From positions 1,550,001-1,614,000 of the forward strand of contig NZ_CP108352.1 in assembly GCF_036237275.1 (NCBI RefSeq): a stretch of 64,000 bases of DNA, written 5' to 3'. Both the position numbers and the translations under genes were made by a program. The notes under the pieces were generated by a model, which saw nothing but the letters and a program-made list of their open reading frames with translations, searched no databases and was not told the origin of the DNA. Positions 1 to 64,000 of this stretch are shown in pieces (positions within the stretch are counted from its first letter, which is position 1; each line of letters begins with the position of its first letter). Source of the stretch: Streptomyces sp. NBC_01353 (GTDB lineage: Bacteria > Actinomycetota > Actinomycetes > Streptomycetales > Streptomycetaceae).

Positions 1-559
1 CGCGGTGCGAGAGCTCCCAGTCCGCGATGGCGGAGAGGTTGGAGATCGCGTCGCCGATGCCGGAGCGGACGAAGCGCACCGGGGCGTCCCGGATCACGTC
101 GAGGTCGATGACCAGCGCGATCGGGGTCGGCACACCGTAGGAGCCGCGTCCGTTGTCGTTGTCCAGGGTGGAGACCGGCGAGCAGATGCCGTCGTGCGAC
201 AGGTTCGTGGCGATGGCGACCAGCGGCAGGCCGACCCGGGCCGCCGCGTACTTGGTCACATCGATGATCTTGCCGCCGCCGAGGGCCACCACGGCGTCGT
301 ACCGCTTGCCGCGCATGGCGTCGGCGAGCTTGACCGCCGCGTCGATCGTGCCGCCGGCGACCGGGTACCAGTCGGCGCCGGGCAGCTCGGGGGCGAACTG
401 CTCACGCAGCTTCAGGCCCGAGCCACCGCTGATCGCCACGGCGATCCGACCGTTGCTGGAGATCCGCTGGTCCGCGAGGAGCGTGGAGAGGTCCTCCAGC
501 GCTCCCCGGCGGATGTCGACGACGACCGGCGAGGGGATGAGCCGGGTCAGTACTGGCAC
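1..559 (-). CDS. Glycerol-1-phosphate dehydrogenase-like protein (EgsA/AraM family), partial
   Basis: About 186 N-terminal residues are visible; the C-terminal part lies beyond the left edge. The fragment has a nucleotide-binding GGGK stretch (ALGGGKIIDVTKYAA) and a NLSHDGICSPVS segment whose Asp sits where this iron/zinc alcohol-dehydrogenase superfamily binds metal. Family members reduce dihydroxyacetone phosphate to sn-glycerol-1-phosphate with NAD(P)H, or act on related polyol phosphates. I chose the GTG at 559 because it overlaps the end of the upstream nucleotidyltransferase gene by 13 nt in another frame, which suggests translational coupling. With its two neighbours it would supply a polyol phosphate for CDP activation. 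The exact substrate is inferred. Confidence 0.8.
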   Translation of the reverse strand, partial: MPVLTRLIPSPVVVDIRRGALEDLSTLLADQRISSNGRIAVAISGGSGLKLREQFAPELPGADWYPVAGGTIDAAVKLADAMRGKRYDAVVALGGGKIIDVTKYAAARVGLPLVAIATNLSHDGICSPVSTLDNDNGRGSYGVPTPIALVIDLDVIRDAPVRFVRSGIGDAISNLSAIADWELSHR

Positions 560-1284
560 GCGATCTCACGGCCCTTCGCGAGGTCGTCGTGGTTGTCGAT
601 CTCGACCCACTTGACGTCGCCGATGGGAGCCACGTCGATGGTGAAGCCGTCGTCGACGAGCTTCTGGTAGCCGTCCTCGTAGTAGAGGTCGGGGTCGCGC
701 TCGAAGGTGGCCTTCAGGGCGTCGGCGAGCGCCTCGGCGGCCTCGGGCTCGATGAGGGTGACACCGATGTACTCGCCCGTGGCGGTGGCCGGGTCCATCA
801 GCTTGGTGATCTTCTGGACGCCCTTGCCCTCGGCGGTGATGACCTTCATCTCCTCGTCGGCGAGGTTCTTCACCGTGTCGAGGGCGAGGATGATCTTCTG
901 GCCGTCGCCGCGCGCGGCGAGCAGCGTCTTCTCGACGGAGACGGGGTGGACGGTGTCGCCGTTGGCGAGGATCACACCGCGCTTGAGGACGTCGCGGGCG
1001 CACCACAGGGAGTAGGCGTTGTTCCACTCCTCGGCCTTGTCGTTGTCGATCAGCGTGATCGAGACGCCGTACGTGGCCTCCAGGGCCGCCTTGCGCTCGT
1101 ACACGGCCTCCTTGCGGTAGCCGACGACGACGGCGACCTCGGTGAGGCCGACCTCCGCGAAGTTCTTCAGCGTCAGGTCGAGGACGGTGGTGTCACCGTC
1201 GACAGGCACGAGGGCCTTCGGAAGCGTGTCGGTGTAGGGGCGCAGACGCCTTCCGGCACCGGCTGCCAGTACGAGGCCAATCAT
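547..1284 (-). CDS. Nucleotidyltransferase (sugar/polyol/choline-phosphate cytidylyltransferase type)
   Basis: 245 aa. The N-terminus has the diagnostic nucleotide-binding loop (LAAGAGRRLRPYTDTLPKAL) of the NTP_transferase fold, with PKALVPV as the catalytic-lysine segment. A central NGDT motif gives the metal-binding Asp and a C-terminal VEIDNHDDL supplies the second acidic site, as in phosphocholine or inositol-1-phosphate cytidylyltransferases. It should activate a phosphorylated alcohol with CTP. The gene overlaps the CDP-alcohol phosphotransferase gene upstream (1281-1284) by 4 nt and the dehydrogenase gene downstream by 13 nt, so all three are probably translated from one mRNA. Substrate specificity cannot be read from the sequence. 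Confidence 0.9.
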   Translation of the reverse strand: MIGLVLAAGAGRRLRPYTDTLPKALVPVDGDTTVLDLTLKNFAEVGLTEVAVVVGYRKEAVYERKAALEATYGVSITLIDNDKAEEWNNAYSLWCARDVLKRGVILANGDTVHPVSVEKTLLAARGDGQKIILALDTVKNLADEEMKVITAEGKGVQKITKLMDPATATGEYIGVTLIEPEAAEALADALKATFERDPDLYYEDGYQKLVDDGFTIDVAPIGDVKWVEIDNHDDLAKGREIACQY

Positions 1285-3182
1285 GCTGTTTCTCCTTCGT
1301 CATGTACGGCAGGTGCTCCGGAGGACACCCAGAAGCGGATGGACTCCACGAGCACCACGAGCGCGACGGTGACCGCCAGGGCGGTGAGCGCCAGGGTGAA
1401 GTCGTTGCCACGGCTCGCCAGCAGGGCGGCGAGGACGGTCACCAGCAACGTGCGGCCCTCGTGACCGCCGATGGTGCGCACCAGCCACGTGGGCGGCGCG
1501 CCGGTGCCGCCGCGGATGCGGTACACCGTGTCGTAGTGATGGTAGGCGACGGCGGCCACCAGTCCGTAGGCCGCGGGCAAGGCCCCGTTCACTTCGGAGC
1601 GGGCCGCGAGGATCAGGATGGTGCCGTACTCGGCGGCCCGGAAGACGGGCGGCACGAGCCAGTCGAGGGCGCCCTTGAGGGGGTGCGCGACGGCGATGGC
1701 CGAACAGATGACATAGAACACGGCCGCGACGACCACCTGGGCGCTGCCGAAGTCGTAGGCGGTGGCCGCGGTCAGCAGGGCGACCGCGCCGACGGCGGCG
1801 ACCACGGGCGGGACCCAGGCGCCCTTGATGTTCGGGCGGCTCGCCGCCAGGAGCTGGGCGAGCGGACCGGAGTCCGCCAGGTCCGCGAGGGCCTGCGCGG
1901 CCCGGTCCGTCCGCTTCGCCCTGCGGGTCAGCGAGCGCAGCACCCGGCCGGCGGTGGTGTAGCAGGCGCCGAAGGCGCAGCCGATGATCAGGGCCCAGAA
2001 GACGATCCGCGGGGTGGTGACGGCGGTGAGGACCGCGATCATGGCCCAGCGCTCGCCGATCGGCAGGATGATCATCCGGCGGATCCAGACGGTCCAGCCG
2101 ACGCTGTCCAGGCGGCTGGAGAGGGCCGCGGTGGGGCTCGTGTTGGCCGTGGCGTCGTGGTTGGCCTCGTTGAACGAGAAGTCCACGACATGGCGGCAGG
2201 TCATCAGGACCATGGCGCCCAGCGCGAGCGCCCACACGTCGTCGCCGTTCCGCGCGGCCCCGAGGGCGAGGCCCGCGTAGAAGGCGTACTCCTTGGCGCG
2301 GTCGAAGGTGGCGTCCAGCCAGGCGCCCATCGTCGAGTACTGCAGGGAGTAACGGGCGAGCTGCCCGTCGGTGCAGTCCAGGACGAAGGAGACCAGGAGC
2401 AGGACGCCTGCGGCGATGTAGCCGCCGCGCTCGCCCGTGGCGGCGCAGCCGGCCGCGATCAGGGCCGTGAGCAGCGAGGCGGTGGTGACCTGGTTGGGGG
2501 TCAGTCCGCGCCGCGCGCACCAGCGGGCGATGTAGCGCGAGTAGGGGCTGATGAAGAAGGTGGTGAAGAAGCCGTCGTGGGCCTTCACCGCGGAGCGGAG
2601 TCGTACGGCCTCGTCGTCGACGTCCGCGACGGCGCCGCGGGCCGTGTGCCGGCTCTCCGCGTCGGCCGGTACGGCGGCCACGAGCGAGCCGAGCTCGGGG
2701 CGGTGCACGGCGACGCCGTCGGCGTCGAGCGCGGCGGCGAGGGTGTCGGGCAACGCCTCGCCCTCGGCGACGACGGGCCCGTGGTCGGCTCCCGGCACCG
2801 GCGCGGACACGTCGGTCAGCGCGCGGGCGAGCGCCGGTCGGGCCTCGCTCTGCGTGGTGAGCGCGCCGGGCACGGCGGAGGCGGGGAAGCGGGGGTCGGT
2901 GAGGCCCAGCCGCAGCGCGTGGAGGTGTCCGACGAAGCGGGGGTCGACGACGGCGACCCTCTCGCCGGCCGGTACGGCGGCGAGCAGTGCGCCGGCGTCA
3001 CGTGGGTCGGATGCCACCTTGACGTCGAAGCCCAGCGACCGCAGATCGCCGTCGAGCGACGATCCGGGTACCGGCGGACCGGTGAGGATTGCGGTCGACA
3101 GGACGAACTCACTCCTTGGAGCTGACGGGCGGGCCGGCAGGGCCCATGACACGGCCCCGGGCACGGCGGTACGGCCCGGCAT
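1281..3182 (-). CDS. CDP-alcohol phosphatidyltransferase family membrane protein (DUF5941 type)
   Basis: Up to 633 aa. The centre carries a complete CDP-alcohol phosphotransferase signature, D-x2-D-G-x2-A-R-x8-G-x3-D-x3-D, starting at VLDCTDGQLARY and ending at WLDATFDR. Several hydrophobic helices surround it. The roughly 200 residues before it look like a degenerate nucleotidyltransferase domain, and a KAHDGFFTTFFISPYSRYI linker resembles that of bifunctional inositol-phosphate cytidylyltransferase/DIPP synthases. The ATG at 3182 adds 27 low-complexity residues. A CTG at 3101, 10 nt after a clear AAGGAG, is an attractive alternative start. It would transfer a CDP-activated alcohol made by the preceding enzymes to a membrane acceptor. 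Confidence 0.87.
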   Translation of the reverse strand: MPGRTAVPGAVSWALPARPSAPRSEFVLSTAILTGPPVPGSSLDGDLRSLGFDVKVASDPRDAGALLAAVPAGERVAVVDPRFVGHLHALRLGLTDPRFPASAVPGALTTQSEARPALARALTDVSAPVPGADHGPVVAEGEALPDTLAAALDADGVAVHRPELGSLVAAVPADAESRHTARGAVADVDDEAVRLRSAVKAHDGFFTTFFISPYSRYIARWCARRGLTPNQVTTASLLTALIAAGCAATGERGGYIAAGVLLLVSFVLDCTDGQLARYSLQYSTMGAWLDATFDRAKEYAFYAGLALGAARNGDDVWALALGAMVLMTCRHVVDFSFNEANHDATANTSPTAALSSRLDSVGWTVWIRRMIILPIGERWAMIAVLTAVTTPRIVFWALIIGCAFGACYTTAGRVLRSLTRRAKRTDRAAQALADLADSGPLAQLLAASRPNIKGAWVPPVVAAVGAVALLTAATAYDFGSAQVVVAAVFYVICSAIAVAHPLKGALDWLVPPVFRAAEYGTILILAARSEVNGALPAAYGLVAAVAYHHYDTVYRIRGGTGAPPTWLVRTIGGHEGRTLLVTVLAALLASRGNDFTLALTALAVTVALVVLVESIRFWVSSGAPAVHDEGETA

Positions 3183-3411
3183 CGGGCGGCAGCACGTCGG
3201 CTGAGGCTATCGGATGAACGAAAGCGGGAGTTCATCGAGGCTTTGCGGTGCGGACTCCCCCGGGCCCACTCGAATCCTCGCGAGCGCGCCCCGTCCTGCG
3301 GAGATCATCATGGGCGATCGACCCCCAGCCCCACAAACCGCGCTCCACGGCCGCCCGAAGCGGCTGCCGCACCCCACCCCGAGCTGCGCACATAATCGCA
3401 GGTCAGACGAT
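3183..3411. other. Intergenic region between divergent lipid and CDF genes
   Basis: I see no convincing gene here. It forms the upstream half of the 334-nt divergent gap between the CDP-alcohol phosphotransferase gene (minus) and the CDF gene (plus). An open frame runs through it only as a 5' extension of the CDF frame and lacks a ribosome binding site. It must hold the promoter of the minus-strand operon. Confidence 0.5.
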
Positions 3412-3443
3412 ATGACAACGGTGTTCAGTACCGTGTTGCGCAT
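3412..3443. promoter_or_regulatory. Imperfect dyad upstream of CDF gene, candidate metal-regulator operator
   Basis: ATGACAACGGTG at 3412-3423 faces ACCGTGTTGCGCAT at 3430-3443. The reverse complement of the right half reads ATGCGCAACACGGT, matching the left half in ATG, CAAC and CGGT with small offsets. It lies about 75 nt upstream of the CDF start codon in a locally AT-richer stretch. ArsR- or MerR-type metal sensors use such dyads; the assignment is inferred. Confidence 0.4.
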
Positions 3444-3516
3444 ACCCCCCACCCGTAGTTCACTTGCGAATCGGGGACCATCGGGATCACTGACGACACG
3501 ACCGGGAGGCCTTGTC

Positions 3517-4458
3517 ATGGGGGCTGGACACGACCACGGACACAGCCACGGCGGACCGCCGCCCACGGGGACCGCGGCCGCGGCCTACCGGGGCCGGCTG
3601 CGGATCGCGCTGGCGATCACACTGTCCGTGATGGTGATCGAGATCGTCGGCGGCATCGCCGCGAACTCGCTGGCACTGATCGCGGACGCGGCCCACATGG
3701 CGACCGACGCGGTCGGCCTGGCGATGGCGCTGCTCGCGATCCACTTCGCCAACCGGCCGCCGACGGAGAACCGCACCTTCGGCTTCGCCCGGGCCGAGAT
3801 CCTGGCCGCGCTGGCCAACTGTCTGCTGCTGCTCGGCGTCGGCGGCTATGTGCTCTACGAGGCGATCCAGAGGTTCATCGAGCCGGCCGAGACCAGGGGC
3901 GGTCTGACGATCGCGTTCGCGCTGATCGGCCTGGTCGCCAACATGATCTCGCTCTCGCTGCTCGTCCGCGGCCAGAAGGAGAGCCTGAACGTACGCGGCG
4001 CCTATCTGGAGGTGCTCGCCGACGCCCTCGGCTCGGTGACGGTCCTGATCTCGGCGGGCATCATCCTGGCGACCGGCTGGCAGTACGCCGACCCGATCGC
4101 CTCGATCCTTATCGGCCTGATGATCGTGCCGCGCACGATCAAGCTGCTGCGCGAGACCCTCGACGTGCTCCTGGAGTCCGCCCCCAAGGGCGTCGACATG
4201 GCGGAGGTACGCGCGCACATCCTGGCGCTGCCGGGCGTCGAGGACGTGCACGATCTGCACGCCTGGACGATCACCTCCGGGATGCCGGTGCTCTCCGCGC
4301 ACGTGGTGGTGGATCAGGCCGCGCTGGACACGGTGGGCCACGAGAAGATGCTGCACGACCTCCAGGGCTGCCTGGGCTCCCACTTCGACGTGGAGCACTG
4401 CACCTTCCAGCTGGAGCCGGCCGGTCACGCCGAGCACGAGGCCAAGCTCTGTCTGTGA
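3517..4458 (+). CDS. Cation diffusion facilitator (CDF) family metal exporter
   Basis: 313 aa, starting at the ATG at 3517 behind GGGAGG. The first residues are His-rich (GHDHGHSHGG), typical of zinc/cobalt exporters of the CzcD/ZitB type. The membrane domain has the metal-site pattern with Asp/His pairs (LIADAAHMATDAVGLAM) and conserved Arg/Phe (NRTFGFARAEILAAL). A cytoplasmic C-terminal domain of about 90 residues contains VEDVHDLHAWTITSGMPVLS, the usual CDF dimerisation fold. It should exchange Zn2+ or a similar divalent metal for protons at the plasma membrane. The dyad upstream may bind a metal sensor. Confidence 0.93.
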   Translation: MGAGHDHGHSHGGPPPTGTAAAAYRGRLRIALAITLSVMVIEIVGGIAANSLALIADAAHMATDAVGLAMALLAIHFANRPPTENRTFGFARAEILAALANCLLLLGVGGYVLYEAIQRFIEPAETRGGLTIAFALIGLVANMISLSLLVRGQKESLNVRGAYLEVLADALGSVTVLISAGIILATGWQYADPIASILIGLMIVPRTIKLLRETLDVLLESAPKGVDMAEVRAHILALPGVEDVHDLHAWTITSGMPVLSAHVVVDQAALDTVGHEKMLHDLQGCLGSHFDVEHCTFQLEPAGHAEHEAKLCL

Positions 4459-4516
4459 CTCCCGGCTCCTGCTACCGTTGATCGACAGACGTGAGGTGAG
4501 AGAGGAGCTGAGGTTG

Positions 4517-4588
4517 ATGACCGTCGCGATGGAGGCTGCCCAGTGCGGCACCGCCCGGTCCGGCTTCAGCTCCCGGGTCACCGGCTGA
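4517..4588 (+). CDS. Possible 23-aa leader ORF upstream of methyltransferase-GNAT gene
   Basis: The ATG at 4517 follows GAGAGGAGCTGAGG and opens a 23-codon frame beginning MTVAMEAAQCGTARSGF and ending at 4588. Ten bases later comes a perfect hairpin (4598-4615), and the next gene starts at 4663 on a TTG with no obvious strong ribosome binding site. The arrangement resembles a leader peptide with an attenuator. No run of one amino acid points to a signal, and I do not recognise the peptide. It may be a chance ORF. Confidence 0.35.
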   Translation: MTVAMEAAQCGTARSGFSSRVTG

Positions 4589-4597
4589 CCTGATCTC

Positions 4598-4615
4598 CCG
4601 GTTCTTCCGAACCGG
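4598..4615 (+). promoter_or_regulatory. Hairpin between leader ORF and methyltransferase-GNAT gene
   Basis: CCGGTTC (4598-4604), TTCC loop, GAACCGG (4609-4615): a perfect 7-bp stem with a stable tetraloop, 47 nt before the TTG start at 4663. It could be an attenuator or a weak terminator for the CDF transcript. Confidence 0.45.
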
Positions 4616-4662
4616 TTCGTCACGTCGTCGGCCGGGACCCTCTCACACAAGGGTTTCCCACG

Positions 4663-5910
4663 TTGTCCGACAACGATCTGTACACCGCCTTCTTCGCCCT
4701 GCACCACGGTCTCCCGCGGCAGGGTCCGGGCTCCGACTCCACCACCCGTCGCCTGCTCGCGCTCTCGGCACCGCTCCCCGAGCGGCCCCGCGTGCTCGAT
4801 CTCGGCTGCGGCCCCGGCCGCTCCGCGCTGCTCCTGGCCGCCGAGGCCGGCGCCGAGGTGACGGCCGTGGACCTGCACGAGCCCTTCCTCGACGAGCTGC
4901 GACAGAGCGCCGACGCCCGCGGGCTCGGCGACTCCGTCCGTACGCTCGCCGCCGACATGGGCGCGCTCCCGTTCCCCGACGGATCCTTCGATCTGGTCTG
5001 GGCCGAGAGCTCGGCCTACGCCATCGGCTTCGACACCGCGCTGCGCGAGTGGCGCCGCCTCCTGGCTCCCGGCGGGACCCTCGTCCTCACCGAGTGCGAG
5101 TGGACGGTGGACGAACCGAGCCAGGAGGCCCGCGCCTTCTGGGACGCGCACTACCCGCTCCGTACCACCGCCGCGAACACCACGGCGGCGACCGAGGCCG
5201 GCTATCACGTCCTCGGGGTCGTCTCCCAGCCCGAGAGCGACTGGGACGAGTACTACGGCCCGCTCTCGGCGCGGGCCGATGCCGCCGACCCGGCGGCTCC
5301 CGGCATGGCCGAGGCTCTCGTCTCGACCCGCGCGGAGCTCGCCATGCGCCGTGACCACGGCGGCGAGTACGGCTACACCGGCTACGTCCTGCGGCCCGCC
5401 GACCCCCGGTGGCGAACGCGGGAGGAGACGGCCGCCGACATTCCGCGCGTACGGGAGATCAACGCGACCGCCTTCGCCACCGCGGACGAGGCCGCTCTGG
5501 TCGACGCCCTGCGGGAGGACGCCGGCGCCTGGCTGCCCGGCCTCTCGTACGTCGCCGAGACGTCCGAGGGCACGGTGGCGGGATACGCGCTCGTCACCCG
5601 CTGCCACGTCGGCGGCGCTCCCGCTGCCGCGCTCGCTCCGGTCGCCGTCGATCCGGCGTTCCAGCGGCAGGGTGCCGGAGAGGCCGTGGTCCGGGCCGTG
5701 CTCGACGCGGCGCGGCTGCGCGGGGAGCGACTCGTGCTGGTGCTCGGTCACCCGGAGTACTACCCGCGATTCGGCTTCGTACGGGCGTCCGAGTATGGGA
5801 TCAAGCCAGGTTTCGAGGTTCCGGACGAAGCCATGATGGCCCTGGTCATCGACGGTTCCGCCCCGGTCACCCGGGGCATGATCCATTATCCGACGGCCTT
5901 CGGCGTCTGA
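4663..5910 (+). CDS. SAM-dependent methyltransferase fused to GNAT acetyltransferase
   Basis: 415 aa with two enzyme domains. Residues about 40-150 form a class I methyltransferase with motif I VLDLGCGPGRSALLLA, an acidic VTAVDLHEP strand end and a later FDLVWAESSAYAIGF segment. Residues about 255-390 form a GNAT domain of the YhbS type, with APVAVDPAFQRQGAGEAVV as the acetyl-CoA loop followed by GHPEYYPRFGFVRA. The TTG at 4663 is the only start that keeps the methyltransferase N-terminus intact. The fusion suggests two successive modifications of one substrate, which I cannot identify. A long terminator hairpin follows immediately. Confidence 0.88.
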   Translation: MSDNDLYTAFFALHHGLPRQGPGSDSTTRRLLALSAPLPERPRVLDLGCGPGRSALLLAAEAGAEVTAVDLHEPFLDELRQSADARGLGDSVRTLAADMGALPFPDGSFDLVWAESSAYAIGFDTALREWRRLLAPGGTLVLTECEWTVDEPSQEARAFWDAHYPLRTTAANTTAATEAGYHVLGVVSQPESDWDEYYGPLSARADAADPAAPGMAEALVSTRAELAMRRDHGGEYGYTGYVLRPADPRWRTREETAADIPRVREINATAFATADEAALVDALREDAGAWLPGLSYVAETSEGTVAGYALVTRCHVGGAPAAALAPVAVDPAFQRQGAGEAVVRAVLDAARLRGERLVLVLGHPEYYPRFGFVRASEYGIKPGFEVPDEAMMALVIDGSAPVTRGMIHYPTAFGV

Positions 5911-5916
5911 CGCGTC

Positions 5917-5963
5917 GCCCGCTCCCGCCGCACCGGGTGTACTCCGGTGTGGTGGGAGCGGGC
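5917..5963 (+). terminator. Rho-independent-type terminator after methyltransferase-GNAT gene
   Basis: A 20-bp stem with two G-U pairs: left arm 5917-5936, 7-nt loop 5937-5943, right arm 5944-5963. The outer ten pairs are perfect. It starts 6 nt after the stop codon and has no U tract, as is usual in Streptomyces. Confidence 0.85.
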
Positions 5964-6053
5964 CATGTCCGGCCTCCGAAGTACGGACAAGCCGCTTTTG
6001 TGCGGCAGACTGAGGGGGCCCCACCGGGCCGAGGATCGAAGCGAAGGATGGGT

Positions 6054-6662
6054 ATGCCGACCACACCAGCCACCGCGGAACACAGCTCGCCGAACGGCGT
6101 CACTTCGGGCGGTGTCCCGGCGTCGATCATGCTCGAGCTGGTCGACGAGGACGGCACCACCATCGGTACGGCCGAGAAGCTCGCCGCACACCAGGCGCCC
6201 GGGCAGCTGCACCGCGCCTTCTCCGTCTTCCTGTTCGACGAGTCCGGCCGGCTGCTGCTCCAGCGCCGCGCGCTGGGCAAGTACCACTCCCCCGGTGTCT
6301 GGTCGAACACCTGCTGCGGCCACCCGTACCCGGGCGAGGCGCCGTTCGCGGCCGCCGCCCGGCGCACGTACGAGGAGCTGGGCATCTCGCCCTCGCTGCT
6401 CGCCGAGGCGGGCACCGTCCGCTACAACCACCCGGACCCGGCGTCGGGCCTGGTGGAGCAGGAGTACAACCACCTCTTCGTCGGCATGGTGCAGGCCGAT
6501 CTGCGGCCGGACCCGGAGGAGGTCGAGGAGACCGCCTTCGTGTCGGCGGAGGAGCTGGCGAAGCGGCACGCGACCGCGCCGTTCTCCGCCTGGTTCATGA
6601 CGGTGCTGGACGCGGCGCGTCCGGCCGTCAGGGAGCTGACGGGTCCGTCCGGGGGCTGGTGA
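6054..6662 (+). CDS. idi: Isopentenyl-diphosphate delta-isomerase, type I
   Basis: 202 aa. A Nudix-fold enzyme interconverting isopentenyl and dimethylallyl diphosphate, the C5 units of all isoprenoids. The catalytic Cys lies in SNTCCGHPYPGE and the catalytic acid region in EYNHLFVGM; QRRALGKYHSPGVW is also typical of the type I family. Two ATGs are close together (6048 and 6054). I prefer 6054 because GAAGGA sits 6-7 nt upstream. The first 20 or so residues are a variable extension. The 3' end overlaps the convergent anti-sigma-type gene by 35 nt. It is monocistronic, after the terminator at 5917-5963. Confidence 0.95.
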   Translation: MPTTPATAEHSSPNGVTSGGVPASIMLELVDEDGTTIGTAEKLAAHQAPGQLHRAFSVFLFDESGRLLLQRRALGKYHSPGVWSNTCCGHPYPGEAPFAAAARRTYEELGISPSLLAEAGTVRYNHPDPASGLVEQEYNHLFVGMVQADLRPDPEEVEETAFVSAEELAKRHATAPFSAWFMTVLDAARPAVRELTGPSGGW

Positions 6663-7191
6663 TCCCGGGCAGGATCGGGGTTCCGGGCGCCGTCGCGGGC
6701 GCCCGGGATCCGGTTCCCGGCGCGGCCCCGGGCCCCAGCACCTGCGGTGCCAGGGGCAGGGCGGCCCAGATGATCTTGCCGCCGCTCGCGGTGTGCTCCA
6801 CGTCGCACGCCCCGCCGGACTCCAGCGCGATCTCCCGCACCAGGAGCAGCCCGCGACCGCCCGTCTGCCCGTAGTCCGCCTCCAGCGCCTTGGGGCGGTA
6901 CGGATGGTTGTCCTCGACGGACACCCGGATCCACTCCGCGCCGATCGCCACCTCCACCGCCACTTCGGGGGAGAGCAGCGCCGCGTGCTTGACGGCGTTG
7001 GTGACCAGCTCCGAGACGATCAGGAGCAGGCCCTGGACCGTGTCGTCGTGGACCGGTACCCCTTGACGGATCAGCAGGTCCCGAACGGCGTGCCGGGCCT
7101 GCGGAACGGAGACGTCGACCGCGGGAGCGGTGAAGCGCCAGACCCCTTCGTAGGACGGTGGCCGTGCGGGGACGCTCCCGCGGCTCTCCAT
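6628..7191 (-). CDS. ATP-binding protein, anti-sigma/SpoIIAB-like HATPase
   Basis: 187 aa from the ATG at 7191, preceded by GGTGGGAG. A GHKL/HATPase_c domain occupies the first two thirds: N-box ELVTNAVKHA, a VEDNHPYRP segment and the G2-type loop GGRGLLLVREIA. Streptomyces encode many such stand-alone RsbW/SpoIIAB-like proteins, which bind sigma or anti-anti-sigma factors and can phosphorylate them. No sigma factor gene is adjacent, so the partner is unknown. The C-terminal 40 residues are Pro/Gly/Ala-rich and probably unstructured. The 3' end overlaps idi by 35 nt tail to tail. Confidence 0.88.
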   Translation of the reverse strand: MESRGSVPARPPSYEGVWRFTAPAVDVSVPQARHAVRDLLIRQGVPVHDDTVQGLLLIVSELVTNAVKHAALLSPEVAVEVAIGAEWIRVSVEDNHPYRPKALEADYGQTGGRGLLLVREIALESGGACDVEHTASGGKIIWAALPLAPQVLGPGAAPGTGSRAPATAPGTPILPGITSPRTDPSAP

Positions 7192-7322
7192 AGTCCGGCT
7201 CCCACCCTCGTGCTCGATTGTCGCCACGGGATCGAGTCTTGGTAATCCGTAGGTCCGGACCGGCCTACTGACCAGAAGTCGACACTTATCGACCGACTTT
7301 TGATCGGGTGAGTATGCCAACG

Positions 7323-7460
7323 TCAGTTGTTCGACTGCTCCTGATCTTCTTCTGACGGCTTCGGAGGGGACTCCGACGCGGACGGCGAAGAGGCCTGCGG
7401 AGGGGCCTGCTCAGGGGCCTGCTCGGAAGCCTGCGGAGAGGCCGCCTCAGGGGCGACCAT
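7323..7460 (-). CDS. Possible small Pro/Gln/Glu/Ser-rich peptide
   Basis: 45 codons from the ATG at 7460 to the stop at 7323. The product is low-complexity with repeats such as QASEQAPEQAPPQAS. There is no strong ribosome binding site and no domain. It lies between the HATPase gene (start 7191) and the crotonase gene (start 7570). It could be a small disordered protein or a chance frame. Confidence 0.3.
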   Translation of the reverse strand: MVAPEAASPQASEQAPEQAPPQASSPSASESPPKPSEEDQEQSNN

Positions 7461-7569
7461 ACTGACGATCCGTCGGTACGGCGTCGTGGGAACCCTGGGC
7501 CGTGGGGCGCCTCCTCCTCGCACCCCCTTCCTGACCGTACGGTCGGGGTGCGCGGATAGCATCCGTCGC

Positions 7570-8313
7570 ATGGAGCCGCAGCTTAATGTCAGCGTCGCCG
7601 ACGGGGTCGCCACCGTCGTCGTCTCGAACCCCGCCAAGCGCAACGCGATGACGGCCGCGATGTGGCGGTCCCTGCCGGGGTTGCTCGCCCCGCTCGCGAC
7701 CGACGCCGAGGTCCGCGTCCTGGTCCTCACCGGTGACGGCGAGACCTTCTGCGCCGGCGCGGACATCTCGACCTTGCGGGAGCCCGGCGACGAGCAGCAG
7801 TCGCTCGCGGTACGGGCCGAGGAGGCGCTCGCCGCCTTCCCCAAGCCGACGCTCGCCGCCGTCCGCGGCTACTGCGTGGGCGGCGGCAGCCAGCTCGCCG
7901 CCGCCTGCGACCTGCGGTTCGCCGAGGAGGGGGCGCGGTTCGGCGTCACCCCGTCGAAGCTCGGCATCGTCTATCCCTCCTCCTCGACCCGTCGGCTGAC
8001 CTCGCTGGTGGGGCCCTCGGCCGCCAAGTACCTGCTCTTCTCGGGCGAGTTGATCGACGCGGAGCGGGCGCTGCGCACCGGCCTGGTGGACGAGGTGCTC
8101 CCGGCGGGCGCACTGGACAAGCGGGTGGGCGAGTTCACCCGCGTCCTGGCCTCCCGCTCCCTGCTGACGCAGGCGGCGGCGAAGGAGTTCGCCGACGGTC
8201 GCACCGACCGGGACGCGTACTGGGCGGAGGAGGCACGCGGCAGCGGCGACACCGCCGAGGGTGTCGCCGCCTTCCTGGAGCGCCGCGCGCCCCGCTTCAC
8301 GTACGGGGTCTGA
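7570..8313 (+). CDS. Enoyl-CoA hydratase/isomerase (crotonase) family protein
   Basis: 247 aa. The two oxyanion-hole strands of the crotonase fold are present (ETFCAGADIS and CVGGGSQLAAACDLRF). The segment where true hydratases carry a catalytic Glu (usually G-x-P-E-x-x-L-G) reads FGVTPSKLGIVYP, so that Glu is absent. It may therefore be an isomerase, decarboxylase or thioesterase type rather than a 2-enoyl-CoA hydratase. ATG at 7570. It ends 17 nt before the convergent DJ-1 gene and has no acyl-CoA genes beside it. Confidence 0.88.
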   Translation: MEPQLNVSVADGVATVVVSNPAKRNAMTAAMWRSLPGLLAPLATDAEVRVLVLTGDGETFCAGADISTLREPGDEQQSLAVRAEEALAAFPKPTLAAVRGYCVGGGSQLAAACDLRFAEEGARFGVTPSKLGIVYPSSSTRRLTSLVGPSAAKYLLFSGELIDAERALRTGLVDEVLPAGALDKRVGEFTRVLASRSLLTQAAAKEFADGRTDRDAYWAEEARGSGDTAEGVAAFLERRAPRFTYGV

Positions 8314-8330
8314 GCCGGGTCCGACCGGCG

Positions 8331-8975
8331 TCAGCCCTCCTGGGCGAGAACCCTCTCGGCCTGCCCACGCCAGTGCGCGACGATCCCGGCCGGCGCCTTC
8401 TCGGGCGAACCCGCGTCGTAGGGCGGCTGCGGGTCGTACTCCGTCAGGAGCTGGATCGTCTGCGCGACCTCGTCTCCGGCGATCCGGCCGACCAGGTGCA
8501 GCGCCATGTCGATGCCCGAGGACACCCCGGCGGCGGTGACGTACTTGCCGTCGAGGACGACCCGCTCGCCGGTGGGTTCGACACCGAGCGGCTTCAGCTC
8601 GTCGAGCGCGAGCCAGTGGGCGGTGGCCCGGCGGCCCGCGAGTAGGCCCGCGCCGGCGAGGATCAGCGAGCCGGTGCACACGGAGGTCGTCCAGGTGCTG
8701 GTTGCGTCGGCCGTGCGGACCCAGGCGAGGATCTCGGGGTCGTGCATCGCTTCACGCGATCCCGGCCCGCCGGGGACCAGCAGGATGTCGGGGGTCGGTA
8801 CGTCCGCGAGGGTCTTGTCGGCGACGAGGGCGAGGCTTCCCTGGTCGTTGCGGACCGGGCCGGCCTCCTTGGCGACGAAGACGGTCTCGGCTCCGGGGAG
8901 CCGGGCGAGCAGCTCGTAGGGGCCGACGGCGTCGAGCGTGGTGAAGCGGTCGTAGAGCAGGACGGCGATCTGCAT
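8331..8975 (-). CDS. DJ-1/PfpI family protein
   Basis: 214 aa from the ATG at 8975 behind GAGGGG. The glutamine-amidotransferase-like fold has its nucleophile elbow at TSVCTGSLILAGAGLLAG, followed by ATAHWLALDEL, as in isonitrile hydratase-like and GlxA N-terminal domains. An Asp/Glu-containing LLPGVD-type segment occurs in the family; here YELLARLPGAETVF lies near the N-terminus. The gene is directly downstream of a GlxA-type AraC regulator on the same strand with an 81-nt gap, a pairing seen often in actinobacteria. The reaction is unknown. Confidence 0.9.
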   Translation of the reverse strand: MQIAVLLYDRFTTLDAVGPYELLARLPGAETVFVAKEAGPVRNDQGSLALVADKTLADVPTPDILLVPGGPGSREAMHDPEILAWVRTADATSTWTTSVCTGSLILAGAGLLAGRRATAHWLALDELKPLGVEPTGERVVLDGKYVTAAGVSSGIDMALHLVGRIAGDEVAQTIQLLTEYDPQPPYDAGSPEKAPAGIVAHWRGQAERVLAQEG

Positions 8976-9056
8976 GGTGTTCCCCTCGGTGGTCGGTGAT
9001 CGGTGGTCGTGCAGCGGTCGGTTCGGTGCGTGCGTCGTTCGCGTACGCACGTCGGT

Positions 9057-10028
9057 TCAGTGAGTCGTCGACACGGGTGCGTGGAAGCGGCGCCTGTACT
9101 CGGCCGGGGCCGTGTCGAGCGCCTTGACGAAGGCCCGGCGCATGGCCTCGGGGGTGCCGTAGCCGGCCGCGCGGGCGACCTCCTGGACCCCCACGGCCGT
9201 CTCCTCCAAGAGCCTGCGCGCGTGTTCGAGCCGGACCTCGTCGACGTACCGGCCGGGAGTCGTGCCGGTCTCCGCCTGGAACGCGCGGGCGAAGTGGCGG
9301 GGCGACAGCCGGGCGCGGGCCGCCAGCGCCTCGACGGAGAGGTCCCCTTCGGGGTGCTCGGTGATCCACTGCTGGAGGTCCCGCAGAGGTGCCCGGCGGG
9401 CGGTCTGGGCGGCCAGCTGGGCGCTGAACTGGGCCTGGTTGCCCGGGCGGCGCAGAAAGACGACCAGATGGCGGGCGACGGTCAGCGCGATGTCACGGCC
9501 CAGGTCCTCCTCCACGAGCGCGAGGGCGAGGTCGATGCCCGCGGTCACGCCGGCCGAGGTGGAGATCCTGCCGTCGCGGACGAAGATGGGCTCCGCCTCC
9601 ACCTCGACCTCGGGATAGCAGCGGGCGAGGTGGTCGCAGGCGACCCAGTGGGTGGTGGCCCGGTGGCCGTCGAGGAGCCCGGCCTCGGCGAGCAGCAGCG
9701 CACCCGTGCAGACGGAGACCAGGCGCTCGGCGTGCGGGGCGTTCTCGCGCAGCCAGTCGATCAGCCGGGGGTCGGCGTGGCGAGTGCCCTCGCCCCCGGG
9801 GACGACCAGCGTGTGCGGGCGGTCCGCGTCGGCGAGCGTCGTGTCCGGGAGCATCCGCAGGCCGCTCTGAGTACGGACCGGACCCCCGTCGAGCGAGGCG
9901 GTCCGGATCGGGTAGGCGGCGTCACCGCCGGCGGCGCGGCCGGCCCCGGCGAACACCTCCACCGGTCCGGTGACATCCAGGCTCTGCACATCGTCGAAGA
10001 GGACGACGAGCACGGGTCGCTTCGTCAT
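9057..10028 (-). CDS. GlxA family transcriptional regulator (DJ-1 domain plus AraC HTH)
   Basis: 323 aa. Residues 1-190 form a DJ-1/PfpI-like sensor domain with a Cys at the nucleophile position (VSVCTGALLLAEAGLLDG). Residues about 220-320 form an AraC-type double helix-turn-helix (ALAARARLSPRHFARAF and VARAAGYGTPEAMRRAF). The ATG at 10028 is chosen over an in-frame ATG nine bases upstream because AAGGATGG is better spaced to it. It probably controls the adjacent DJ-1 gene and perhaps itself. The ligand is unknown. Confidence 0.92.
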   Translation of the reverse strand: MTKRPVLVVLFDDVQSLDVTGPVEVFAGAGRAAGGDAAYPIRTASLDGGPVRTQSGLRMLPDTTLADADRPHTLVVPGGEGTRHADPRLIDWLRENAPHAERLVSVCTGALLLAEAGLLDGHRATTHWVACDHLARCYPEVEVEAEPIFVRDGRISTSAGVTAGIDLALALVEEDLGRDIALTVARHLVVFLRRPGNQAQFSAQLAAQTARRAPLRDLQQWITEHPEGDLSVEALAARARLSPRHFARAFQAETGTTPGRYVDEVRLEHARRLLEETAVGVQEVARAAGYGTPEAMRRAFVKALDTAPAEYRRRFHAPVSTTH

Positions 10029-10163
10029 GTGTTCCATCCTTGGCGGGGCACGGGATGTCCGCAATGACGAAGACCCCACCTTTCCTGCCATCCGCCGTGG
10101 GCGACGCCGACCGCGACCGCCCCGGACTTCCCGTCGTACCGACCAGTCGGTAACGTTCCGTCC

Positions 10164-11027
10164 ATGACCTCTCTGCCGCCCCGTGCGGGCCGCCGCTGCC
10201 ACCACATGCTGAACCCGATGCACTCCACGGTGTACTTCTCACCGGACCTGGACACCGAGTTCCGGGCCCTCGGCTTCGAGGACACGTCGGCCATGCGGCT
10301 CGCCTCGCGCAGCGCCGCGATGGGGGCCGTGGGCGCCGGAACCGTGGCCGCGGCCTTCTACAACTACAACGTCGAGCTGCTGGCCCGGCATCTGCCCGCC
10401 GTCTGGGACATCGCCTCGCCGACGGACGTGGTGGCCGCACGGCTGCGGGCCGTGGACACCACGATGCGCCGTCTCCTCGGCGAGGAGGCGGTCGCATCGG
10501 CCGAGATGGCGGAGGCCGCCGAGCTCGCCCTGCGCGCCACCGAGGCCTGCACCCGGCACGCCCGGCCGCTCTACTCGGCCCACGCCGACCTACCGGTCCC
10601 GGAGGAGGCCCACCTGCGCTACTGGTACGCCGCGACACTGCTGCGCGAGCACCGGGGCGACGGTCACCTCGCGGCCCTCCTGAGCGTGGGCCTCGACCCG
10701 CTGGAGGCGATGGTCAGCCACACCGCCACGGGCATGGGCATGAATCCGCGCTGGGCCCTGGGCGCCCGGGGCTGGCGGCGCGCCGACTGGGACGCCGCGG
10801 CCGCGCGGCTGCGGGAGCGCGGGCTGCTGGACGCGGACGGCGAGCTCACGCCCGAGGGCATGAGCCTGCGCGACGCGGTGGAGGAGCACACGGACCGCCT
10901 GGACTCCGCCCCGTACGAGCACCTGGGCGCGACCGGCGTCGAGCGCCTGACCGAGCTGGGCAAGGGATTCCGTGACGCGGCGTTCCTGGCGGGTGCCTTC
11001 CCCGCGGACCTCGGCGACAAGGGCTGA
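10164..11027 (+). CDS. SCO6745 family protein (MarR-like helical fold)
   Basis: 287 aa, ATG at 10164. I recognise it as the actinobacterial family named after S. coelicolor SCO6745. It is mostly alpha-helical, with an early FYNYNVELLARHLPAVWD segment and a C-terminal WRRADWDAAAARLRERGLLD stretch reading like the winged-helix part of MarR-type regulators. It is expressed divergently from the GlxA-type regulator, across a 135-nt gap. The first 18 residues (up to LNPMHS) may be untranslated if a later ATG is used. Function is not established. Confidence 0.8.
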   Translation: MTSLPPRAGRRCHHMLNPMHSTVYFSPDLDTEFRALGFEDTSAMRLASRSAAMGAVGAGTVAAAFYNYNVELLARHLPAVWDIASPTDVVAARLRAVDTTMRRLLGEEAVASAEMAEAAELALRATEACTRHARPLYSAHADLPVPEEAHLRYWYAATLLREHRGDGHLAALLSVGLDPLEAMVSHTATGMGMNPRWALGARGWRRADWDAAAARLRERGLLDADGELTPEGMSLRDAVEEHTDRLDSAPYEHLGATGVERLTELGKGFRDAAFLAGAFPADLGDKG

Positions 11028-11126
11028 CGGAACCACCGCGCGGGCGGGGCGGGTGCGGCGATCCGGTCGGCGACCCGGCACAATGCAGTCGCAAGCTTGA
11101 AGCGCGAGAAGGCGAGTCGGGACACC

Positions 11127-13547
11127 GTGACGACGTCCATCGAAGGCAGGATCGCCGAGGAACTCGGCGTACGCGAGCGACAGGTGAGGGCGGCCGTCGA
11201 GCTGCTCGACGGCGGGTCGACCGTGCCGTTCATCGCGCGCTACCGCAAGGAAGCGACGGAGATGCTCGACGACGCGCAGCTGCGCACGCTCGAGGAGCGG
11301 CTGCGTTATCTGCGGGAGCTGGAGGACCGGCGGACCGCCATCCTCGATTCCGTACGGGAGCAGGGCAAGCTGACGGCCGAGGTGGAGGCCCAGATCCGGG
11401 CCGCCGACACCAAGGCCCGTCTCGAGGACATCTACCTGCCCTTCAAGCCCAAGCGGCGCACGAAGGCGCAGATCGCCCGCGAGGCCGGTCTGGAGCCGCT
11501 GGCGGAGGGGCTCCTCACCGACCCGTCGGTGGAGCCGGCGGCCGCCGCCGCGGCCTTCGTCGACGCCGACAAGGGCGTCGCGGACCCGGCCGCCGCGCTG
11601 GAGGGCGCCCGCGCGATCCTCACCGAGAAGTTCTCCGAGGACGCCGACCTCATCGGCGAGCTGCGTGAGCGGATGTGGGGCCGGGGCCGGCTCGCCGCCA
11701 AGGTCCGGGAGGGCAAGGAGGAGGCGGGCGCGAAGTTCGCCGACTACTTCGACTTCGCCGAGCCGTTCACCGCGCTCCCCTCGCACCGGATCCTCGCGAT
11801 GCTGCGCGGCGAGAAGGAGGACGTCCTCTCCCTGGAGCTGGAGCCGGAGGACCGCGAGGACGCTGCGGCGCCCGGCCCGTCCGCGTACGAAGGGATGGTC
11901 GCCTCCCGCTTCGGTGTGGCGGAGCGAGGGCGTCCGGGCGACAAGTGGCTTCTGGACACGGTCCGTTGGGCCTGGCGGACCCGGATCCTGGTCCACCTCG
12001 GGATCGATCTGCGGCTGCGGCTGCGGACGGCGGCGGAGGACGAGGCGGTACGGGTCTTCGCGGCGAACCTGCGTGACCTGCTGCTCGCCGCGCCGGCGGG
12101 CACGCGGGCGACGCTGGGGCTCGACCCCGGCTTCCGTACGGGCGTGAAGGTCGCCGTGGTCGACGCGACGGGCAAGGTCGTGGCCACCGACACGATCTAC
12201 CCGCACGTCCCCGCGAACAAGTGGGACGAGTCACTGGCGAAGCTGGCGCGGCTCGCGAAGGAGCACGCGGTCGAACTCGTCGCCATCGGCAACGGCACGG
12301 CCTCCCGCGAGACGGACAAGCTCGCGGCCGAACTCATCGCCAAGCACCCGGAGTTGAAGCTCACCAAGGTCATGGTGTCCGAGGCCGGCGCCTCGGTGTA
12401 CTCGGCCTCCGCGTTCGCTTCGCAGGAACTGCCGGAGCTGGACGTGTCGTTGCGCGGCGCCGTCTCGATCGCACGGCGGCTCCAGGACCCGCTGGCCGAG
12501 CTGGTGAAGATCGACCCGAAGTCGATCGGCGTCGGGCAGTACCAGCACGACCTGTCCGAGGTGAAGCTCTCGCGTTCGCTGGACACGGTGGTCGAGGACT
12601 GTGTGAACGGCGTCGGTGTCGACGTCAACACCGCGTCCGCGCCGCTGCTTTCGCGGGTGTCGGGGATCGGCGCCGGCCTCGCCGAGAACATCGTGGCGCA
12701 TCGCGACGCCAACGGTCCGTTCCGGTCGCGGAGGGCGCTGAAGGACGTGGCGCGGCTCGGACCGAAGGCGTATGAGCAGTGCGCGGGCTTCCTGCGGATC
12801 CGGGGCGGCGACGACCCGCTGGACGGGTCCTCGGTGCACCCGGAGGCGTACCCGGTGGTGCGGCGGATGGTGAAGACGACGGGCGGCGAGGTCGCGTCGC
12901 TGATCGGCAACACGGGTGTGCTGCGGTCGCTGCGGGCGGACGACTTCGTCGACGAGACGTTCGGTCTCCCGACGGTCACCGACATCCTGCGCGAGCTGGA
13001 GAAGCCGGGGCGGGACCCGCGGCCGGCGTTCAAGACGGCTACGTTCAAGGAGGGCGTCGAGAAGCTCGGCGACCTGGCGTCGGGGATGGTCCTGGAGGGC
13101 GTGGTCACGAACGTCGCGGCGTTCGGGGCGTTCGTGGACATCGGTGTGCACCAGGACGGCCTGGTGCACGTGTCTGCGATGTCGAAGACGTTCGTGAAGG
13201 ACCCGCGGGACGTGGTGAAGCCGGGTGACGTCGTCCGGGTGAAGGTCCTTGACGTCGACATCCCGCGCAAGCGGATCTCGCTGACGCTGCGGCTCGACGA
13301 CGAGGCGACGGCGGAGGCGACGGCGGGCGGGGATGCCCCGAAGCGGGAGCGGAACGAGCGTGGCGGGCGCGGTGAGCGTGGCGGGCGCGGTGAGCGCGCC
13401 GAGCGTGGCGGCCGCCCGCCGCAGCAGCGCCGCGGCCAGCCCCAGGGCGCGGCCCCGGCCGCCCCTGCGAACAGCGCGATGGCGGACGCTCTGCGCAAGG
13501 CGGGGCTGCTGAACGAGGGCGGCGGCGGGAAGCGGCGCGGCCGCTGA
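11127..13547 (+). CDS. tex: Tex family RNA-binding transcription accessory protein
   Basis: 806 aa from the GTG at 11127 ([14 protein letters not shown] is the usual Streptomyces Tex N-terminus). Domains in order: Tex N-terminal helical domain with [20 protein letters not shown], a YqgF/RNase H-like domain ([18 protein letters not shown]), helix-hairpin-helix motifs ([20 protein letters not shown]) and an S1 RNA-binding domain ([18 protein letters not shown]). The last 70 residues are Arg/Gly-rich with [10 protein letters not shown]-like repeats, a disordered nucleic-acid-binding tail. Tex acts on transcription complexes and RNA in the cytoplasm. A strong terminator follows 7 nt after the stop. 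Confidence 0.97.
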
Positions 13548-13554
13548 CACACGG

Positions 13555-13584
13555 ACGGGGCCCGGCCGGAAGGCCGGGCCCCGT
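13555..13584. terminator. Terminator after tex
   Basis: A perfect 13-bp G/C stem (13555-13567 and 13572-13584) with a GGAA tetraloop, starting 7 nt after the tex stop codon. It lies between convergent genes and probably serves both strands. Confidence 0.9.
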
Positions 13585-13682
13585 CGCGTGTCACGGCTTC
13601 GTCCATCGGCGACCCCGGCCGGGGCGTACGCAACGGGGACAGCCCACGCCCCGGCTCGATCTTGCGGCGGCGGGCTGCAGTA

Positions 13683-14090
13683 CTAGGCGTTCGGCAGGAA
13701 CCGAAGCGCCCATTCCGCGCGGTTCGCCACCGTCAGGTCGTCGTCCTCCGTCAAGGGCTGCAGCAACGCGCGGGAGCGGGTCGGTTCGGACTGGACCAGG
13801 TCGACGATCTCGGTCGCCAGGGCGTCCTGGTCGTCGCCGAGGTCGACGGACGAGGCGCGCAGGAGCGCCGGGAGGGCGTCCGGGCCGCCGATCGCGGCGA
13901 GGACGCCGCCGAGCAGCTCGCGGGCGTAGGCGTTCCGCTCGACGAGGGCGCGGTCCAGTTCGGACTGGAGTCGCGGCAGGAGCGCGGCGTCGCCCGAGGC
14001 GGCGATCTCGTCCGCCAGGTCGATCGTCTCGTCGACGTCGGCGTCGAGGTCGTCCAGCATCTCGGTGAGCCGGGTCAGCAGGTCGGTCAT
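13683..14090 (-). CDS. Acidic alpha-helical HEAT-like protein
   Basis: 135 aa, rich in Asp/Glu/Leu, with helix pairs such as ADEIAASGDAALLPRLQSEL and LLGGVLAAIGGPDALPALLR that read like HEAT repeats. No signal peptide, membrane segment or catalytic motif. The ATG at 14090 overlaps the stop of the ComB-like gene as ATGA, so it is the third cistron after an ABC-F ATPase and the ComB-like protein. It may be a protein-binding scaffold. I do not recognise a named family. Confidence 0.8.
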   Translation of the reverse strand: MTDLLTRLTEMLDDLDADVDETIDLADEIAASGDAALLPRLQSELDRALVERNAYARELLGGVLAAIGGPDALPALLRASSVDLGDDQDALATEIVDLVQSEPTRSRALLQPLTEDDDLTVANRAEWALRFLPNA

Positions 14091-14854
14091 GATGCCTCCA
14101 GGAATGCGCCGTCCGTCAGGACGGGGACGGTCTCCGAGGTGTCGACCTCGGCGGCCACCGCCACATCCTGCGGATAGCCGTACTCGTACAGTTCACGCCC
14201 CGAATCGCAGCGGTGCAGCTCCGCCACGGGGTCCTCCGTCGCCTCCCACAGCGTGGCCGCCGCCCGCGCCTCGGGCGTCAGGTCGTACGGGCCCAGGGCG
14301 CGCAGCGCCGACAGCACGGCGCCGACGCCCAGCAGGTCCTCCAGGGCGGGGCGCAGGGAGCCGTCCGGCCAGCGTTCGCCCGAGGCGATGACGGTGAGAG
14401 GCAGGGACTCGGAGCCGTATCCCCGGTCCGCGAGCCAACGGGCGACGGCCGTGCGATTGCGCAGCGAGGCCGCGACGACCGGCAGCCCGCCGTCCCCCGG
14501 AGCTCCGCCCGGGGGTACCCCCGTCTCGCCTCCCTGCGCCGCGATCGTGGAGCCGTTCGGGGAGGGCAGGACCAGACGCTCGGTCGGCGGGGCGGTCCGC
14601 AGGGCCGCCGGGGAGAGCGACCACGGCGATTCGGGCGACACCTCGCTGCGGCCGACCGCGAGCGCGGCGTCCAGCTTCGCCGCATACCCCACGGCCGTCT
14701 CGTCCCTCCAGCGGTACGGGTACACCGCCGCGCCGGACTCCACGGCGACGCCGACCGCCGTCGTGAAGGAGAGGACGTCGACGACGACCAGGCACGCGGC
14801 GTCCCGGGCGAGGACGGCCGCCTCCGTCGGGCCCCAGCCGAAGGTGACACCCAT
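14087..14854 (-). CDS. 2-phosphosulfolactate phosphatase (ComB)-like protein
   Basis: 255 aa starting at the ATG at 14854, whose A is shared with the TGA of the upstream ABC-F gene. The family signature is visible: LVVVDVLSFTTAVGVAVESG near the N-terminus (acidic metal-site Asp), LVLPSPNGSTIAA in the centre and VIASGERWPDGSLRPALEDLLG further on. ComB hydrolyses 2-phospho-3-sulfolactate in coenzyme M synthesis. Streptomyces do not make coenzyme M, so these homologues probably act on another phosphate ester. Overlaps at both ends (1 nt and 4 nt) show tight coupling. Confidence 0.85.
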   Translation of the reverse strand: MGVTFGWGPTEAAVLARDAACLVVVDVLSFTTAVGVAVESGAAVYPYRWRDETAVGYAAKLDAALAVGRSEVSPESPWSLSPAALRTAPPTERLVLPSPNGSTIAAQGGETGVPPGGAPGDGGLPVVAASLRNRTAVARWLADRGYGSESLPLTVIASGERWPDGSLRPALEDLLGVGAVLSALRALGPYDLTPEARAAATLWEATEDPVAELHRCDSGRELYEYGYPQDVAVAAEVDTSETVPVLTDGAFLEAS

Positions 14855-16491
14855 CAGAGCTCGGTCACCTTGCCGTCCGCGACCTCGATGCGACGCGTCG
14901 TGCGCACCGCGTCGAGCATCCGCCGGTCGTGGGTGACCAGGAGCAGCGTGCCGGTGTACGAGTCGAGGGCGGACTCCAGCTGCTCGATGGCCGGCAGGTC
15001 CAGGTGGTTGGTCGGCTCGTCGAGCACCAGCAGGTTCACCCCACGGCCCTGGAGCAGGGCCAGCGCGGCGCGGGTGCGCTCGCCCGGGGAGAGCGTGGTG
15101 GCCGGGCGCAGGACGTGCTCGGCCTTGAGACCGAACTTCGCGAGCAGCGTCCGTACCTCGGCGGGCTCGGTCTCGGGAACCGCCGCGCAGAACGCGTCGA
15201 GCAGCGACTCGGAGCCGTGGAAGAGCTTCCGCGCCTGGTCGACCTCGCCGACGACGACGCCCGAGCCGAGGACCGCGTCCCCCGCGTCGAGCGGGAGCCG
15301 GCCGAGGAGCGCGGCGAGCAGCGTCGACTTGCCGGCTCCGTTCGCGCCGGTGATGGCGACGCGGTCGGCCCAGTCGATCTGGAGGGTGGCCGGCCCGAAG
15401 CTGAAGTCGCCGCGCCGGACCTCGGCCTCGCGCAGGGTCGCGACGACCGAGCCGGAGCGCGGCGCGGCGGCGATCTCCATCCGCAGCTCCCACTCCTTGC
15501 GGGGCTCCTCGACGGCGTCGAGCCGTTCGATCATCCGCTGCGTCTGCCGGGCCTTCGCGGCCTGCTTCTCGCTGGCCTCGCTGCGGGCGTTGCGGCCGAG
15601 CTTGTCGCCGTCGGTGGCCTTCCGGCGGGCGTTCTTGACGCCCTTGTCCATCCAGGACCGCTGCATGTGGCCGCGTGCTTCGAGGGCGGCCTTCCTGCCC
15701 GCGTACTCCTCGAAGTCCTCGCGGGCGTGCCGCCGGGCGGTGTCCCGCTCGTCCAGGTACGCCTCGTAGCCACCCCCGTAGAGCGTGATCTGCTGCTGGG
15801 CGAGGTCGAGCTCGAGGACCTTGGTCACCGTACGGGTGAGGAACTCGCGGTCGTGGCTGATGACGACCGTGCCGGCGCGCAGCCCCTGCACGAAGGCCTC
15901 GAGCCGCTCCAGACCGTCCAGGTCGAGGTCGTTGGTGGGCTCGTCGAGCAGGAAGACGTCGTAGCGGGAGAGGAGGAGGGAGGCGAGGCCCGCGCGGGCG
16001 GCCTGGCCGCCGGATAGGGAGGTCATCGGCTGGTCGAGGCCGACGGTCAGGCCGAGCGAGTCGGCGACCTCCTCGGCCCGCTCGTCCAGGTCGGCGCCGC
16101 CGAGGTCGAGCCAGCGCTCCAGGCTGACGGCGTACGCGTCGTCGGCGCCGGGTGTCCCGCCGACCAGGCCCTGGGTGGCCTCGTCCATCGCGACCTGCGC
16201 CGCGGCCACGCCCGTGCGGCGGGCCAGGAACTCGCGTACCGTCTCGCCCTCGCGCCGCTCCGGCTCCTGCGGGAGGTGGCCGACGGTGGCGGTGGGCGGG
16301 GAGAGCTTCAGCTCACCGTCCTCGGGGGTGTCGAGCCCGGCGAGCAGCCGCAGCAGGGTCGACTTGCCGGCGCCGTTGACGCCGACGAGGCCGATGACAT
16401 CGCCGGGGGCGACGACGAGGTCGAGGCCGGCGAAGAGGGAGCGTTCGCCGTGGCCGGCGGCGAGGTCCTTGGCGACGAGGGTTGCAGTCAT
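14854..16491 (-). CDS. ABC-F family ATP-binding protein
   Basis: 545 aa with two ABC ATPase domains in one chain and no membrane segment. Domain 1 has Walker A GVNGAGKSTLLRLL, signature SLSGGQAARAGLAS and Walker B VFLLDEPTNDLDL. Domain 2 has GANGAGKSTLLAAL, TLSPGERTRAALAL and LLVLDEPTNHLDL. A charged linker with many Arg/Lys (RRKATDGDKLGRNARSEAS) joins them. Members act on the ribosome as translation factors or antibiotic-protection proteins. First gene of a three-cistron overlapping operon. No antibiotic locus is nearby, so a housekeeping role is as likely as resistance. Confidence 0.95.
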   Translation of the reverse strand: MTATLVAKDLAAGHGERSLFAGLDLVVAPGDVIGLVGVNGAGKSTLLRLLAGLDTPEDGELKLSPPTATVGHLPQEPERREGETVREFLARRTGVAAAQVAMDEATQGLVGGTPGADDAYAVSLERWLDLGGADLDERAEEVADSLGLTVGLDQPMTSLSGGQAARAGLASLLLSRYDVFLLDEPTNDLDLDGLERLEAFVQGLRAGTVVISHDREFLTRTVTKVLELDLAQQQITLYGGGYEAYLDERDTARRHAREDFEEYAGRKAALEARGHMQRSWMDKGVKNARRKATDGDKLGRNARSEASEKQAAKARQTQRMIERLDAVEEPRKEWELRMEIAAAPRSGSVVATLREAEVRRGDFSFGPATLQIDWADRVAITGANGAGKSTLLAALLGRLPLDAGDAVLGSGVVVGEVDQARKLFHGSESLLDAFCAAVPETEPAEVRTLLAKFGLKAEHVLRPATTLSPGERTRAALALLQGRGVNLLVLDEPTNHLDLPAIEQLESALDSYTGTLLLVTHDRRMLDAVRTTRRIEVADGKVTEL

Positions 16492-16504
16492 CAGGGGATG
16501 AATC

Positions 16505-17587
16505 CTAGGTCAGGCCCGCCGGTGGGTCCGTATGCGCCCGGTGCCCGGCCGATCGGCGGACGACCGGGACCACGAGCTCGCTGCCGGTGGTGCGTGCCAC
16601 CACGAAGGACGCCCCCTTGACCGCCTTGGCGTCGAGCGGGATCCGGTGGGTGCCGGGCTCGAGCACGTCGTCGAGCAGCAGTTTCTCGTGGGTGCGGTAG
16701 AGGCGGTCGAGGCGGTAGGCGACCAGTTGGACGCCGACCGCGGAGCTGACCTCGACGGTGGCCTCGGCCACCGTGGCGGCCAGCGCGGTGACGCGCCGCC
16801 GCTCCGGTGGGGTCGGGTCGAGGGCGGTGACGATCTGGGCGACGAGGACGGGAATGACCGGGGCGAGCCCGTCGACGTACGCCACGTCGGCTCCGGCGCG
16901 CCGGAAGCAGTGGCGGACCCGGGCCCGTACCTCGCCGGTGACGGCTCGGCCGAAGGCGACGGCGCCGTAGCCGCGCAGCTCGTCGTCGGTGACCCCGTCG
17001 GTGTCCTGGACGATGTCGGCGCCGATACCGATGGTGCGCAGGGCGGCGGCGAGCTTACCGAGGACGGCCGCGCGGGCGCCGATGAGCAGGACACGGCGGT
17101 GGGAGGGCGTCGCCGTCTCGTCCTCGCCGTCCCGCAGCAGTCGCTCCAGCTCGGCGCGGTACCGGTCGCCGCGGAAGCGGTACGGGCCGATCCCCCGGTA
17201 GCCGTTGAAGTCGAGGTCGGCGGTGTCGTCGGTCTGCCAGGCGAAGTCGCGCCACACGATGTCCTCGCCGTCGCGCTCGATGACGGCGGTGACCGCCCCG
17301 CATCCGAGGTCGTCGCACTCGGGGCAGCCGTAGATCAGGTGGCGACCGCCCTCCAGCGGCGCCGCGGCCTCGAGGAGGAGCCCTCGGACGCTCTCGGTCA
17401 GGATCGCGGGCGGGATGTCGGCGGCGAGGGGCGAGACGGCGTCGAGGTCGGCGAGGCGGAAGAGCAGCGGCCGCCCGTCGACGACGAAGTCCAGGAAGTC
17501 CCGGTGCGTGCGGTGGCTGCCACTCGGGGAGACGGCTCCGGTGCGTATCGCGGGGGCGAGGGCGAAGGTCGCGTACTCGGCAGACAT
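16505..17587 (-). CDS. Unknown protein with CPEC-x3-GC motif and Rossmann-like centre
   Basis: 360 aa from the ATG at 17587. Residues about 20-160 contain YGCPECDDLGCGAVTAVIER, a cluster of three cysteines resembling a metal knuckle, followed by WRDFAWQTD. Residues about 165-220 resemble a nucleotide-binding strand-loop (RVLLIGARAAVLGKLAAAL). The C-terminal third (ATVEVSSAVGVQLVAYRLDR) has no recognised motif. It lies divergent from D-amino-acid oxidase and downstream-facing to the ABC-F operon. Streptomyces homologues are sometimes labelled oxidoreductase; I see no direct evidence for a reaction. The start lacks a strong ribosome binding site. Confidence 0.8.
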   Translation of the reverse strand: MSAEYATFALAPAIRTGAVSPSGSHRTHRDFLDFVVDGRPLLFRLADLDAVSPLAADIPPAILTESVRGLLLEAAAPLEGGRHLIYGCPECDDLGCGAVTAVIERDGEDIVWRDFAWQTDDTADLDFNGYRGIGPYRFRGDRYRAELERLLRDGEDETATPSHRRVLLIGARAAVLGKLAAALRTIGIGADIVQDTDGVTDDELRGYGAVAFGRAVTGEVRARVRHCFRRAGADVAYVDGLAPVIPVLVAQIVTALDPTPPERRRVTALAATVAEATVEVSSAVGVQLVAYRLDRLYRTHEKLLLDDVLEPGTHRIPLDAKAVKGASFVVARTTGSELVVPVVRRSAGHRAHTDPPAGLT

Positions 17588-17690
17588 GTTGGGAAGTATT
17601 CCCCGGCGCCGGGCAATCCGTGCATGGTCCGTGCGGGCGTGACCTGTCGGTGTGTGGTCGGTCCGCTGGTGGCCCGGGTACGTTCCGCTC

Positions 17691-18647
17691 ATGAGCGAAC
17701 AGGTGATCGTGGTCGGCGGCGGGGTCATCGGTCTGACGACGGCCCTGACTCTGGTGGAGCGCGGGCTTCGGGTGCGGGTGTGGTCGCGGGACGCGGTGGC
17801 GGAGACGACCTCCGCGGTGGCGGGGGCGCTGTGGTGGCCGTACCGGATCGAGCCGGAGGCGGAGGCCGGCGCCTGGGCGCTCGACTCGCTGCGGGTGTAC
17901 GAGAAGCTGGCGGACGATCCGGTACGCACGGGCGTCCGGCTGGTGCCCGGCGTCCACGCGGACACGGTCCTCGGGGAGCTGGGCGACTGGGCGCGGGAGG
18001 TCTCCGGGCTGCGGCAGTTGGCGGCCGGGGAGGTGCCGGGGCCGTACGAGGTGGGACTGGCGGCGCGGCTGCCGCTGATCGACATGCCGGTCCATCTGGA
18101 GTGGCTGCGGGCCCGGTTCGAGGCGGCGGGCGGGGTGGTGGAGCGACGGGCGACGACCGGGTTCGCGGAGGCGGCCGAGCGGGCGCGTGTGGTGATCGAC
18201 TGCGCGGGGCTCGGGGCTCGGGAGCTCGTACCGGACGCCCGACTGAGGCCGGTGCGAGGGCAGTTGGTGCTGGTGGAGAATCCGGGGATCGAGGAGTGGT
18301 TCACCGCGGCCGACTCGGCGTCGAGCGAGACGGCGTACTTCTTCCCGCAGCCGGGGCGGCTCATCCTGGGTGGGACCGCGCAGGAGGGTGACGAACGGCT
18401 CACGGCGGATCCGGCGACGGCGGCGGAGATCGTGGCGCGGTGCGCGCGGGTACGGCCCGAGATCGCTGGCGCCCGGGTGCTCGGGCACCGGGTGGGGCTG
18501 CGGCCCGCCCGTTCGGGCGGGGTACGGATCGCGGTGGAGCCGCTTCCGGGCGGCGGGCGCCTCGTCCACAACTACGGGCACGGGGGCGCGGGGGTGACGG
18601 TCGCCTGGGGCTGCGCCCGCAGGGCGGCGGATCTGGCCGCCGGCTGA
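17691..18647 (+). CDS. D-amino-acid oxidase family FAD enzyme
   Basis: 318 aa from the ATG at 17691. The N-terminus has the FAD-binding dinucleotide loop VIVVGGGVIGLTTAL. The C-terminus has the DAO signature HNYGHGGAGVTVAWG, and a preceding RPARSGGVRI supplies the substrate-carboxylate Arg. It should oxidise neutral D-amino acids to 2-oxo acids with release of H2O2 and ammonia. No C-terminal targeting or signal sequence, so cytosolic. It is transcribed divergently from the CPEC protein gene across 103 nt and ends at a perfect bidirectional terminator. Confidence 0.93.
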   Translation: MSEQVIVVGGGVIGLTTALTLVERGLRVRVWSRDAVAETTSAVAGALWWPYRIEPEAEAGAWALDSLRVYEKLADDPVRTGVRLVPGVHADTVLGELGDWAREVSGLRQLAAGEVPGPYEVGLAARLPLIDMPVHLEWLRARFEAAGGVVERRATTGFAEAAERARVVIDCAGLGARELVPDARLRPVRGQLVLVENPGIEEWFTAADSASSETAYFFPQPGRLILGGTAQEGDERLTADPATAAEIVARCARVRPEIAGARVLGHRVGLRPARSGGVRIAVEPLPGGGRLVHNYGHGGAGVTVAWGCARRAADLAAG

Positions 18648-18662
18648 CGGCCGAAAAGCCGA

Positions 18663-18696
18663 GGCTCCGGCTCGATCGGGAGATCGAGCCGGAGCC
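18663..18696. terminator. Bidirectional terminator between D-amino-acid oxidase and small secreted protein genes
   Basis: A perfect 15-bp stem, 18663-18677 with 18682-18696, loop GGGA. It begins 16 nt after the plus-strand stop and ends 15 nt before the minus-strand stop. Confidence 0.92.
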
Positions 18697-18710
18697 GGGC
18701 CTGTGGGGGG

Positions 18711-19016
18711 TTAGTTCCAGGGCTTGGGGTTGTTGTTCTCCGCGTCGATGCAGCTCTGGGCCCGGCGGTCCAGGGCGTCGGCCTGGGCACGGGCCTTGCG
18801 GGCCTCCGCCGTGGCACCGAGGCGCTGGAGCTGCGCGGCCTTCGAGCGAAGGTCGGCCGCCTGCTGCCGCATCTTGGGGACGTTGCAGACGATCTTCTTG
18901 CCGGCCGCGTGCGCGGGCTCGGCGATCACCGTCTGACCGAGCAGCAGGCCCCCGGCCAGCAGCGTCGTCGTGGTGAGGGCGGTCAGGGTGCGGCGCAGCG
19001 GCGTCACGTACTTCAT
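18711..19016 (-). CDS. Small secreted two-cysteine helical protein
   Basis: 101 aa from the ATG at 19016 behind GGAGAA. A Sec-type signal peptide (RRTLTALTTTTLLAGGLLLG, cleavage after AHA near residue 35) precedes a mature domain of about 66 residues. The mature part begins with a Lys pair and Cys (KKIVCNVPKM), continues as an Ala/Arg/Gln-rich heptad-like helix and ends with QSCIDAENNNPKPWN. The two cysteines could form one disulfide closing a helical hairpin. I do not recognise a family. The gene is monocistronic. Confidence 0.85.
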   Translation of the reverse strand: MKYVTPLRRTLTALTTTTLLAGGLLLGQTVIAEPAHAAGKKIVCNVPKMRQQAADLRSKAAQLQRLGATAEARKARAQADALDRRAQSCIDAENNNPKPWN

Positions 19017-19093
19017 GTGGTTCTCCAACTTCCGGGCCGTGGGGACCCGTTCAGGTACGGTCAATACCGGTCAGTAACAATAACCGAGACCGA

Positions 19094-20833
19094 TCACGAC
19101 CCGTCACCCGGTGTCCCCGTACCCGGCCCGATGCGCAGTTCGAAGTCGCCGTCGTACTTCTCGTGGCCCGCGATCACGGCGAGTTCGATGACCTCCTCGC
19201 CCACCTCGCCCCGGACGATGAGCGGGTCGTGGCGCAGGTCCCGCATGAGCGCCACGCACATGCCGATCATGACGAGGACGAACGGCGCCGCCACCAGGAT
19301 CGTCAGGTTCTGCAGCCCCGCGAGCGCGTCACCCTGGCCGTCACCGATGAGGAGCATGATGGCGGCGACGGCACCGGTCACCACGCCCCAGAACACGACC
19401 ACGGGACGGGTCGGTTCGAACGAGCCCCTCTGCGACAGCGTGCCCATGACGATCGAGGCGGCGTCCGCGCCCGAGACGAAGAAGATGCCGACGAGGATCA
19501 TCACGAGCAGGCTCATGACTCCGGTGAGGGGGAACTCCTGGAGGAGGCCGAAGAGTTGACCCTCCGGGGTCGTCTCCTCCGCCAGCTCGCCGCGCTCGCT
19601 CAGCTTCATCGCCGTACCGCCGAAGACGGCGAACCAGACGAGGCTCACGGTGCTCGGTACGAGGATGACTCCGCCGACGAACTGACGGATCGTCCGGCCC
19701 TTGCTGATGCGGGCGATGAACATGCCGACGAAGGGTGTCCAGGAGATCCACCACGCCCAGTAGAAGACCGTCCAGCTCCCGAGCCAGTCGTGGACGTTCT
19801 CCCCTGCGGTCACCTCGGTGCGTCCGATCAGCTGTGGCAGGTCACCGATGTAGGCGGCGATCGAGGTGGGCAGCAGATCGAGCACGACGATGGTCGGGCC
19901 GGCCACGAAGACGAACAGGGCCAGCACCAGGGCGAGCACCATGTTGATGTTGGAGAGCCACTGGATGCCCTTCTCGACACCCGAGACGGCGGACAGCACG
20001 AACGCCACGGTCAGGACGGCGATGATTCCGACGAGCAGTCCGGTGCCGGCCTTCTCCATCCATCCCAACTCCTCGACGCCGCTGCCGATCTGGAGCGCAC
20101 CGAGACCCAGCGAGGCGGCCGATCCGAAGAGAGTGGCGAAGATGGCAAGGATGTCGATGACCCGGCCGGGACCGCCGTTGGCCGCCTTCTTCCCGATCAG
20201 CGGGACGAAGACCGCGCTGATGGTCTGCCGTCGACGGCGCCGGAACGTGGAGTACGCGATCGCGAGCCCCACGACGGCGTAGATCGCCCAGGGGTGCAGC
20301 GTCCAGTGGAAGAGGGTCGTCGCCATCGCGACCTGCATCCGCTCCGCCGAGTCGGCGGGGCTCGTGCCGGGCGGCGGGGTTCCGTAATGGGCGAGCGGTT
20401 CGCTCACCCCGTAGAACATCAGGCCGATGCCCATGCCGGCGCTGAACATCATCGCGATCCACGACACGGTCCGGAACTCCGGGCGCTCGCTCTCATGGCC
20501 GAGGGTGATCCGCCCGTACCGGCTGATGGCGAGCCACAGGGCGAAGACGACGAAGCCGGAGGCGGCGAGCATGAACGCCCATCCCCAGTTGCGGATCAGG
20601 CCGTCGAGGAGCTTGCTGGAGACGCTCTCCAGGCTGTCCGTGGCCGTGGCGCCCCAGACCACGAAGGCGACGGTGAGGACGGCGGTGACGCCGAACACGA
20701 TCCGGTCGGTCCGGGCCTTGGGGTGGTGTCCGGGGCGGCCCGGGAGGGCCGCCGTCACCGACAGCCCCTCCCGGCCTCCGCCCCGGCCTCCGCCCCTCCC
20801 GCGTTCGCCCGCTCTCTGATCTTCCTGCGACAC
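19094..20833 (-). CDS. BCCT family betaine/choline/carnitine transporter
   Basis: 579 aa with about twelve membrane helices. The BCCT fingerprint GMGIGLMFYGVSEPLAHY is present in the third helix, and a Trp-rich segment (WTVFYWAWWISWTPFVGMF) forms the substrate aromatic box. Next comes ARISKGRTIRQF, the conserved amphipathic loop. It imports glycine betaine or a related compatible solute driven by Na+ or H+. I prefer the GTG at 20833 over that at 20842 because GAAAGG is spaced 8 nt before it. The N-terminal tail is Arg/Gly-rich and the C-terminal tail acidic, as in osmosensing members. Confidence 0.95.
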   Translation of the reverse strand: MSQEDQRAGERGRGGGRGGGREGLSVTAALPGRPGHHPKARTDRIVFGVTAVLTVAFVVWGATATDSLESVSSKLLDGLIRNWGWAFMLAASGFVVFALWLAISRYGRITLGHESERPEFRTVSWIAMMFSAGMGIGLMFYGVSEPLAHYGTPPPGTSPADSAERMQVAMATTLFHWTLHPWAIYAVVGLAIAYSTFRRRRRQTISAVFVPLIGKKAANGGPGRVIDILAIFATLFGSAASLGLGALQIGSGVEELGWMEKAGTGLLVGIIAVLTVAFVLSAVSGVEKGIQWLSNINMVLALVLALFVFVAGPTIVVLDLLPTSIAAYIGDLPQLIGRTEVTAGENVHDWLGSWTVFYWAWWISWTPFVGMFIARISKGRTIRQFVGGVILVPSTVSLVWFAVFGGTAMKLSERGELAEETTPEGQLFGLLQEFPLTGVMSLLVMILVGIFFVSGADAASIVMGTLSQRGSFEPTRPVVVFWGVVTGAVAAIMLLIGDGQGDALAGLQNLTILVAAPFVLVMIGMCVALMRDLRHDPLIVRGEVGEEVIELAVIAGHEKYDGDFELRIGPGTGTPGDGS

Positions 20834-20928
20834 AGGTGGCACCTTTCACAGCATTACGGGTCAGACTGAACTCGCTCCGTAAGGCAGTACCACAGGTGAC
20901 GCGCCACTTCCGGGATCAACTCAGCCCA

Positions 20929-22239
20929 TCAACAGACCTCCACCGGCTGTCCGGTGGTGAGCCGGTACGTCGCGCGGCCGTCGAGCAGCAGCGGGACGAG
21001 CGCGCGCTGCGACTGCCGCAGGGGTACGAGGACCCCGTCGCCTTCGCGCCGGACGGTGATCCCGTGCAGGGCGAGCTCGTCGCCGAACTCGGCGTACTGC
21101 GCGCGGTCCAGGCGGTAGCCGCAGGGCGGGTCCTGGATCGTCTCGGCGGGCTCGGCCGGGTCGTTGTCGGCGCCCCCGAGCAGCACCGGACCCCGGTCGG
21201 CGAACCCGCTGAGCCGGGCCGCGGCCGTGGCCGCGCCGAGCCGCCCGCGCCGCTCGTCGACATAGGCGAAGGCACCCTTCAACGCCGCGAGTTGGGTGTT
21301 CACACGGCGTCGCTGGTTGCGTGCGGTGTCGTCCCTCTCGGCGTCGGTCAGGGCCTCGACACGGGTCTCCACGAGCAGGCCCACGGAGTGCTTGACGCCG
21401 GCCGTGTTGCGCAGGATCCGCTCCTGGCCGTCGCCCGCGACCTGCTTGATGGGCTTTCCTGTGAGGGGGTCGGTCCAGATCCCGTAGATGCCGCTGCCGA
21501 AGCCGGCGGCCCCGGCCGACGGGCGGACATAGGACTCCGACAGGGTGTGGGCCTCGTCGTGCACGCGCGCGTCGGCGTTCGGATTGCGCGGCCAGAGCGC
21601 GAGCAGGTCCTTGTCGTAGTAGGGCGACGTCCCGCCGTACTCGTGCAGGTCGTAGATCACCTCCGGGCGTCGGTCGCGGATGAGCGCGGCCATCGCCCGG
21701 CCCTCGGCGGTCTGCAGGGCGATGTGGTCGCGGTTGACGTCGACCCCGTCGGCGTTGCCCCGGGTGTCGGCCTCGCGCCCGTCCGGATTGGCGGAGGGAA
21801 CGACGAGAACGGTGGTACGGGAGAGGAAGCGGCGGGTCTCCGGGTCCCGGGCGTACGCCAGGTCCCGCACGGTGGTGAGACAGGCCTCCCGGCCCGACGG
21901 CTCGTCACCATGCTGGCTGCAGACCAGCAGTACGGTCGTGCCGGCATGGGGCGCGCCCACCGTGGCGAGCCGGAGCGGACGGCCCTGTCTCGTCGTGCCG
22001 ATGGTGCGCACGGAGACCCGGTCGCTGCCCCGGTCGACGGCGGCGAGGAACGCCGTCTCCTCCTGCTCGCCGGTCCACCGGGCGCCCCCGCTCCCCTCGA
22101 AGCCCGTCCTCGGGGCCGGTGTGGCGGCCGCGGTGCCGGCGGCCTCCGCGGGGACGGCGACGAGCGGGAGGCCGAGGGCGGCGACACCCGCCACGAGGAC
22201 GAGCGTGCGCCGGGAGCGGCGGTGCGGGGTGTGCGTCAT
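20929..22239 (-). CDS. Secreted M14 family zinc carboxypeptidase
   Basis: 436 aa. A signal peptide ([20 protein letters not shown], cleavage near AEA-AG) is followed by the M14 catalytic domain. The zinc HxxE motif is in [12 protein letters not shown], a substrate-binding [12 protein letters not shown] and DVNRDH follow, the third ligand lies in YDLHEYGG and the catalytic Glu in [10 protein letters not shown]. It removes C-terminal residues from peptides outside the cell. The ATG overlaps the stop of the X-Pro peptidase-like gene as ATGA, so the two are co-translated. The C-terminal 130 residues form a separate region of unclear function. Confidence 0.92.
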
Positions 22240-24257
22240 CGGACCTCTCCGGGAACGGGGTGGTTCGAGCGCGGGTGTCCGACACCGTTCAGCGCCCGCC
22301 CGCTGGGCGCCAGGCGTGCGCCGTCCGTGCCGGCCGTCGCCCGGGTGAAGGCGTCCGCGCCGCCGACCAGGGGCAGTTTGGCAGATGTGCGGGCGAGATC
22401 GAGGGTGATCGTGGGCGTGGTGGACTGGGCGTACCCCCTGCTCGAAGAGCTTGGGGGAGGGTCGAGCAAGCCTCGGTCGGTGCCGCCGACGATCAGGGCG
22501 AGCCGGTGCCCGGCCGGGACGACATGGTCGGTGGCCGCCAGCTTCAGCGTCATCGTGTACGCCTTGCCGGGGGCCAGCGGCCTGCCCTTGCCGGGGTCCG
22601 CCCAGGTGCCCAGGTCCGCCCAGCCACGGCTGACGACGGTGAAGTCCACGTCCGCCGTACGAGCTTCGGTGTCCTTGAAGCAGGCGCTGTCGCCGCTCGT
22701 GCTCGCGCCCCAGCAGGACCGCTGGGTCAGCGTGGTGATGCCCTCGCCCGCCGCCGCGTAGTCCCGGATGGTGTCCGGGCCGAGATCGACGAGGACGGCC
22801 GTCAGATGGGCGGTCGTGGTGGACGGTGTGGCGGTGACGGTCACTGTGGAGGAGCCGGAGAGCCGCAGGTCGCGTGCGAGCGGCCGGGTGACGAAGCCGG
22901 ACTTGGCGGCGGTCGACTCGTCGATCCGCGCGGCCCAGTCGATCTCACCCAGGCCCGGATCGTCGGTGAAGGTCTCCGTGGCACCGGGCGCGGCGGGGGT
23001 ACGGCCGAGGGTTCCGACGCCGGGCGCTGTGCCCGTGCCGGGGCGCAGGGTGGTGCGCTCGGTGGCGCGCGGCGGCCAGACCCGGTCGGTGGTCCAGCGG
23101 TCCGGGGCGCGTTCGATGTCGGCCATCGGCTCCCGGTCGACACCGTTCTCGTAGCCGAGGAGGTAGTGGTCGAACCAGCGGTGCAGGGTACGGACCCAGT
23201 CGGCACGGCGGAAGTCGAAGGGGTCGACGTGACCGGTCTGGGAGAGCCAGATCTTGCGCTCGACACCGCGGGCGGCGAGGGCGTCCCACCACTGGCCGAA
23301 CTGGTTGGCGCGGACGTTGAGGTCCTGCTGCCCGTGCACGACGAAGACGCTGGCCTTCACCTTGCCGGCGTCCGGGACGTGGTTCCGCTCGCTCCAGGCG
23401 CGGGTCCAGTCGCCGCTGTACGGGGTGGCGGTGGTGATGCGGTCCTGGACCGCGCCACAACGATCGTTCGCCTCGGGGCTGTTGACGTACTCGGAGAGCC
23501 AGCTCGGGTTGGCGTTGTAGAGCGGCGCGCCCTGGGAGTGGAAGTAGTCGTACCAGGAGGAGATCGCGCCGATCGGCACGATGGTCTCCAGCCCTTCGAC
23601 GCCGATCGCGGCGACGCCGTTGGCGATGGTCCCGTCCCAGCTCTTGCCGATCATGCCGACCTTGCCGGTGGACCAGGTGGTGGCCCGGGCACGGTCGGAG
23701 CCGGTACGGGTGGTGTATCCGCGGGCCCGGCCGTTCAGCCAGTCGACGACGGCCTTGGCGGACTGGACGTCGGAGCGTCCGCCGACGTCGTCGCAGCCGT
23801 CGGAGCGGTTGGTGCCGGCGAGATCGACGGCGACGAAGGCATACCCGCGGGGAACGAAGTAGTTGTCGTAGAAGAGCGGGAACTGGACGGGGTTCCCGGC
23901 CGCGTCGTACGTCTTCTTCTGGCCTTCGTTGCCGCGTCCGCAGCAGGCGTAGTACGGGCTGGCGTCCATGATGACCGGGATCCTCCGGCCCGCGGCGGCG
24001 GGCTCGCGGGGCCGGACGATGTCCACGGCGACCCGGTCGCTGCGGCCGTCACCGTCGCCGTCGAGTCCGGTGTCCACCCAGACGGACTCGCGGATCGCGT
24101 CGGCGTAGGAATGGACGGGCTTCGACTCCCGTACGGGGGCCTGCGCCTGAGCCCCGGTCGGGGACACCAGCGCGGTCATCAGGGCGGCCGCGGCGGCCGC
24201 CACCAGGGTTCTGCACGACAGACGGGCTCTGCGGGTTCTCCGCACAGGTATCGGCAT
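22236..24257 (-). CDS. Secreted CocE/NonD (S15) X-Pro dipeptidyl-peptidase-like hydrolase
   Basis: 673 aa from the ATG at 24257. The N-terminus ([20 protein letters not shown]) is a signal peptide with nearby arginines. The alpha/beta-hydrolase core has the nucleophile elbow [12 protein letters not shown], the acid in [10 protein letters not shown] and the His in [11 protein letters not shown]. The last 200 residues form the jelly-roll domain typical of S15/CocE proteins ([16 protein letters not shown]). Likely substrates are X-Pro peptides or esters. An in-frame upstream ATG (24311) would add a segment without a signal and is less likely. Cotranscribed with the M14 gene. Confidence 0.92.
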
Positions 24258-24460
24258 GGGGCGGAACGTACCCCGGTCAACTCCCGAGCAAAAGAGTGCA
24301 GTCGAGAGCATGAACGCGCCCACTGGGGCTGGAACGTTCATTTCGGCCGAATGGCGATCGTGTGGCGGATGGGGCCATGGACATGACGGGGCGTCGTGGC
24401 CCTGAATAGTGTCGATAAGGACCGAAGACCATTCGTGCTTCTTACTGACTTGGAGCTCTC

Positions 24461-26002
24461 GTGCACCGCAGACTTGTCGTTCCGAGCGCGCTCGCGGCCT
24501 CTCTCCTGCTGGCGATCCCGGCATCGGCCGCCGACTACGTTCCGGGCGCATCGGGCATCGGCGATCCCTACTACCCGGCCAGTGGCAACGGCGGTTACGA
24601 CGTCTCCCACTACGACCTGCGGCTGACGTACCAGCCGGCGACCGACCTCCTGGAGGGCACGGCGACGATCCTCGCCACCACGAAGCAGAACCTCTCCCGC
24701 TTCAACCTGGACCTCGGACTGAAGGTCAGCGAGGTGCGGGTGAACGGCAGGAAGGCGACGTTCGCCACGACCGGCGAGCAGGAGCTGGAGATCACCCCGG
24801 CGACCCCGCTGGAGAAGAACCGTACGATCTCGGTCGTCGTGCGGTACGCGGGCAAGCCCTCCGAGGTGAAGATCGGCGGCTGGACCGCCTGGCACCGCAC
24901 TCCCGACGGCGGTGTCGCCGCCCAGGAGCCGGACTCCGCCGCCTGGTGGTTCCCGTCCAACGACCACCCCCTGGACAAGGCGACCTTCGACGTCTCGGTG
25001 TCGGTGCCGGACGGCACGCAGGCGATCAGCAACGGCGTCCTGCAGTCGCAGTCCTCCCGGCTCGGCTGGACCCGCTACAACTGGCGCTCAAACAAGCCGC
25101 AGGCCACCTACCTGGCCACGCTCGCCGTCGGCAAGTTCGACATCACCACGGACAAGACGGCGAACGGGCTCCCGGTCCTCAACGCCTACAGCCGGGACCT
25201 CGGTGACAACGCGGGCGCGGCGCGGGCCTCGATCGAGCGGACGACCGAGGTCGCGGAGTGGCTGGAGGAGGTCTTCGGGCCGTACCCCTTCAACGCGCTC
25301 GGCGGCTACGTCCCCAACGTGACCAGCGGCTACGCCCTGGAGACGCAGACCCGGCCCTTCTACAGCCCCCGGCAGTTCGCCAACGGGGCGAACGTGTCGG
25401 TGGTCGTCCACGAACTGGCGCACCAGTGGTACGGCGACAGCGTCTCGGTCGACAGGTGGAAGGACATCTGGGTCAACGAGGGCTTCGCCCGCTACAGCCA
25501 GTGGCTGTGGTCGGAGAAGGAGGGCGAGGGCACGGCCCAGGAGCTTGCGGACTACGTCTACGCGACCCGCACCGCCGAGGACCCGTTCTGGACGGTGAAG
25601 CCTGGCGACCCGGGTCCGGACAACCAGTTCCACATCGCCGTGTACGACCGGGGCGCGCTGGCGCTCCAGGCGCTGCGCAACGAGATCGGCGACGAGGACT
25701 TCTTCGCCATTCTGAAGGGCTGGCCGACGGAGTTCGCCTACGGCAACGCCAAGGTCGGGGACTTCGTGTCGTACGCGGAGCGGGTCTCGGGCAAGCCGCT
25801 GGCCTCGCTCTTCGACACCTGGCTGTACCAGCCGGTGAAGCCGGCGGCGTCGACGGCGGCAGGGGTCGGAGTCTCGGCGCGGTCGGCCGCTGCCGGGACC
25901 ACGGCTTCGGCGCCGGCCGCGAAGCCGGTGAAGCCCGCGCAGCCGAAGTCCTGGAAGAAGATCGCGGAGACGAACGCGATCCACGAGCACGACGAGCACT
26001 GA
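24461..26002 (+). CDS. Secreted M1 family zinc aminopeptidase
   Basis: 513 aa, GTG start at 24461 behind TTGGAG. A signal peptide (RRLVVPSALAASLLLAIPA, cleavage near ASA-AD) is followed by an N-terminal beta domain and the gluzincin domain. HELAHQWYG plus a Glu 18 residues later (NEGFARYSQ) gives HExxH-x18-E. SGYALETQTRP replaces the GAMEN substrate motif. The usual long C-terminal helical domain is absent; the protein ends in an Ala/Pro/Lys-rich tail and HEHDEH. Divergent from the S15-like gene across 203 nt. It completes a local set of extracellular peptide-degrading enzymes. Confidence 0.94.
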   Translation: MHRRLVVPSALAASLLLAIPASAADYVPGASGIGDPYYPASGNGGYDVSHYDLRLTYQPATDLLEGTATILATTKQNLSRFNLDLGLKVSEVRVNGRKATFATTGEQELEITPATPLEKNRTISVVVRYAGKPSEVKIGGWTAWHRTPDGGVAAQEPDSAAWWFPSNDHPLDKATFDVSVSVPDGTQAISNGVLQSQSSRLGWTRYNWRSNKPQATYLATLAVGKFDITTDKTANGLPVLNAYSRDLGDNAGAARASIERTTEVAEWLEEVFGPYPFNALGGYVPNVTSGYALETQTRPFYSPRQFANGANVSVVVHELAHQWYGDSVSVDRWKDIWVNEGFARYSQWLWSEKEGEGTAQELADYVYATRTAEDPFWTVKPGDPGPDNQFHIAVYDRGALALQALRNEIGDEDFFAILKGWPTEFAYGNAKVGDFVSYAERVSGKPLASLFDTWLYQPVKPAASTAAGVGVSARSAAAGTTASAPAAKPVKPAQPKSWKKIAETNAIHEHDEH

Positions 26003-26011
26003 GCTCGGCGG

Positions 26012-26050
26012 CGCGCCCCGCTCCGGCCCCCAGGGGCGGGGCGGGGCGCG
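26012..26050 (+). terminator. Terminator after M1 peptidase gene
   Basis: A 14-bp stem with one G-U pair, 26012-26025 with 26037-26050, loop 11 nt, beginning 9 nt after the stop codon. Confidence 0.8.
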
Positions 26051-26107
26051 TCCGTACGCCGTGGGTAGGCTCGGCCCTCACAGGCAACCGGAGGGTGGGA
26101 GCACAGC

Positions 26108-27088
26108 GTGACCGAGTCGGAGCGGTACGGCGATCCGGCGGTGCGGGAGGCCGTGGCGGGGCGGATCGCCATGGAGTGGGGGCTCGAACTGCCCGGCTCC
26201 TTCTTCCGGTTCCTCGACTTCCTGGCCGCCCTCGGTCCGGCCGAGGAGCGGGCGCTACGGGACCTGGAGCTGGCTCCGTACGGCGTCATGGACCTGTTCG
26301 CGGACCCTTCGGCGTTCCCCCGCGAGGGTCTCGACATCCGGGTGCACGGGCGGTACTACCGCGATCCGCCGGAGTTCCTCACGTTTCTGCACGGCGGGTC
26401 GGACGGACTCCATCACGGGCTCTGGTCCGACGACGGGCGCACGTGCGACGGCGTCGCCTCGTACTACTCCAACGACGGCGACGGCATCGAGCGGCGCCAC
26501 CGAACACCGCTGGAGGCGGTGCGGGCGCGGATCGAGCGGGCGCAGCGGGACCTGGCGGAGTACGCGGCCGACGGGGAGGACGTGCACGAGCGGCTCGCTG
26601 ATCTCGGGCGGCTGCGGGCGGCTCTGACGGGCGTCGAGACCGGCGAGCGTACGGAGACGGGCCTCGCGTACTCCGACGCGTACGACTCCCGCCGGCCGGC
26701 CGTCGACTCCGACCGGATCACGACTCTGGACGGTGCGGGAGCGCTGGTGCCCGGGGTGACGGCCCTGGACCGCCCGCCGCACAACGGGGCGGACGAGTAC
26801 CGCTTCGGCACGTTCATGGAGAAGCTGTTCGAGGACGCGGAGGCGCTGCGGGCGGCCCGCGACGAGGCCCTGCGACGGGCCACCGCCGGCGATCCGTCGG
26901 AGGCACTGGTGCTCGGTCGGGACCTGCACTGGGCGTCGTACGGCGAGCCGCAGCGCGAGGAGTACGCACGCGAACTGCTGGCCGTGGCGTACCGCGATCT
27001 CGACCGCCCGTCCCTCACGACGATCGCGGCGACCCACCACCGCCACCGCGCGCTCGCACACGTGGACGTGCTGCGGCCGGCGCGCTGA
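26108..27088 (+). CDS. HPF1-like (DUF2228) protein, putative ADP-ribosylation factor
   Basis: 326 aa, GTG start at 26108 behind GGTGGGAG. From memory of human HPF1, several blocks match in order: LPGSFFRFLDFL (about 28-39; HPF1 PEDFYHLWKFC), GRYYRDPPEFLT (81-92; HPF1 WRFYYDPPEFQT), DGAGALVPG (HPF1 HGAGLVVPV), LVLGRDLHWASYG (267-279; HPF1 LELGMDLFCYGS) and ARELLAVAYRDL (287-298; HPF1 GQLLPLAYNLL). HPF1 completes the PARP1/2 active site with a catalytic Glu. In my hand alignment that position falls on Ala260, with Asp262 and Glu265 close by. No PARP is in the window. Cytosolic and monocistronic, between a terminator and the LacI gene. Confidence 0.72.
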   Translation: MTESERYGDPAVREAVAGRIAMEWGLELPGSFFRFLDFLAALGPAEERALRDLELAPYGVMDLFADPSAFPREGLDIRVHGRYYRDPPEFLTFLHGGSDGLHHGLWSDDGRTCDGVASYYSNDGDGIERRHRTPLEAVRARIERAQRDLAEYAADGEDVHERLADLGRLRAALTGVETGERTETGLAYSDAYDSRRPAVDSDRITTLDGAGALVPGVTALDRPPHNGADEYRFGTFMEKLFEDAEALRAARDEALRRATAGDPSEALVLGRDLHWASYGEPQREEYARELLAVAYRDLDRPSLTTIAATHHRHRALAHVDVLRPAR

Positions 27089-27182
27089 GGGGCGGGGGTC
27101 GACCGGCCTGGCGGCGCTGAACGGCGAGGCCCGACCCGTCTCGCGGTGGGGCCCGACGCTCTGAGCAGCCGTCGCCGGACCC

Positions 27183-27194
27183 GAGAGCGCTTTC
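27183..27194. promoter_or_regulatory. Imperfect LacI-type operator upstream of the lacI gene
   Basis: GAGAGCGCTTTC, a near-palindrome with the same GAGAGC half-site as the perfect operator at 28432-28445. It lies 81 nt upstream of the regulator's start codon and could mediate autoregulation. Confidence 0.5.
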
Positions 27195-27275
27195 CCCGGA
27201 CAGACCCGTCGCCCGTCACCGGATACCCTCGACGCTGTCAGCACCGTCACCCACCGTGCCCGTGAGGAGCCAGCC

Positions 27276-28304
27276 TTGAGCGAGTCGACGTCCGGGACGC
27301 GCCCGACCCTGGAAGCCGTCGCCGCGCGCGCAGGCGTGTCCCGGGCGACGGTGTCCCGTGTCGTCAACGGCGGGGCAGGGGTCCGCGAGGCCCTGGCCGA
27401 GAAGGTGCGCAAGGCCGTGGAGGAGCTCGGCTACATCCCGAACCACGCGGCGCGGACCCTGGTGACCCGGCGCAACGGCGCCGTCGCCGTGATCATCGCC
27501 GAGCCCGAGTTCCGGATCTTCTCCGACCCGTTCTTCGAGCAGCAGGTCCGCGGAATCAGTCGCGAACTCACCCTGCACGACGCCCAGTTGGTGCTGCTCT
27601 GGGTGGAGGGACCGGGCGATCACGAGCGGATCGCGCGCTATCTCGGGGGCGGCCACGTCGACGGCGCGCTGGCCTTCTCGCTCCACAACGACGACGAACT
27701 CCCCGAGATCGTCCGGCGCGTCCAGGTACCCACGGTCTTCGGCGGGCGCCCGGGCTGGACCGGTCCCGAGGACGAGCCGCCGGTCCCGTACGTCGACTGC
27801 GACAACCGGGGCGGGGCCCGCGCCGCCGTGCGGCACCTCCGCTCGCTGGGCCGCCGGAACATCGCGCACATCACCGGCCCCCGCGACCAGACCTCCGCGC
27901 TCGACCGCCTCGACGGATACCGCGACGAACTGCCGGACGCCGGGCCCGACCTGGTGGCCGAGGGCGCGTTCACGGAGGAGAGCGGGGCCCGGGCGATGAG
28001 CGAGCTCCTGGGCCGCCGCCCCGACCTGGACGCCGTGTTCGCGGCCAACGACCTGATGGCCTCGGGTGCGCTGCGGATCCTGCGCGAACACGGCCGCCGG
28101 GTCCCCGAGGACGTGGCGCTCGTCGGCTTCGACGACATGCTCCAGGTGGTCGAGGCGACCGACCCCCCGCTCACGACGGTCCGTCAGGACATCGAGGGCA
28201 TGGGCCGGTTGATGGTACGGCTCCTGATGCGCACCCTCGACGGCGCGGGCGTCGCCGAGCCCGTGATCACACCGACCGAGCTGGTCCGGCGCGCCTCCGC
28301 GTGA
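27276..28304 (+). CDS. LacI family transcriptional regulator (CebR-like)
   Basis: 342 aa, TTG start at 27276 behind GAGGAG. The N-terminal helix-turn-helix (TLEAVAARAGVSRATVSRVV) and hinge (LGYIPNHAARTL) are textbook LacI family. The rest is a periplasmic-binding-protein-like sugar-sensing domain (VFAANDLMASGALRILREHG and VALVGFDDM). It precedes a CebEFG-like importer and a beta-glucosidase in the same direction, the arrangement of cebR-cebEFG-bglC. It probably represses that operon through the palindrome at 28432-28445 and is released by an imported disaccharide. The ligand is inferred. Confidence 0.93.
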   Translation: MSESTSGTRPTLEAVAARAGVSRATVSRVVNGGAGVREALAEKVRKAVEELGYIPNHAARTLVTRRNGAVAVIIAEPEFRIFSDPFFEQQVRGISRELTLHDAQLVLLWVEGPGDHERIARYLGGGHVDGALAFSLHNDDELPEIVRRVQVPTVFGGRPGWTGPEDEPPVPYVDCDNRGGARAAVRHLRSLGRRNIAHITGPRDQTSALDRLDGYRDELPDAGPDLVAEGAFTEESGARAMSELLGRRPDLDAVFAANDLMASGALRILREHGRRVPEDVALVGFDDMLQVVEATDPPLTTVRQDIEGMGRLMVRLLMRTLDGAGVAEPVITPTELVRRASA

Positions 28305-28431
28305 CGAAGACGCCCGGGAAGTCCGCGTAAGGGCCTTGAACTCCGGGGCGAACGGCCCGGGTACATCGAGCTGTTACGCGTTCGACTCTTGACGGGAACC
28401 ACGCCGGAGAGGCACGCTCCTGACGCATTCC

Positions 28432-28445
28432 TGAGAGCGCTCTCA
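28432..28445. promoter_or_regulatory. Perfect 14-bp operator palindrome for the LacI-type repressor
   Basis: TGAGAGCGCTCTCA is a perfect palindrome ending 15 nt before the start codon of the sugar-binding protein gene. As I recall, the CebR consensus is TGGGAGCGCTCCCA, which differs in one position per half-site. This fits a CebR paralogue with its own specificity. Confidence 0.85.
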
Positions 28446-28460
28446 AGACGGAGGCTTCCC

Positions 28461-29765
28461 ATGCCCACTGCCCGATCCGCCCGATCGACCGCCGCACGAC
28501 TCGGCGCCGTCGTCCTCACCGGCGCCCTGCTCGCCGCCTGCGGATCCGGGGGATCCGACGGCGCCTCCGACAGCGCGGGCGGAAAGGTCACGATCACCGT
28601 CGACCTCTACGGCTCCTTCGGCTACAAGGAGGCCGGACTGTACGCCGCGTACGAGAAGCTCCACCCGAACGTCACCATCAAGCAGACCGACACCGAGGAC
28701 GAGCAGGACTACTGGAAGTCGCTCCAGACCCGGCTGGCCGGCGGGGGCGGACTCGCCGACGTCCAGGGCCTGGAGGTCGGCCGGATCGCCTCGGTCACCC
28801 AGCAGCAGTCCGACAAGTTCGAGGACCTGACGAAGTACGGCGCGGACGCGCTGAAGGGCGAGTTCGCCGAAGCCAAGTGGTCCGCCGCGACCACCAAGGA
28901 CGGAAAGGTCCTCGGCCTCGGCACCGACGTCGGCCCGGAGGCCGTCTGCTACCGCACCGACCTCTTCAGGCAGGCCGGACTCCCCGTGGACCGCGCCGAG
29001 TTGGCGCAGAAGTGGGCCACCTGGGACGGCTATCTGGAGCTCGGGCGTCAGTACAAGGCCAAGGCTCCGGCCAAAAGCACGTGGATGGACAGTGTCGGCA
29101 GCCTCTTCACCGTCATGATCGGCCAGGAGAAGGAGCGCTACTACGACGCCTCCGGCAAGCTGATCTACGCCGACAGCCCTGCCGTGAAGACGGCCTGGGA
29201 AACCTCGGCGAAGGCGGCACAGGACGGCCTGAGCGCCAAGCTCGACCAGTGGTCGCCGCAGTGGAACCAGGCGTTCTCCACCGGCTCCTTCGCGACGCTC
29301 CCCTGCCCCGCGTGGATGCTCGGCTACATCAAGGGCCAGGCCGGTGACGCGGGCAAGGGCAAGTGGGACATCGCCAAGCTGCCCGGCGGCGCCGGGAACT
29401 GGGGCGGCTCCTATCTCTCCGTACCGCGCGCGGCGAAGCACAAGAAGGAGGCGTACGAGCTGATCAAGTGGCTCACCGCCCCCGAGCAGCAGGCCACCCT
29501 CTTCACGAAGCAGGGCAACTTCCCCTCCGCCACCGACGCCATCGCCCAGGTCTCGACGGCGACGGACCCGTACTTCTCCGGTGCCCCGATCGGTCAGATC
29601 TTCGGCGACGCGGCCAAGGCGGCTCCGGTCCAGGTGCTCGGTGTCCACGACAAGAACGTCGCCGACCAGATCACCAACGCGCTAAGCGAGGTGGAGCGCA
29701 AGGGCACCAGCCCGGAGAAGGCGTGGTCGAACGCGCGGAAGGGCGTCGAGAACGCCATCGGCTGA
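28461..29765 (+). CDS. ABC transporter sugar-binding lipoprotein (CebE-like)
   Basis: 434 aa from the ATG at 28461 behind GGAGG. Signal peptide with lipobox LTGALLAACG; the mature protein is anchored by the lipidated Cys. The extracytoplasmic solute-binding fold (family 1) is shown by VTITVDLYGSFGYKEAGLY, GPEAVCYRTDLFRQAGLPVD and YELIKWLTAPEQQATLFTKQ. With the two permeases downstream it should import a beta-linked oligosaccharide such as cellobiose. No ATPase gene is in the operon; in Streptomyces the shared ATPase MsiK usually serves such importers. Expression probably depends on the operator just upstream. Confidence 0.92.
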   Translation: MPTARSARSTAARLGAVVLTGALLAACGSGGSDGASDSAGGKVTITVDLYGSFGYKEAGLYAAYEKLHPNVTIKQTDTEDEQDYWKSLQTRLAGGGGLADVQGLEVGRIASVTQQQSDKFEDLTKYGADALKGEFAEAKWSAATTKDGKVLGLGTDVGPEAVCYRTDLFRQAGLPVDRAELAQKWATWDGYLELGRQYKAKAPAKSTWMDSVGSLFTVMIGQEKERYYDASGKLIYADSPAVKTAWETSAKAAQDGLSAKLDQWSPQWNQAFSTGSFATLPCPAWMLGYIKGQAGDAGKGKWDIAKLPGGAGNWGGSYLSVPRAAKHKKEAYELIKWLTAPEQQATLFTKQGNFPSATDAIAQVSTATDPYFSGAPIGQIFGDAAKAAPVQVLGVHDKNVADQITNALSEVERKGTSPEKAWSNARKGVENAIG

Positions 29766-29930
29766 GTGCCGGGGAGGGGGCCGCGACGTCGGCCCCCGCC
29801 CCGGGCGGGGCGGCCCGCCGCACCCCGGCCCCCTCCCCGGCCCCGCCCAGGCCGTCCGGGCCGAGAGCCCCCGCAGGCGACCGGCCCCGCTTCCACCGCA
29901 CCCCTCCCGACCATCCCGAAGGGCCGCACC

Positions 29931-30899
29931 GTGACCCTCACCGCCTCCGGGCCGGCGACGGCGCCCGTCCCGCCGTCGCCGGCCCGGTCCACCCGCCGGG
30001 CGCCCCGCCGCAGGTGGGCCGCCCTCGTCCCGTACGCCTATCTCGCCCCGTTCTTCACCCTGTTCGCGGCGTTCGGTCTCTTCCCGCTCCTCTACACCGC
30101 CTTCGTCTCGCTCTACCGGGTCGAGTTGCAGACCCCGGGCGACATGGAGTGGCGCGGCCTCGGCAACTACGCGGCGCTGCTCACCGACGAGTTCTTCTGG
30201 ACCGCGCTGCGCAACACCTTCACCATCGGGGTCCTGTCGACGGTGCCGCAGCTCGCCATGGCGCTCGGCCTCGCTCATCTGCTCAACTACAAGCTGCGTG
30301 GCCGGACGTTCTTCCGTACGGCGATGCTGTTGCCGTACGCGACCTCCGTGGCCGCCGCCACGCTCGTCTTCGCCCAGCTCTTCGGCCGGGACTTCGGGCT
30401 CGTCAACTACGCCCTCTCCCTGGTCGGTGTCGGCCCCGTCGACTGGCAGAACGGCACGCTGGCCTCGCAGATCGCCGTCTCCTCGATCGTCGTCTGGCGC
30501 TGGACCGGCTACAACGCCCTGATATACCTCGCCGGGATGCAGTCCATCCCCGCCGAGCTGTACGAGGCGGCGGAGATGGACGGTGCCTCACGGTGGCGGC
30601 AGTTCTTCCACGTCACCCTGCCCGGCCTGCGCCCGACGATCGTCTTCACCACGGTCGTCTCCACCATCGGCGCGACCCAACTCTTCGGTGAGCCACTGCT
30701 CTTCGAGGGCTCGATCTCGGGCGGCATCTCGCACCAGTACCAGACCCTCGGGCTCTATCTGTACGAGCAGGGCTGGGGCTTCTTCCACCTGGGCCGGGCC
30801 GCCGCCATCGCCTGGCTGATGTTCCTGCTGATTCTCGTCCTGGTCGGAGTCAACGCCCTGCTCCTGCACCGCCGTTCACGGAAGGAGGGCCGGGCATGA
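29931..30899 (+). CDS. ABC sugar transporter permease (CebF-like)
   Basis: 322 aa, GTG start at 29931 behind GAAGGG. Six membrane helices are likely, with the ATPase-contacting EAA loop at YEAAEMDGASRWRQFFHVTLP. The segment FGRDFGLVNYALSLVGVG then DWQNGTLASQ is typical of CebF-type permeases. The N-terminal 35 residues are Pro/Ala/Arg-rich and cytoplasmic. The 165-nt gap after the binding-protein gene is GC-rich with no clear gene. The stop overlaps the start of the second permease gene as ATGA. Confidence 0.92.
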   Translation: MTLTASGPATAPVPPSPARSTRRAPRRRWAALVPYAYLAPFFTLFAAFGLFPLLYTAFVSLYRVELQTPGDMEWRGLGNYAALLTDEFFWTALRNTFTIGVLSTVPQLAMALGLAHLLNYKLRGRTFFRTAMLLPYATSVAAATLVFAQLFGRDFGLVNYALSLVGVGPVDWQNGTLASQIAVSSIVVWRWTGYNALIYLAGMQSIPAELYEAAEMDGASRWRQFFHVTLPGLRPTIVFTTVVSTIGATQLFGEPLLFEGSISGGISHQYQTLGLYLYEQGWGFFHLGRAAAIAWLMFLLILVLVGVNALLLHRRSRKEGRA

Positions 30900-31735
30900 G
30901 CGTGCGCGTCGCGGGCCGTACGGGCCACGGAGGCCGGATCACGTACGCGATCCTGGCCCTGGCCGTTCTCGTCTCCGCCTTCCCCTTCTACTGGACGATC
31001 GTCGCCGCCAGCCGCTCCAACGCCGATCTGGCGCAGGTGCCGCCGACCCTGCTGCCGGGGCCGAACCTCTTCCGGAACTTCGAGGCGGTCATGGAGGAGG
31101 CCGACATCGGCACGGCGCTCCTCAACTCCCTCGTGGTCTCCGGCTCCATCACGGTCGGCACCGTGCTGTGCTGCACGCTGGCCGGGTTCGCCTTCGCCAA
31201 GCTGCGCTTCCGCGGCCGGGGCGCGCTGCTCGCGATCACGGTCGGCACGATGATGATCCCGCCGCAGCTCGGGGTGATCCCGCTCTTCATGCTGATCGCC
31301 GAGCTGGGCTGGGTGAACCAGCTGCAGTCGGTGATCCTGCCCGGCCTCGTCTCCGCCTTCGGCGTCTTCTTCATGCGCCAGTACCTGGTCCAGTCGCTGC
31401 CGGACGAGCTGATCGAGGCGGCCCGGGTCGACGGGGCGTCCTCCGCCCGGATCTTCTGGTCGATCGTGGTGCCCGTCGCCCGGCCCGGGATGGCAGTGCT
31501 CGGGCTGCTCACCTTCATGGCCGCCTGGAACGACTTCTTCTGGCCGATCGTCGCACTGTCCTCGCAGGAGCCGACGGTGCAGGTCGCGCTGCGTCAGCTC
31601 GGCGGCGGCTATGTCCACGACCAGTCCGTGATCATGGCGGGCACGCTGCTCGGCACCCTGCCTGTGCTGCTGGTCTTCGGCCTGCTCGGCCGGCAGATCG
31701 TGGGCGGCATCATGCAGGGCGCCGTCAAGGGCTGA
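30896..31735 (+). CDS. ABC sugar transporter permease (CebG-like)
   Basis: 279 aa, starting within the last codon of the preceding permease (4-nt overlap). Six predicted helices and the EAA loop LIEAARVDGASSARIFWSIV followed by PVARPGMAVL. It forms the heterodimeric membrane channel with the CebF-like protein. A short GC hairpin follows the stop codon before the beta-glucosidase gene. Confidence 0.93.
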   Translation: MSVRVAGRTGHGGRITYAILALAVLVSAFPFYWTIVAASRSNADLAQVPPTLLPGPNLFRNFEAVMEEADIGTALLNSLVVSGSITVGTVLCCTLAGFAFAKLRFRGRGALLAITVGTMMIPPQLGVIPLFMLIAELGWVNQLQSVILPGLVSAFGVFFMRQYLVQSLPDELIEAARVDGASSARIFWSIVVPVARPGMAVLGLLTFMAAWNDFFWPIVALSSQEPTVQVALRQLGGGYVHDQSVIMAGTLLGTLPVLLVFGLLGRQIVGGIMQGAVKG

Positions 31736-31751
31736 GCCGGCCGAGGCCGGC
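31736..31751 (+). promoter_or_regulatory. Intercistronic hairpin between permease and beta-glucosidase genes
   Basis: GCCGGC-CGAG-GCCGGC immediately after the permease TGA. A 6-bp stem is too short for a strong terminator but could limit read-through or set the 3' end of a processed mRNA. Confidence 0.4.
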
Positions 31752-31865
31752 CCGCCGTTGGAGCCGAGCCACCGAGGAACGAGCCGCGATTCGCCGAGCC
31801 GCCAGTGGCGGCGCCGCCCATGACCGACCCGTATCTCCCCTTACTCTCACAGGAGTTCTCCGTTC

Positions 31866-33233
31866 ATGAACGCTCTCTTCCCTGACGGATTCCGCTGGGG
31901 CGCGGCCACCGCCGCGTACCAGATCGAGGGCGCGGCGGCCGAGGACGGCCGTACCCCGTCCATCTGGGACACCTTCAGCCGTACGCCGGGCAAGGTACGC
32001 AACGGCGACACGGGTGACATCGCCGCCGACCACTACCACCGGATGCGCGAGGACGTCGCCCTGATGCGGGAGCTGGGCCTGACGGACTACCGCTTCTCGC
32101 TCTCCTGGCCCCGGATCCAGCCGACCGGGCGGGGACCGGCCGTACAGAAGGGGCTCGACTTCTATCGCGCCCTGGCCGACGAGCTGCTCGAGGCCGGTAT
32201 CCGTCCGGTCGCGACCCTCTACCACTGGGATCTCCCCCAGGAGCTGGAGGACGCGGGCGGCTGGCCGGAGCGCGCGACCGCCGAGCGGTTCGCCGAGTAC
32301 GCGGGCCTCGCCGCGGAGGCGCTCGGCGACCGGATCACCACCTGGACCACCATCAACGAGCCCTGGTGCGCGGCCTTTCTCGGCTACGGCTCCGGGGTGC
32401 ACGCCCCGGGCCGCACCGACGACGCGGCCGCGCTGCGCGCCGCCCACCACCTCAATCTCGCCCACGGTCTGGCCGCCGGTGTGCTGCGCGCGTCCCTGCC
32501 GTCCACGGCGGAGCTCTCCCTGACCCTCAACCTCCATGCGATCAGGGCACGTTCGGATGCCCCGGAGGATGTGGACGCGGCCCGCCGCATCGATGCCGTC
32601 GGCAACCGGATCTTCCTCGATCCGGTCTTCCACGGTCGTCTGCCCGCCGATCTGGTCGAGGACACACAGCGGATCACGGACTGGTCCTTCGTCCGGGAGG
32701 GCGACCTGGAGACGATCTCCACGCCGATCGACTCGCTCGGGATCAACTACTACTCCCCCTCCGTCGTCGCCGCCGGCACCTCGGAGGCACCGTCGCCCTG
32801 GCCGGGCGCCGCGGACCGGGTACGGTTCCTGCCCGCGCCCGGGCCGCGCACCGCGATGGACTGGCCCGTGGACGCGGACGGCCTGCACGAGCTGTTGGTC
32901 CGGCTGCGCGACGAGCTGCCCGGCGTACCGCTGCTGATCACCGAGAACGGCGCCGCGTACGACGACTACGCCGATCCGGAGGGCGAGGTCCACGACCCGG
33001 AGCGGGTGGCATATGTCGACGCCCATCTCGCGGCCGTGCACCGGGCGATCGCCGACGGCGCCGATGTGCGCGGTTACTTCCTGTGGTCGCTCCTCGACAA
33101 CTTCGAGTGGGCGTACGGCTACGGCAAGCGCTTCGGCATCGTGCACGTGGACTTCGCGAGCCAGCGCCGTACACCGAAGGACAGTGCGCGCTGGTACGGG
33201 GAGGTGATCAGGCGCGGCGGCCTGGCCCGCTGA
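31866..33233 (+). CDS. GH1 family beta-glucosidase
   Basis: 455 aa, ATG at 31866 behind AGGAG. A glycoside hydrolase family 1 TIM barrel: N-terminal [15 protein letters not shown], acid/base Glu in [10 protein letters not shown], nucleophile Glu in [12 protein letters not shown] and a C-terminal [16 protein letters not shown] substrate loop. No signal peptide, so it works on sugar already imported by the adjacent ABC system, releasing glucose from cellobiose-like disaccharides. It may also lower inducer levels for the LacI regulator, as BglC does. The 3' end overlaps the convergent MpaB-like gene by 26 nt. Confidence 0.95.
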
Positions 33234-34125
33234 GCCTTGCGTCGCGGCGCGCCTCGCGTGCGAGCGGCAGGTAGCGCAGCCGCTCGGGGAGTACGGGCAC
33301 CACGGCCCGTACGACCCGGGCGAAGCGGCGCAGCCGGCGCTCCTGCTCGTCGGTCCACTCCAGGCCGACGGCCTCGCGGGCGTCCGGCGGCATCAGGCCG
33401 ACGGTGACGAAGGAGCGGAAGCGGGCGAGCCGGGGCAGGATCATCGGCCACAGCACCTTGAGCAGCAGCCGCAGCGGCAGCGGGCCGCGGTCGGGCGGGG
33501 GCACCGGCTGGTCGGTGGCGACGAGCTCGCGCAGGACGACGGTGGCCTCCAGCTCGCCGAGCATCTTGCGGTAGTACGGCCAGAACTCCTCGATCGTCTG
33601 GGGCATGTCCCGGTCGTGGATGCCGAGGATGCGACCGACCTGGAGCCACTCGGCGTAGAGCCTCCGCTCCTGGGCCTCGGTCAGCGGGCGGTGGAGCAGG
33701 CGCAGGCCGTGGTGGTAGACGGGGAAGCCGGTGGCGTGCACCCAGGCGTAGTTCGACGGGGTGAGCGCGTGGTAGCGGCGGCCGTGCGCGTCGGTGCCCT
33801 GGATGGTCCGGTGGAGCTTACGGAGTCGGCGCCCCTCCTCGGCCGCGCCCTCGCCCCCGTACACCCAGAGCAGCGCGGAGCGCAGCGAGCGCTCGCCGCG
33901 GCCCCAGGGGTCGGTGCGGAAGACGGAGTACTGGTCGACGCCGGCGCCGACGGCCGGGTGGGCGACCTGGAGGGCGAGCGCGGAGGGCAGCATCAGGAGG
34001 CCCCGGACGTCCCCCGCGACGCTCCACAGCACGCCGCCGACTGGCGGCGGCGCGGGATCGGTCTCCTTCGGGCCTTCGTCCGTGGCGGGCCGGGTGGGCC
34101 CGACGGGCCTCGTCGGTCCGGTCAT
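33208..34125 (-). CDS. Oxygenase MpaB family (DUF2236) protein
   Basis: 305 aa, ATG at 34125 behind GGAGAG. The family core is seen in [40 protein letters not shown] and [19 protein letters not shown], with the conserved histidines and Arg that bind heme b in the related latex-clearing protein. Members are suspected oxygenases, but substrates of actinobacterial paralogues are unknown. No signal peptide. The region upstream of the start has a small hairpin (34153-34183). It converges on the beta-glucosidase gene. Confidence 0.85.
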
Positions 34126-34193
34126 AGGGGCACTCTCCTCACGTTCTCAGCGTGCCCCTGCCGGGCTTTTCCGGCAAAGGGCACACATGGGTC

Positions 34194-34231
34194 GGGGCCG
34201 TGTCCCGGGCCTCAGCCCGGGACACGGCCCC
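34194..34231 (-). terminator. Terminator after the orphan ATP-synthase b-like gene
   Basis: A perfect 17-bp stem, 34194-34210 with 34215-34231, loop CTCA, ending 20 nt before the stop codon of the minus-strand gene at 34252. It should stop transcription before the MpaB-like gene. Confidence 0.93.
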
Positions 34232-34251
34232 GATCTCGTGGTGCGTGGGTG

Positions 34252-34740
34252 TCAGCCGCGGTCGGCGCCGACGGGCTCGCCGACGATGCGGCCGGCCAGG
34301 GCGCGGGCCCAGGCGTCGACGTCGGCGGAGAGCTCACGCTCGGCGGCGGCGCGCTCCTCGGCGATGCGCGCGGCACCGGCGGCCACGATCGCGTCGCGCT
34401 CGGCGATGCCCTCGGCGCGGGCGGCGGTGATGGCCGCCGTGCCGTCCTCGGTGGCCTTGGAGCGGATGCGGGCTGCGTCGTGGCGGGCCTCGGCGAGCTC
34501 GGCCTCGTACTGCTCACGGATCTGCGTGGCCTCGGCGCGCAGGTCGTCGGCGCGCTCGGTGCCGCCCGCGATGGCGTCCTCGCGCTGGGCGAGGGTGCGG
34601 TTGATCTTCGGCAGGATGCCCTTCGCCAGGATCAGGAAGGTGAGGGCGAACAACACCACGCCGAGGATGAGCTCAGCCGTGACGGGGTTGAGCGGACCGA
34701 GGTCCATGTCGAAGATCGTCGAGTTCTGCGCGAGGGTCAT
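34252..34740 (-). CDS. Orphan ATP synthase F0 subunit b-like protein
   Basis: 162 aa. One N-terminal membrane helix (VTAELILGVVLFALTFLILA) is followed by KGILPKINRTLAQREDAIAGG and a long Ala/Glu/Arg-rich right-handed coiled coil, the layout of F0 subunit b. No other atp gene is present: the neighbours are an MpaB-like protein and a sphingomyelinase. It is flanked by its own terminator. It could be an alternative stator subunit or could have been recruited for another role. The ATG at 34740 overlaps the stop of a 3-codon ORF that carries the better ribosome binding site. Confidence 0.88.
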   Translation of the reverse strand: MTLAQNSTIFDMDLGPLNPVTAELILGVVLFALTFLILAKGILPKINRTLAQREDAIAGGTERADDLRAEATQIREQYEAELAEARHDAARIRSKATEDGTAAITAARAEGIAERDAIVAAGAARIAEERAAAERELSADVDAWARALAGRIVGEPVGADRG

Positions 34741-34910
34741 GCGCGCATGATACCTGCTCGAAAAGGCGACAATTTCCGCGGGTGCTCAACTGTTGGCATG
34801 TTCGTGCCGACCGCGCAAGATTCCCGGCACCCAGAGTCTACCGGAAGGTAACTACGGCTGGTTTGATGTGCCGCGCCGCACCAACCCCCCACCCACACAC
34901 GGGAGTTTCT

Positions 34911-35888
34911 GTGCCGATCGCCGCTCACCACCGTCGTGCCTCCGGCGCCGCCCTGTCCCTGGCGCTCGCCGCCGCGACCCTGGCCACGGCAGCCCCCTCG
35001 GCCTCGGCTGCCGAGGCCCCGCGCCTGAAGGTGCTCAGCTACAACGCCTTCCTCTTCAGCAAGACCCTCTACCCGAACTGGGGCCAGGACCACCGGGCCA
35101 AGGCGATCCCCGCCGCCGGCTTCTACCAGGGTCAGGACGTCGTCGTGATCCAGGAGGCCTTCGACAATTCCTCCTCGGACGCCCTCAAGGCGAACTCGGC
35201 CGCCCAGTACCCGTACCAGACGCCGGTCATGGGCCGGAGCAAGAGCGGCTGGGACGCCACGAGCGGGGCCTACTCCGCCACCACCCCCGAGGACGGGGGC
35301 GTGACGATCCTCAGCAAGTGGCCGATCGTCCGCAAGGAGCAGTACGTCTACAAGGACGCGTGCGGCGCCGACTGGTACTCGAACAAGGGCTTCGTCTACA
35401 CCGTCCTGAACGTGAACGGCACCAAGGTCCACGTCGTCGGCACGCACGCCCAGTCCACCGACCCGGGCTGCTCGGCGGGCGAGGCGGCGCAGATGCGCAG
35501 CCGCCAGTTCAAGGCGATGGACGCCTTCCTCGACACCAAGAACATCCCGGCGAACGAGCAGGTCATCGTGGCCGGCGACTTGAATGTGGACTCCCGGACG
35601 CCCGAGTACTCGACCATGCTGAGCGATGCGGGCCTGGCCGGCGCGGACGCCCGCACCGGCCACCCGTACTCCTTCGACACCGAGCTGAACTCGATCGCCT
35701 CCGAGCGCTACCCGGACGACCCCCGCGAGGACCTCGACTACGTCCTGTACCGCTCGGGCAACGCGCGCCCGGCGAACTGGACGAACAACGTCGTCCTGGA
35801 GCAGAGCGCGCCCTGGACGGTCTCCAGCTGGGGCACGAAGTACACGTACACCAACCTCTCCGACCACTACCCGGTGACGGCCTACTGA
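34911..35888 (+). CDS. Secreted sphingomyelinase C / phospholipase C
   Basis: 325 aa, GTG start at 34911 behind GGGAG. The signal peptide (ASGAALSLALAAATLATAA, cleavage near ASA-AE) leads into an endonuclease/exonuclease/phosphatase (DNase I-like) fold: LKVLSYNAFLF, VVIQEAFDNS (metal-binding Glu), VVGTHAQSTD, VIVAGDLNVDS, EDLDYVLYR and the catalytic SDHYPVTAY. This matches bacterial neutral sphingomyelinases. It hydrolyses sphingomyelin or related phospholipids outside the cell. It is divergent from the orphan b-subunit gene across 170 nt, with no shared function evident. A strong terminator follows. Confidence 0.94.
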   Translation: MPIAAHHRRASGAALSLALAAATLATAAPSASAAEAPRLKVLSYNAFLFSKTLYPNWGQDHRAKAIPAAGFYQGQDVVVIQEAFDNSSSDALKANSAAQYPYQTPVMGRSKSGWDATSGAYSATTPEDGGVTILSKWPIVRKEQYVYKDACGADWYSNKGFVYTVLNVNGTKVHVVGTHAQSTDPGCSAGEAAQMRSRQFKAMDAFLDTKNIPANEQVIVAGDLNVDSRTPEYSTMLSDAGLAGADARTGHPYSFDTELNSIASERYPDDPREDLDYVLYRSGNARPANWTNNVVLEQSAPWTVSSWGTKYTYTNLSDHYPVTAY

Positions 35889-35905
35889 GCGCACCGGACG
35901 TCCGG

Positions 35906-35941
35906 ATCACCGATCTGATCACCGATCTGATCACCGATCGA
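35906..35941. repeat. Three tandem 12-bp repeats (GATCACCGATCK)
   Basis: GATCACCGATCT at 35906-35917 and 35918-35929, then GATCACCGATCG at 35930-35941. The third copy runs into the left arm of the terminator hairpin. This is a simple tandem expansion downstream of the sphingomyelinase gene. Confidence 0.9.
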
Positions 35942-35968
35942 CCGTGGCCCCCGGCCACGGTCGATCGT
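35936..35968. terminator. Bidirectional terminator after sphingomyelinase gene
   Basis: A perfect 15-bp stem, 35936-35950 with 35954-35968, loop CCC. It lies between the plus-strand sphingomyelinase stop (35888) and the minus-strand stop at 36008. Confidence 0.88.
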
Positions 35969-36007
35969 GACCGGCCGGGTCGTGCGGGGCCCGACCGGCG
36001 CCCGCCG

Positions 36008-36493
36008 CTAGTACCCGTACCTGCCGAACTGGGTGTAGGCCCAGAGGCCCACGATCCCCGCCACGCAGAGGATCACGACCCAGGAGCCGAAGCCGGTGTG
36101 ACGGCTCTTGCGGGGGCGGGCGGGCTTGGCCCGGCGCTCGTTGCGCGCGGCGCGCCCGGCTCGGGTGGGCCGCTCGGTGCGGGCCCGCGGCGGTGTGGTG
36201 TCCGCGGCGGCGACGTCGGCGAGCAGACGGCGGCAGACCGCCGCCAACTCGGCCGTCCCCACGGAGAGGTCGACGACGATCTCCGAACGGGCCGGCGCCG
36301 TGGTGCCGCCGTCGAGGAGACGTCCGGCCCGCAGGCGCGCCTGGTCCTTGCCACCGGTCGGGGCCAGGCTTATCCAGCGCCCCACGTGCTCGCCGCGGAT
36401 CACCACACCGCCGCCCCGCTCCCGGTACACGGTGTGTTCCCGCCACAGGACCGCGGCCAACTCCGTGGCCGTCTCCCTGAGTTCCGTGTACAT
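36008..36493 (-). CDS. Unknown protein with C-terminal membrane anchor
   Basis: 161 aa. Residues 1-95 form a small soluble domain (VVIRGEHVGRWISLAPTGG and SEIVVDLSVGTAELAAVCRR). A strongly basic, Arg/Ala/Pro-rich linker follows, then one membrane helix near the end (SWVVILCVAGIVGLWAYTQF) and six residues, so it is probably tail-anchored with the domain in the cytoplasm. I do not recognise the domain. It converges on the sphingomyelinase gene and has its own upstream gap of 104 nt. Confidence 0.8.
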   Translation of the reverse strand: MYTELRETATELAAVLWREHTVYRERGGGVVIRGEHVGRWISLAPTGGKDQARLRAGRLLDGGTTAPARSEIVVDLSVGTAELAAVCRRLLADVAAADTTPPRARTERPTRAGRAARNERRAKPARPRKSRHTGFGSWVVILCVAGIVGLWAYTQFGRYGY

Positions 36494-36597
36494 GACCCTC
36501 CCCAGTCACCATTCCCCGAATTCGAACAAGCACGTGACTCTAGCGGCAGGTACACGCCATACCGTGCCCTGGGTGGGACGGTGCCCCATAGGGCCCG

Positions 36598-37080
36598 TTA
36601 CGCCTCGAAGTCGTACACCGTGACCGGTATCCCCCGGGCCGTGAGCCGCTCGGCTATCAGCGGCTCCACCCGCGCCCACTTCCCGCCGGCCAGACCGCAT
36701 CCGATCCGCGGCATGTGCACGGACGCCCCCAGCTCCTCCGCCTTGTCGGCGAGCAGCACGAGCGCCGCGTCGATCGCCTCGTACCGCACGGGTACGCCGG
36801 TGCTGCGGCCGGTCCGTATGCCGCGCTGGCCCACCAGATTGGCCACCCAGAAATACGGTCCGACCTGTACGAACTGGGCCGCCCCCAGCCCGAAGTCGTT
36901 CCGTGCGCGCTCCCGGTGCCAGCGGCGGAAGGCGGCCTCCGGCTCCGGCCAGCGCCGCGACAGCGCGAGGACGAAGCCCTTGCCCCAGCCGCCCAGGTCG
37001 TTGCAGACATGCGCGATGATCTTGACGCCCTTGCCCTGTGGGGCGGTGGCGTCCCCCCGTACATACGTGATCCCCGACAT
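36598..37080 (-). CDS. Macrodomain protein, ADP-ribose hydrolase-like
   Basis: 160 aa from the ATG at 37080. A single macrodomain: YVRGDATAPQGKGVKIIAHV, NDLGGWGKGFVLALSRRW (ADP-ribose-binding loop) and MPRIGCGLAGGKW near the C-terminus. This resembles Appr-1-p phosphatase/TARG1-like enzymes. TARG1 has an Asp after GCGL that is Ala here, so the transglycosylase mechanism of TARG1 is unlikely; de-ADP-ribosylation or ADP-ribose-phosphate hydrolysis remains possible. It is divergent from a MerR regulator across 115 nt. Confidence 0.87.
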   Translation of the reverse strand: MSGITYVRGDATAPQGKGVKIIAHVCNDLGGWGKGFVLALSRRWPEPEAAFRRWHRERARNDFGLGAAQFVQVGPYFWVANLVGQRGIRTGRSTGVPVRYEAIDAALVLLADKAEELGASVHMPRIGCGLAGGKWARVEPLIAERLTARGIPVTVYDFEA

Positions 37081-37120
37081 GTCCCTACCGTACGAGGCAC
37101 CACTGACAACGCCGAACGCT

Positions 37121-37151
37121 TTTACAACGCTGGTGAGACAGCAATACTGTT
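37121..37151. promoter_or_regulatory. Divergent promoter/operator region between macrodomain and MerR genes
   Basis: TTTACA (37121-37126) and a CAATACT element (37142-37148) with 15-16 nt between them could form the MerR gene promoter. ACAGCAATACTGT (37138-37150) is a small inverted repeat over the -10 element, where MerR proteins usually bind. Local AT content is higher than in the flanks. Confidence 0.45.
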
Positions 37152-37195
37152 GCACCGATGGGGAACGGCACGGCACCGGAAGCGAGGCAGCTCAG

Positions 37196-37930
37196 ATGGG
37201 CACCGAGACCGAGGAGCAGCAGCCGACGTTCACCGTCGACGAGCTGGCCGCGCGGGCGGGCGTCACCGTGCGGACCGTCCGGTTCTACAGCACCAAGGGG
37301 CTGCTACCGCCGCCGGCCATCGGGCCGCGGCGGGTCGGGCACTACGGGCCCGACCACCTCTCCCGGCTCGCACTGATCGAGGAGCTCCAGCGGCAGGGCA
37401 TGACGCTCGCCGCCATCGAGCGGTATCTGCACCAGCTGCCGCCCGACCTCAGCGCGCGGGACCTCGCCGTCCATCGGGCTCTGGTCGCCTCCTGGGCCCC
37501 CGAGTCCGCCGAGGAGATCACCCGGCGCGAGCTGGAACGGCGCGCGGGGCGGACCCTCGCCGACACGGACGTCGACCGGCTCGCCGCCATGGGCGTCCTC
37601 GACAAGAGCGCCGACCCGGACGTCTTCCGGCTGGATGCGACGCTGCTGCGTCTCGGGGTCGAACTCCTCGACGTGCCCATCGCGCACGAGACGATCCTCG
37701 CCTCCCGCACGGTCCTCCTGGAGCACGCCCGCGCCGCCGCGCAGGAGCTCTCCCGGCTCTTCCGGGACGAGGTGTGGAACCCGTACCGGGAGAGCGCCGA
37801 GGACCCGGACCACCTCGCCGCCATGAAGTCGCTCTCCGCGCACATGCAGCCGATGGTGATCCAGGCCCTCGTCACGGCCTTCCAGCGCTCCCTCAGCGAG
37901 GAGCTGCGGACGGCCTTCAGGACCCCGTAG
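37196..37930 (+). CDS. MerR family transcriptional regulator
   Basis: 244 aa, ATG at 37196. The N-terminal winged helix (FTVDELAARAGVTVRTVRFY, then STKGLLPPP) is the MerR DNA-binding domain. A long C-terminal region of about 170 residues with LEHARAAAQELSRLFRDEVW replaces the short effector domain of metal sensors, so it probably senses an organic ligand. It converges on the beta-oxidation operon and is divergent from the macrodomain gene. It could control either neighbour; the promoter dyad points to itself or the macrodomain gene. There is no Cys in the places used for metal sensing. Confidence 0.9.
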   Translation: MGTETEEQQPTFTVDELAARAGVTVRTVRFYSTKGLLPPPAIGPRRVGHYGPDHLSRLALIEELQRQGMTLAAIERYLHQLPPDLSARDLAVHRALVASWAPESAEEITRRELERRAGRTLADTDVDRLAAMGVLDKSADPDVFRLDATLLRLGVELLDVPIAHETILASRTVLLEHARAAAQELSRLFRDEVWNPYRESAEDPDHLAAMKSLSAHMQPMVIQALVTAFQRSLSEELRTAFRTP

Positions 37931-37947
37931 TCCTGGGCGCCCGGCCC

Positions 37948-40134
37948 TCAGCCCTTGATGGGCTCGTCCGTGAACACCTCGCCCCGCTCCGCCTTCGCCA
38001 CCAGCAGCGCGGGCGGCTGGAAGCGGTCCCCGTACTTCTCCGCCAGCTCACGCGCGCGTGCCACGAAACCGGGCAGCCCGCCCTCGTAGCCGTTGATGTA
38101 CTGGAACACACCGCCGGTCCACGCGGGGAAGCCGATGCCCATGATGGAGCCGATGTTGGCGTCGGCGACCGAGGTCAGGACGTTCTCCTCCAGGCAGCGG
38201 ACCGAGTCCAGCGCCTCCGAGAACAGCATCCGCTCCTTCATGTCCTCGAAGGGGATGTCCACGCCGGTCCGGGTGAAGTGCTCGCGGAGTCCGGACCACA
38301 GCCCGGCCCGCTTGCCGTCCTCGCCGTACTCGTAGAAGCCCGCGCCGCCGCTGCGTCCCGTACGCCCGAACTCGTCGACCATCCGGTCGATCACCGCGTC
38401 CGAGGGGTGCCCGACCCAGGTGCCGCCGGCCTCCTCGATCGCGCGCCGGGTCTCGTTGCGGATCTTGCGGGGCAGGGTCAGGGTCAGCTCGTCCATCAGG
38501 GAGAGGACCTTGGCCGGATAGCCGGCCTGCGCCGCGGCCTGCTCGACGGAGACCGGGTCGGCCCCCTCGCCGACCATCGCGACGCCCTCGTTGATGAACT
38601 GCCCGATCACGCGGGACGTGAAGAAACCGCGCGAGTCGTTGACGACGATCGGGGTCTTGTTGATCTGCCGCACCAGGTCGAAGGCGCGCGCCAGCGCCTC
38701 GTCCCCGGTCCGCTCGCCCTTGATGATCTCGACCAGCGGCATCTTGTCGACCGGCGAGAAGAAGTGCAGTCCGACGAAGTCGTCCTGGCGCTCCACACCC
38801 TCGGCGAGCACCGTGATGGGCAGCGTCGAGGTGTTGGAGCAGAGCAGCGCGTCCGGTTCGACGATGTCCTGGATCTCCTCGAAGACCTTGTGCTTGAGCG
38901 CGGTGTCCTCGAAGACGGCCTCGATCACGGCGTCGCAGCCGGCCAGGTCGGCCGCGTCGCCGGTCGGGGTGATCCGGGCGAGCAGCTCGTCGCGCTTCGC
39001 CTCGGTCGTGCGGCCCCGCGTCAGCGCCTTGGCGAGCAGCTTCTCGGAGTACTCCTTGCCGCGCTGCGCCGCCTCCGCCGTGACGTCCTTGAGGACGACC
39101 TCGATGCCCGCGCGGGCGCAGGAGTAGGCGATGCCGGCGCCCATCATGCCCGCGCCGAGGACGGCGACCTTGCGGACCTGTCGCTGCTCGATGCCCTGGG
39201 GGCGGTTGGCGCCGGAGTTGACGGCCTGGAGGTCGAAGAAGAACGCCTGGATCATGTTCTTCGCCGTCTGGCCGGTGACCAGCTCGGTGAAGTAGCGGGC
39301 CTCGATGGTCAGCGCGGTCTCGAAGTCGACCTGGGAGCCTTCGACGGCGCACGCGAGGATGTTGCGCGGGGCCGGGTAGGGAGCTCCGTTGAGCTGCTTC
39401 TTCAGGTTGGCGGGGAAGGCCGGCAGGTTGGCGGCGAACCGCGGGTTCGACGGGGTTCCGCCGGGGATCTTGTAGCCCTTGACGTCCCAGGGCTGCTGCG
39501 ACTCGGGGTTCGCGTCGATGAAGGCGCGCGCCTTGGCGAGCATCTCCTCGGGAGTGGCGGCCACCTCGTGGATCAGGCCGTTCTCCAGCGCGCGCTGCGG
39601 GGAGTACTGGGTGCCCTGGAGGAGCACCTTGAGCAGCGCGTCGGCGATGCCCATGAGGCGTACGGTACGGGTGACACCGCCGCCCGCCGGGAGGAGACCG
39701 AGGGTGACCTCGGGCAGGCCGATCTTGGAGCCGGGGGCGTCGAGCGCGACGCGGTGGTGGGAGGCGAGGGCGATCTCGTAACCGCCGCCGAGCGCCGCTC
39801 CGTTGATGGCCGCGACGACCGGCTTGCCGAGGGTCTCGATCCGGCGCAGCGAGCGCTTGATCTCGGTGCCGGTGTCGAAGGCGATCCGCGCGTCCTCCGG
39901 GCGCAGCCGGATCATGTCCTTGAGGTCGCCGCCCGCGAAGAAGGTCTTCTTCGCGGAGGCGTAGATGATGCCGCGGATGGAGTCCTTCTCGGCCTCCGCG
40001 CGGTCGGCGATCGCCGCGATGGAGTCCTTGAACGCCTGGTTCATGGTGTTCGCGGACTGGTTGGGGTCGTCGAGGACGAGGGTGACGATGCCGGTCTCGT
40101 CCTGCTCCCAGCGGATGGTGGTGCTCTGGCTCAT
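37948..40134 (-). CDS. Fatty acid oxidation complex alpha subunit (enoyl-CoA hydratase / 3-hydroxyacyl-CoA dehydrogenase)
   Basis: 728 aa. The N-terminal crotonase domain has FFAGGDLKDM, NGAALGGGYEIALA and the catalytic-Glu segment SKIGLPEVTLGLLPAGGG. The dehydrogenase domain has the NAD loop VAVLGAGMMGAGIAYSCARA, and the catalytic His is in GLHFFSPVDKMPLVEI. It performs hydration and NAD-linked oxidation in beta-oxidation. Last gene of a minus-strand operon, 34 nt after the thiolase gene with which it should form a complex. The 3' end lies 17 nt from the convergent MerR gene. Confidence 0.97.
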   Translation of the reverse strand: MSQSTTIRWEQDETGIVTLVLDDPNQSANTMNQAFKDSIAAIADRAEAEKDSIRGIIYASAKKTFFAGGDLKDMIRLRPEDARIAFDTGTEIKRSLRRIETLGKPVVAAINGAALGGGYEIALASHHRVALDAPGSKIGLPEVTLGLLPAGGGVTRTVRLMGIADALLKVLLQGTQYSPQRALENGLIHEVAATPEEMLAKARAFIDANPESQQPWDVKGYKIPGGTPSNPRFAANLPAFPANLKKQLNGAPYPAPRNILACAVEGSQVDFETALTIEARYFTELVTGQTAKNMIQAFFFDLQAVNSGANRPQGIEQRQVRKVAVLGAGMMGAGIAYSCARAGIEVVLKDVTAEAAQRGKEYSEKLLAKALTRGRTTEAKRDELLARITPTGDAADLAGCDAVIEAVFEDTALKHKVFEEIQDIVEPDALLCSNTSTLPITVLAEGVERQDDFVGLHFFSPVDKMPLVEIIKGERTGDEALARAFDLVRQINKTPIVVNDSRGFFTSRVIGQFINEGVAMVGEGADPVSVEQAAAQAGYPAKVLSLMDELTLTLPRKIRNETRRAIEEAGGTWVGHPSDAVIDRMVDEFGRTGRSGGAGFYEYGEDGKRAGLWSGLREHFTRTGVDIPFEDMKERMLFSEALDSVRCLEENVLTSVADANIGSIMGIGFPAWTGGVFQYINGYEGGLPGFVARARELAEKYGDRFQPPALLVAKAERGEVFTDEPIKG

Positions 40135-40168
40135 TGCTGCTTCTCCGTAAGGCTGGTGGGACGGACGG

Positions 40169-41383
40169 TCAGACGCGCTCGACGATCGTGGCGATGCCCA
40201 TGCCGCCGCCGACGCACAGCGTGGCCAGGCCGTAGCGCTTGTCCTGGCGCTCCAGCTCGTCGACGAGGGTGCCGAGGATCATCGCGCCGGTGGCGCCGAG
40301 CGGGTGGCCGAGCGCGATCGCGCCGCCGTTGACGTTGACCTTGTCCAGGCTGATGCCCATGTCCTTGACGAAGCGGAGCACGACGCCCGCGAACGCCTCG
40401 TTGATCTCGACAAGATCGATGTCGTCCATCGTCAGGCCGGCCTTGGCGAGCGCCTTGCGGGTCGCGGGCGCGGGCCCGGTGAGCATGATGGTCGGCTCGG
40501 AGCCGGAGACGGCCGCGGCCACGATCCGGGCACGCGGGGTCAGTCCGTAGCGCTCGCCGACCTCCTGGGAGCCGATGGCGACGAGCGAGGCGCCGTCGAC
40601 GATGCCGGAGGAGTTGCCGGCGTGGTGGACGTGGTCGATCTTCTCGACCCAGTGGTACTTCTGCAGCGCGACGGCGTCGAAGCCGCCCATGTCGCCGATG
40701 GCTGCGAAGGACGGCTTGAGGGCGGCGAGCGAGTCGGCGGTGGTGCCGGGGCGCATGTGCTCGTCGTGGTCGAGGACGACGAGACCGTTGCGGTCCGTCA
40801 CCGGGACGACGGAGCGGTCGAAGCGGCCGTCCTTCCAGGCGGCCGCGGCGCGCTCCTGGGAGAGCGCAGCGTACTCGTCGACGTCGCGGCGGGAGAAGCC
40901 CTCGATGGTGGCGATGAGGTCGGCGCCGATGCCCTGGGGGACGAAGCCGGTCTCGTAGTTGGTCATCGGGTCGGCGAACCAGGCGCCGCCGTCGGAGGCC
41001 ATCGGGACGCGCGACATGGACTCGACGCCACCGGCGAGGACGAGGTCCTCCCAGCCCGAACGGACCTTCATCGCGGCCATGTTGACGGCTTCGAGGCCGG
41101 AGGCGCAGAAGCGGTTCTCCTGGACGCCGGCGACGGTGTCGGGCAGTCCGGCGGCGATCGCGGCGACCCGGGCGATGTCGGAGCCCTGGTCCCCGACCGG
41201 TCCGACGACGCCGAGGACGATGTCGTCGATGGCGGCCGGGTCCAGTCCGGGGAAGCGGGCCCGGATCTCGTGGATGAGGCCGACGACCAGGTCGATGGGC
41301 TTGGTGCCGTGCAGGGCGCCGTTGGCCTTGCCGCGGCCGCGCGGGGTGCGGATCGCGTCGTACACGTACGCTTCGGTGCTCAC
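40169..41383 (-). CDS. Acetyl-CoA C-acyltransferase (thiolase)
   Basis: 404 aa, GTG start at 41383 behind AAAGG. Catalytic residues: acylated Cys in [12 protein letters not shown], the [11 protein letters not shown] and [15 protein letters not shown] blocks, and the second Cys in TLCVGGGMG. It cleaves 3-ketoacyl-CoA with CoA in the last step of beta-oxidation. It pairs with the FadB-like subunit 34 nt downstream and follows the acyl-CoA dehydrogenase gene by 34 nt. Confidence 0.97.
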
Positions 41384-41417
41384 GAGAAGCCTTTCAGGAG
41401 GGTGGGCAACAGGGAGG

Positions 41418-42560
41418 TCAGCCGAGCAGGGAACGGCCGATGATCTCCTTCATGATCTCGGTCGTCCCGCCGTAGATGGTCTGGATGCGGCCGTCCGTGA
41501 AGGCCCTGGCGACCGGGAATTCGGCCATGTAGCCGTATCCCCCGTGCAGTTGCAGACAGCGGTCGGCGACCCGCTTCTGCAGCTCGGTGGCCCACCACTT
41601 GGCCATCGAGGCGTGGACGGCGTCGAGTTCCCCGTTCGAGTGATCGACGATGCAGCGGTCGAGGAACGTCCGGGTGACGGCGCACTCGGTGGCCATCTCG
41701 GCGATCTCGAAGCGGACGTGCTGGAGCTTGGCCAGCGGCCGCCCGAACGCCTCGCGTTCCTTGACGTAGGTGGTGGTGATCTCCAGGAGGTGCTCCGCGG
41801 CGGCGATGCCGGCCACGGCGATGGCCATCCGCTCCTGGGCGAGATTGGTCATGAGGTGGACGAAGGCGCCGTTGAGCTCGCCGAGGAGGTTCTCCTTGGG
41901 GACGCGCACGTCGGTGAAGAACAGCTCGGCGGTGTCCTGCGACTTCTGCCCGATCTTGTCGAGGTTGCGGCCGCGCTCGAAGCCCTCCATGCCGCGCTCG
42001 ACGACCAGCAGCGAGAGACCGTGCGCGCCGCCCTCGGGGGTCGTCTTCGCGACGACGATCACCAGGTCGGCGAGGATGCCGTTGGAGATGAACGTCTTTG
42101 AGCCGTTGAGAACCCAGTGGTCGCCGCGGTCCTCGGCGGTGGTCCGGATCCCCTGGAGGTCGGAACCGGCACCCGGCTCGGTCATCGCGATGGCGGTGAT
42201 CAGCTCGCCCGTGCAGAAGCCGGGCAGCCAGCGGCGCTTCTGCTCCTCGGTGGCGAGCGAGGTGAGGTACGGCCCGATGATGTCGTTGTGCAGGCCGAGC
42301 GCTATGCCGGGCGCGCCGGCCCGGGTGAACTCCTCGGCGAGCACGGCGCTGTAGCGGAAGTCGGCGTCGCCGCCGCCTCCGTACTCCTCGTCGACGGCGA
42401 GGCCGAGCAGCCCCTGGCGTCCGGCGGCGCGCCAGGCCTCGCGCGCGACGATGCCGTCCTTCTCCCACTGCTCGTAGTGGGGCAGCACCTCCTTGGCGAG
42501 GAAGGTACGGACCGTCTCGCGGAAGGCTTCGTGGTCGGCGGTGTAGAGCTGACGCTTCAT
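41418..42560 (-). CDS. Acyl-CoA dehydrogenase (LCAD type)
   Basis: 380 aa. FAD-dependent first step of beta-oxidation. Signature [20 protein letters not shown] lies in the beta domain and [18 protein letters not shown] near the C-terminus. The end reads [15 protein letters not shown], which has Gly where medium-chain enzymes have the catalytic Glu. As in long-chain and isovaleryl types, the base is probably the Glu in [12 protein letters not shown]. The ATG at 42560 overlaps the stop of the racemase gene as ATGA. It is placed between racemase and thiolase in one operon. Confidence 0.95.
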
Positions 42561-43750
42561 GCTTCGGGCTCCTGAGGGGCTTCGTCGCGGGCTTCCGGGC
42601 GGGCTGCCGGCCGGGCTTCGTTGCCGGTCAGTGCGGGTACGGACCAGTCGCGGGCGACCACGTCCGTGTCGGCGCCCGGCCGAGCGGGTCCGGAGCGGAC
42701 GGCTCCGGGGGTGACGGAGAAACGGGGCGCGGGTGCGGGCTGGGTGAAGCCGGCGTGCTCGACGAACGTGCCCCGGGCGGCGAGATGGGGGTGGGCGGGG
42801 GCCTCGCGCATCGAGAGGACCGGCGCCACGCACGCGTCCGTCCCCTCGAAGACGGCCGTCCACTCGTCGCGCGTACGGGTGCGGAAGCGGTCGGCGACGG
42901 CGGTGCGCAGCTCGTCCCAGCGTCCGAAGTCCTTACGGGCGGGGGCGACGTCCTCGATGCCGAGCAGGCGCGTGAACTCCTCGTAGAACTGCTGCTCCAG
43001 GGCGCCCACGACCATGTACCCCCCGTCAGAGGTCTCATAGGTGCCGTAGAAGGGGCAGCCGCCGTCCAGCAGGTTGACGCCCCGGCGGTCCTGCCAGCCG
43101 CCGGCCGCCACCATGCCGTGGATCATGGTGGCGAGGTGGGCCGCGCCGTCGACGATGGCCGCGTCGACGACCTGGCCCTCGCCGTGCGTGCGCGCGTGCT
43201 GGAGTGCGGCGAGCACGCCGACGACGAGGTAGAGCGAGCCGCCCGCGTAGTCGCCGACGAGGTTGGCGGGGACCGTGGGCGGGCCGTCCGGGTCGGGGCC
43301 GATCATGCCGAGGGTGCCGGTGATCGCGATGTACGCGATGTCGTGTCCGGCGCTCGCGGCGAGCGGCCCGTCCTGGCCCCAGCCGGTCATCCGACCGTAG
43401 ACGAGCTTCGGGTTGCGGGCGAGGCAGGCCTCCGGGCCTACGCCGAGGCGTTCGGCGACACCGGGGCGGTAGCCCTCGACCAGGATGTCGGCGCGTTCGA
43501 CGAGGTCGAGGACCGTGGCGGGGCCGCCGTCGGCCTTGAGGTCGACCAGGACGGAGCGCTTGTTGCGGTTGGTGAGGTCGTACGCGGGGTCGATACCGAG
43601 TCCGGGGCCGCCGGGCCGGTCGATCCGTACGACGTCGGCGCCGAGGTCCGCCAGGAGCATGGCGGCGAACGGGCCGGGCCCGATCCCGGCCAGCTCGACC
43701 ACGCGCACCCCGGAGAGCGGGCCGTTCCCACCGTTCGCCTGCGCTGCCAT
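42557..43750 (-). CDS. Alpha-methylacyl-CoA racemase (CaiB/BaiF family)
   Basis: 397 aa. The three catalytic elements known from M. tuberculosis MCR are recognisable: His in AGHDIAYIAITG, Asp in VGDYAGGSLYLVVG and Glu in VGALEQQFYEEFTR. RMTGWGQDGPLA is also family-typical. It epimerises 2-methylacyl-CoA esters so that (2S)-specific acyl-CoA dehydrogenase can act. First gene of the beta-oxidation operon, which therefore probably degrades methyl-branched fatty acids, sterol side chains or phytanate-like chains. About 30 C-terminal residues are Ala/Pro/Glu-rich. Direct repeats upstream may be an operator. Confidence 0.9.
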   Translation of the reverse strand: MAAQANGGNGPLSGVRVVELAGIGPGPFAAMLLADLGADVVRIDRPGGPGLGIDPAYDLTNRNKRSVLVDLKADGGPATVLDLVERADILVEGYRPGVAERLGVGPEACLARNPKLVYGRMTGWGQDGPLAASAGHDIAYIAITGTLGMIGPDPDGPPTVPANLVGDYAGGSLYLVVGVLAALQHARTHGEGQVVDAAIVDGAAHLATMIHGMVAAGGWQDRRGVNLLDGGCPFYGTYETSDGGYMVVGALEQQFYEEFTRLLGIEDVAPARKDFGRWDELRTAVADRFRTRTRDEWTAVFEGTDACVAPVLSMREAPAHPHLAARGTFVEHAGFTQPAPAPRFSVTPGAVRSGPARPGADTDVVARDWSVPALTGNEARPAARPEARDEAPQEPEA

Positions 43751-43772
43751 CGAGCCCCCAGGACCGTGTGTG

Positions 43773-43798
43773 ACACCAATGATGTAACACCAGTGATG
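43773..43798. promoter_or_regulatory. Direct-repeat operator candidate upstream of the beta-oxidation operon
   Basis: ACACCAATGATG (43773-43784) and ACACCAGTGATG (43787-43798), 11 of 12 identical with a 14-bp period, lie 23-48 nt upstream of the racemase start codon. The element is AT-richer than the surroundings and sits where the promoter should be. Confidence 0.5.
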
Positions 43799-43801
43799 CT
43801 A

Positions 43802-43866
43802 GGAACGCGTTCCACTCCGCACAAGCCCCCCGGCCGAGCAAGCGCTTGGAAATTCCGTCGACGGAA
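43802..43866. promoter_or_regulatory. Two perfect palindromes in the divergent promoter region
   Basis: GGAACGCGTTCC (43802-43813) and TTCCGTCGACGGAA (43853-43866) are perfect palindromes of 12 and 14 bp, with the small AAGCGCTT (43840-43847) between them. They lie between the racemase gene (minus) and the lipoprotein gene (plus) and could bind dimeric repressors. No TetR or GntR gene is adjacent. Confidence 0.4.
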
Positions 43867-43903
43867 GCGGAGGATCCGGATCTTGAGCCGGTAGGGTCCC
43901 GCC

Positions 43904-44202
43904 ATGTCCCTGTCGAAGCGCGCCCTGACCGCCCTGCTCGCGGTGCCGCTCGCGGCCGCTCTGCTGATCTCCTGCTCCTCGGCCGCGTCCACGACGAGCT
44001 CCAAGGGCTCGACGCCGCCATGAAGGCAGACCCGAAGGGGCCCGGCCACTTCCCCCAGCCGATCGCCTGGATCGAGGAGCTGCGGACCACGCTGGCCGGC
44101 GACCGCTCCTACGCGAACTTGAAGAAGCACCAGACCCTGCTGATCGGCACGCGGGACCGTATCAACACCTGGATGCAGGACCACCCCGACGACTACCGCT
44201 GA
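43904..44202 (+). pseudogene. Small lipoprotein gene split by a frameshift
   Basis: The ATG at 43904 opens a 39-codon frame that is a clear lipoprotein leader (RALTALLAVPLAAALLISCS, lipobox LISC), ending at TGA 44021-44023. The apparent remainder of the protein continues in the -1 frame to 44202 (IAWIEELRTTLAGDRSYANL and a C-terminal QDHPDDYR). One lost base near 43960-44020 would explain the break. The second frame also has an ATG at 44020 forming an ATGA overlap with the first stop, so a two-ORF arrangement of 39 and 60 codons cannot be ruled out. A sequencing error is possible. Function unknown. Confidence 0.6.
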
Positions 44203-44272
44203 CGGAGCCCGCGGAGGGTACCGCTAGGCTCCGCGCTCGCAGGGGAAGCCGAAGGCGAAGGCGAGGGGCTGA

Positions 44273-45478
44273 ATGGAGACCGGGAACGGCACGGGGCGGG
44301 AGACGGCGGAGCGGCCGTACGACGTGGTCCTGTTCGGGGCGACGGGGTTCGTGGGCGAGCTCACCGCGGAGTATCTGGCCGAACACGCACCGGCCGGCTG
44401 CCGGTGGGCGCTCGCCGGGCGCAGCCGCGCCAAGCTGGAGGCCCTGCGGGCCGAGCTGGCCGTCCGATGGCCGCGGTGCGCGGAGCTGCCGCTGCTGGTC
44501 GCGGACTCCGCCGACACGGATGCCGTACGCGAACTGGCCGAGTCCACCCGGGTGGTGGCCACCACGGTCGGCCCCTACGTCTGGTACGGCGAGGGTCTGG
44601 TGGCCGCGTGCGCGGAGGCCGGCACGGACTATGTGGATCTGACCGGAGAGTCCGAGTTCGTCGACCTGATGTACGTACGGCACGACGCGCGGGCCCGGGA
44701 GACGGGTGCCCGGATCGTCCACGCGTGCGGCTTCGACTCCGTACCGCACGATCTGGGCGTCTACTTCACCGTCCAGCAGCTGCCGTCGGATGTGCCGCTG
44801 CGGATCGACGGATTCGTCCGCGCGGGAGCGATCTTCTCGGGCGGGACCTTCGCGTCGGCCCTGACCGCGATGGGGCGCGGCCGGGAGATCCAGCGCGCGT
44901 CGCACGAACGACGCCTGCACGAACCCCGGTTGGTCGGCCGGAGGGCGCGGGCGCCGCTCGGCGCGCCGCGGTTCAGCCGGGAGACCGGCACCTGGGCGCT
45001 GCCCCTTCCGACGATCGATCCGCAGGTGGTAGCGCGGTCGGCGCGGGCCCTGCAGTCCTACGGCCCGGACTTCCGCTACCGGCACTACGCCTCGGTGAAG
45101 ACGCTGCCGATGGCTCTCGGTGGCTCCGCCGCGATCGGAACCGGCGTCATCGCGGCCCAACTGGCGCCCGTACGCCGCTGGCTGATGGACCGTTACGCGC
45201 CGGGCGACGGCCCCAGCGCGGAGCGGCGCGCACGCAGCTGGTTCTCCGTGCGGTTCGTCGGTGAGGGCGGCGGGCGGCGGGTGTTCACGGAGGTGTCGGG
45301 CGGCGACCCGGGGTACGACGAGACGGCGAAGATGCTCGCCGAGTCGGCCCTGAGCCTCGCCTTCGACGACCTGCCGAAGACCGCCGGGCAGGTCACGACG
45401 GCGGTGGCGATGGGCGACGCACTCCTCGACCGGCTGCGGGCGGCGGGCATCCGCTTCCGGGTGGCGTACGAGGGCTGA
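44273..45478 (+). CDS. Saccharopine dehydrogenase-like / trans-acting enoyl reductase family protein
   Basis: 401 aa, ATG at 44273. The N-terminal Rossmann loop VVLFGATGFVGELTAEYLAE, the WALAGRSRAKLEAL strand and TVGPYVWYGEGLVAACAEAG, then GTDYVDLTGE, are typical of SCCPDH-like proteins. This family includes the trans-acting enoyl reductase of mycobacterial phthiocerol lipids. The rest (ARIVHACGFDSVPHDLGVYF) fits the same fold. A role in reducing a lipid intermediate is plausible beside a beta-oxidation operon, but the substrate is unknown. The gene ends 8 nt before a tandem palindrome array. Confidence 0.87.
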   Translation: METGNGTGRETAERPYDVVLFGATGFVGELTAEYLAEHAPAGCRWALAGRSRAKLEALRAELAVRWPRCAELPLLVADSADTDAVRELAESTRVVATTVGPYVWYGEGLVAACAEAGTDYVDLTGESEFVDLMYVRHDARARETGARIVHACGFDSVPHDLGVYFTVQQLPSDVPLRIDGFVRAGAIFSGGTFASALTAMGRGREIQRASHERRLHEPRLVGRRARAPLGAPRFSRETGTWALPLPTIDPQVVARSARALQSYGPDFRYRHYASVKTLPMALGGSAAIGTGVIAAQLAPVRRWLMDRYAPGDGPSAERRARSWFSVRFVGEGGGRRVFTEVSGGDPGYDETAKMLAESALSLAFDDLPKTAGQVTTAVAMGDALLDRLRAAGIRFRVAYEG

Positions 45479-45486
45479 CGCCGTCG

Positions 45487-45603
45487 GACTCCGTGCCGTA
45501 CGGGACGGAGTCGCCCGGACTCGGTGCCGTACGGGACGGAGTCGCCTGGACTCGGTGCCGTACGGGACGGAGTCGCCTGGACTCGGTGCCGTACGGGACG
45601 GAG
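45487..45603. repeat. Tandem array of 31-bp near-palindromic units
   Basis: Four copies at 45487-45517, 45518-45548, 45549-45579 and 45580-45603 (last one truncated). Each has a 26-nt near-palindrome: GACTCSGT, then CCGTACGG, then ACGGAGTC, with single G spacers; a 5-nt CGCCY linker separates them. The array lies between convergent genes and abuts the stop codon of the VOC gene at 45605. The end of that coding sequence resembles a degenerate unit. Confidence 0.93.
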
Positions 45604-45604
45604 C

Positions 45605-45979
45605 TCAGTGGCGTACGAGACAGAAGGGATGGCCGGCCGGGTCCGCGTAGATCCGCCACCCCCGGTCGCCGTCCCCGTCGTCGAGCTGCCACGCCCCGAG
45701 CGCCAGCACGGCGTGGTGGGCCGCCTCCAGATCGGCGACCCGTACGTCCAGGTGGAACTGCTGCTCGGGCGCGCCCCAGACCGGCGGTCGGTGGTCGGCC
45801 ACCCCCTGGAAGGCGAGCACCGGCGCGCCCGAGGCGTCGTGCAGGGTGGCCCAGCTGTCGCTGACGGCCCACTGCGGGTCGGGGCGGTTGATCTCGCCGC
45901 CGAGCAACTGCTGGTAGAACCCGGCCAGTTCGAGCACGTCCGTACAGTCGAGCACGACGCACTGCAGGGTGCCGATCAC
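45605..45979 (-). CDS. VOC family (glyoxalase-like) protein
   Basis: 124 aa, GTG start at 45979 forming a GTGA overlap with the upstream small membrane gene. The vicinal-oxygen-chelate fold is seen in the paired modules: VVLDCTDVLELAGFYQQLLG at the N-terminus and FHLDVRVADLEAAHHAVLAL, then RIYADPAGHPFCLVRH at the C-terminus, the usual ending of glyoxalase/bleomycin-resistance-like proteins. Metal ligands and substrate cannot be fixed by eye. Last cistron of the endonuclease V operon. Confidence 0.9.
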   Translation of the reverse strand: MIGTLQCVVLDCTDVLELAGFYQQLLGGEINRPDPQWAVSDSWATLHDASGAPVLAFQGVADHRPPVWGAPEQQFHLDVRVADLEAAHHAVLALGAWQLDDGDGDRGWRIYADPAGHPFCLVRH

Positions 45980-46110
45980 GCGATCACCCAGCCCGCGAGC
46001 ACGTAGGTCATGGCGCAGACCCATGCCAGGGCGACGAGCCCGGCGACAGCGAGGGTCGCGATCGTGCCGCGTTCGACAGGGCGCGACGGGGTGAGAACGG
46101 GGGTTGTCAT
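45976..46110 (-). CDS. 44-aa single-helix membrane peptide
   Basis: 44 aa from the ATG at 46110, behind GTGGGG. One hydrophobic helix (GTIATLAVAGLVALAWVCAM, ending TYVLAGWVIA) fills the second half; the N-terminus is TTPVLTPSRPVERG. It overlaps the upstream unknown gene and the downstream VOC gene by 4 nt each, strong evidence that it is translated. Function unknown. Confidence 0.8.
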   Translation of the reverse strand: MTTPVLTPSRPVERGTIATLAVAGLVALAWVCAMTYVLAGWVIA

Positions 46111-47024
46111 GAACCCCACTCTGCCGCCCATGATCGCGGCCCGCCATCCGTACTCGTACTCAGGTCGTCCACGATCCGCTGCCACTCGTGCTCACCTCCC
46201 GCCAGGGGCCAGGCCCAGGTGGGACGACTGCCGGTGCGCAGTCCTTCGAGGCGGCGGACGAGGACGCCGCCCGCGATCTCGGCCCCGTCGGGGACTGCCG
46301 GTCCGTGGCGGGCCATGAGGGCGGAGTACCGGGCGAGTTCGGCCTCGTACGCGGCGGCTGCCTCGGCTTCTCCCCGCTCGCGCTCGTCGCGCGGGACGGT
46401 TCGCCGGAGGACGAACACGGGCGGTTCGACGTCCTCGGCGATCGCGGCGGCGAGCCTGGCGTGCCCGTCGAGCAGCAGATAGCAGTCGAACCCGCTCACC
46501 CACCAGAGCAGGACCGGGGGCAGGATCCCGGCGCGGGCCTGCTTGCGGTACGCCGTGACGCGGCCGTCGTCGGCGCCGGGAAGCGGGCGCAGCGGCAGCA
46601 CCTCCCAGGAACCGGAGTGGATGAACCAGTCGATGTACCCGTCGGGGTGCCCGGGGACGACGAGCTCGTCCCAGTACTCGGCGGGGCCCAGGCCGTGCCG
46701 GTTCCACTGGGGCTGCGTCTCGGGGGTGAGCACCCAACGGCCGTCGTGGAGCGGCCCGTCCGGATCGGCGGCCAGCTCGCGGGCGATGTGGTGGGCCCAG
46801 CGTTCGGGCCGGTCCGCGTACGCGCGGGCGTCGGCCGCCCGTAGGGGCGGGAGGAGCGGGCGGGGCGCGCCCGCGCGGTAGAAGTCGACGCCATCGAGGA
46901 GCGGGTCCACGACCGCGAGGAGCAGGGGATCGTCCCCCTGGGTCAGGACCAGCCGGTTGCCGGCCGTGCGCAGGCACAGTCCGGGCCGCGGCCGGTCCTT
47001 CACATCGAGGATCAACTCGGTCAC
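46107..47024 (-). CDS. Unknown protein of the endonuclease V operon
   Basis: 305 aa, GTG start at 47024 overlapping the endonuclease V stop by 4 nt (GTGA). Visible segments: HHIARELAADPDGPLHDGRW, IDWFIHSGSWEVLPLRPLPG and CYLLLDGHARLAAAIAED. The last resembles the DGHHRL motif of ParB/sulfiredoxin-like folds, but the rest does not clearly match. Rich in Trp and Pro, with no membrane segment. I do not recognise a family. Coupling to a DNA-repair nuclease upstream and a membrane peptide downstream is conserved in layout only within this window, as far as I can see. Confidence 0.8.
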   Translation of the reverse strand: MTELILDVKDRPRPGLCLRTAGNRLVLTQGDDPLLLAVVDPLLDGVDFYRAGAPRPLLPPLRAADARAYADRPERWAHHIARELAADPDGPLHDGRWVLTPETQPQWNRHGLGPAEYWDELVVPGHPDGYIDWFIHSGSWEVLPLRPLPGADDGRVTAYRKQARAGILPPVLLWWVSGFDCYLLLDGHARLAAAIAEDVEPPVFVLRRTVPRDERERGEAEAAAAYEAELARYSALMARHGPAVPDGAEIAGGVLVRRLEGLRTGSRPTWAWPLAGGEHEWQRIVDDLSTSTDGGPRSWAAEWGS

Positions 47025-47719
47025 GGCGCTCCCCCGAGGGCTTCCTTGAGGGCGCGGCGGCAGAGGGAGTCGGCGTGCCGGGTGGTCTCGGGGATGCGGT
47101 AGCGCGGGGTGAGGAGCAAGGTGTGGGCGCACGCGTTGTCCAGCGAGACGCGGTGGCCGACGGAGACGAAGACGGGCTTCACGCCGGCCTGGGTGCGCAG
47201 CGCGCGGCCGACTTCCTCGTCACCGGCCACGAGCGGGCTGAAGTCGCCCCGCCCGGTGCCGGGTTGGTCGTACGTGAAGGTGAAGGGGTTCTTCGCGACG
47301 CCGATCGACGGGCGCCCGGTCAGCACTCCGAGATGGCTGGCGAGACCGAAGCGGCGCGGGTGCGCGAGGCCGTAGCCGTCGCAGACGAGGAGACCGGGGT
47401 CGGTCTCCAGCGAGGCGAGCGCGGCGAGCACCGTCGGGATCTCGCGGAAGGCGAGCAGCCCCGGGACGTAGGGGAACGAGACGCGGCCGACCGCCGTGGC
47501 CTCCTCCACCACCTCCAGCGTCCGGGCGTCGAGCACCACGGCCGCCGCCGCGACGAGATCCCGCTCGTCGTCGTACGCCACGTCCAGACCCGTGACATGC
47601 CCCGTGCCGGGCGCCGGGCCCGGCTCGTCGAGGGCGAGGCGCCCACGCAGCTCCCCCTGCACGGCACGGGCGGCGGACTCGTCGGCGGGCCAGCCCGCGG
47701 GAATGTCGATGATCTTCAT
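47021..47719 (-). CDS. nfi: Endonuclease V
   Basis: 232 aa from the ATG at 47719. The RNase H-like nuclease has the family's metal-site Asp in GLDVAYDDE, the wedge motif FPYVPGLLAFRE and DGYGLAHPRRFGLASHLG with the second Asp, then GVAKN. It cleaves the second phosphodiester bond 3' of deoxyinosine in deaminated DNA, and inosine in RNA for some members. First gene of a four-cistron operon in which every junction is a 4-nt overlap. Confidence 0.95.
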   Translation of the reverse strand: MKIIDIPAGWPADESAARAVQGELRGRLALDEPGPAPGTGHVTGLDVAYDDERDLVAAAAVVLDARTLEVVEEATAVGRVSFPYVPGLLAFREIPTVLAALASLETDPGLLVCDGYGLAHPRRFGLASHLGVLTGRPSIGVAKNPFTFTYDQPGTGRGDFSPLVAGDEEVGRALRTQAGVKPVFVSVGHRVSLDNACAHTLLLTPRYRIPETTRHADSLCRRALKEALGGAP

Positions 47720-47804
47720 GGTGCCGGCCAGCCTACGGCGCCCCTCCGTCCGGCAGGCGAACGGATTTCCCACCGCGTTCCGGCACCCCGGTAGCCTGGC
47801 GATC

Positions 47805-48104
47805 ATGTTCGTACTGGAATTGACCTACACCGCTCCCGTCGAGCGGGTCGACGCGCTGCTCGAGGCGCACATCGAGTGGCTCGACGCGCAGTACGCCGCC
47901 GGCGTCTTCATCGCCTCGGGGCGCAAGAACCCGCGCGACGGCGGAGTGATCCTCGCCGCCGGGGTCGACCGCGCGGAGATCGAGAAGATCGCCGCGGCCG
48001 ACCCCTTCAGCGTCGAGGGCGTCTGCGCGTACCGGATCACCGAGTTCTACGCGACCAAGACGGCCGACGCGCTCGCCCCGTACCGGGAGCAGCTTCCTTC
48101 CTAG
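47805..48104 (+). CDS. YciI family protein
   Basis: 99 aa, ATG at 47805. A ferredoxin-like alpha+beta fold typical of YciI: VLELTYTAPVERVDALLEAH, then EWLDAQYAAGVFIASGRKNP and DPFSVEGVCAYRITEFYATK. The His and Asp proposed as active site in YciI proteins correspond to AHIEWLD. Divergent from endonuclease V across 85 nt. Biochemical role unknown. Confidence 0.92.
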   Translation: MFVLELTYTAPVERVDALLEAHIEWLDAQYAAGVFIASGRKNPRDGGVILAAGVDRAEIEKIAAADPFSVEGVCAYRITEFYATKTADALAPYREQLPS

Positions 48105-48131
48105 CCGCTCCCGCGGTCCCGTAGGCGCTCC

Positions 48132-49217
48132 CTAACTCCGGCCCAGGCGGGCGATCCTGCCCTGCTCGCCGGAGGCCCAGCACGCGCCGTCCCGCGTGCA
48201 GTCGACCGTGTCGAACGAGCCTGCGTCGACCGTCCGCCACGTGCGACCGCCGTCCGTCGTCAGGTCCGTGCCCGTGGGGCCGACGGCAAGCGCGGCCGTC
48301 CGGCTGTGCGGGAGCCAGGCGACGCCCGAGCGGTACGCGGGCGGCGGGGCGGAGGCGGCGCGCCAGCCGCGTCCGCCGTCGCCGGTGACCGCGGCCGCCC
48401 GCGGGGACGGCTGGTCCTTGCGGTAGTCGCCGCCCACCGCGATCCCGTGCGTACGGTCGCGGAACGCGAGCCCGAAGACGCCCCGCGCCGGGTCTCCCGC
48501 CGGAATCGTGGATTCGGCTGCGGTCCAGGTCAGGCCCCGGTCGCCGGAGTGCAGCACGCGTGCCGTGGCCCCTCCTCCGGTCGCGAGCCAGACGTCCTTC
48601 GGCCCGGAGGAGACCAGGCACTGACCGCTCGCCGCGAACCCCGCCTCGCCGGGCAGCGCGGCCGGCATCCCGGCGTCCGGCAGCACCCCCCACGTACGGC
48701 CGCCGTCCCGCGTGGAGAGGATCCGGTACTTCCCGTCCACGGGATCGCTCATGGCCAGCCCGTGCCGGTGGTCGAAGAAGGTCATGCAGTCGTAGAACGC
48801 CCGCGGATCGGTGTTGCGGAAGGACTCGGTCCAGGTCGCGCCGCCGTCATCGGTACGCAGCACCCGTGACGCCTCCCCCTCGCCGATCGCGAGGACCACC
48901 GCGCGCCGGGCGTCGAACGCCTCCACGTCGCGCAGCTCCAGCTCCGCCGCCCCGGGCGGCGAGACGTTCCGCCAGCTCCGCCCGCCGTCCGTGGTCCGCA
49001 GCACCGTCCCCTTGGAGCCCGCGGCCCAGGCCGTACGACGGTCGACCGCCGCGAGCCCTCGGAAGCGGGCGTCGGTTCCGGTCTCGGTGAGCTGCCAGGA
49101 CACCTCGTGCGACGCGCTCTGCGCCTGCCCCGCCGGCATCGCCACGGCCGCCAGGACGAGCACCGCCCCGCTCAGGCCCATCGACAACATTCGTCTCGTC
49201 TTCCCCATGGACGTCAT
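48132..49217 (-). CDS. Secreted Asp-box (BNR) beta-propeller protein
   Basis: 361 aa with a signal peptide (GLSGAVLVLAAVAMPAGQAQ). The mature part holds at least five Asp-box repeats of the S/T-x-D-x-G-x-T-W type: RTTDGGRSWRN, RTDDGGATWTE, STRDGGRTWG, HSGDRGLTWTA and TTDGGRTWRT. They imply a six- or seven-bladed propeller like Ycf48/HCF136 or sialidase-type folds. No catalytic sialidase residues are apparent, so it is more likely a binding or assembly protein. Start choice between ATG 49217 and 49208 is open. Streptomyces homologues are often called oxidoreductase without evidence. Confidence 0.85.
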   Translation of the reverse strand: MTSMGKTRRMLSMGLSGAVLVLAAVAMPAGQAQSASHEVSWQLTETGTDARFRGLAAVDRRTAWAAGSKGTVLRTTDGGRSWRNVSPPGAAELELRDVEAFDARRAVVLAIGEGEASRVLRTDDGGATWTESFRNTDPRAFYDCMTFFDHRHGLAMSDPVDGKYRILSTRDGGRTWGVLPDAGMPAALPGEAGFAASGQCLVSSGPKDVWLATGGGATARVLHSGDRGLTWTAAESTIPAGDPARGVFGLAFRDRTHGIAVGGDYRKDQPSPRAAAVTGDGGRGWRAASAPPPAYRSGVAWLPHSRTAALAVGPTGTDLTTDGGRTWRTVDAGSFDTVDCTRDGACWASGEQGRIARLGRS

Positions 49218-49292
49218 GGCGCCGGAAGCTAGTCCACCCCGTTGATCCCGTCCAGAGTGCGTCGCGCCTCCCTCCTTCCTAGGCTGGACGGC

Positions 49293-49748
49293 ATGACCGA
49301 CGAGAAGCCGAAGCTCAAGGAGTACGCGGGCGAAGGCATCACCGTCACCTTCGAACCGCGCCGATGCCTTCACGCGGCCGAGTGCGTGCACGGTCTGCCG
49401 GCGGTCTTCGACCTGGGGAAGCGCCCTTGGGTCCAGCCCGACGGCGCCGACACCGCTCTGGTCGCCGAGGTCGTCCGCCGCTGCCCCTCCGGCGCACTGC
49501 AGTACCACCCCGCCGACGGCTCCGCCGAGCCGCCGGACTCCCCCACGACCGTGCGCAGGAACCCGGCCGGACAGCTCGTGCTCCGCGGCGACCTCTCGGT
49601 CGCCGGCGGGCAGGGCGTACGGCACGAGACGCGCGTGATGCTCTGCGGCTGCGGGGCGTCCGGGAACCAGCCGTACTGCGACCACTCGGGGCCCTGCGCC
49701 GCGCCGCCGACCGACGACCCGGTGGACCGCCCCGCCGAGTCGAGGTGA
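49293..49748 (+). CDS. Iron-sulfur protein: mono-cluster ferredoxin domain plus CDGSH domain
   Basis: 151 aa, ATG at 49293. Residues about 15-75 form an Fer4_19-type (divergent 4Fe-4S mono-cluster) domain with Cys in RRCLHAAECVHGL and VRRCPSGALQY. Residues about 110-140 form a CDGSH iron-sulfur domain, MLCGCGASGNQPYCDHSG, whose three Cys and one His bind a 2Fe-2S cluster. This two-cluster fusion is found in bacteria and is thought to transfer electrons or sense redox state. Cytosolic. The nearest neighbours give no partner. Confidence 0.92.
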   Translation: MTDEKPKLKEYAGEGITVTFEPRRCLHAAECVHGLPAVFDLGKRPWVQPDGADTALVAEVVRRCPSGALQYHPADGSAEPPDSPTTVRRNPAGQLVLRGDLSVAGGQGVRHETRVMLCGCGASGNQPYCDHSGPCAAPPTDDPVDRPAESR

Positions 49749-49873
49749 AACGCCCAGGTGAACGGCGGTGACACAGCTCACGTCCTCCACCAGTGCACGT
49801 TCGGGCCCGATCGTTCGTCCTTCCTTGTGTCAGGGAGACGTCAGGAACCGAAGCCGCGCGACAGGAGCTGGCC

Positions 49874-50290
49874 TTGCCCACCGTCATCGAACAGGCCGTC
49901 CAGGCCCGTCTGGTCGCATCCGCTCCCCGGATGGAAACCGTCCCCGCCACACTGCGGTACGACCGTGAGGATCCCTTCGCGGTGAGCATGGCGTTCCCGC
50001 CGCCGGCGACGCTGGAGGGCGTCGAGGTGTCGTGGGCGTTCTCGCGCGAGCTGCTGACGGAGGGTGTGGACGGCCCGGCCGGACTGGGGGACGTCCGAGT
50101 CCGTCCGTACGGCTACGACCGTACCGTCGTCGAGTTCCACGCGCCCGAGGGCGTGGCCGTGGTGCACGTCCGCACGTCCGAGCTGCGGCACTTCCTCAAG
50201 CGGTCGCAGCACCTGGTGCCGGTCGGCCGCGAGCACCAGTACCTGGACTGGGACCAGGACCTGGCCGAACTGCTCGACGACTACGCCTGA
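49874..50290 (+). CDS. ssgD: SsgA-like sporulation/cell-division regulator (SsgD-like)
   Basis: 138 aa, TTG start at 49874 behind AGGAG. The SALP family pattern is clear: ATLRYDREDPFAVSMAF, VSWAFSRELLTEGVDGPAG, GDVRVRPYG and a C-terminal SELRHFLKRSQHLVPVGREH. SALPs occur only in sporulating actinomycetes and act in septum-site selection and peptidoglycan maintenance. The D paralogue is suggested by its position near an SCO6745-family gene and idi, which fits SCO6722 in my recollection. Sequence alone would only support SALP. Monocistronic. Confidence 0.78.
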   Translation: MPTVIEQAVQARLVASAPRMETVPATLRYDREDPFAVSMAFPPPATLEGVEVSWAFSRELLTEGVDGPAGLGDVRVRPYGYDRTVVEFHAPEGVAVVHVRTSELRHFLKRSQHLVPVGREHQYLDWDQDLAELLDDYA

Positions 50291-50554
50291 GCGGTACTTC
50301 TCCGTCGTCCCGGGCACCGCCCGTAAATCGTTTGTGTCCCGCCGGACGCACGGCGTACCGTCCTGACCTGGCCCTGTTGTCGCCCGATCGGAGAAGGCCG
50401 TTGCTCGTCTGAGGTTTCGAGACACCGTGCCGCGCGTGCCCCTTGCCGCCGCGTGTGCCGTCTTCGACCTCGGCGTACGAGCTCTCGTGCCTGCCCGCGC
50501 CCCCGGTGTCTCACCCGTTGCCCCAGCCCACGCTCTTGCAACCGGGAGGCCCCC

Positions 50555-52225
50555 ATGGCGACCCATCCCACGTTCATCACCTGCTCCTCCCTCTCCTTCT
50601 CCTGGCCCGACGGCACCGAGGTCCTCGACGACTTCCGGCTCGCGGTCGGCCCCGGCAGAACGGGCTTGATCGGCCTCAACGGATCGGGCAAGTCCACGCT
50701 CCTCAAGCTCGTCGCGGGTGAACTGACGCCCACCGACGGCACGGTCCGCACGGTCGGCGAGGTCGGCTACCTCCCGCAGAACCTCTCCCTCGACACCACG
50801 CTCCGGGTCGACGAGGCGCTCGGGATCGCCGCCACGCGCGCGGCACTGCACGCCATCGAGGCGGGTGATCCTTCCGAGGAGAACTTCGCGGCCGTCGGCG
50901 ACGACTGGGACGTGGAGGAGCGGGCCCGCGCCACGCTCGACCAGCTCGGGCTCGGTCACATCGGGCTCGACCGGACCATCGGCGAGGTGTCGGGCGGTGA
51001 GTCCGTCCTGCTGCGGCTCGCCGCGCTGCTGCTCGCCCGGCCCGACATCCTGCTGCTTGACGAGCCGACCAACAACCTCGACCTGTACGCCCGTCGCAGG
51101 CTCTACGAGGCGGTGGACGCCTGGTCCGGGGTGCTCGTCGTGGTCAGCCACGACCGCGAACTCCTGGAGCGGGTCGATCAGATCGCCGATCTGCGGGACG
51201 GCGAGGTCGGCTGGTACGGCGGCGCCTACTCGGCGTACGAGGAGGCCCTCGCCGCCGAACAGGAGGCGGCCGAACGGATGGTGCGAGTGGCCGAGGCCGA
51301 TGTTCAGCGGCAGAAGCGTGAACTTTCCGACGCTCAGCAGAAGTTGGCGCGGCGCAAGCGCTACGCCCAGAAGAGCGCCGCGAACAAGGTGGTCCCGAAG
51401 ATCGTGGCCAACAACCGTAAGAGCGAGGCCCAGGTGTCGGCGGGCAAACACCGCGCCCTGCACTCCGAGCGGCTCGCCGACGCGAGGGAGCGACTGGACG
51501 CGGCGGTGGAGGCCGTGCGGGACGACGACGAGATCCGGATCGAACTACCGCGCACCACGGTCCATCCGGGCCGGGAGGTGCTGTCGCTGCGCGAGGTGAA
51601 GTTGCGCTACGGAGCCCGCGTGGGCGGCGAGTTCGAGCTGCGCGGACCGGAACGGATCGCGCTCGTGGGCCGGAACGGGGCCGGCAAGTCGACGTTGCTG
51701 CGGACGATCGCCGGTGAACTGGAGCCGCTGTCGGGCGAGGTGGTGACGCACGTGCCGCTGCGCTTTCTGCCGCAGCGACTCGACATCCTCGACGAGGAGC
51801 TCAGCCTGGTGGAGAACGTCGCCCGGTTCGCACCCTCGGCGACGGCGAACGCGATCAGGGCGCGGCTCGCACGGTTCCTCTTCCGGGGCGGGCGGGCGGA
51901 TCAGGCCGCCGGGACGCTGTCGGGCGGGGAGCGGTTCCGGGCGACCTTGGCGGCGCTGCTGCTCGCCGAGCCCGCTCCACAGCTGCTGATGCTGGACGAG
52001 CCGACCAACAACCTGGACATCGCTTCCGTCCGGAAGCTGACGGCGGCACTGGAAGCGTACGAGGGGGCGCTGATCGTGGCCAGCCATGATGTGCCGTTCC
52101 TGGAGTCGCTGGGGATCACCCGCTGGCTGCTGCTCGACGGCGAGCTGCTGCCGACGACGCCGGAGGCGGTACTGGAGGGGGTGCTGGAGGGGGCGCCGGG
52201 AAACAAGACCGACCATCTGCTCTGA
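50555..52225 (+). CDS. ABC-F family ATP-binding protein
   Basis: 556 aa, ATG at 50555 behind GGGAGG. Two ABC domains: GLNGSGKSTLLKLVAG, EVSGGESVLLRLAAL and ILLLDEPTNNLDL, then GRNGAGKSTLLRTIAG, TLSGGERFRATLAALL and LLMLDEPTNNLDI. The linker is long, charged and coiled-coil-like (QRQKRELSDAQQKLARRKRY). Such ribosome-acting ATPases include antibiotic-protection proteins with inducible leaders. The 264 nt before the start contain several possible short frames and could be such a leader; nothing decisive is seen. It differs clearly from the ABC-F at 14854-16491. Confidence 0.94.
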   Translation: MATHPTFITCSSLSFSWPDGTEVLDDFRLAVGPGRTGLIGLNGSGKSTLLKLVAGELTPTDGTVRTVGEVGYLPQNLSLDTTLRVDEALGIAATRAALHAIEAGDPSEENFAAVGDDWDVEERARATLDQLGLGHIGLDRTIGEVSGGESVLLRLAALLLARPDILLLDEPTNNLDLYARRRLYEAVDAWSGVLVVVSHDRELLERVDQIADLRDGEVGWYGGAYSAYEEALAAEQEAAERMVRVAEADVQRQKRELSDAQQKLARRKRYAQKSAANKVVPKIVANNRKSEAQVSAGKHRALHSERLADARERLDAAVEAVRDDDEIRIELPRTTVHPGREVLSLREVKLRYGARVGGEFELRGPERIALVGRNGAGKSTLLRTIAGELEPLSGEVVTHVPLRFLPQRLDILDEELSLVENVARFAPSATANAIRARLARFLFRGGRADQAAGTLSGGERFRATLAALLLAEPAPQLLMLDEPTNNLDIASVRKLTAALEAYEGALIVASHDVPFLESLGITRWLLLDGELLPTTPEAVLEGVLEGAPGNKTDHLL

Positions 52226-52358
52226 GTAGCCGTGATCGCGGAGGGCAGGGCACGCCGAGTGCGTGACCTGCCTCTCCGTCGACGCCCATCAGCAGCGCAC
52301 ATAACGGAACGTAACCGGACATCGCCGAGACGGGCTTGGCCGACGCCTTACGGAGCCT

Positions 52359-52395
52359 TAACCTACGGTCTCGTAACCTACGAATCCGTAGGTAA
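52359..52395. promoter_or_regulatory. Operator-like repeats upstream of the acyl-ACP desaturase gene
   Basis: TAACCTACGG (52359-52368), TAACCTACGA (52374-52383) and the inverted CCGTAGGTAA (52386-52395). The last two form a 7-bp dyad, ACCTACG-AATC-CGTAGGT (52376-52393). The block lies 35-70 nt before the GTG start in an AT-rich stretch, a good position for a fatty-acid-responsive repressor overlapping the promoter. Confidence 0.6.
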
Positions 52396-52429
52396 TTCCG
52401 TATACCCTTCTCCGTCCCCAGGAGTCCCA

Positions 52430-53404
52430 GTGACGCTCACCTCTCCCCACCTCGGCAGCTCGACAGGGTGGACCGACGCGCGGCTGCTCCACGCGCTGGA
52501 AGAGGTGGTGGAGAAGGAGCTCAACCGGCACCTCAAGGTCACCAAGGACTGGATGCCGCACGAGTACGTGCCGTGGTCCGACGGCCGGAACTTCCCGGGC
52601 TTCTTCGAGGACGGCGAGGCCTGGGACCCGTCCCAGTCCAAGGTCACCGACATCGGCAAGATCGCCCTCGTGGTGAACCTGCTCACCGAGGACAACCTCC
52701 CCAGCTACCACCACGAGATCGCCAGCCTCTTCGGCCGCGACGGCGCCTGGGGCACCTGGGTGCACCGCTGGACCGCCGAGGAGGGCCGCCACGGCATCGT
52801 GATGCGCGACTACCTGCTGGCCTCGCGCGCGGTCGACCCGGACAAGCTGGAGCAGTTCCGGATGGCGCACATGAGCGAGGGCTTCGAGTCCGACAACCGG
52901 CACTCGATGCTGCACTCGGTCGCGTACGTCGCCTTCCAGGAGCTCGCCACCCGTATCTCGCACCGGAACACCGGCCACCGGTCCGGCGACCCGGTCTGCG
53001 ACCGGATGCTGGCCCGTATCGCGACCGACGAGAACCTGCACATGGTCTTCTACCGCAACCTGCTGGGCGCGGCCTTCGAGATCGCCCCCGACCTGACCAT
53101 GCAGGCCGTGCGGGACGTCGTCGTGAACTTCCGGATGCCCGGACACGGCATGCCCGGGTTCGAGCGGGCGGCGGCGCAGATGGCGATCGGCGAGATCTAC
53201 AACATGCGCATCCACCACGACGACGTCCTGCAGCCGGTGCTCCGCTTCCTCAAGGTCCTCGAGATCGACGGCCTGGGCCCGGAGGGTCTGAAGGCCCAGG
53301 AGGAGCTGGGGCTCTACATGGCGGGGCTGGACAGCGAGGCCAGCAAGTTCGACGAGAAGCTCGCCGCCCGCAAGGCGCGGATGGCGGCCCGCGCGGCGGG
53401 CTGA
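52430..53404 (+). CDS. Acyl-[acyl-carrier-protein] desaturase (di-iron)
   Basis: 324 aa, GTG start at 52430 behind AGGAG. A ferritin-like four-helix di-iron enzyme of the plant stearoyl-ACP desaturase family. Ligands: Glu in LTEDNLPSYHHE, EExxH in WTAEEGRHGIV and DExxH in IATDENLHMVF. The N-terminus DWMPHEYVPWSDGRNF is typical of actinobacterial DesA-like proteins. It introduces a cis double bond into acyl-ACP with O2 and reduced ferredoxin. No ferredoxin gene adjoins it, although the Fe-S protein at 49293 is nearby. Likely regulated through the dyad upstream. Confidence 0.95.
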   Translation: MTLTSPHLGSSTGWTDARLLHALEEVVEKELNRHLKVTKDWMPHEYVPWSDGRNFPGFFEDGEAWDPSQSKVTDIGKIALVVNLLTEDNLPSYHHEIASLFGRDGAWGTWVHRWTAEEGRHGIVMRDYLLASRAVDPDKLEQFRMAHMSEGFESDNRHSMLHSVAYVAFQELATRISHRNTGHRSGDPVCDRMLARIATDENLHMVFYRNLLGAAFEIAPDLTMQAVRDVVVNFRMPGHGMPGFERAAAQMAIGEIYNMRIHHDDVLQPVLRFLKVLEIDGLGPEGLKAQEELGLYMAGLDSEASKFDEKLAARKARMAARAAG

Positions 53405-53449
53405 CCGGCCTCGCGCCGACCGGCTACGCCCGCAGGGCGGGGCCGGCGG

Positions 53450-54781
53450 TTACCAGGCGGCTTCCCGGTAGTCCTTGAGGAAGACGCCCGTGACGGGCTC
53501 CCCGGCCTCGCCGCGCACGATCGGGTCGTAGATCCTGGCGGCGCCGTCGACGACGTCGAGCGGCGTCCGGACGCCCACGGCGGCGATCCGGGCCTTGCGG
53601 GGCGCCGGGTTCTCGTCCGTGATCCAGCCCGTGTCCACGCTGCACATGTGCACGCCCTGCTCGGCCAGCTCGCCGGCGCTGGTGCGCGTGAGCATGTTGA
53701 GGGCGGCCTTCGCCATGTTCGTATGGGGATGGCCGCCCGTCTTGTTCCGCACGGCGAAGCGCCCCTCGACGGCGGAGACGTTCACGATGTAGCGGCGCGG
53801 GCGCGGGGAGGCGAGCAGGAGCGGCAGCAGCCGGTCGCAGAGCAGGGTCGGCGCGACGGCGTTGACGAGCTGGGCCTCCAGAAGCTCGGCGGCGTCGAGC
53901 TCGCCGAGCCGCACCGACCAGGAATTGCGGGCCGCGAGGTCGGGGAGCAGCCCGGCCTCGTCGGGCTGCGCGTCCGGTCGGACGAGCTGGTCCGACTCCA
54001 GCGCGGCGAGGACGGGTACGGTCTCGGCGGTCTCGTACCCCGGCGCGGGGACGACGCCCTCGGGGAGCGCCTCGCGCTCCCCCGCCGCGAGCAGGGCGTA
54101 CGCCTCCGGGGGCCGGCGTATCGTCTGGGCGGCGTTGTTGACGAGTATGTCCAGCGGCCGTCCCTCCGCACGCAGCCGCTCGCAGAGGCCGAGGACCTGG
54201 CGCGGGTCGCGCAGGTCGATGGCGACGACGGTGAGCCGCTCCAGCCACCGCTCGCTGCCCTCGGCAGCACGGAAGCGGCGCAGGGTGTCGTGCGGGAATC
54301 GGCTGGTGACGAGCAGCTCGGCGCCGTCGCGGAGCATCATCAGCGCCAGCTGGAAGCCGATCTTGACGCGGCCGCCGGTAAGCAGGACCCGGCGACCGGT
54401 GAGGTCGGTGCTCAGGGCGCGACGGGTGGTGTTGTCGGCGGCGCAGGGCGGACAGAGCCGGTGGTAGAAGGCGTCGGCCTGTCGATAGGGCGACTTGCAG
54501 ACATAGCAGTAACGGTTCTTGAGGAACTCTCCGGGCGACTCGTCTCCCGCGACCGTCAGGGGGGCGTCCTCGCGCCGGTCGAGCGCCCCGGTCGCGGTGC
54601 GCGCGGCGAGAGCGGCATCGGCGGCGGCTCGCTCGGCGTGGCGGGCCTTGCGGCGCTTGTTGCGGCTCTCGCGGGCGAAGGAGGCGGCGAGCTCCTCGCC
54701 GCGCATCCGGTCGGGGTCGCCGAGGGGCAGGCTGCGCAGCCTGGTGATGGTGCGCTCGAAGGCGGCGAGTTCCTGGTCCAT
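53450..54781 (-). CDS. SDR family oxidoreductase with N-terminal Cys4 motif
   Basis: 443 aa, ATG at 54781 behind AAGGAC. Residues 1-85 are helical and charged. Residues about 90-120 hold a Cys4 knuckle (RYCYVCKSPYRQADAFYHRL followed by CPPC), a likely zinc site. The SDR domain then begins with RVLLTGGRVKIGFQLALMML (cofactor loop), ILVNNAA and SAVEGRFAV, with a TNMAKAALNM segment in place of the usual YxxxK: the Lys is kept and the Tyr appears to be Asn or missing. It may therefore be catalytically modified. Function unknown; the architecture is unusual. Confidence 0.85.
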   Translation of the reverse strand: MDQELAAFERTITRLRSLPLGDPDRMRGEELAASFARESRNKRRKARHAERAAADAALAARTATGALDRREDAPLTVAGDESPGEFLKNRYCYVCKSPYRQADAFYHRLCPPCAADNTTRRALSTDLTGRRVLLTGGRVKIGFQLALMMLRDGAELLVTSRFPHDTLRRFRAAEGSERWLERLTVVAIDLRDPRQVLGLCERLRAEGRPLDILVNNAAQTIRRPPEAYALLAAGEREALPEGVVPAPGYETAETVPVLAALESDQLVRPDAQPDEAGLLPDLAARNSWSVRLGELDAAELLEAQLVNAVAPTLLCDRLLPLLLASPRPRRYIVNVSAVEGRFAVRNKTGGHPHTNMAKAALNMLTRTSAGELAEQGVHMCSVDTGWITDENPAPRKARIAAVGVRTPLDVVDGAARIYDPIVRGEAGEPVTGVFLKDYREAAW

Positions 54782-54973
54782 GGGTCCTTGATCGTAGTGA
54801 TCGCGGTCCGGGGTCAGCATCCGGTTATCGCCTCACTCGGGGACCTGACGGCATTTCACCTCTTTGGCGATGATCTGCCAGGGCGATCGCCCATGGATCC
54901 CGGTCTCAAGGTCACGCAGGCCCGGCCATGAGCGGCCGGCGCCTGGACCTCACGTTCTGACGACCCGCACGGC

Positions 54974-55234
54974 TCACCCCTGACGCCGCTTCAGCCGCCC
55001 CCGCTCCTTCTCCGAGAGCCCGCCCCACACCCCGAACCGCTCGTCGTGGTCCAGGGCGTACTCCAGGCACTGCACCCGCCCCTCGCACGCCCCGCACAGC
55101 TGCTTCGCCTCGCGGGTGGAGGAGCCGGGGGCCGGGAAGAAGAATTCGGGGCCCGCCTGGGCGCACAGGGCGTTCTCCTGCCAGGACATGTCGGGGGCCG
55201 GGGCGTTCAGTACGGCGGTGGTGTCGGTCTGCAT
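54974..55234 (-). CDS. WhiB family transcriptional regulator
   Basis: 86 aa from the ATG at 55234. Four conserved Cys that bind a 4Fe-4S cluster: ENALCAQAG, then REAKQLCGACEGRVQCLEYA. After them come the turn GVWGGLSEKE and the basic DNA-binding end RGRLKRRQG. Wbl proteins act with the principal sigma factor in development and redox response. Which Wbl paralogue it is cannot be said. GGCCGT-AA-ACGGCC (55254-55267) just upstream may be an operator. The ribosome binding site is weak. Confidence 0.93.
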   Translation of the reverse strand: MQTDTTAVLNAPAPDMSWQENALCAQAGPEFFFPAPGSSTREAKQLCGACEGRVQCLEYALDHDERFGVWGGLSEKERGRLKRRQG

Positions 55235-55253
55235 GGCCGACACGTTGCCCCGT

Positions 55254-55267
55254 GGCCGTAAACGGCC
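55254..55267. promoter_or_regulatory. Palindrome upstream of whiB-family gene
   Basis: GGCCGT-AA-ACGGCC, a perfect 6-bp dyad 20-33 nt before the start codon at 55234. Candidate operator or 5'-UTR hairpin. Confidence 0.4.
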
Positions 55268-55351
55268 CATCAACGTTCGATCAATGCGGCGCGCCGAGCG
55301 CTTCGCCGCCTCCTTGCGCGGCGCGCTCTCGGATCGGTGAGCTCGGACCTG

Positions 55352-56374
55352 TCAGCCGTCGTCCTTCTTCGCCCGGCTCGGCTGCACCCGCTTCGGTTCC
55401 CCCGGCATCTTCGGGTACTCCGGTGGGTACGGCAGGTCGCCGAGGCCGTGGTCCGCCTCGTCGCGGCGGGCCAGTTCCAGGAGGCTCTCCAGGCTGAAGC
55501 GTTCGTCGTCCATGTCGGCATGGACGTCGCCCAGCTCGGCGTAGCGGGTCGGCATCGTCTTGATGTCGAAGTCCAGGGGCGTCGCGTCGTCGATCTCGTC
55601 CCAGTTCAGCGGGGCGGAGACCGGGGCATGGGGGCGGGGCCGTACGGAGTAGGCGGAGGCGATCGTGCGGTCACGGGCCGTCTGGTTGTAGTCGACGAAG
55701 ATCTTCTCGCCGCGCTCCTCCTTCCACCACTTGATCGTCACCCGATCCGGCATCCGCCGTTCCAGCTCGCGTCCGCACGCGATGGCCGCGCGGCGGACCT
55801 GGGTGAAGGTCCAGTTCGGCTCGATCGGAACGAAGACGTGCAGGCCGCGCCCGCCCGAGGTCTTGGGCCAGCCCCGCAGTCCGTGCTCGTCGAACACGGC
55901 GCGCAGCTCGTGCGCGGCGCGTACCGCGTCGGCGTAGTCCGTGCCCGGCTGCGGGTCGAGGTCGATGCGCAGCTCGTCGGGGTGGTCGGTGTCCTCGCGC
56001 CGTACCGGCCAGGGGTGGAAGGTGACCGCGCCGAGGTTGGCGGCCCACAGCACGGCCGCCGGCTCGGTCGGGCACATCTCGTCGGCGGACCGGCCGCTGG
56101 GGAAGGTGATGTGCGCGGTGGGGATCCACTCCGGGAGGTACTTGGGGGCGCGCTTCTGGAAGAAGGACTCGCCCGTCACCCCGTCGGGGTAACGCTCCAG
56201 GGTCGTGGGCCGGTTGCGCAGCGCACGCGTGATGCCGTCCCCGACCGCCAGGTAGTAGCTGACCATGTCGAGCTTGGTGTAGCCGGGTTCGGGGAAGTAC
56301 ACCTTGTCCGGATTGGACACGCGTACGGTCCGCTCGCCGACTTCCAGTTCCACCGCTGCCGCCTTGCTCGCCAT
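55352..56374 (-). CDS. LigD-type NHEJ polymerase (archaeo-eukaryotic primase fold)
   Basis: 340 aa, ATG at 56374. Stand-alone polymerase domain of LigD: SNPDKVYFPEPGYTKLDMV, RPTTLERYPDGV, FFQKRAPKYLPEW, then the catalytic LRIDLDPQPGTD and KTSGGRGLHVFVPI. It extends and fills DNA ends with NTPs during Ku-dependent end joining. Residues 335-340 are Lys/Asp. The gene is divergent from a LigC-type ligase gene across 52 nt, so the two were presumably controlled together. No ku gene is in the window. Confidence 0.95.
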   Translation of the reverse strand: MASKAAAVELEVGERTVRVSNPDKVYFPEPGYTKLDMVSYYLAVGDGITRALRNRPTTLERYPDGVTGESFFQKRAPKYLPEWIPTAHITFPSGRSADEMCPTEPAAVLWAANLGAVTFHPWPVRREDTDHPDELRIDLDPQPGTDYADAVRAAHELRAVFDEHGLRGWPKTSGGRGLHVFVPIEPNWTFTQVRRAAIACGRELERRMPDRVTIKWWKEERGEKIFVDYNQTARDRTIASAYSVRPRPHAPVSAPLNWDEIDDATPLDFDIKTMPTRYAELGDVHADMDDERFSLESLLELARRDEADHGLGDLPYPPEYPKMPGEPKRVQPSRAKKDDG

Positions 56375-56426
56375 GCGAGCCAGCGTAGAGCTCGCCGACA
56401 TTCCCCGCATACCGGACAATCAGTCC

Positions 56427-57485
56427 ATGGATCTGCCGGTGATGCCGCCCGTGAAGCCGATGCTGGCCAAGGCCGTGAAGAAGATCCCCCCGGGGATGCA
56501 GTACGAGGCGAAATGGGACGGCTTCCGCGCCATCGTGCACCGCGACGGGCCGGATCTCGTCATCGGCAGCCGTACGGGCAAGCCGCTGACCCGCTACTTC
56601 CCCGAACTGGTCGAGGCCCTGCTGCGCCGGCTTCCGCAGCGCTGCGTGGTCGACGGCGAGATCGTGATCGAGCACGGCGGGCGGCTCGACTTCGACCGGC
56701 TCACCGAGCGCATCCACCCCGCCGACTCGCGGGTGCGGATGCTGGCCGAGAAGACCCCCGCCCGGTTCATCGCCTTCGACCTGCTCGCCCTTGACGACGA
56801 CTCTCTCCTCGACACCCCGCTCACCGACCGCCGGGCCGCCCTGGAGGAAGCCCTGCGCGGGGTCGACGCCCCGGTCCACCTGGCGCCGGCGACGACGGAC
56901 CCGGAGGTCGCGGCGCGCTGGTTCGAGCAGTACGAAGGCGCGGGGCTGGACGGCGTGATCGCCAAACCGCTGGATCTGCCGTACCGGCCGGACGCCCGCC
57001 TGATGTACAAGATCAAGCACGAGCGGACCGCCGATGTGGTCGTGGCCGGGTACCGCTTCCACAAGAGCGGGCCCGTGGTCGGCTCCCTCCTGCTCGGGCT
57101 GTACGACGACGGCGGCACCCTTCAGCACGTCGGGGTCTGCGCCGCCTTCACCGCCAAGCGCCGCGAGGAGCTCGTCGCCGAGCTGGAGCCGCTGCGCATG
57201 GACCCGCCCGACGGCCACCCGTGGGCGGCCTGGGCGGAGGAGGCCGCGCACGCGGGGGCGCGGCTGCCGGGCGCCCCGAGCCGCTGGTCGGGGAAGAAGG
57301 ACCTCTCCTGGGTGGCACTGCGACCGGAGTGGGTCTGCGAGGTCGGCTACGACCACATGGAGGGCGACCGGTTCCGGCACACGGCCCAGTTCAAGCGGTG
57401 GCGGCCGGACCGCGCGCCGGAGTCCTGCGGGTACACGCAGCTGGAGGAGCCGGTCTCGTACGACCTCTCCGAGGTGCTGGCGTAG
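56427..57485 (+). CDS. ATP-dependent DNA ligase (LigC/LigD ligase-domain type)
   Basis: 352 aa, ATG at 56427. Nucleotidyltransferase motif I with the adenylated Lys is YEAKWDGFRAI. Motif III is ARFIAFDLLAL, motif IV EGAGLDGVIAKP and motif V YKIKHERTADVVVAGY, followed by an OB-fold domain. It seals nicks with ATP and is a candidate end-joining ligase together with the divergent LigD-type polymerase. The convergent acyl-CoA synthetase gene ends 19 nt away. Confidence 0.95.
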   Translation: MDLPVMPPVKPMLAKAVKKIPPGMQYEAKWDGFRAIVHRDGPDLVIGSRTGKPLTRYFPELVEALLRRLPQRCVVDGEIVIEHGGRLDFDRLTERIHPADSRVRMLAEKTPARFIAFDLLALDDDSLLDTPLTDRRAALEEALRGVDAPVHLAPATTDPEVAARWFEQYEGAGLDGVIAKPLDLPYRPDARLMYKIKHERTADVVVAGYRFHKSGPVVGSLLLGLYDDGGTLQHVGVCAAFTAKRREELVAELEPLRMDPPDGHPWAAWAEEAAHAGARLPGAPSRWSGKKDLSWVALRPEWVCEVGYDHMEGDRFRHTAQFKRWRPDRAPESCGYTQLEEPVSYDLSEVLA

Positions 57486-57504
57486 CCATCAGCGGTACGA
57501 CGCC

Positions 57505-59418
57505 TCAGCGGTACAGCGCCTCGATCTCCGCCGCGTACGCCGCCGCCACCGCGTGCCGCTTGACCTTGAGCGACGGAGTGAGCATCCCGTTCTCCTCGGT
57601 GAACTCCCCCGGCACGATGCGGAACCTGCGGATCGACTCGGCCCGGGAGACGGCCTGGTTGGTGTAGTCGACGGCCTTCTGGATGTCGGCGACCAGCTCC
57701 GGGTCCTCGCAGAGCGCGGCCATCGGGGTGTCCCCGGGCCGCTTCCGTACGGCCAGCCAGTGCTGGACCGCCTCGGCGTCGAGAGTGACGATCGCCGCTA
57801 TGTACGGGCGGTTGTCGCCGACGACCAGACACTGCCCGACCGGCGGACGGCTGCGCAGCCGGTCCTCGAGAACGGCCGGGGGGACGTTCTTGCCGCCCGA
57901 GGTGATCAGGATGTCCTTCTTGCGGCCGGTGATGGTGAGATAGCCGTCGTCGTCGAGGGCACCGAGGTCGCCGGTGGCGAACCAGCCGTCCCGCAGCACA
58001 TCCTCGGTGGCGTCGGGGTTGTTCCAGTACGCGGCGAAGACGATGCCCCCCTTGATCAGCACCTCTCCGTCGTCGGCGATGCGGATCGCGATGCCGGGGA
58101 CGGGCCGTCCGACGGTGCCGGGCCGGGGCCGCAAGGGCGGGGTGACGGTGGCGGCCGCGGTCGTTTCGGTGAGGCCGTACCCCTCGTAGACGAGCACCCC
58201 GGCGGCGTAGAAGAAGAGGCTGAGGCGGCGGTCGAGCGGGGAGCCGCCGCTGATGGCGTACCGCAGATTCCCGCCCAGCTCCTTGCGGATGCGCCGATAG
58301 ACGAGGAGGTCGTACAGGGCCCAGCCGGCCGTCAGCCCGAGCCCGGGGCGGCGGCCCTCGCCCAGGAGACCGCGCAGCGCCGCCTCGCCGAAGCGTACGG
58401 CGATGGAGTCGGCGCGGTCGAAGGACGAACCGCGGCCGAGCTTCTCGGCGGTGGCGCGCCCGGTGTCGTGGATCTTCTCGAAGAGGTAGGGCACGCCGAC
58501 GACGAAGGTGGGCCTGAACTGCCGTAGCTCGGGCCGCAGTTCATCGGGCTTGATGCTGGGGAAGTGACCGATCTCGATACGGGCCATGAGGCAGGCGATC
58601 TGGATGGCGCGTCCGAGGATGTGGGCGAGCGGCAGGAAGAGCAGCGTCGAGGCGGCCTGACCGGTGACCTCCTTGAAGACCGGGTGCAGCAGCTCCACGG
58701 TGCCGGCCGCTTCCGAGTGGAGATTGCCGTGGGTGAGGACACAGCCCTTGGGGCGGCCGGTGGTCCCGGAGGTGTAGCAGACGGTGGCGACGGTGTCCGG
58801 CGTGAGCGCGGCGCGGCGCTTGGCCACCTCCTCGTCGGGCAACTCCGTGCCGATTCCGTTGAGTTCCTCCACTCCGCCGGAGGCGATCTCCCAGCTCCGG
58901 ACCGGTTCGGAGAGCGTCGCGGCCGCTTCGAGGAGCCCGGCCGTGTGCTCGGCGGTCTCGGTGAAGGCATGGCGGGCGCCGGAGTCCTGGAGGATCCAGG
59001 CGATCTGTTCGGCCGAGGAGGTGGGGTAGACGGGGACGGTCTGCCCGCCGGCCGCCCAGATGGCGAAGTCGAGCACGCACCATTCGTAACTCGTGCGCGC
59101 CATCAGCACGACCCGTCCGCCGGGCTCCACACCCGCGGCGATCAGCCCCTTCGCGGCGGCCTGGACGTCACCGGCGAACTCAGCCGCGGTGACGGGCTGC
59201 CAACTCCCCCGCCGCTTACGGCGTATGACGACCGAGCCGGGATCCTCGGCGGCGTTGACGAAGGGGATGTCCGCGGGCGTACCGGTCGGCGGCGGCCCGT
59301 CCGGAAGGGGTGTACGCGCCTCGCGCACGACACCGTTCTCGCGCACGAGCTCGACCGGGAAGCGGTCGAGGAGGCCGCTTCGCCTCTTGGCCTGCTTCAG
59401 ATCCTTGCGTACGCCCAT
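57505..59418 (-). CDS. Long-chain acyl-CoA synthetase (AMP-forming)
   Basis: 637 aa, ATG at 59418 behind AGGAG. ANL superfamily: A3 core motif TVCYTSGTTGRPKGCVLTHG, a YEGYGLTETTAAATV block, then FATGDLGALDDDGYLTITGR and the hinge RKKDILITSGGKNVPPAVLE. It activates fatty acids to acyl-AMP and acyl-CoA. The length and long N-terminal region match FadD15-type long-chain synthetases. It could feed the beta-oxidation operon at 37948-43750. Direct repeats (59468-59490) lie 50-72 nt upstream of the start. Confidence 0.95.
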   Translation of the reverse strand: MGVRKDLKQAKRRSGLLDRFPVELVRENGVVREARTPLPDGPPPTGTPADIPFVNAAEDPGSVVIRRKRRGSWQPVTAAEFAGDVQAAAKGLIAAGVEPGGRVVLMARTSYEWCVLDFAIWAAGGQTVPVYPTSSAEQIAWILQDSGARHAFTETAEHTAGLLEAAATLSEPVRSWEIASGGVEELNGIGTELPDEEVAKRRAALTPDTVATVCYTSGTTGRPKGCVLTHGNLHSEAAGTVELLHPVFKEVTGQAASTLLFLPLAHILGRAIQIACLMARIEIGHFPSIKPDELRPELRQFRPTFVVGVPYLFEKIHDTGRATAEKLGRGSSFDRADSIAVRFGEAALRGLLGEGRRPGLGLTAGWALYDLLVYRRIRKELGGNLRYAISGGSPLDRRLSLFFYAAGVLVYEGYGLTETTAAATVTPPLRPRPGTVGRPVPGIAIRIADDGEVLIKGGIVFAAYWNNPDATEDVLRDGWFATGDLGALDDDGYLTITGRKKDILITSGGKNVPPAVLEDRLRSRPPVGQCLVVGDNRPYIAAIVTLDAEAVQHWLAVRKRPGDTPMAALCEDPELVADIQKAVDYTNQAVSRAESIRRFRIVPGEFTEENGMLTPSLKVKRHAVAAAYAAEIEALYR

Positions 59419-59896
59419 GGCGGGCTCCTGTTCGCGGCATACGGGCGGGGAGTGACCGGTTCTCTGGACTTACCGAACAGTCAACTTACCCGCGCGTAAC
59501 GCGTTTTCAACCGCCCGCGCGCGTTCTCCCGTGAACCGAACGACCCCCCACGGCGTCGCCGAGCGACCGAATTCGGGGTGAGATGCTTCACATTCCCGCT
59601 TCGACGATCCGCCACCGGGCAGGGATTCTCGATTCCGCATTCGACGGACACCCGAGCGAATCGGAGTGTCGGTCTCCCGGTGAAGATCGCACCGCGCGCC
59701 GCGCACCTGCGAGAACGTTCCGCGCCGCCGCCCGGGGCCCCCGGAGCGGGGCGCGCGACCGCTCCGTACGCCCGGCCGAGCGGCCTTCCGGCCGTTGCCG
59801 CACGGAGACATCCCCGTCGACGAACCCGGAAGCCCATCCTGTACGTATGGAGGGGGAGACCCCTCCCCGACACCGGACCCCCACAAGGACTGACCC
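59419..59896. other. Intergenic region with direct repeats, no convincing gene
   Basis: 478 nt between the acyl-CoA synthetase gene (minus) and a small plus-strand ORF. ACTTACC occurs at 59468-59474 and 59484-59490 (16-bp period) beside TTGACT on the minus strand, a likely promoter/operator of the synthetase gene. A small CGGCC-TTCC-GGCCG hairpin is at 59781-59794. Open frames here are Arg/Pro-rich and lack support. Confidence 0.5.
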
Positions 59897-60151
59897 GTGA
59901 TCACCTCGCCCTCACCCCTCGTCCCCGTCCCGATCCCCGACCGTGTGGCAGCGATGATCGGTTCCTGCCTGCCGCTGCACGTCCTGCAGGCGGAGGTCGA
60001 CGCCGACTGCGCGGCGCGCGAGGTGCTCCGGTTCCGTGGGCCGCTGTGCGCCGAGGACCGCGCGGACCGCGAGCACGCCCTGTCCGCCCTCGCCCGGGCC
60101 AACAAGGTGCTGGCGAAGCACCACCCGCTACTGCCGGTGCTCCCGCGCTAG
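59897..60151 (+). CDS. Small unknown protein
   Basis: 84 aa, GTG start at 59897 behind AAGGA. The sequence is mostly helical after a Pro-rich beginning ([20 protein letters not shown] and [20 protein letters not shown]). It has two Cys and no signal peptide or recognised domain. The last 11 codons ([11 protein letters not shown] plus stop) form the first unit of a degenerate 33-bp repeat that continues past the stop codon. Likely real because of the good ribosome binding site and codon bias. Function unknown. Confidence 0.65.
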
Positions 60152-60300
60152 CACCACCCACTGCTGCGGCGCTCCCGCCCCAGCACCATCCACCGGCGGC
60201 CGGTGTGCCCCGCCGGCACGCCCCACTGTTGCCGGTTCTCCTCCGCCGGCGCCGCCCGCTGCTGCCGGTTCTCCCCCGCCGGCACCGCCCGCCGACGCTC
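60119..60300 (+). repeat. Degenerate 33-bp tandem repeats spanning a gene's 3' end
   Basis: Units at 60119-60151 (including the stop codon of the small ORF), 60152-60183 (32 nt), 60184-60216, 60217-60249, 60250-60282 and a partial unit from 60283. A typical unit starts CACCRCCC, has CTGCCGGT in the middle and CCGCCGG at the end. The array lies just upstream of the MFS gene. Confidence 0.8.
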
Positions 60301-60404
60301 CACCGACAGCCGGCCCCTACTCCGTTCGGGGCGCCGCCCCGCCACCGCACCGGTTCGGCTGTCCCCCACATGCGGGCGGCCCCACCCGGTGTGAGGCTGC
60401 GAGA

Positions 60405-62486
60405 GTGACCACCACCAGCGAAGCCGCGCCCCCGGCCGCCGGGCCCCCCGTGCTCGACAGCCGCCGCCGCAACATCGTCTTCGGCACGATCATGCTCGGT
60501 GTGCTGCTCGCCGCGCTGGACCAGACGATCGTCGGCACCGCTCTGCCGACCATCGTCGCGGACCTCGGTGGCGCCGCGCACATGTCCTGGGTGGTCACCG
60601 CCTATCTGCTGGCCGAGACGGTCGCCACCGTACTTGTCGGCAAGTTCGGTGATCTGTTCGGGCGCAAGGTGATCTTCCAGATCTCCGCGATCATCTTCAT
60701 CACCGGCTCGTTCCTCTGCGGCCTCGCCACCAACATGACCCTGCTCATCGTCTGGCGCGGACTGCAGGGCATCGGCGCCGGCGGTCTGATGGTCACCTCG
60801 ATGGCGCTGATCGCCGATGTGATCCCGCTACGCGACCGAGGCAAGTACCAGGGCGCGATCGGCGCGGTCTTCGGCGTCTCCACCGTCATCGGCCCGCTGC
60901 TCGGCGGGCTCTTCACCGACCATCTGAGCTGGCGCTGGGCGTTCTACGTCAACGTCCCGATCGCGATCCTGGTCGTGATCGCCGCCGCCCGTACGATCCC
61001 CTCCGTACGCTCCGCGAGCAAGCCGATCATCGACTACGCGGGCATCGCGCTGGTCGCGGCCGGCTCCAGCGCCCTGATCCTGGCGACCAGTTGGGGCGGC
61101 AACGAGTACGCCTGGACGTCCGGCGCCATCATCGGTCTCTTCGCCGGCGGACTGATCGCGCTCGCGCTGTTCTGCTGGGTGGAGACCCGGGCCGCCGAAC
61201 CGATGCTGCCCATGCGGCTCTTCGCCAATCCGGTGTTCACCGTCTGCTCCGTGCTGAGCTTCGTCGTCGGCTTCGCCATGCTCGGTTCGATGACGTTCCT
61301 GCCGTCCTACCTGCAGTACGTCGACGGTGACTCGGCCACCGTCTCCGGCATCCGCACGCTGCCGATGGTCGTCGGTCTGCTGATCGCGTCGATCTACAGC
61401 GGCAATGTGGTGAGCAAGACGGGCACCTACCGGATCTTCCCCATCGTGGGCTGTCTGGTGATGGGGGTCGGCCTCTTCCTCCTGTCCCTGATGGGCACGG
61501 GGACGAGCGCCTGGCTGGAGTCGCTGTACATGTTCGTGCTCGGCGCCGGCATCGGTCTGTGCATGCAGGTGCTCACCATCGCCGTGCAGAACACCGTGGA
61601 GTACGCCGATCTCGGCACCGCCACCTCGGGCGTCACCTTCTTCCGTACGCTGGGCAGCTCCTTCGGCACCGCCGTCTTCGGCACGATCTACGCCAACTCC
61701 CTGGAGCCCAACCTGGCCCAGGGGGTCCGCGAGGCCGTCGCGATCGCCGGGCCCGGCCAGGACCCGGCCGCGATCGCCACGGCCGCGACCAGCCCGTCCG
61801 GCGTCCACGGACTGCCGGACGACGTGGCGGCGCCGATCGTGGAGGCGTACGCGGACACCCTGCACACCGTCTTCCTCTGGACGGTGCCGGTCGCCGCGAT
61901 CGGCTTCGTCGTGGCGCTGTTCCTGAAGCAGGTGAAGCTCCGGGACACGGCCCGGGCCTCGGCACCCGACATGGGCGAGGGCTTCGCCTCCCCCACCACC
62001 GCCGGCGACTCCGCCAAGCTGCTGGAACTCTCCGTCGGCAGGATCCTGCGGAAGACGGACTTCGACACCGCCCGCCGGATCGTCGCCGACTCCGACACCC
62101 GGCTCGACACGGCAGGCGCGTGGGCCGTGATGCAGGTGGAGCTCTACACCCGGATCGTCGGGCACGCCAGCCTCGGGCTCGTCTCGGCCGGCCGCCGGGT
62201 GCCTCCGGAAGTCCTGCTCCCGGTCTTCGACCGCATGGTCGACGAGGGGTTCCTGACCCGGGACGGCAGTCTCCTCTCGCACACCCCGGCGGGAATGCGG
62301 GAGGCCGAGGTCATCACGCACGCCTGGGGCGAATGGCTCAGCGGCCAGGTCGAGCGGGAGCGCGGGCGGCCGAGCGGGCCCGAACTGCGGGCGGCGACCG
62401 ACGCCATCGCCAAGAAACTGATCGCCGAGGATCTGGCAACCGGGCTGCCGAGGGGCAGGCGGGAGCTGGAGGGCGCTACTCGATGA
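60405..62486 (+). CDS. DHA2 family MFS exporter with extra C-terminal domain
   Basis: 693 aa, GTG start at 60405. Fourteen membrane helices are likely in residues 25-515. Motif C-like [40 protein letters not shown] and the motif A loop [13 protein letters not shown] are present. DHA2 members export drugs or amphiphiles with protons. Residues about 535-693 form an additional cytoplasmic domain ([20 protein letters not shown], then [20 protein letters not shown]) resembling a MarR-like winged helix. The 3' end overlaps the YchJ gene by 11 nt. No regulator gene adjoins. Confidence 0.92.
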
Positions 62487-62907
62487 ACTCCCCGTCGACA
62501 TAGACCCAGGCGCCTTCATGGCGGGCGAAGCGGCTGCGCTCGTGGAGCGCGCCGGGGGCGCCGTCGTGGATGTAGGAGGCGACGAACGTGACCGTTCCGG
62601 CCTGGTGGAAGGCCGTGCCGTCGCCGGTGTCCCGGATCTCGAGGCCGGTCCAGCGCATCGAGGGATCGAAGTCGACCTCGGCCGGCCGGGTCTGCGGGGC
62701 CCAGGTGCGCAGCAGATAGGCCTCGTCGCGGACGACGAAGGCGCTGTAGCGGGAGCGCATGAGCAGTTCGGCGGTGGGCGCGGCGGCGGATCCGGCGTGG
62801 AAGCGTCCGCAGCACTCGCCGTAGCGGGCGGTCAGTCCGCAGGGGCAGGGCGCGTCCTCGGTGATGCGCGGGGACGGGGGGTTCTTGCGTGTGGTGCGTC
62901 GGGCCAT
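62476..62907 (-). CDS. YchJ family protein (SEC-C motif)
   Basis: 143 aa, ATG at 62907. The N-terminal zinc-binding SEC-C-like motif [17 protein letters not shown] is followed by [22 protein letters not shown], the YchJ signature, and an NTF2-like region ending [14 protein letters not shown]. Function in bacteria is not known; related SEC-C motifs bind ribosomes or SecB. Convergent with the MFS gene (11-nt overlap). Confidence 0.93.
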
Positions 62908-63050
62908 GGGGCCATTGTGTCCTGTGCCCCGAGAGGGGCGGGATCGAGCCATGTGCGCGGGGCGGCTCGCGCGGCTCTTCCGGGGGCAGGGGGGCGACCG
63001 TATGCTCCTGCGCCGGACGTGATGGTTACCGCCGGTAAAGGGGTCGGGGC

Positions 63051-64000
63051 ATGGATCGTACGGACGAGAGCGCAGGAAGCAACGGGAGTTCGCGCCGGGC
63101 CTTCGTGACGGGCGCCGCGGCCGTCACCGGGGCGGTGGCCGTCGGAGCCTTACCGGCGACCGGGGCGCGGGCCGCCGAGGCGGGGGAAGCCGGGCCCGGG
63201 GCGGCAACACCCCACTCCGTCGCCGTCCTCGGCGGTGGGGTCGCCGGCCTCACCGCCGCCCACGAACTGGCCGAACGAGGCTTCCGCGTCACCGTCTACG
63301 AGCGCCGGGCGCTCGGCGGCAAGGCCCGCTCGATGGATGTGCCGGACAGCGCGCGCGGCGCCCGGCGCCCGCTCCCCGCCGAGCACGGCTTCCGCTTCAT
63401 CCCCGGGATCTACCACAACCTCCCCGACACGATGCGGCGCATTCCCTTCCCCGGGAACGCCAACGGCGTCTGGGACAATCTCGTCGCCCCTGCCGAGATG
63501 GCCTTCGCCCGCACCGGCCGTGAGGACCTGCGCATCCCGCTGCCGTGGCCCGGTCACCGGCCCGCCGAGCTCACCCTCGACGAGATCCGCCGCGCCCTGA
63601 CCGCCCTCCTGGAGACCGCTCGTTCCATCCCGCTCCACGAGGCCGCCTACTTCGTCAACCGCTTCCTCGTCTTCCTCACCAGCTGCGACGAGCGGCGCGA
63701 CCGGACCTGGGAGGCGACGCCCTGGTGGGAGTTCCTGCGGGCCGAGCGGATGAGCTACGACTACCAGCGCATCCTCGCCGTCGGACTCACCCGCAACATC
63801 GTGGCGACCAAGGCCGAGGAGGCCAGCACCCGCACGGTCGCCACGCTCCTGGAGGCCTTCGCCTTCAACGCGCTCGGGCGCGGCGCGGACGGGCCCCTCG
63901 ACCGGATCCTCGACCTGCCCACGAACGAGGCGTGGATCGACCCCTGGGTGACCCATCTGACCGCCCTGGGCGTGGAGTTCCGTGTCGGCTGGACCGTACG
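63051..64000 (+). CDS. Tat-exported FAD-dependent amine oxidase/phytoene desaturase-like protein, partial
   Basis: The first 316 residues are visible; the gene runs off the right edge. ATG at 63051. A twin-arginine signal (SSRRAFVTGAAAVTGAVAVG) suggests export in a folded, FAD-loaded state. The FAD loop VAVLGGGVAGLTAAHELAER is followed by VYERRALGGKARSMD, typical of NAD(P)-binding flavin oxidoreductases of the phytoene desaturase/hydroxysqualene dehydroxylase class. RPLPAEHGFRFIPGIYHNLP also fits. The substrate is unknown. Confidence 0.88.
   Translation, partial: MDRTDESAGSNGSSRRAFVTGAAAVTGAVAVGALPATGARAAEAGEAGPGAATPHSVAVLGGGVAGLTAAHELAERGFRVTVYERRALGGKARSMDVPDSARGARRPLPAEHGFRFIPGIYHNLPDTMRRIPFPGNANGVWDNLVAPAEMAFARTGREDLRIPLPWPGHRPAELTLDEIRRALTALLETARSIPLHEAAYFVNRFLVFLTSCDERRDRTWEATPWWEFLRAERMSYDYQRILAVGLTRNIVATKAEEASTRTVATLLEAFAFNALGRGADGPLDRILDLPTNEAWIDPWVTHLTALGVEFRVGWTV

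Follow-up and report, generated by a model that had tools for sequence, protein, structure and literature searches.

The locus

The window (the whole 64,000-nucleotide stretch of Streptomyces sp. NBC_01353 DNA that was analysed) carries one gene of the HPF1 family, whose coordinates are given in Table 1 together with those of its parts and of related features in other genomes. A GGGAG lies about 6 nt 5' of its GTG start codon (noted by eye), and a strong GC hairpin separates it from the preceding gene, for an M1 peptidase: the segment 26003-26066 folds with -51.1 kcal/mol (z -3.09). The hairpin suggests that the HPF1 gene is probably transcribed separately from the peptidase gene; a simple scan around the HPF1 gene found neither a T-run terminator nor a sigma-70 promoter. 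The ten window neighbours that were scanned comprise a BCCT transporter, peptidases, a LacI regulator, a sugar ABC transporter and a GH1 glycosidase; no recognised ADP-ribosyltransferase (ART) and no toxin family were found among the ten. The HPF1 gene is under purifying selection and is evolving as a protein: dN is 0.14-0.19 and dS 0.45-0.51 in comparison with its three nearest relatives, and dN is smaller than dS against all of the compared rows (30/30).

Table 1. Features of the HPF1-family gene in the window, and genes at related loci (prefixed L)
Feature	Location	Strand	Basis or remark
HPF1-family gene (GTG start; 326 aa and a stop codon)	26108..27088	+	Pfam, profile, AF2 model, Foldseek
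Strong GC hairpin between M1 peptidase and HPF1 genes	26006..26061	+	Fold energy
N-terminal HPF1 domain, about residues 20-131	26165..26500	+	PDB profile alignment, secondary structure of model
C-terminal HPF1 domain, about residues 134-326	26507..27085	+	PDB profile alignment, model
RYYRDPPEF motif, residues 82-90	26351..26377	+	Block common to bacteria and human
Arg222	26771..26773	+	Invariant in 31/31 subfamily-1 sequences
Loop ATAGDPSEALV, residues 258-268	26879..26911	+	Place of the human catalytic/PARP-docking loop
Subfamily-2 HPF1 gene, DPAEF motif, without catalytic Glu	L073:961-1902	-	Pfam, alignment
Subfamily-2 HPF1 gene, DPAEF motif, without catalytic Glu	L074:1264-2205	+	Pfam, alignment
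KOW-like and helical region, then HPF1 domain	L028:7290-8966
Ada-AlkA gene directly downstream of HPF1 gene	L022:9111-10628		Pfam
Aldo/keto reductase gene directly upstream of HPF1 gene	L004:2054-3184	-	Pfam
Aldo/keto reductase gene directly upstream of HPF1 gene	L017:2177-3403		Pfam

An HPF1 fold in Streptomyces

HPF1 is an animal protein that assists PARP enzymes in modifying proteins at serine once DNA has been damaged. The earlier note had proposed, from the letters and their translation, that the protein encoded in the window is a homologue of it. It is a true and full-length homologue, with the two-domain fold extending over the whole length, as follows: 1) PF10228 (HPF1), the sole Pfam family matched at E <= 1, scores 34.3 bits (E 2.6e-8) against a curated cut-off of 27.1. 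2) Human HPF1 is matched by the window protein in phmmer (E 2.1e-7) and by a profile of 31 relatives at E 5.7e-18 (the best value), with both domains aligned; the family profile run against the PDB finds six distinct sequences at E <= 0.001, of which five bear the label Histone PARylation factor 1; the sixth (6tvh_A, from Nematostella) has the deposited name 'Predicted protein' and the title HPF1 in the Foldseek listing. 3) The AF2 model (mean pLDDT 91.4, pTM 0.90) has HPF1 structures for 12 of its 12 Foldseek matches in the PDB at E <= 0.001 (E 1.8e-12 to 2.6e-7; TM-scores 0.54-0.73). NCBIfam gave no match to the window protein, and neither an ART fold nor PF00644 was found in it, HPF1 being alone in Pfam and among the significant PDB folds.

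The likeness to HPF1/C4orf27 (PF10228; human and Nematostella; structures 6m3g, 6tx1 and 6tvh) is one of fold, from end to end, and of the order of motifs. The blocks that had been picked out by eye are all in place (RYYRDPPEF at 82-90, GAGALVPG at 209-216, LGRDL at 269-273, SYG at 277-279, RELLAVAY at 288-295), and so is the N-terminal Pro/Phe-rich helix, which begins at about residue 29 in the translation and the model.

A patchy family

A search of genome contigs with the single protein found no relatives; searching with an alignment brought up 31 loci, spread over Streptomyces, Kitasatospora, Nonomuraea, Actinomadura, Sphaerisporangium, Actinocatenispora and Marinactinospora. (A technical note: alignment A2 leaves out L007 and L008, whose contigs are as long as those of L005 and L002, as well as L003, which is the window itself, and the disrupted L033, L035 and L036.) At E <= 0.001 each of the 31 family members matches PF10228 and nothing else in Pfam. 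Of 32 genomes that are known positives PF10228 recovers 31 at E <= 0.1, with one match in each and 27 over the cut-off; its single miss is the damaged L036. The family is patchy and single-copy among the actinomycetes sampled: within the genus PF10228 is matched in 5 of 199 genomes (4 over cut-off); it is also matched in 5 of 150 genomes of the family to which the Nonomuraea genome G606 belongs (4 over cut-off) and, in a sample of the phylum, in 2 of 396 at E <= 0.01, where the window's own genome is alone over the cut-off and alone found by the alignment search (1/396). A weak PF10228 match in G527 (L078) was dropped as an alpha/beta hydrolase by eye. Databases, we presume, may well already list bacterial members of HPF1, as Pfam scores them over its cut-off.

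The nearest named relatives of the window protein are from Streptomyces. An unrooted tree of 31 sequences is divided by one branch (99/98) into a group of 21, mostly Streptomyces, and a group of 10, mostly Nonomuraea and Actinomadura, each with its exception: a Streptomyces sequence (L026) falls in the group of 10 and an Actinomadura sequence (L021) in the group of 21. A second bacterial subfamily is found in G715 and G630, two of the five matched genomes in the family of G606. Its Pfam scores (49.3 and 45.2 bits) lie above those of subfamily 1, and one of its members, L073, matches Nematostella HPF1 at E 1.2e-15; overall identity to animal HPF1 is no higher, despite the higher scores. No neighbour common to both subfamily-2 loci was obvious by eye.

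Within the window's lineage the HPF1 gene occupies a site that is empty elsewhere, since in 29 M1 peptidase loci of other genomes of the genus a LacI gene lies directly downstream in six and an HPF1 gene in none (0/29). The gene may also be dispensable in three actinomycetes, because it is disrupted in 3 of the 31 loci (L033, L035 and L036: one cut by a stop, two without internal parts), disruptions that could be sequencing errors.

Patchiness, a site empty in related genomes and broken copies might suggest an immunity or defence protein, which is what many orphan, patchily spread genes of actinomycetes are. That reading is improbable. PADLOC and PHROGs contain no match to the window protein; the HPF1 family has no match at E <= 1 in phage records or in plasmid records; viral contigs gave no match and viral folds none at E <= 0.001. 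Nor is there a toxin family among the ten scanned neighbours, or a SUKH/Smi1 structure among the best 50 of 77 Foldseek rows.

Could the gene be a eukaryotic HPF1, acquired by transfer and now decaying? The documented home of HPF1 is in animals and protozoa (PMC4858568, PMC10238386); one of these two papers proposes a close co-evolution with PARP-1. The evolutionary study PMC10238386 aligned sequences from metazoans and protozoans. Among the matches listed in a search of open-licence papers, titles and abstract openings name no bacterial HPF1. The three disrupted loci would also suit a gene in decay. A dN below dS in every comparison does not, and the existence of two bacterial subfamilies, together with an N-terminal extension in certain relatives (see below), argues against recent arrival, on a tree that is unrooted. 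Identity to animal HPF1, moreover, is only about 22-28% in eight bacterial rows. Acquisition from a eukaryote, followed by decay, is improbable.

The catalytic and PARP-docking loop

The catalytic residue of human HPF1 is Glu284, and it is paired, as is Asp286, with Arg239; the E284A mutant is entered in the assay table of PMC7884425 with no histone H3 modification. According to the same paper, F268, F280, D283, C285 and K307 touch PARP1, and D283H abolishes binding to PARP1 (PMC7884425).

Judged by alignment, the catalytic glutamate is lost in the bacterial HPF1 family. The earlier note's hand alignment had put human Glu284 opposite Ala260, and profile alignments (with human and with Nematostella HPF1) and MAFFT reproduce this placement; the phmmer single-sequence alignment differs, bringing human Asp283 onto Asp262 and Glu284 onto Pro263. 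The Ala260 column contains A in 26, H in 3, D in 2 and E in none of the 31 subfamily-1 sequences, and S and A in the two subfamily-2 rows (MAFFT). None of the phmmer, hmmsearch and MAFFT alignments supplies a Glu for position 284 or a Phe for position 280.

In bacterial HPF1 the loop for docking on PARP seems to be shorter by some six residues, its exact place depending on the aligner. MAFFT opens a six-residue gap opposite human VQFAND, which holds F280 and D283, in every one of the eight bacterial rows; hmmsearch with the human protein splits the excess into insertions of two and four residues, the latter being F280-D283; hmmsearch with Nematostella HPF1 has no insertion at this loop. Taken singly, F280 meets a gap (MAFFT, all eight bacterial rows), an insertion (human hmmsearch) or Thr259 (phmmer), and D283 a gap (MAFFT and human hmmsearch) or Asp262 (phmmer). 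The sites of F268, C285 and K307, occupied in the window protein by Arg251, Gly261 and Glu285 (MAFFT), discriminate poorly, because the corresponding residues of Nematostella HPF1 are S, G and N.

The search for a partner

The earlier note had remarked that the gene stands free, away from any PARP gene in the window. Within the power of the search this extends to the entire genome, since the window's own genome has no PARP at E <= 1 (PF00644; 2 of 14 control genomes matched, both below the cut-off). All PARP searches were made with the PF00644 profile at its curated cut-off, which no control genome exceeded, and the counts over the cut-off, to be read with that in mind, are 0 of 31 HPF1-bearing genomes (two with weak ART-like matches below it), 0 of 199 genomes of the genus (one weak match) and 0 of 396 actinomycetes (one match just under, 26.0 against 26.7 bits); the count for six further genomes is also 0, two of them repeating earlier ones, a result that does not show absence. 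PARP is likely to be absent from the HPF1-bearing genomes.

The composite active sites of PARP1-HPF1 and PARP2-HPF1 (6m3i, 6tx3) are made of two halves. The HPF1 half is present in bacteria as a fold; no enzyme half scored over the cut-off, and key residues that join the two are changed or missing. We infer that the window protein would not support serine ADP-ribosylation, and a role of that kind, like that of human HPF1, is not favoured for it. Its job is probably a different and perhaps an older one than that of animal HPF1, because it lacks the catalytic glutamate and its genome yielded no PARP.

Might another acid do the work of the lost glutamate? The earlier note had thought of Asp262 or Glu265. 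An acid at 262 or 265 is kept in 31 of 31 subfamily-1 sequences, which makes a shifted acid possible, yet neither site is invariant (D262 in 25/31; E in 21/31 and D in 5/31 at position 265) and both subfamily-2 sequences have no acid in that stretch of the loop (MAFFT). With a shifted acid, the protein could be an HPF1-like cofactor of an ADP-ribosyltransferase other than a recognised PARP, perhaps in the repair of DNA damage. In the hmmsearch profile alignment Asp262 falls on human Asp286, the partner of Arg239 (PMC7884425), and the invariant Arg222 falls on Arg239 (by hmmsearch, not by MAFFT); the phmmer placement of D283 on Asp262 and, for a part in DNA damage, the Ada-AlkA genes described below would fit as well. 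All the same, a cofactor with a shifted acid is rather unlikely: besides the acid-free loops of subfamily 2 and the alignments' failure to place Glu at 284 or Phe at 280, there is no recognised ART among the ten scanned neighbours, and DarT, considered as a partner, was rejected, as it occurs in 1 of 36 HPF1-bearing and 3 of 44 HPF1-free genomes, that is, with no association. SOS control was likewise rejected: no LexA-type box (GAACN4GTTC) lies within 400 nt upstream of any of the 25 HPF1 starts checked, and one RecA-NDp-like pattern was found, in L014.

Two individual matches may be recorded here. The genome of Kitasatospora sp. MBT63 (L038) has a PARP match, below the threshold, in the C-terminal region of a protein that looks, by eye, like an RHS-type toxin, and one HPF1-bearing Streptomyces (the genome of L012) has a strong match to DarT (193 bits; G590:C10:221115-221726).

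The conserved surface

In an alignment of ten rows (six from subfamily 1, two from subfamily 2, Nematostella and human) 24 residues are identical throughout, plus V116, for which the human residue is not printed. In the N-terminal domain they include D62, H80, R82, D86, P87, E89, F90, T92 and H102, five of which (R82, D86, P87, E89 and F90, identical in 10/10 rows) belong to the RYYRDPPEF motif. None of the 24, nor V116, is among the entries of the mutant table of PMC7884425. The bacterial family draws attention to a conserved surface in the N-terminal domain that lies apart from the PARP1-interface residues tested in that table (PMC7884425). The surface kept from bacteria to human would consist of the HxR...DP.EF.T motif near the N-terminus together with the helical core of the C-terminal domain, rather than of the PARP1-docking/Glu284 loop.

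Clues from relatives

Relatives from a sister clade (Nonomuraea, Sphaerisporangium, Actinomadura) have an N-terminal extension before the HPF1 domain. In five long forms (L028, L031, L029, L023 and L027) this comprises a KOW-like part and a helical region; in L025, L026 and L030 the helical part is found without the KOW part. Pfam's KOW family is matched over its cut-off in L023 (Actinomadura madurae), below it in L028 and L031, and not in L029 and L027 (E <= 0.01). The N-terminus of L028 has NusG for its best structural matches (E 6.2e-3, probability 1.00); the model of the whole-length KOW form is poor (pLDDT 56.2). A KOW-like start resembling the C-terminal KOW domain of NusG precedes the HPF1 domain in relatives from Nonomuraea, Sphaerisporangium and Actinomadura madurae; the window protein has no such extension, and the aligned members of the Streptomyces-type clade have no KOW-like start. 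The KOW domain of the NusG type binds the transcription and translation machinery, and its likeness in the sister clade, with the helical region beside it, suggests a task close to RNA polymerase, ribosomes or nucleic acid.

In another clade (L001, L022 and L034) an Ada-AlkA gene lies directly downstream of the HPF1 gene on the same strand. Proteins of the Ada-AlkA family repair alkylated DNA, and a DNA-repair setting is therefore possible. Both clues, KOW and Ada-AlkA, come from relatives, and neither from the window locus.

A proposed role without PARP

What would an HPF1 do in a cell that probably has no PARP? The reading that we hold with moderate confidence is that the window protein belongs to a small, patchy actinomycete family of HPF1-fold proteins that work without PARP, most likely as binding or adaptor proteins. 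The window protein would accordingly be an HPF1-fold adaptor independent of PARP, for which we infer both a partner and an activity. Weighing against this reading are the control genomes, which stayed below the PARP cut-off, the weak ART-like matches in two HPF1-bearing genomes, the acid kept at 262 or 265, the dependence of the loop alignment on the aligner, the possible equivalence of Arg222 and Arg239, the Ada-AlkA genes, which would suit a part in DNA damage, and the KOW score over the cut-off in one long form of five. Possessing the fold, and having neither the catalytic Glu nor a detected partner, the family separates the HPF1 scaffold from the chemistry.

Speculation about the origin of this arrangement is on less certain ground. 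The HPF1 fold could have begun in bacteria, independent of PARP, and eukaryotes could later have gained the F280/D283 loop beside Glu284, turning it into a serine ADP-ribosylation factor. This is a tentative proposal, and a doubtful one. The ancestral HPF1 would, on such an origin, have been tied to gene expression or to DNA repair, as the KOW-like extension and the Ada-AlkA neighbour hint. If it is true, the bacterial proteins would reveal the function that HPF1 had before it met PARP, and the DP.EF surface would mark an unstudied activity, which may persist in human HPF1. One can think of the bacterial family as a natural experiment on the origin of the composite active site.

Other neighbours

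Gene context yielded neither an operon nor a partner, and neighbours mostly differ between loci. Certain adjacencies recur. An aldo/keto reductase gene immediately precedes the HPF1 gene in the same orientation in one clade (L004, L013 and L014) and separately in L017, whose HPF1 is only 42-43% identical to that clade. In L032, as in the window-like loci, a LacI-like gene adjoins HPF1. Actinomycetes have many aldo/keto reductases and many LacI regulators, and for this reason these neighbours are given little weight. An M1 peptidase gene is a neighbour in the window-like loci alone, namely the window, L005 (the same as L007), L006 and L012.
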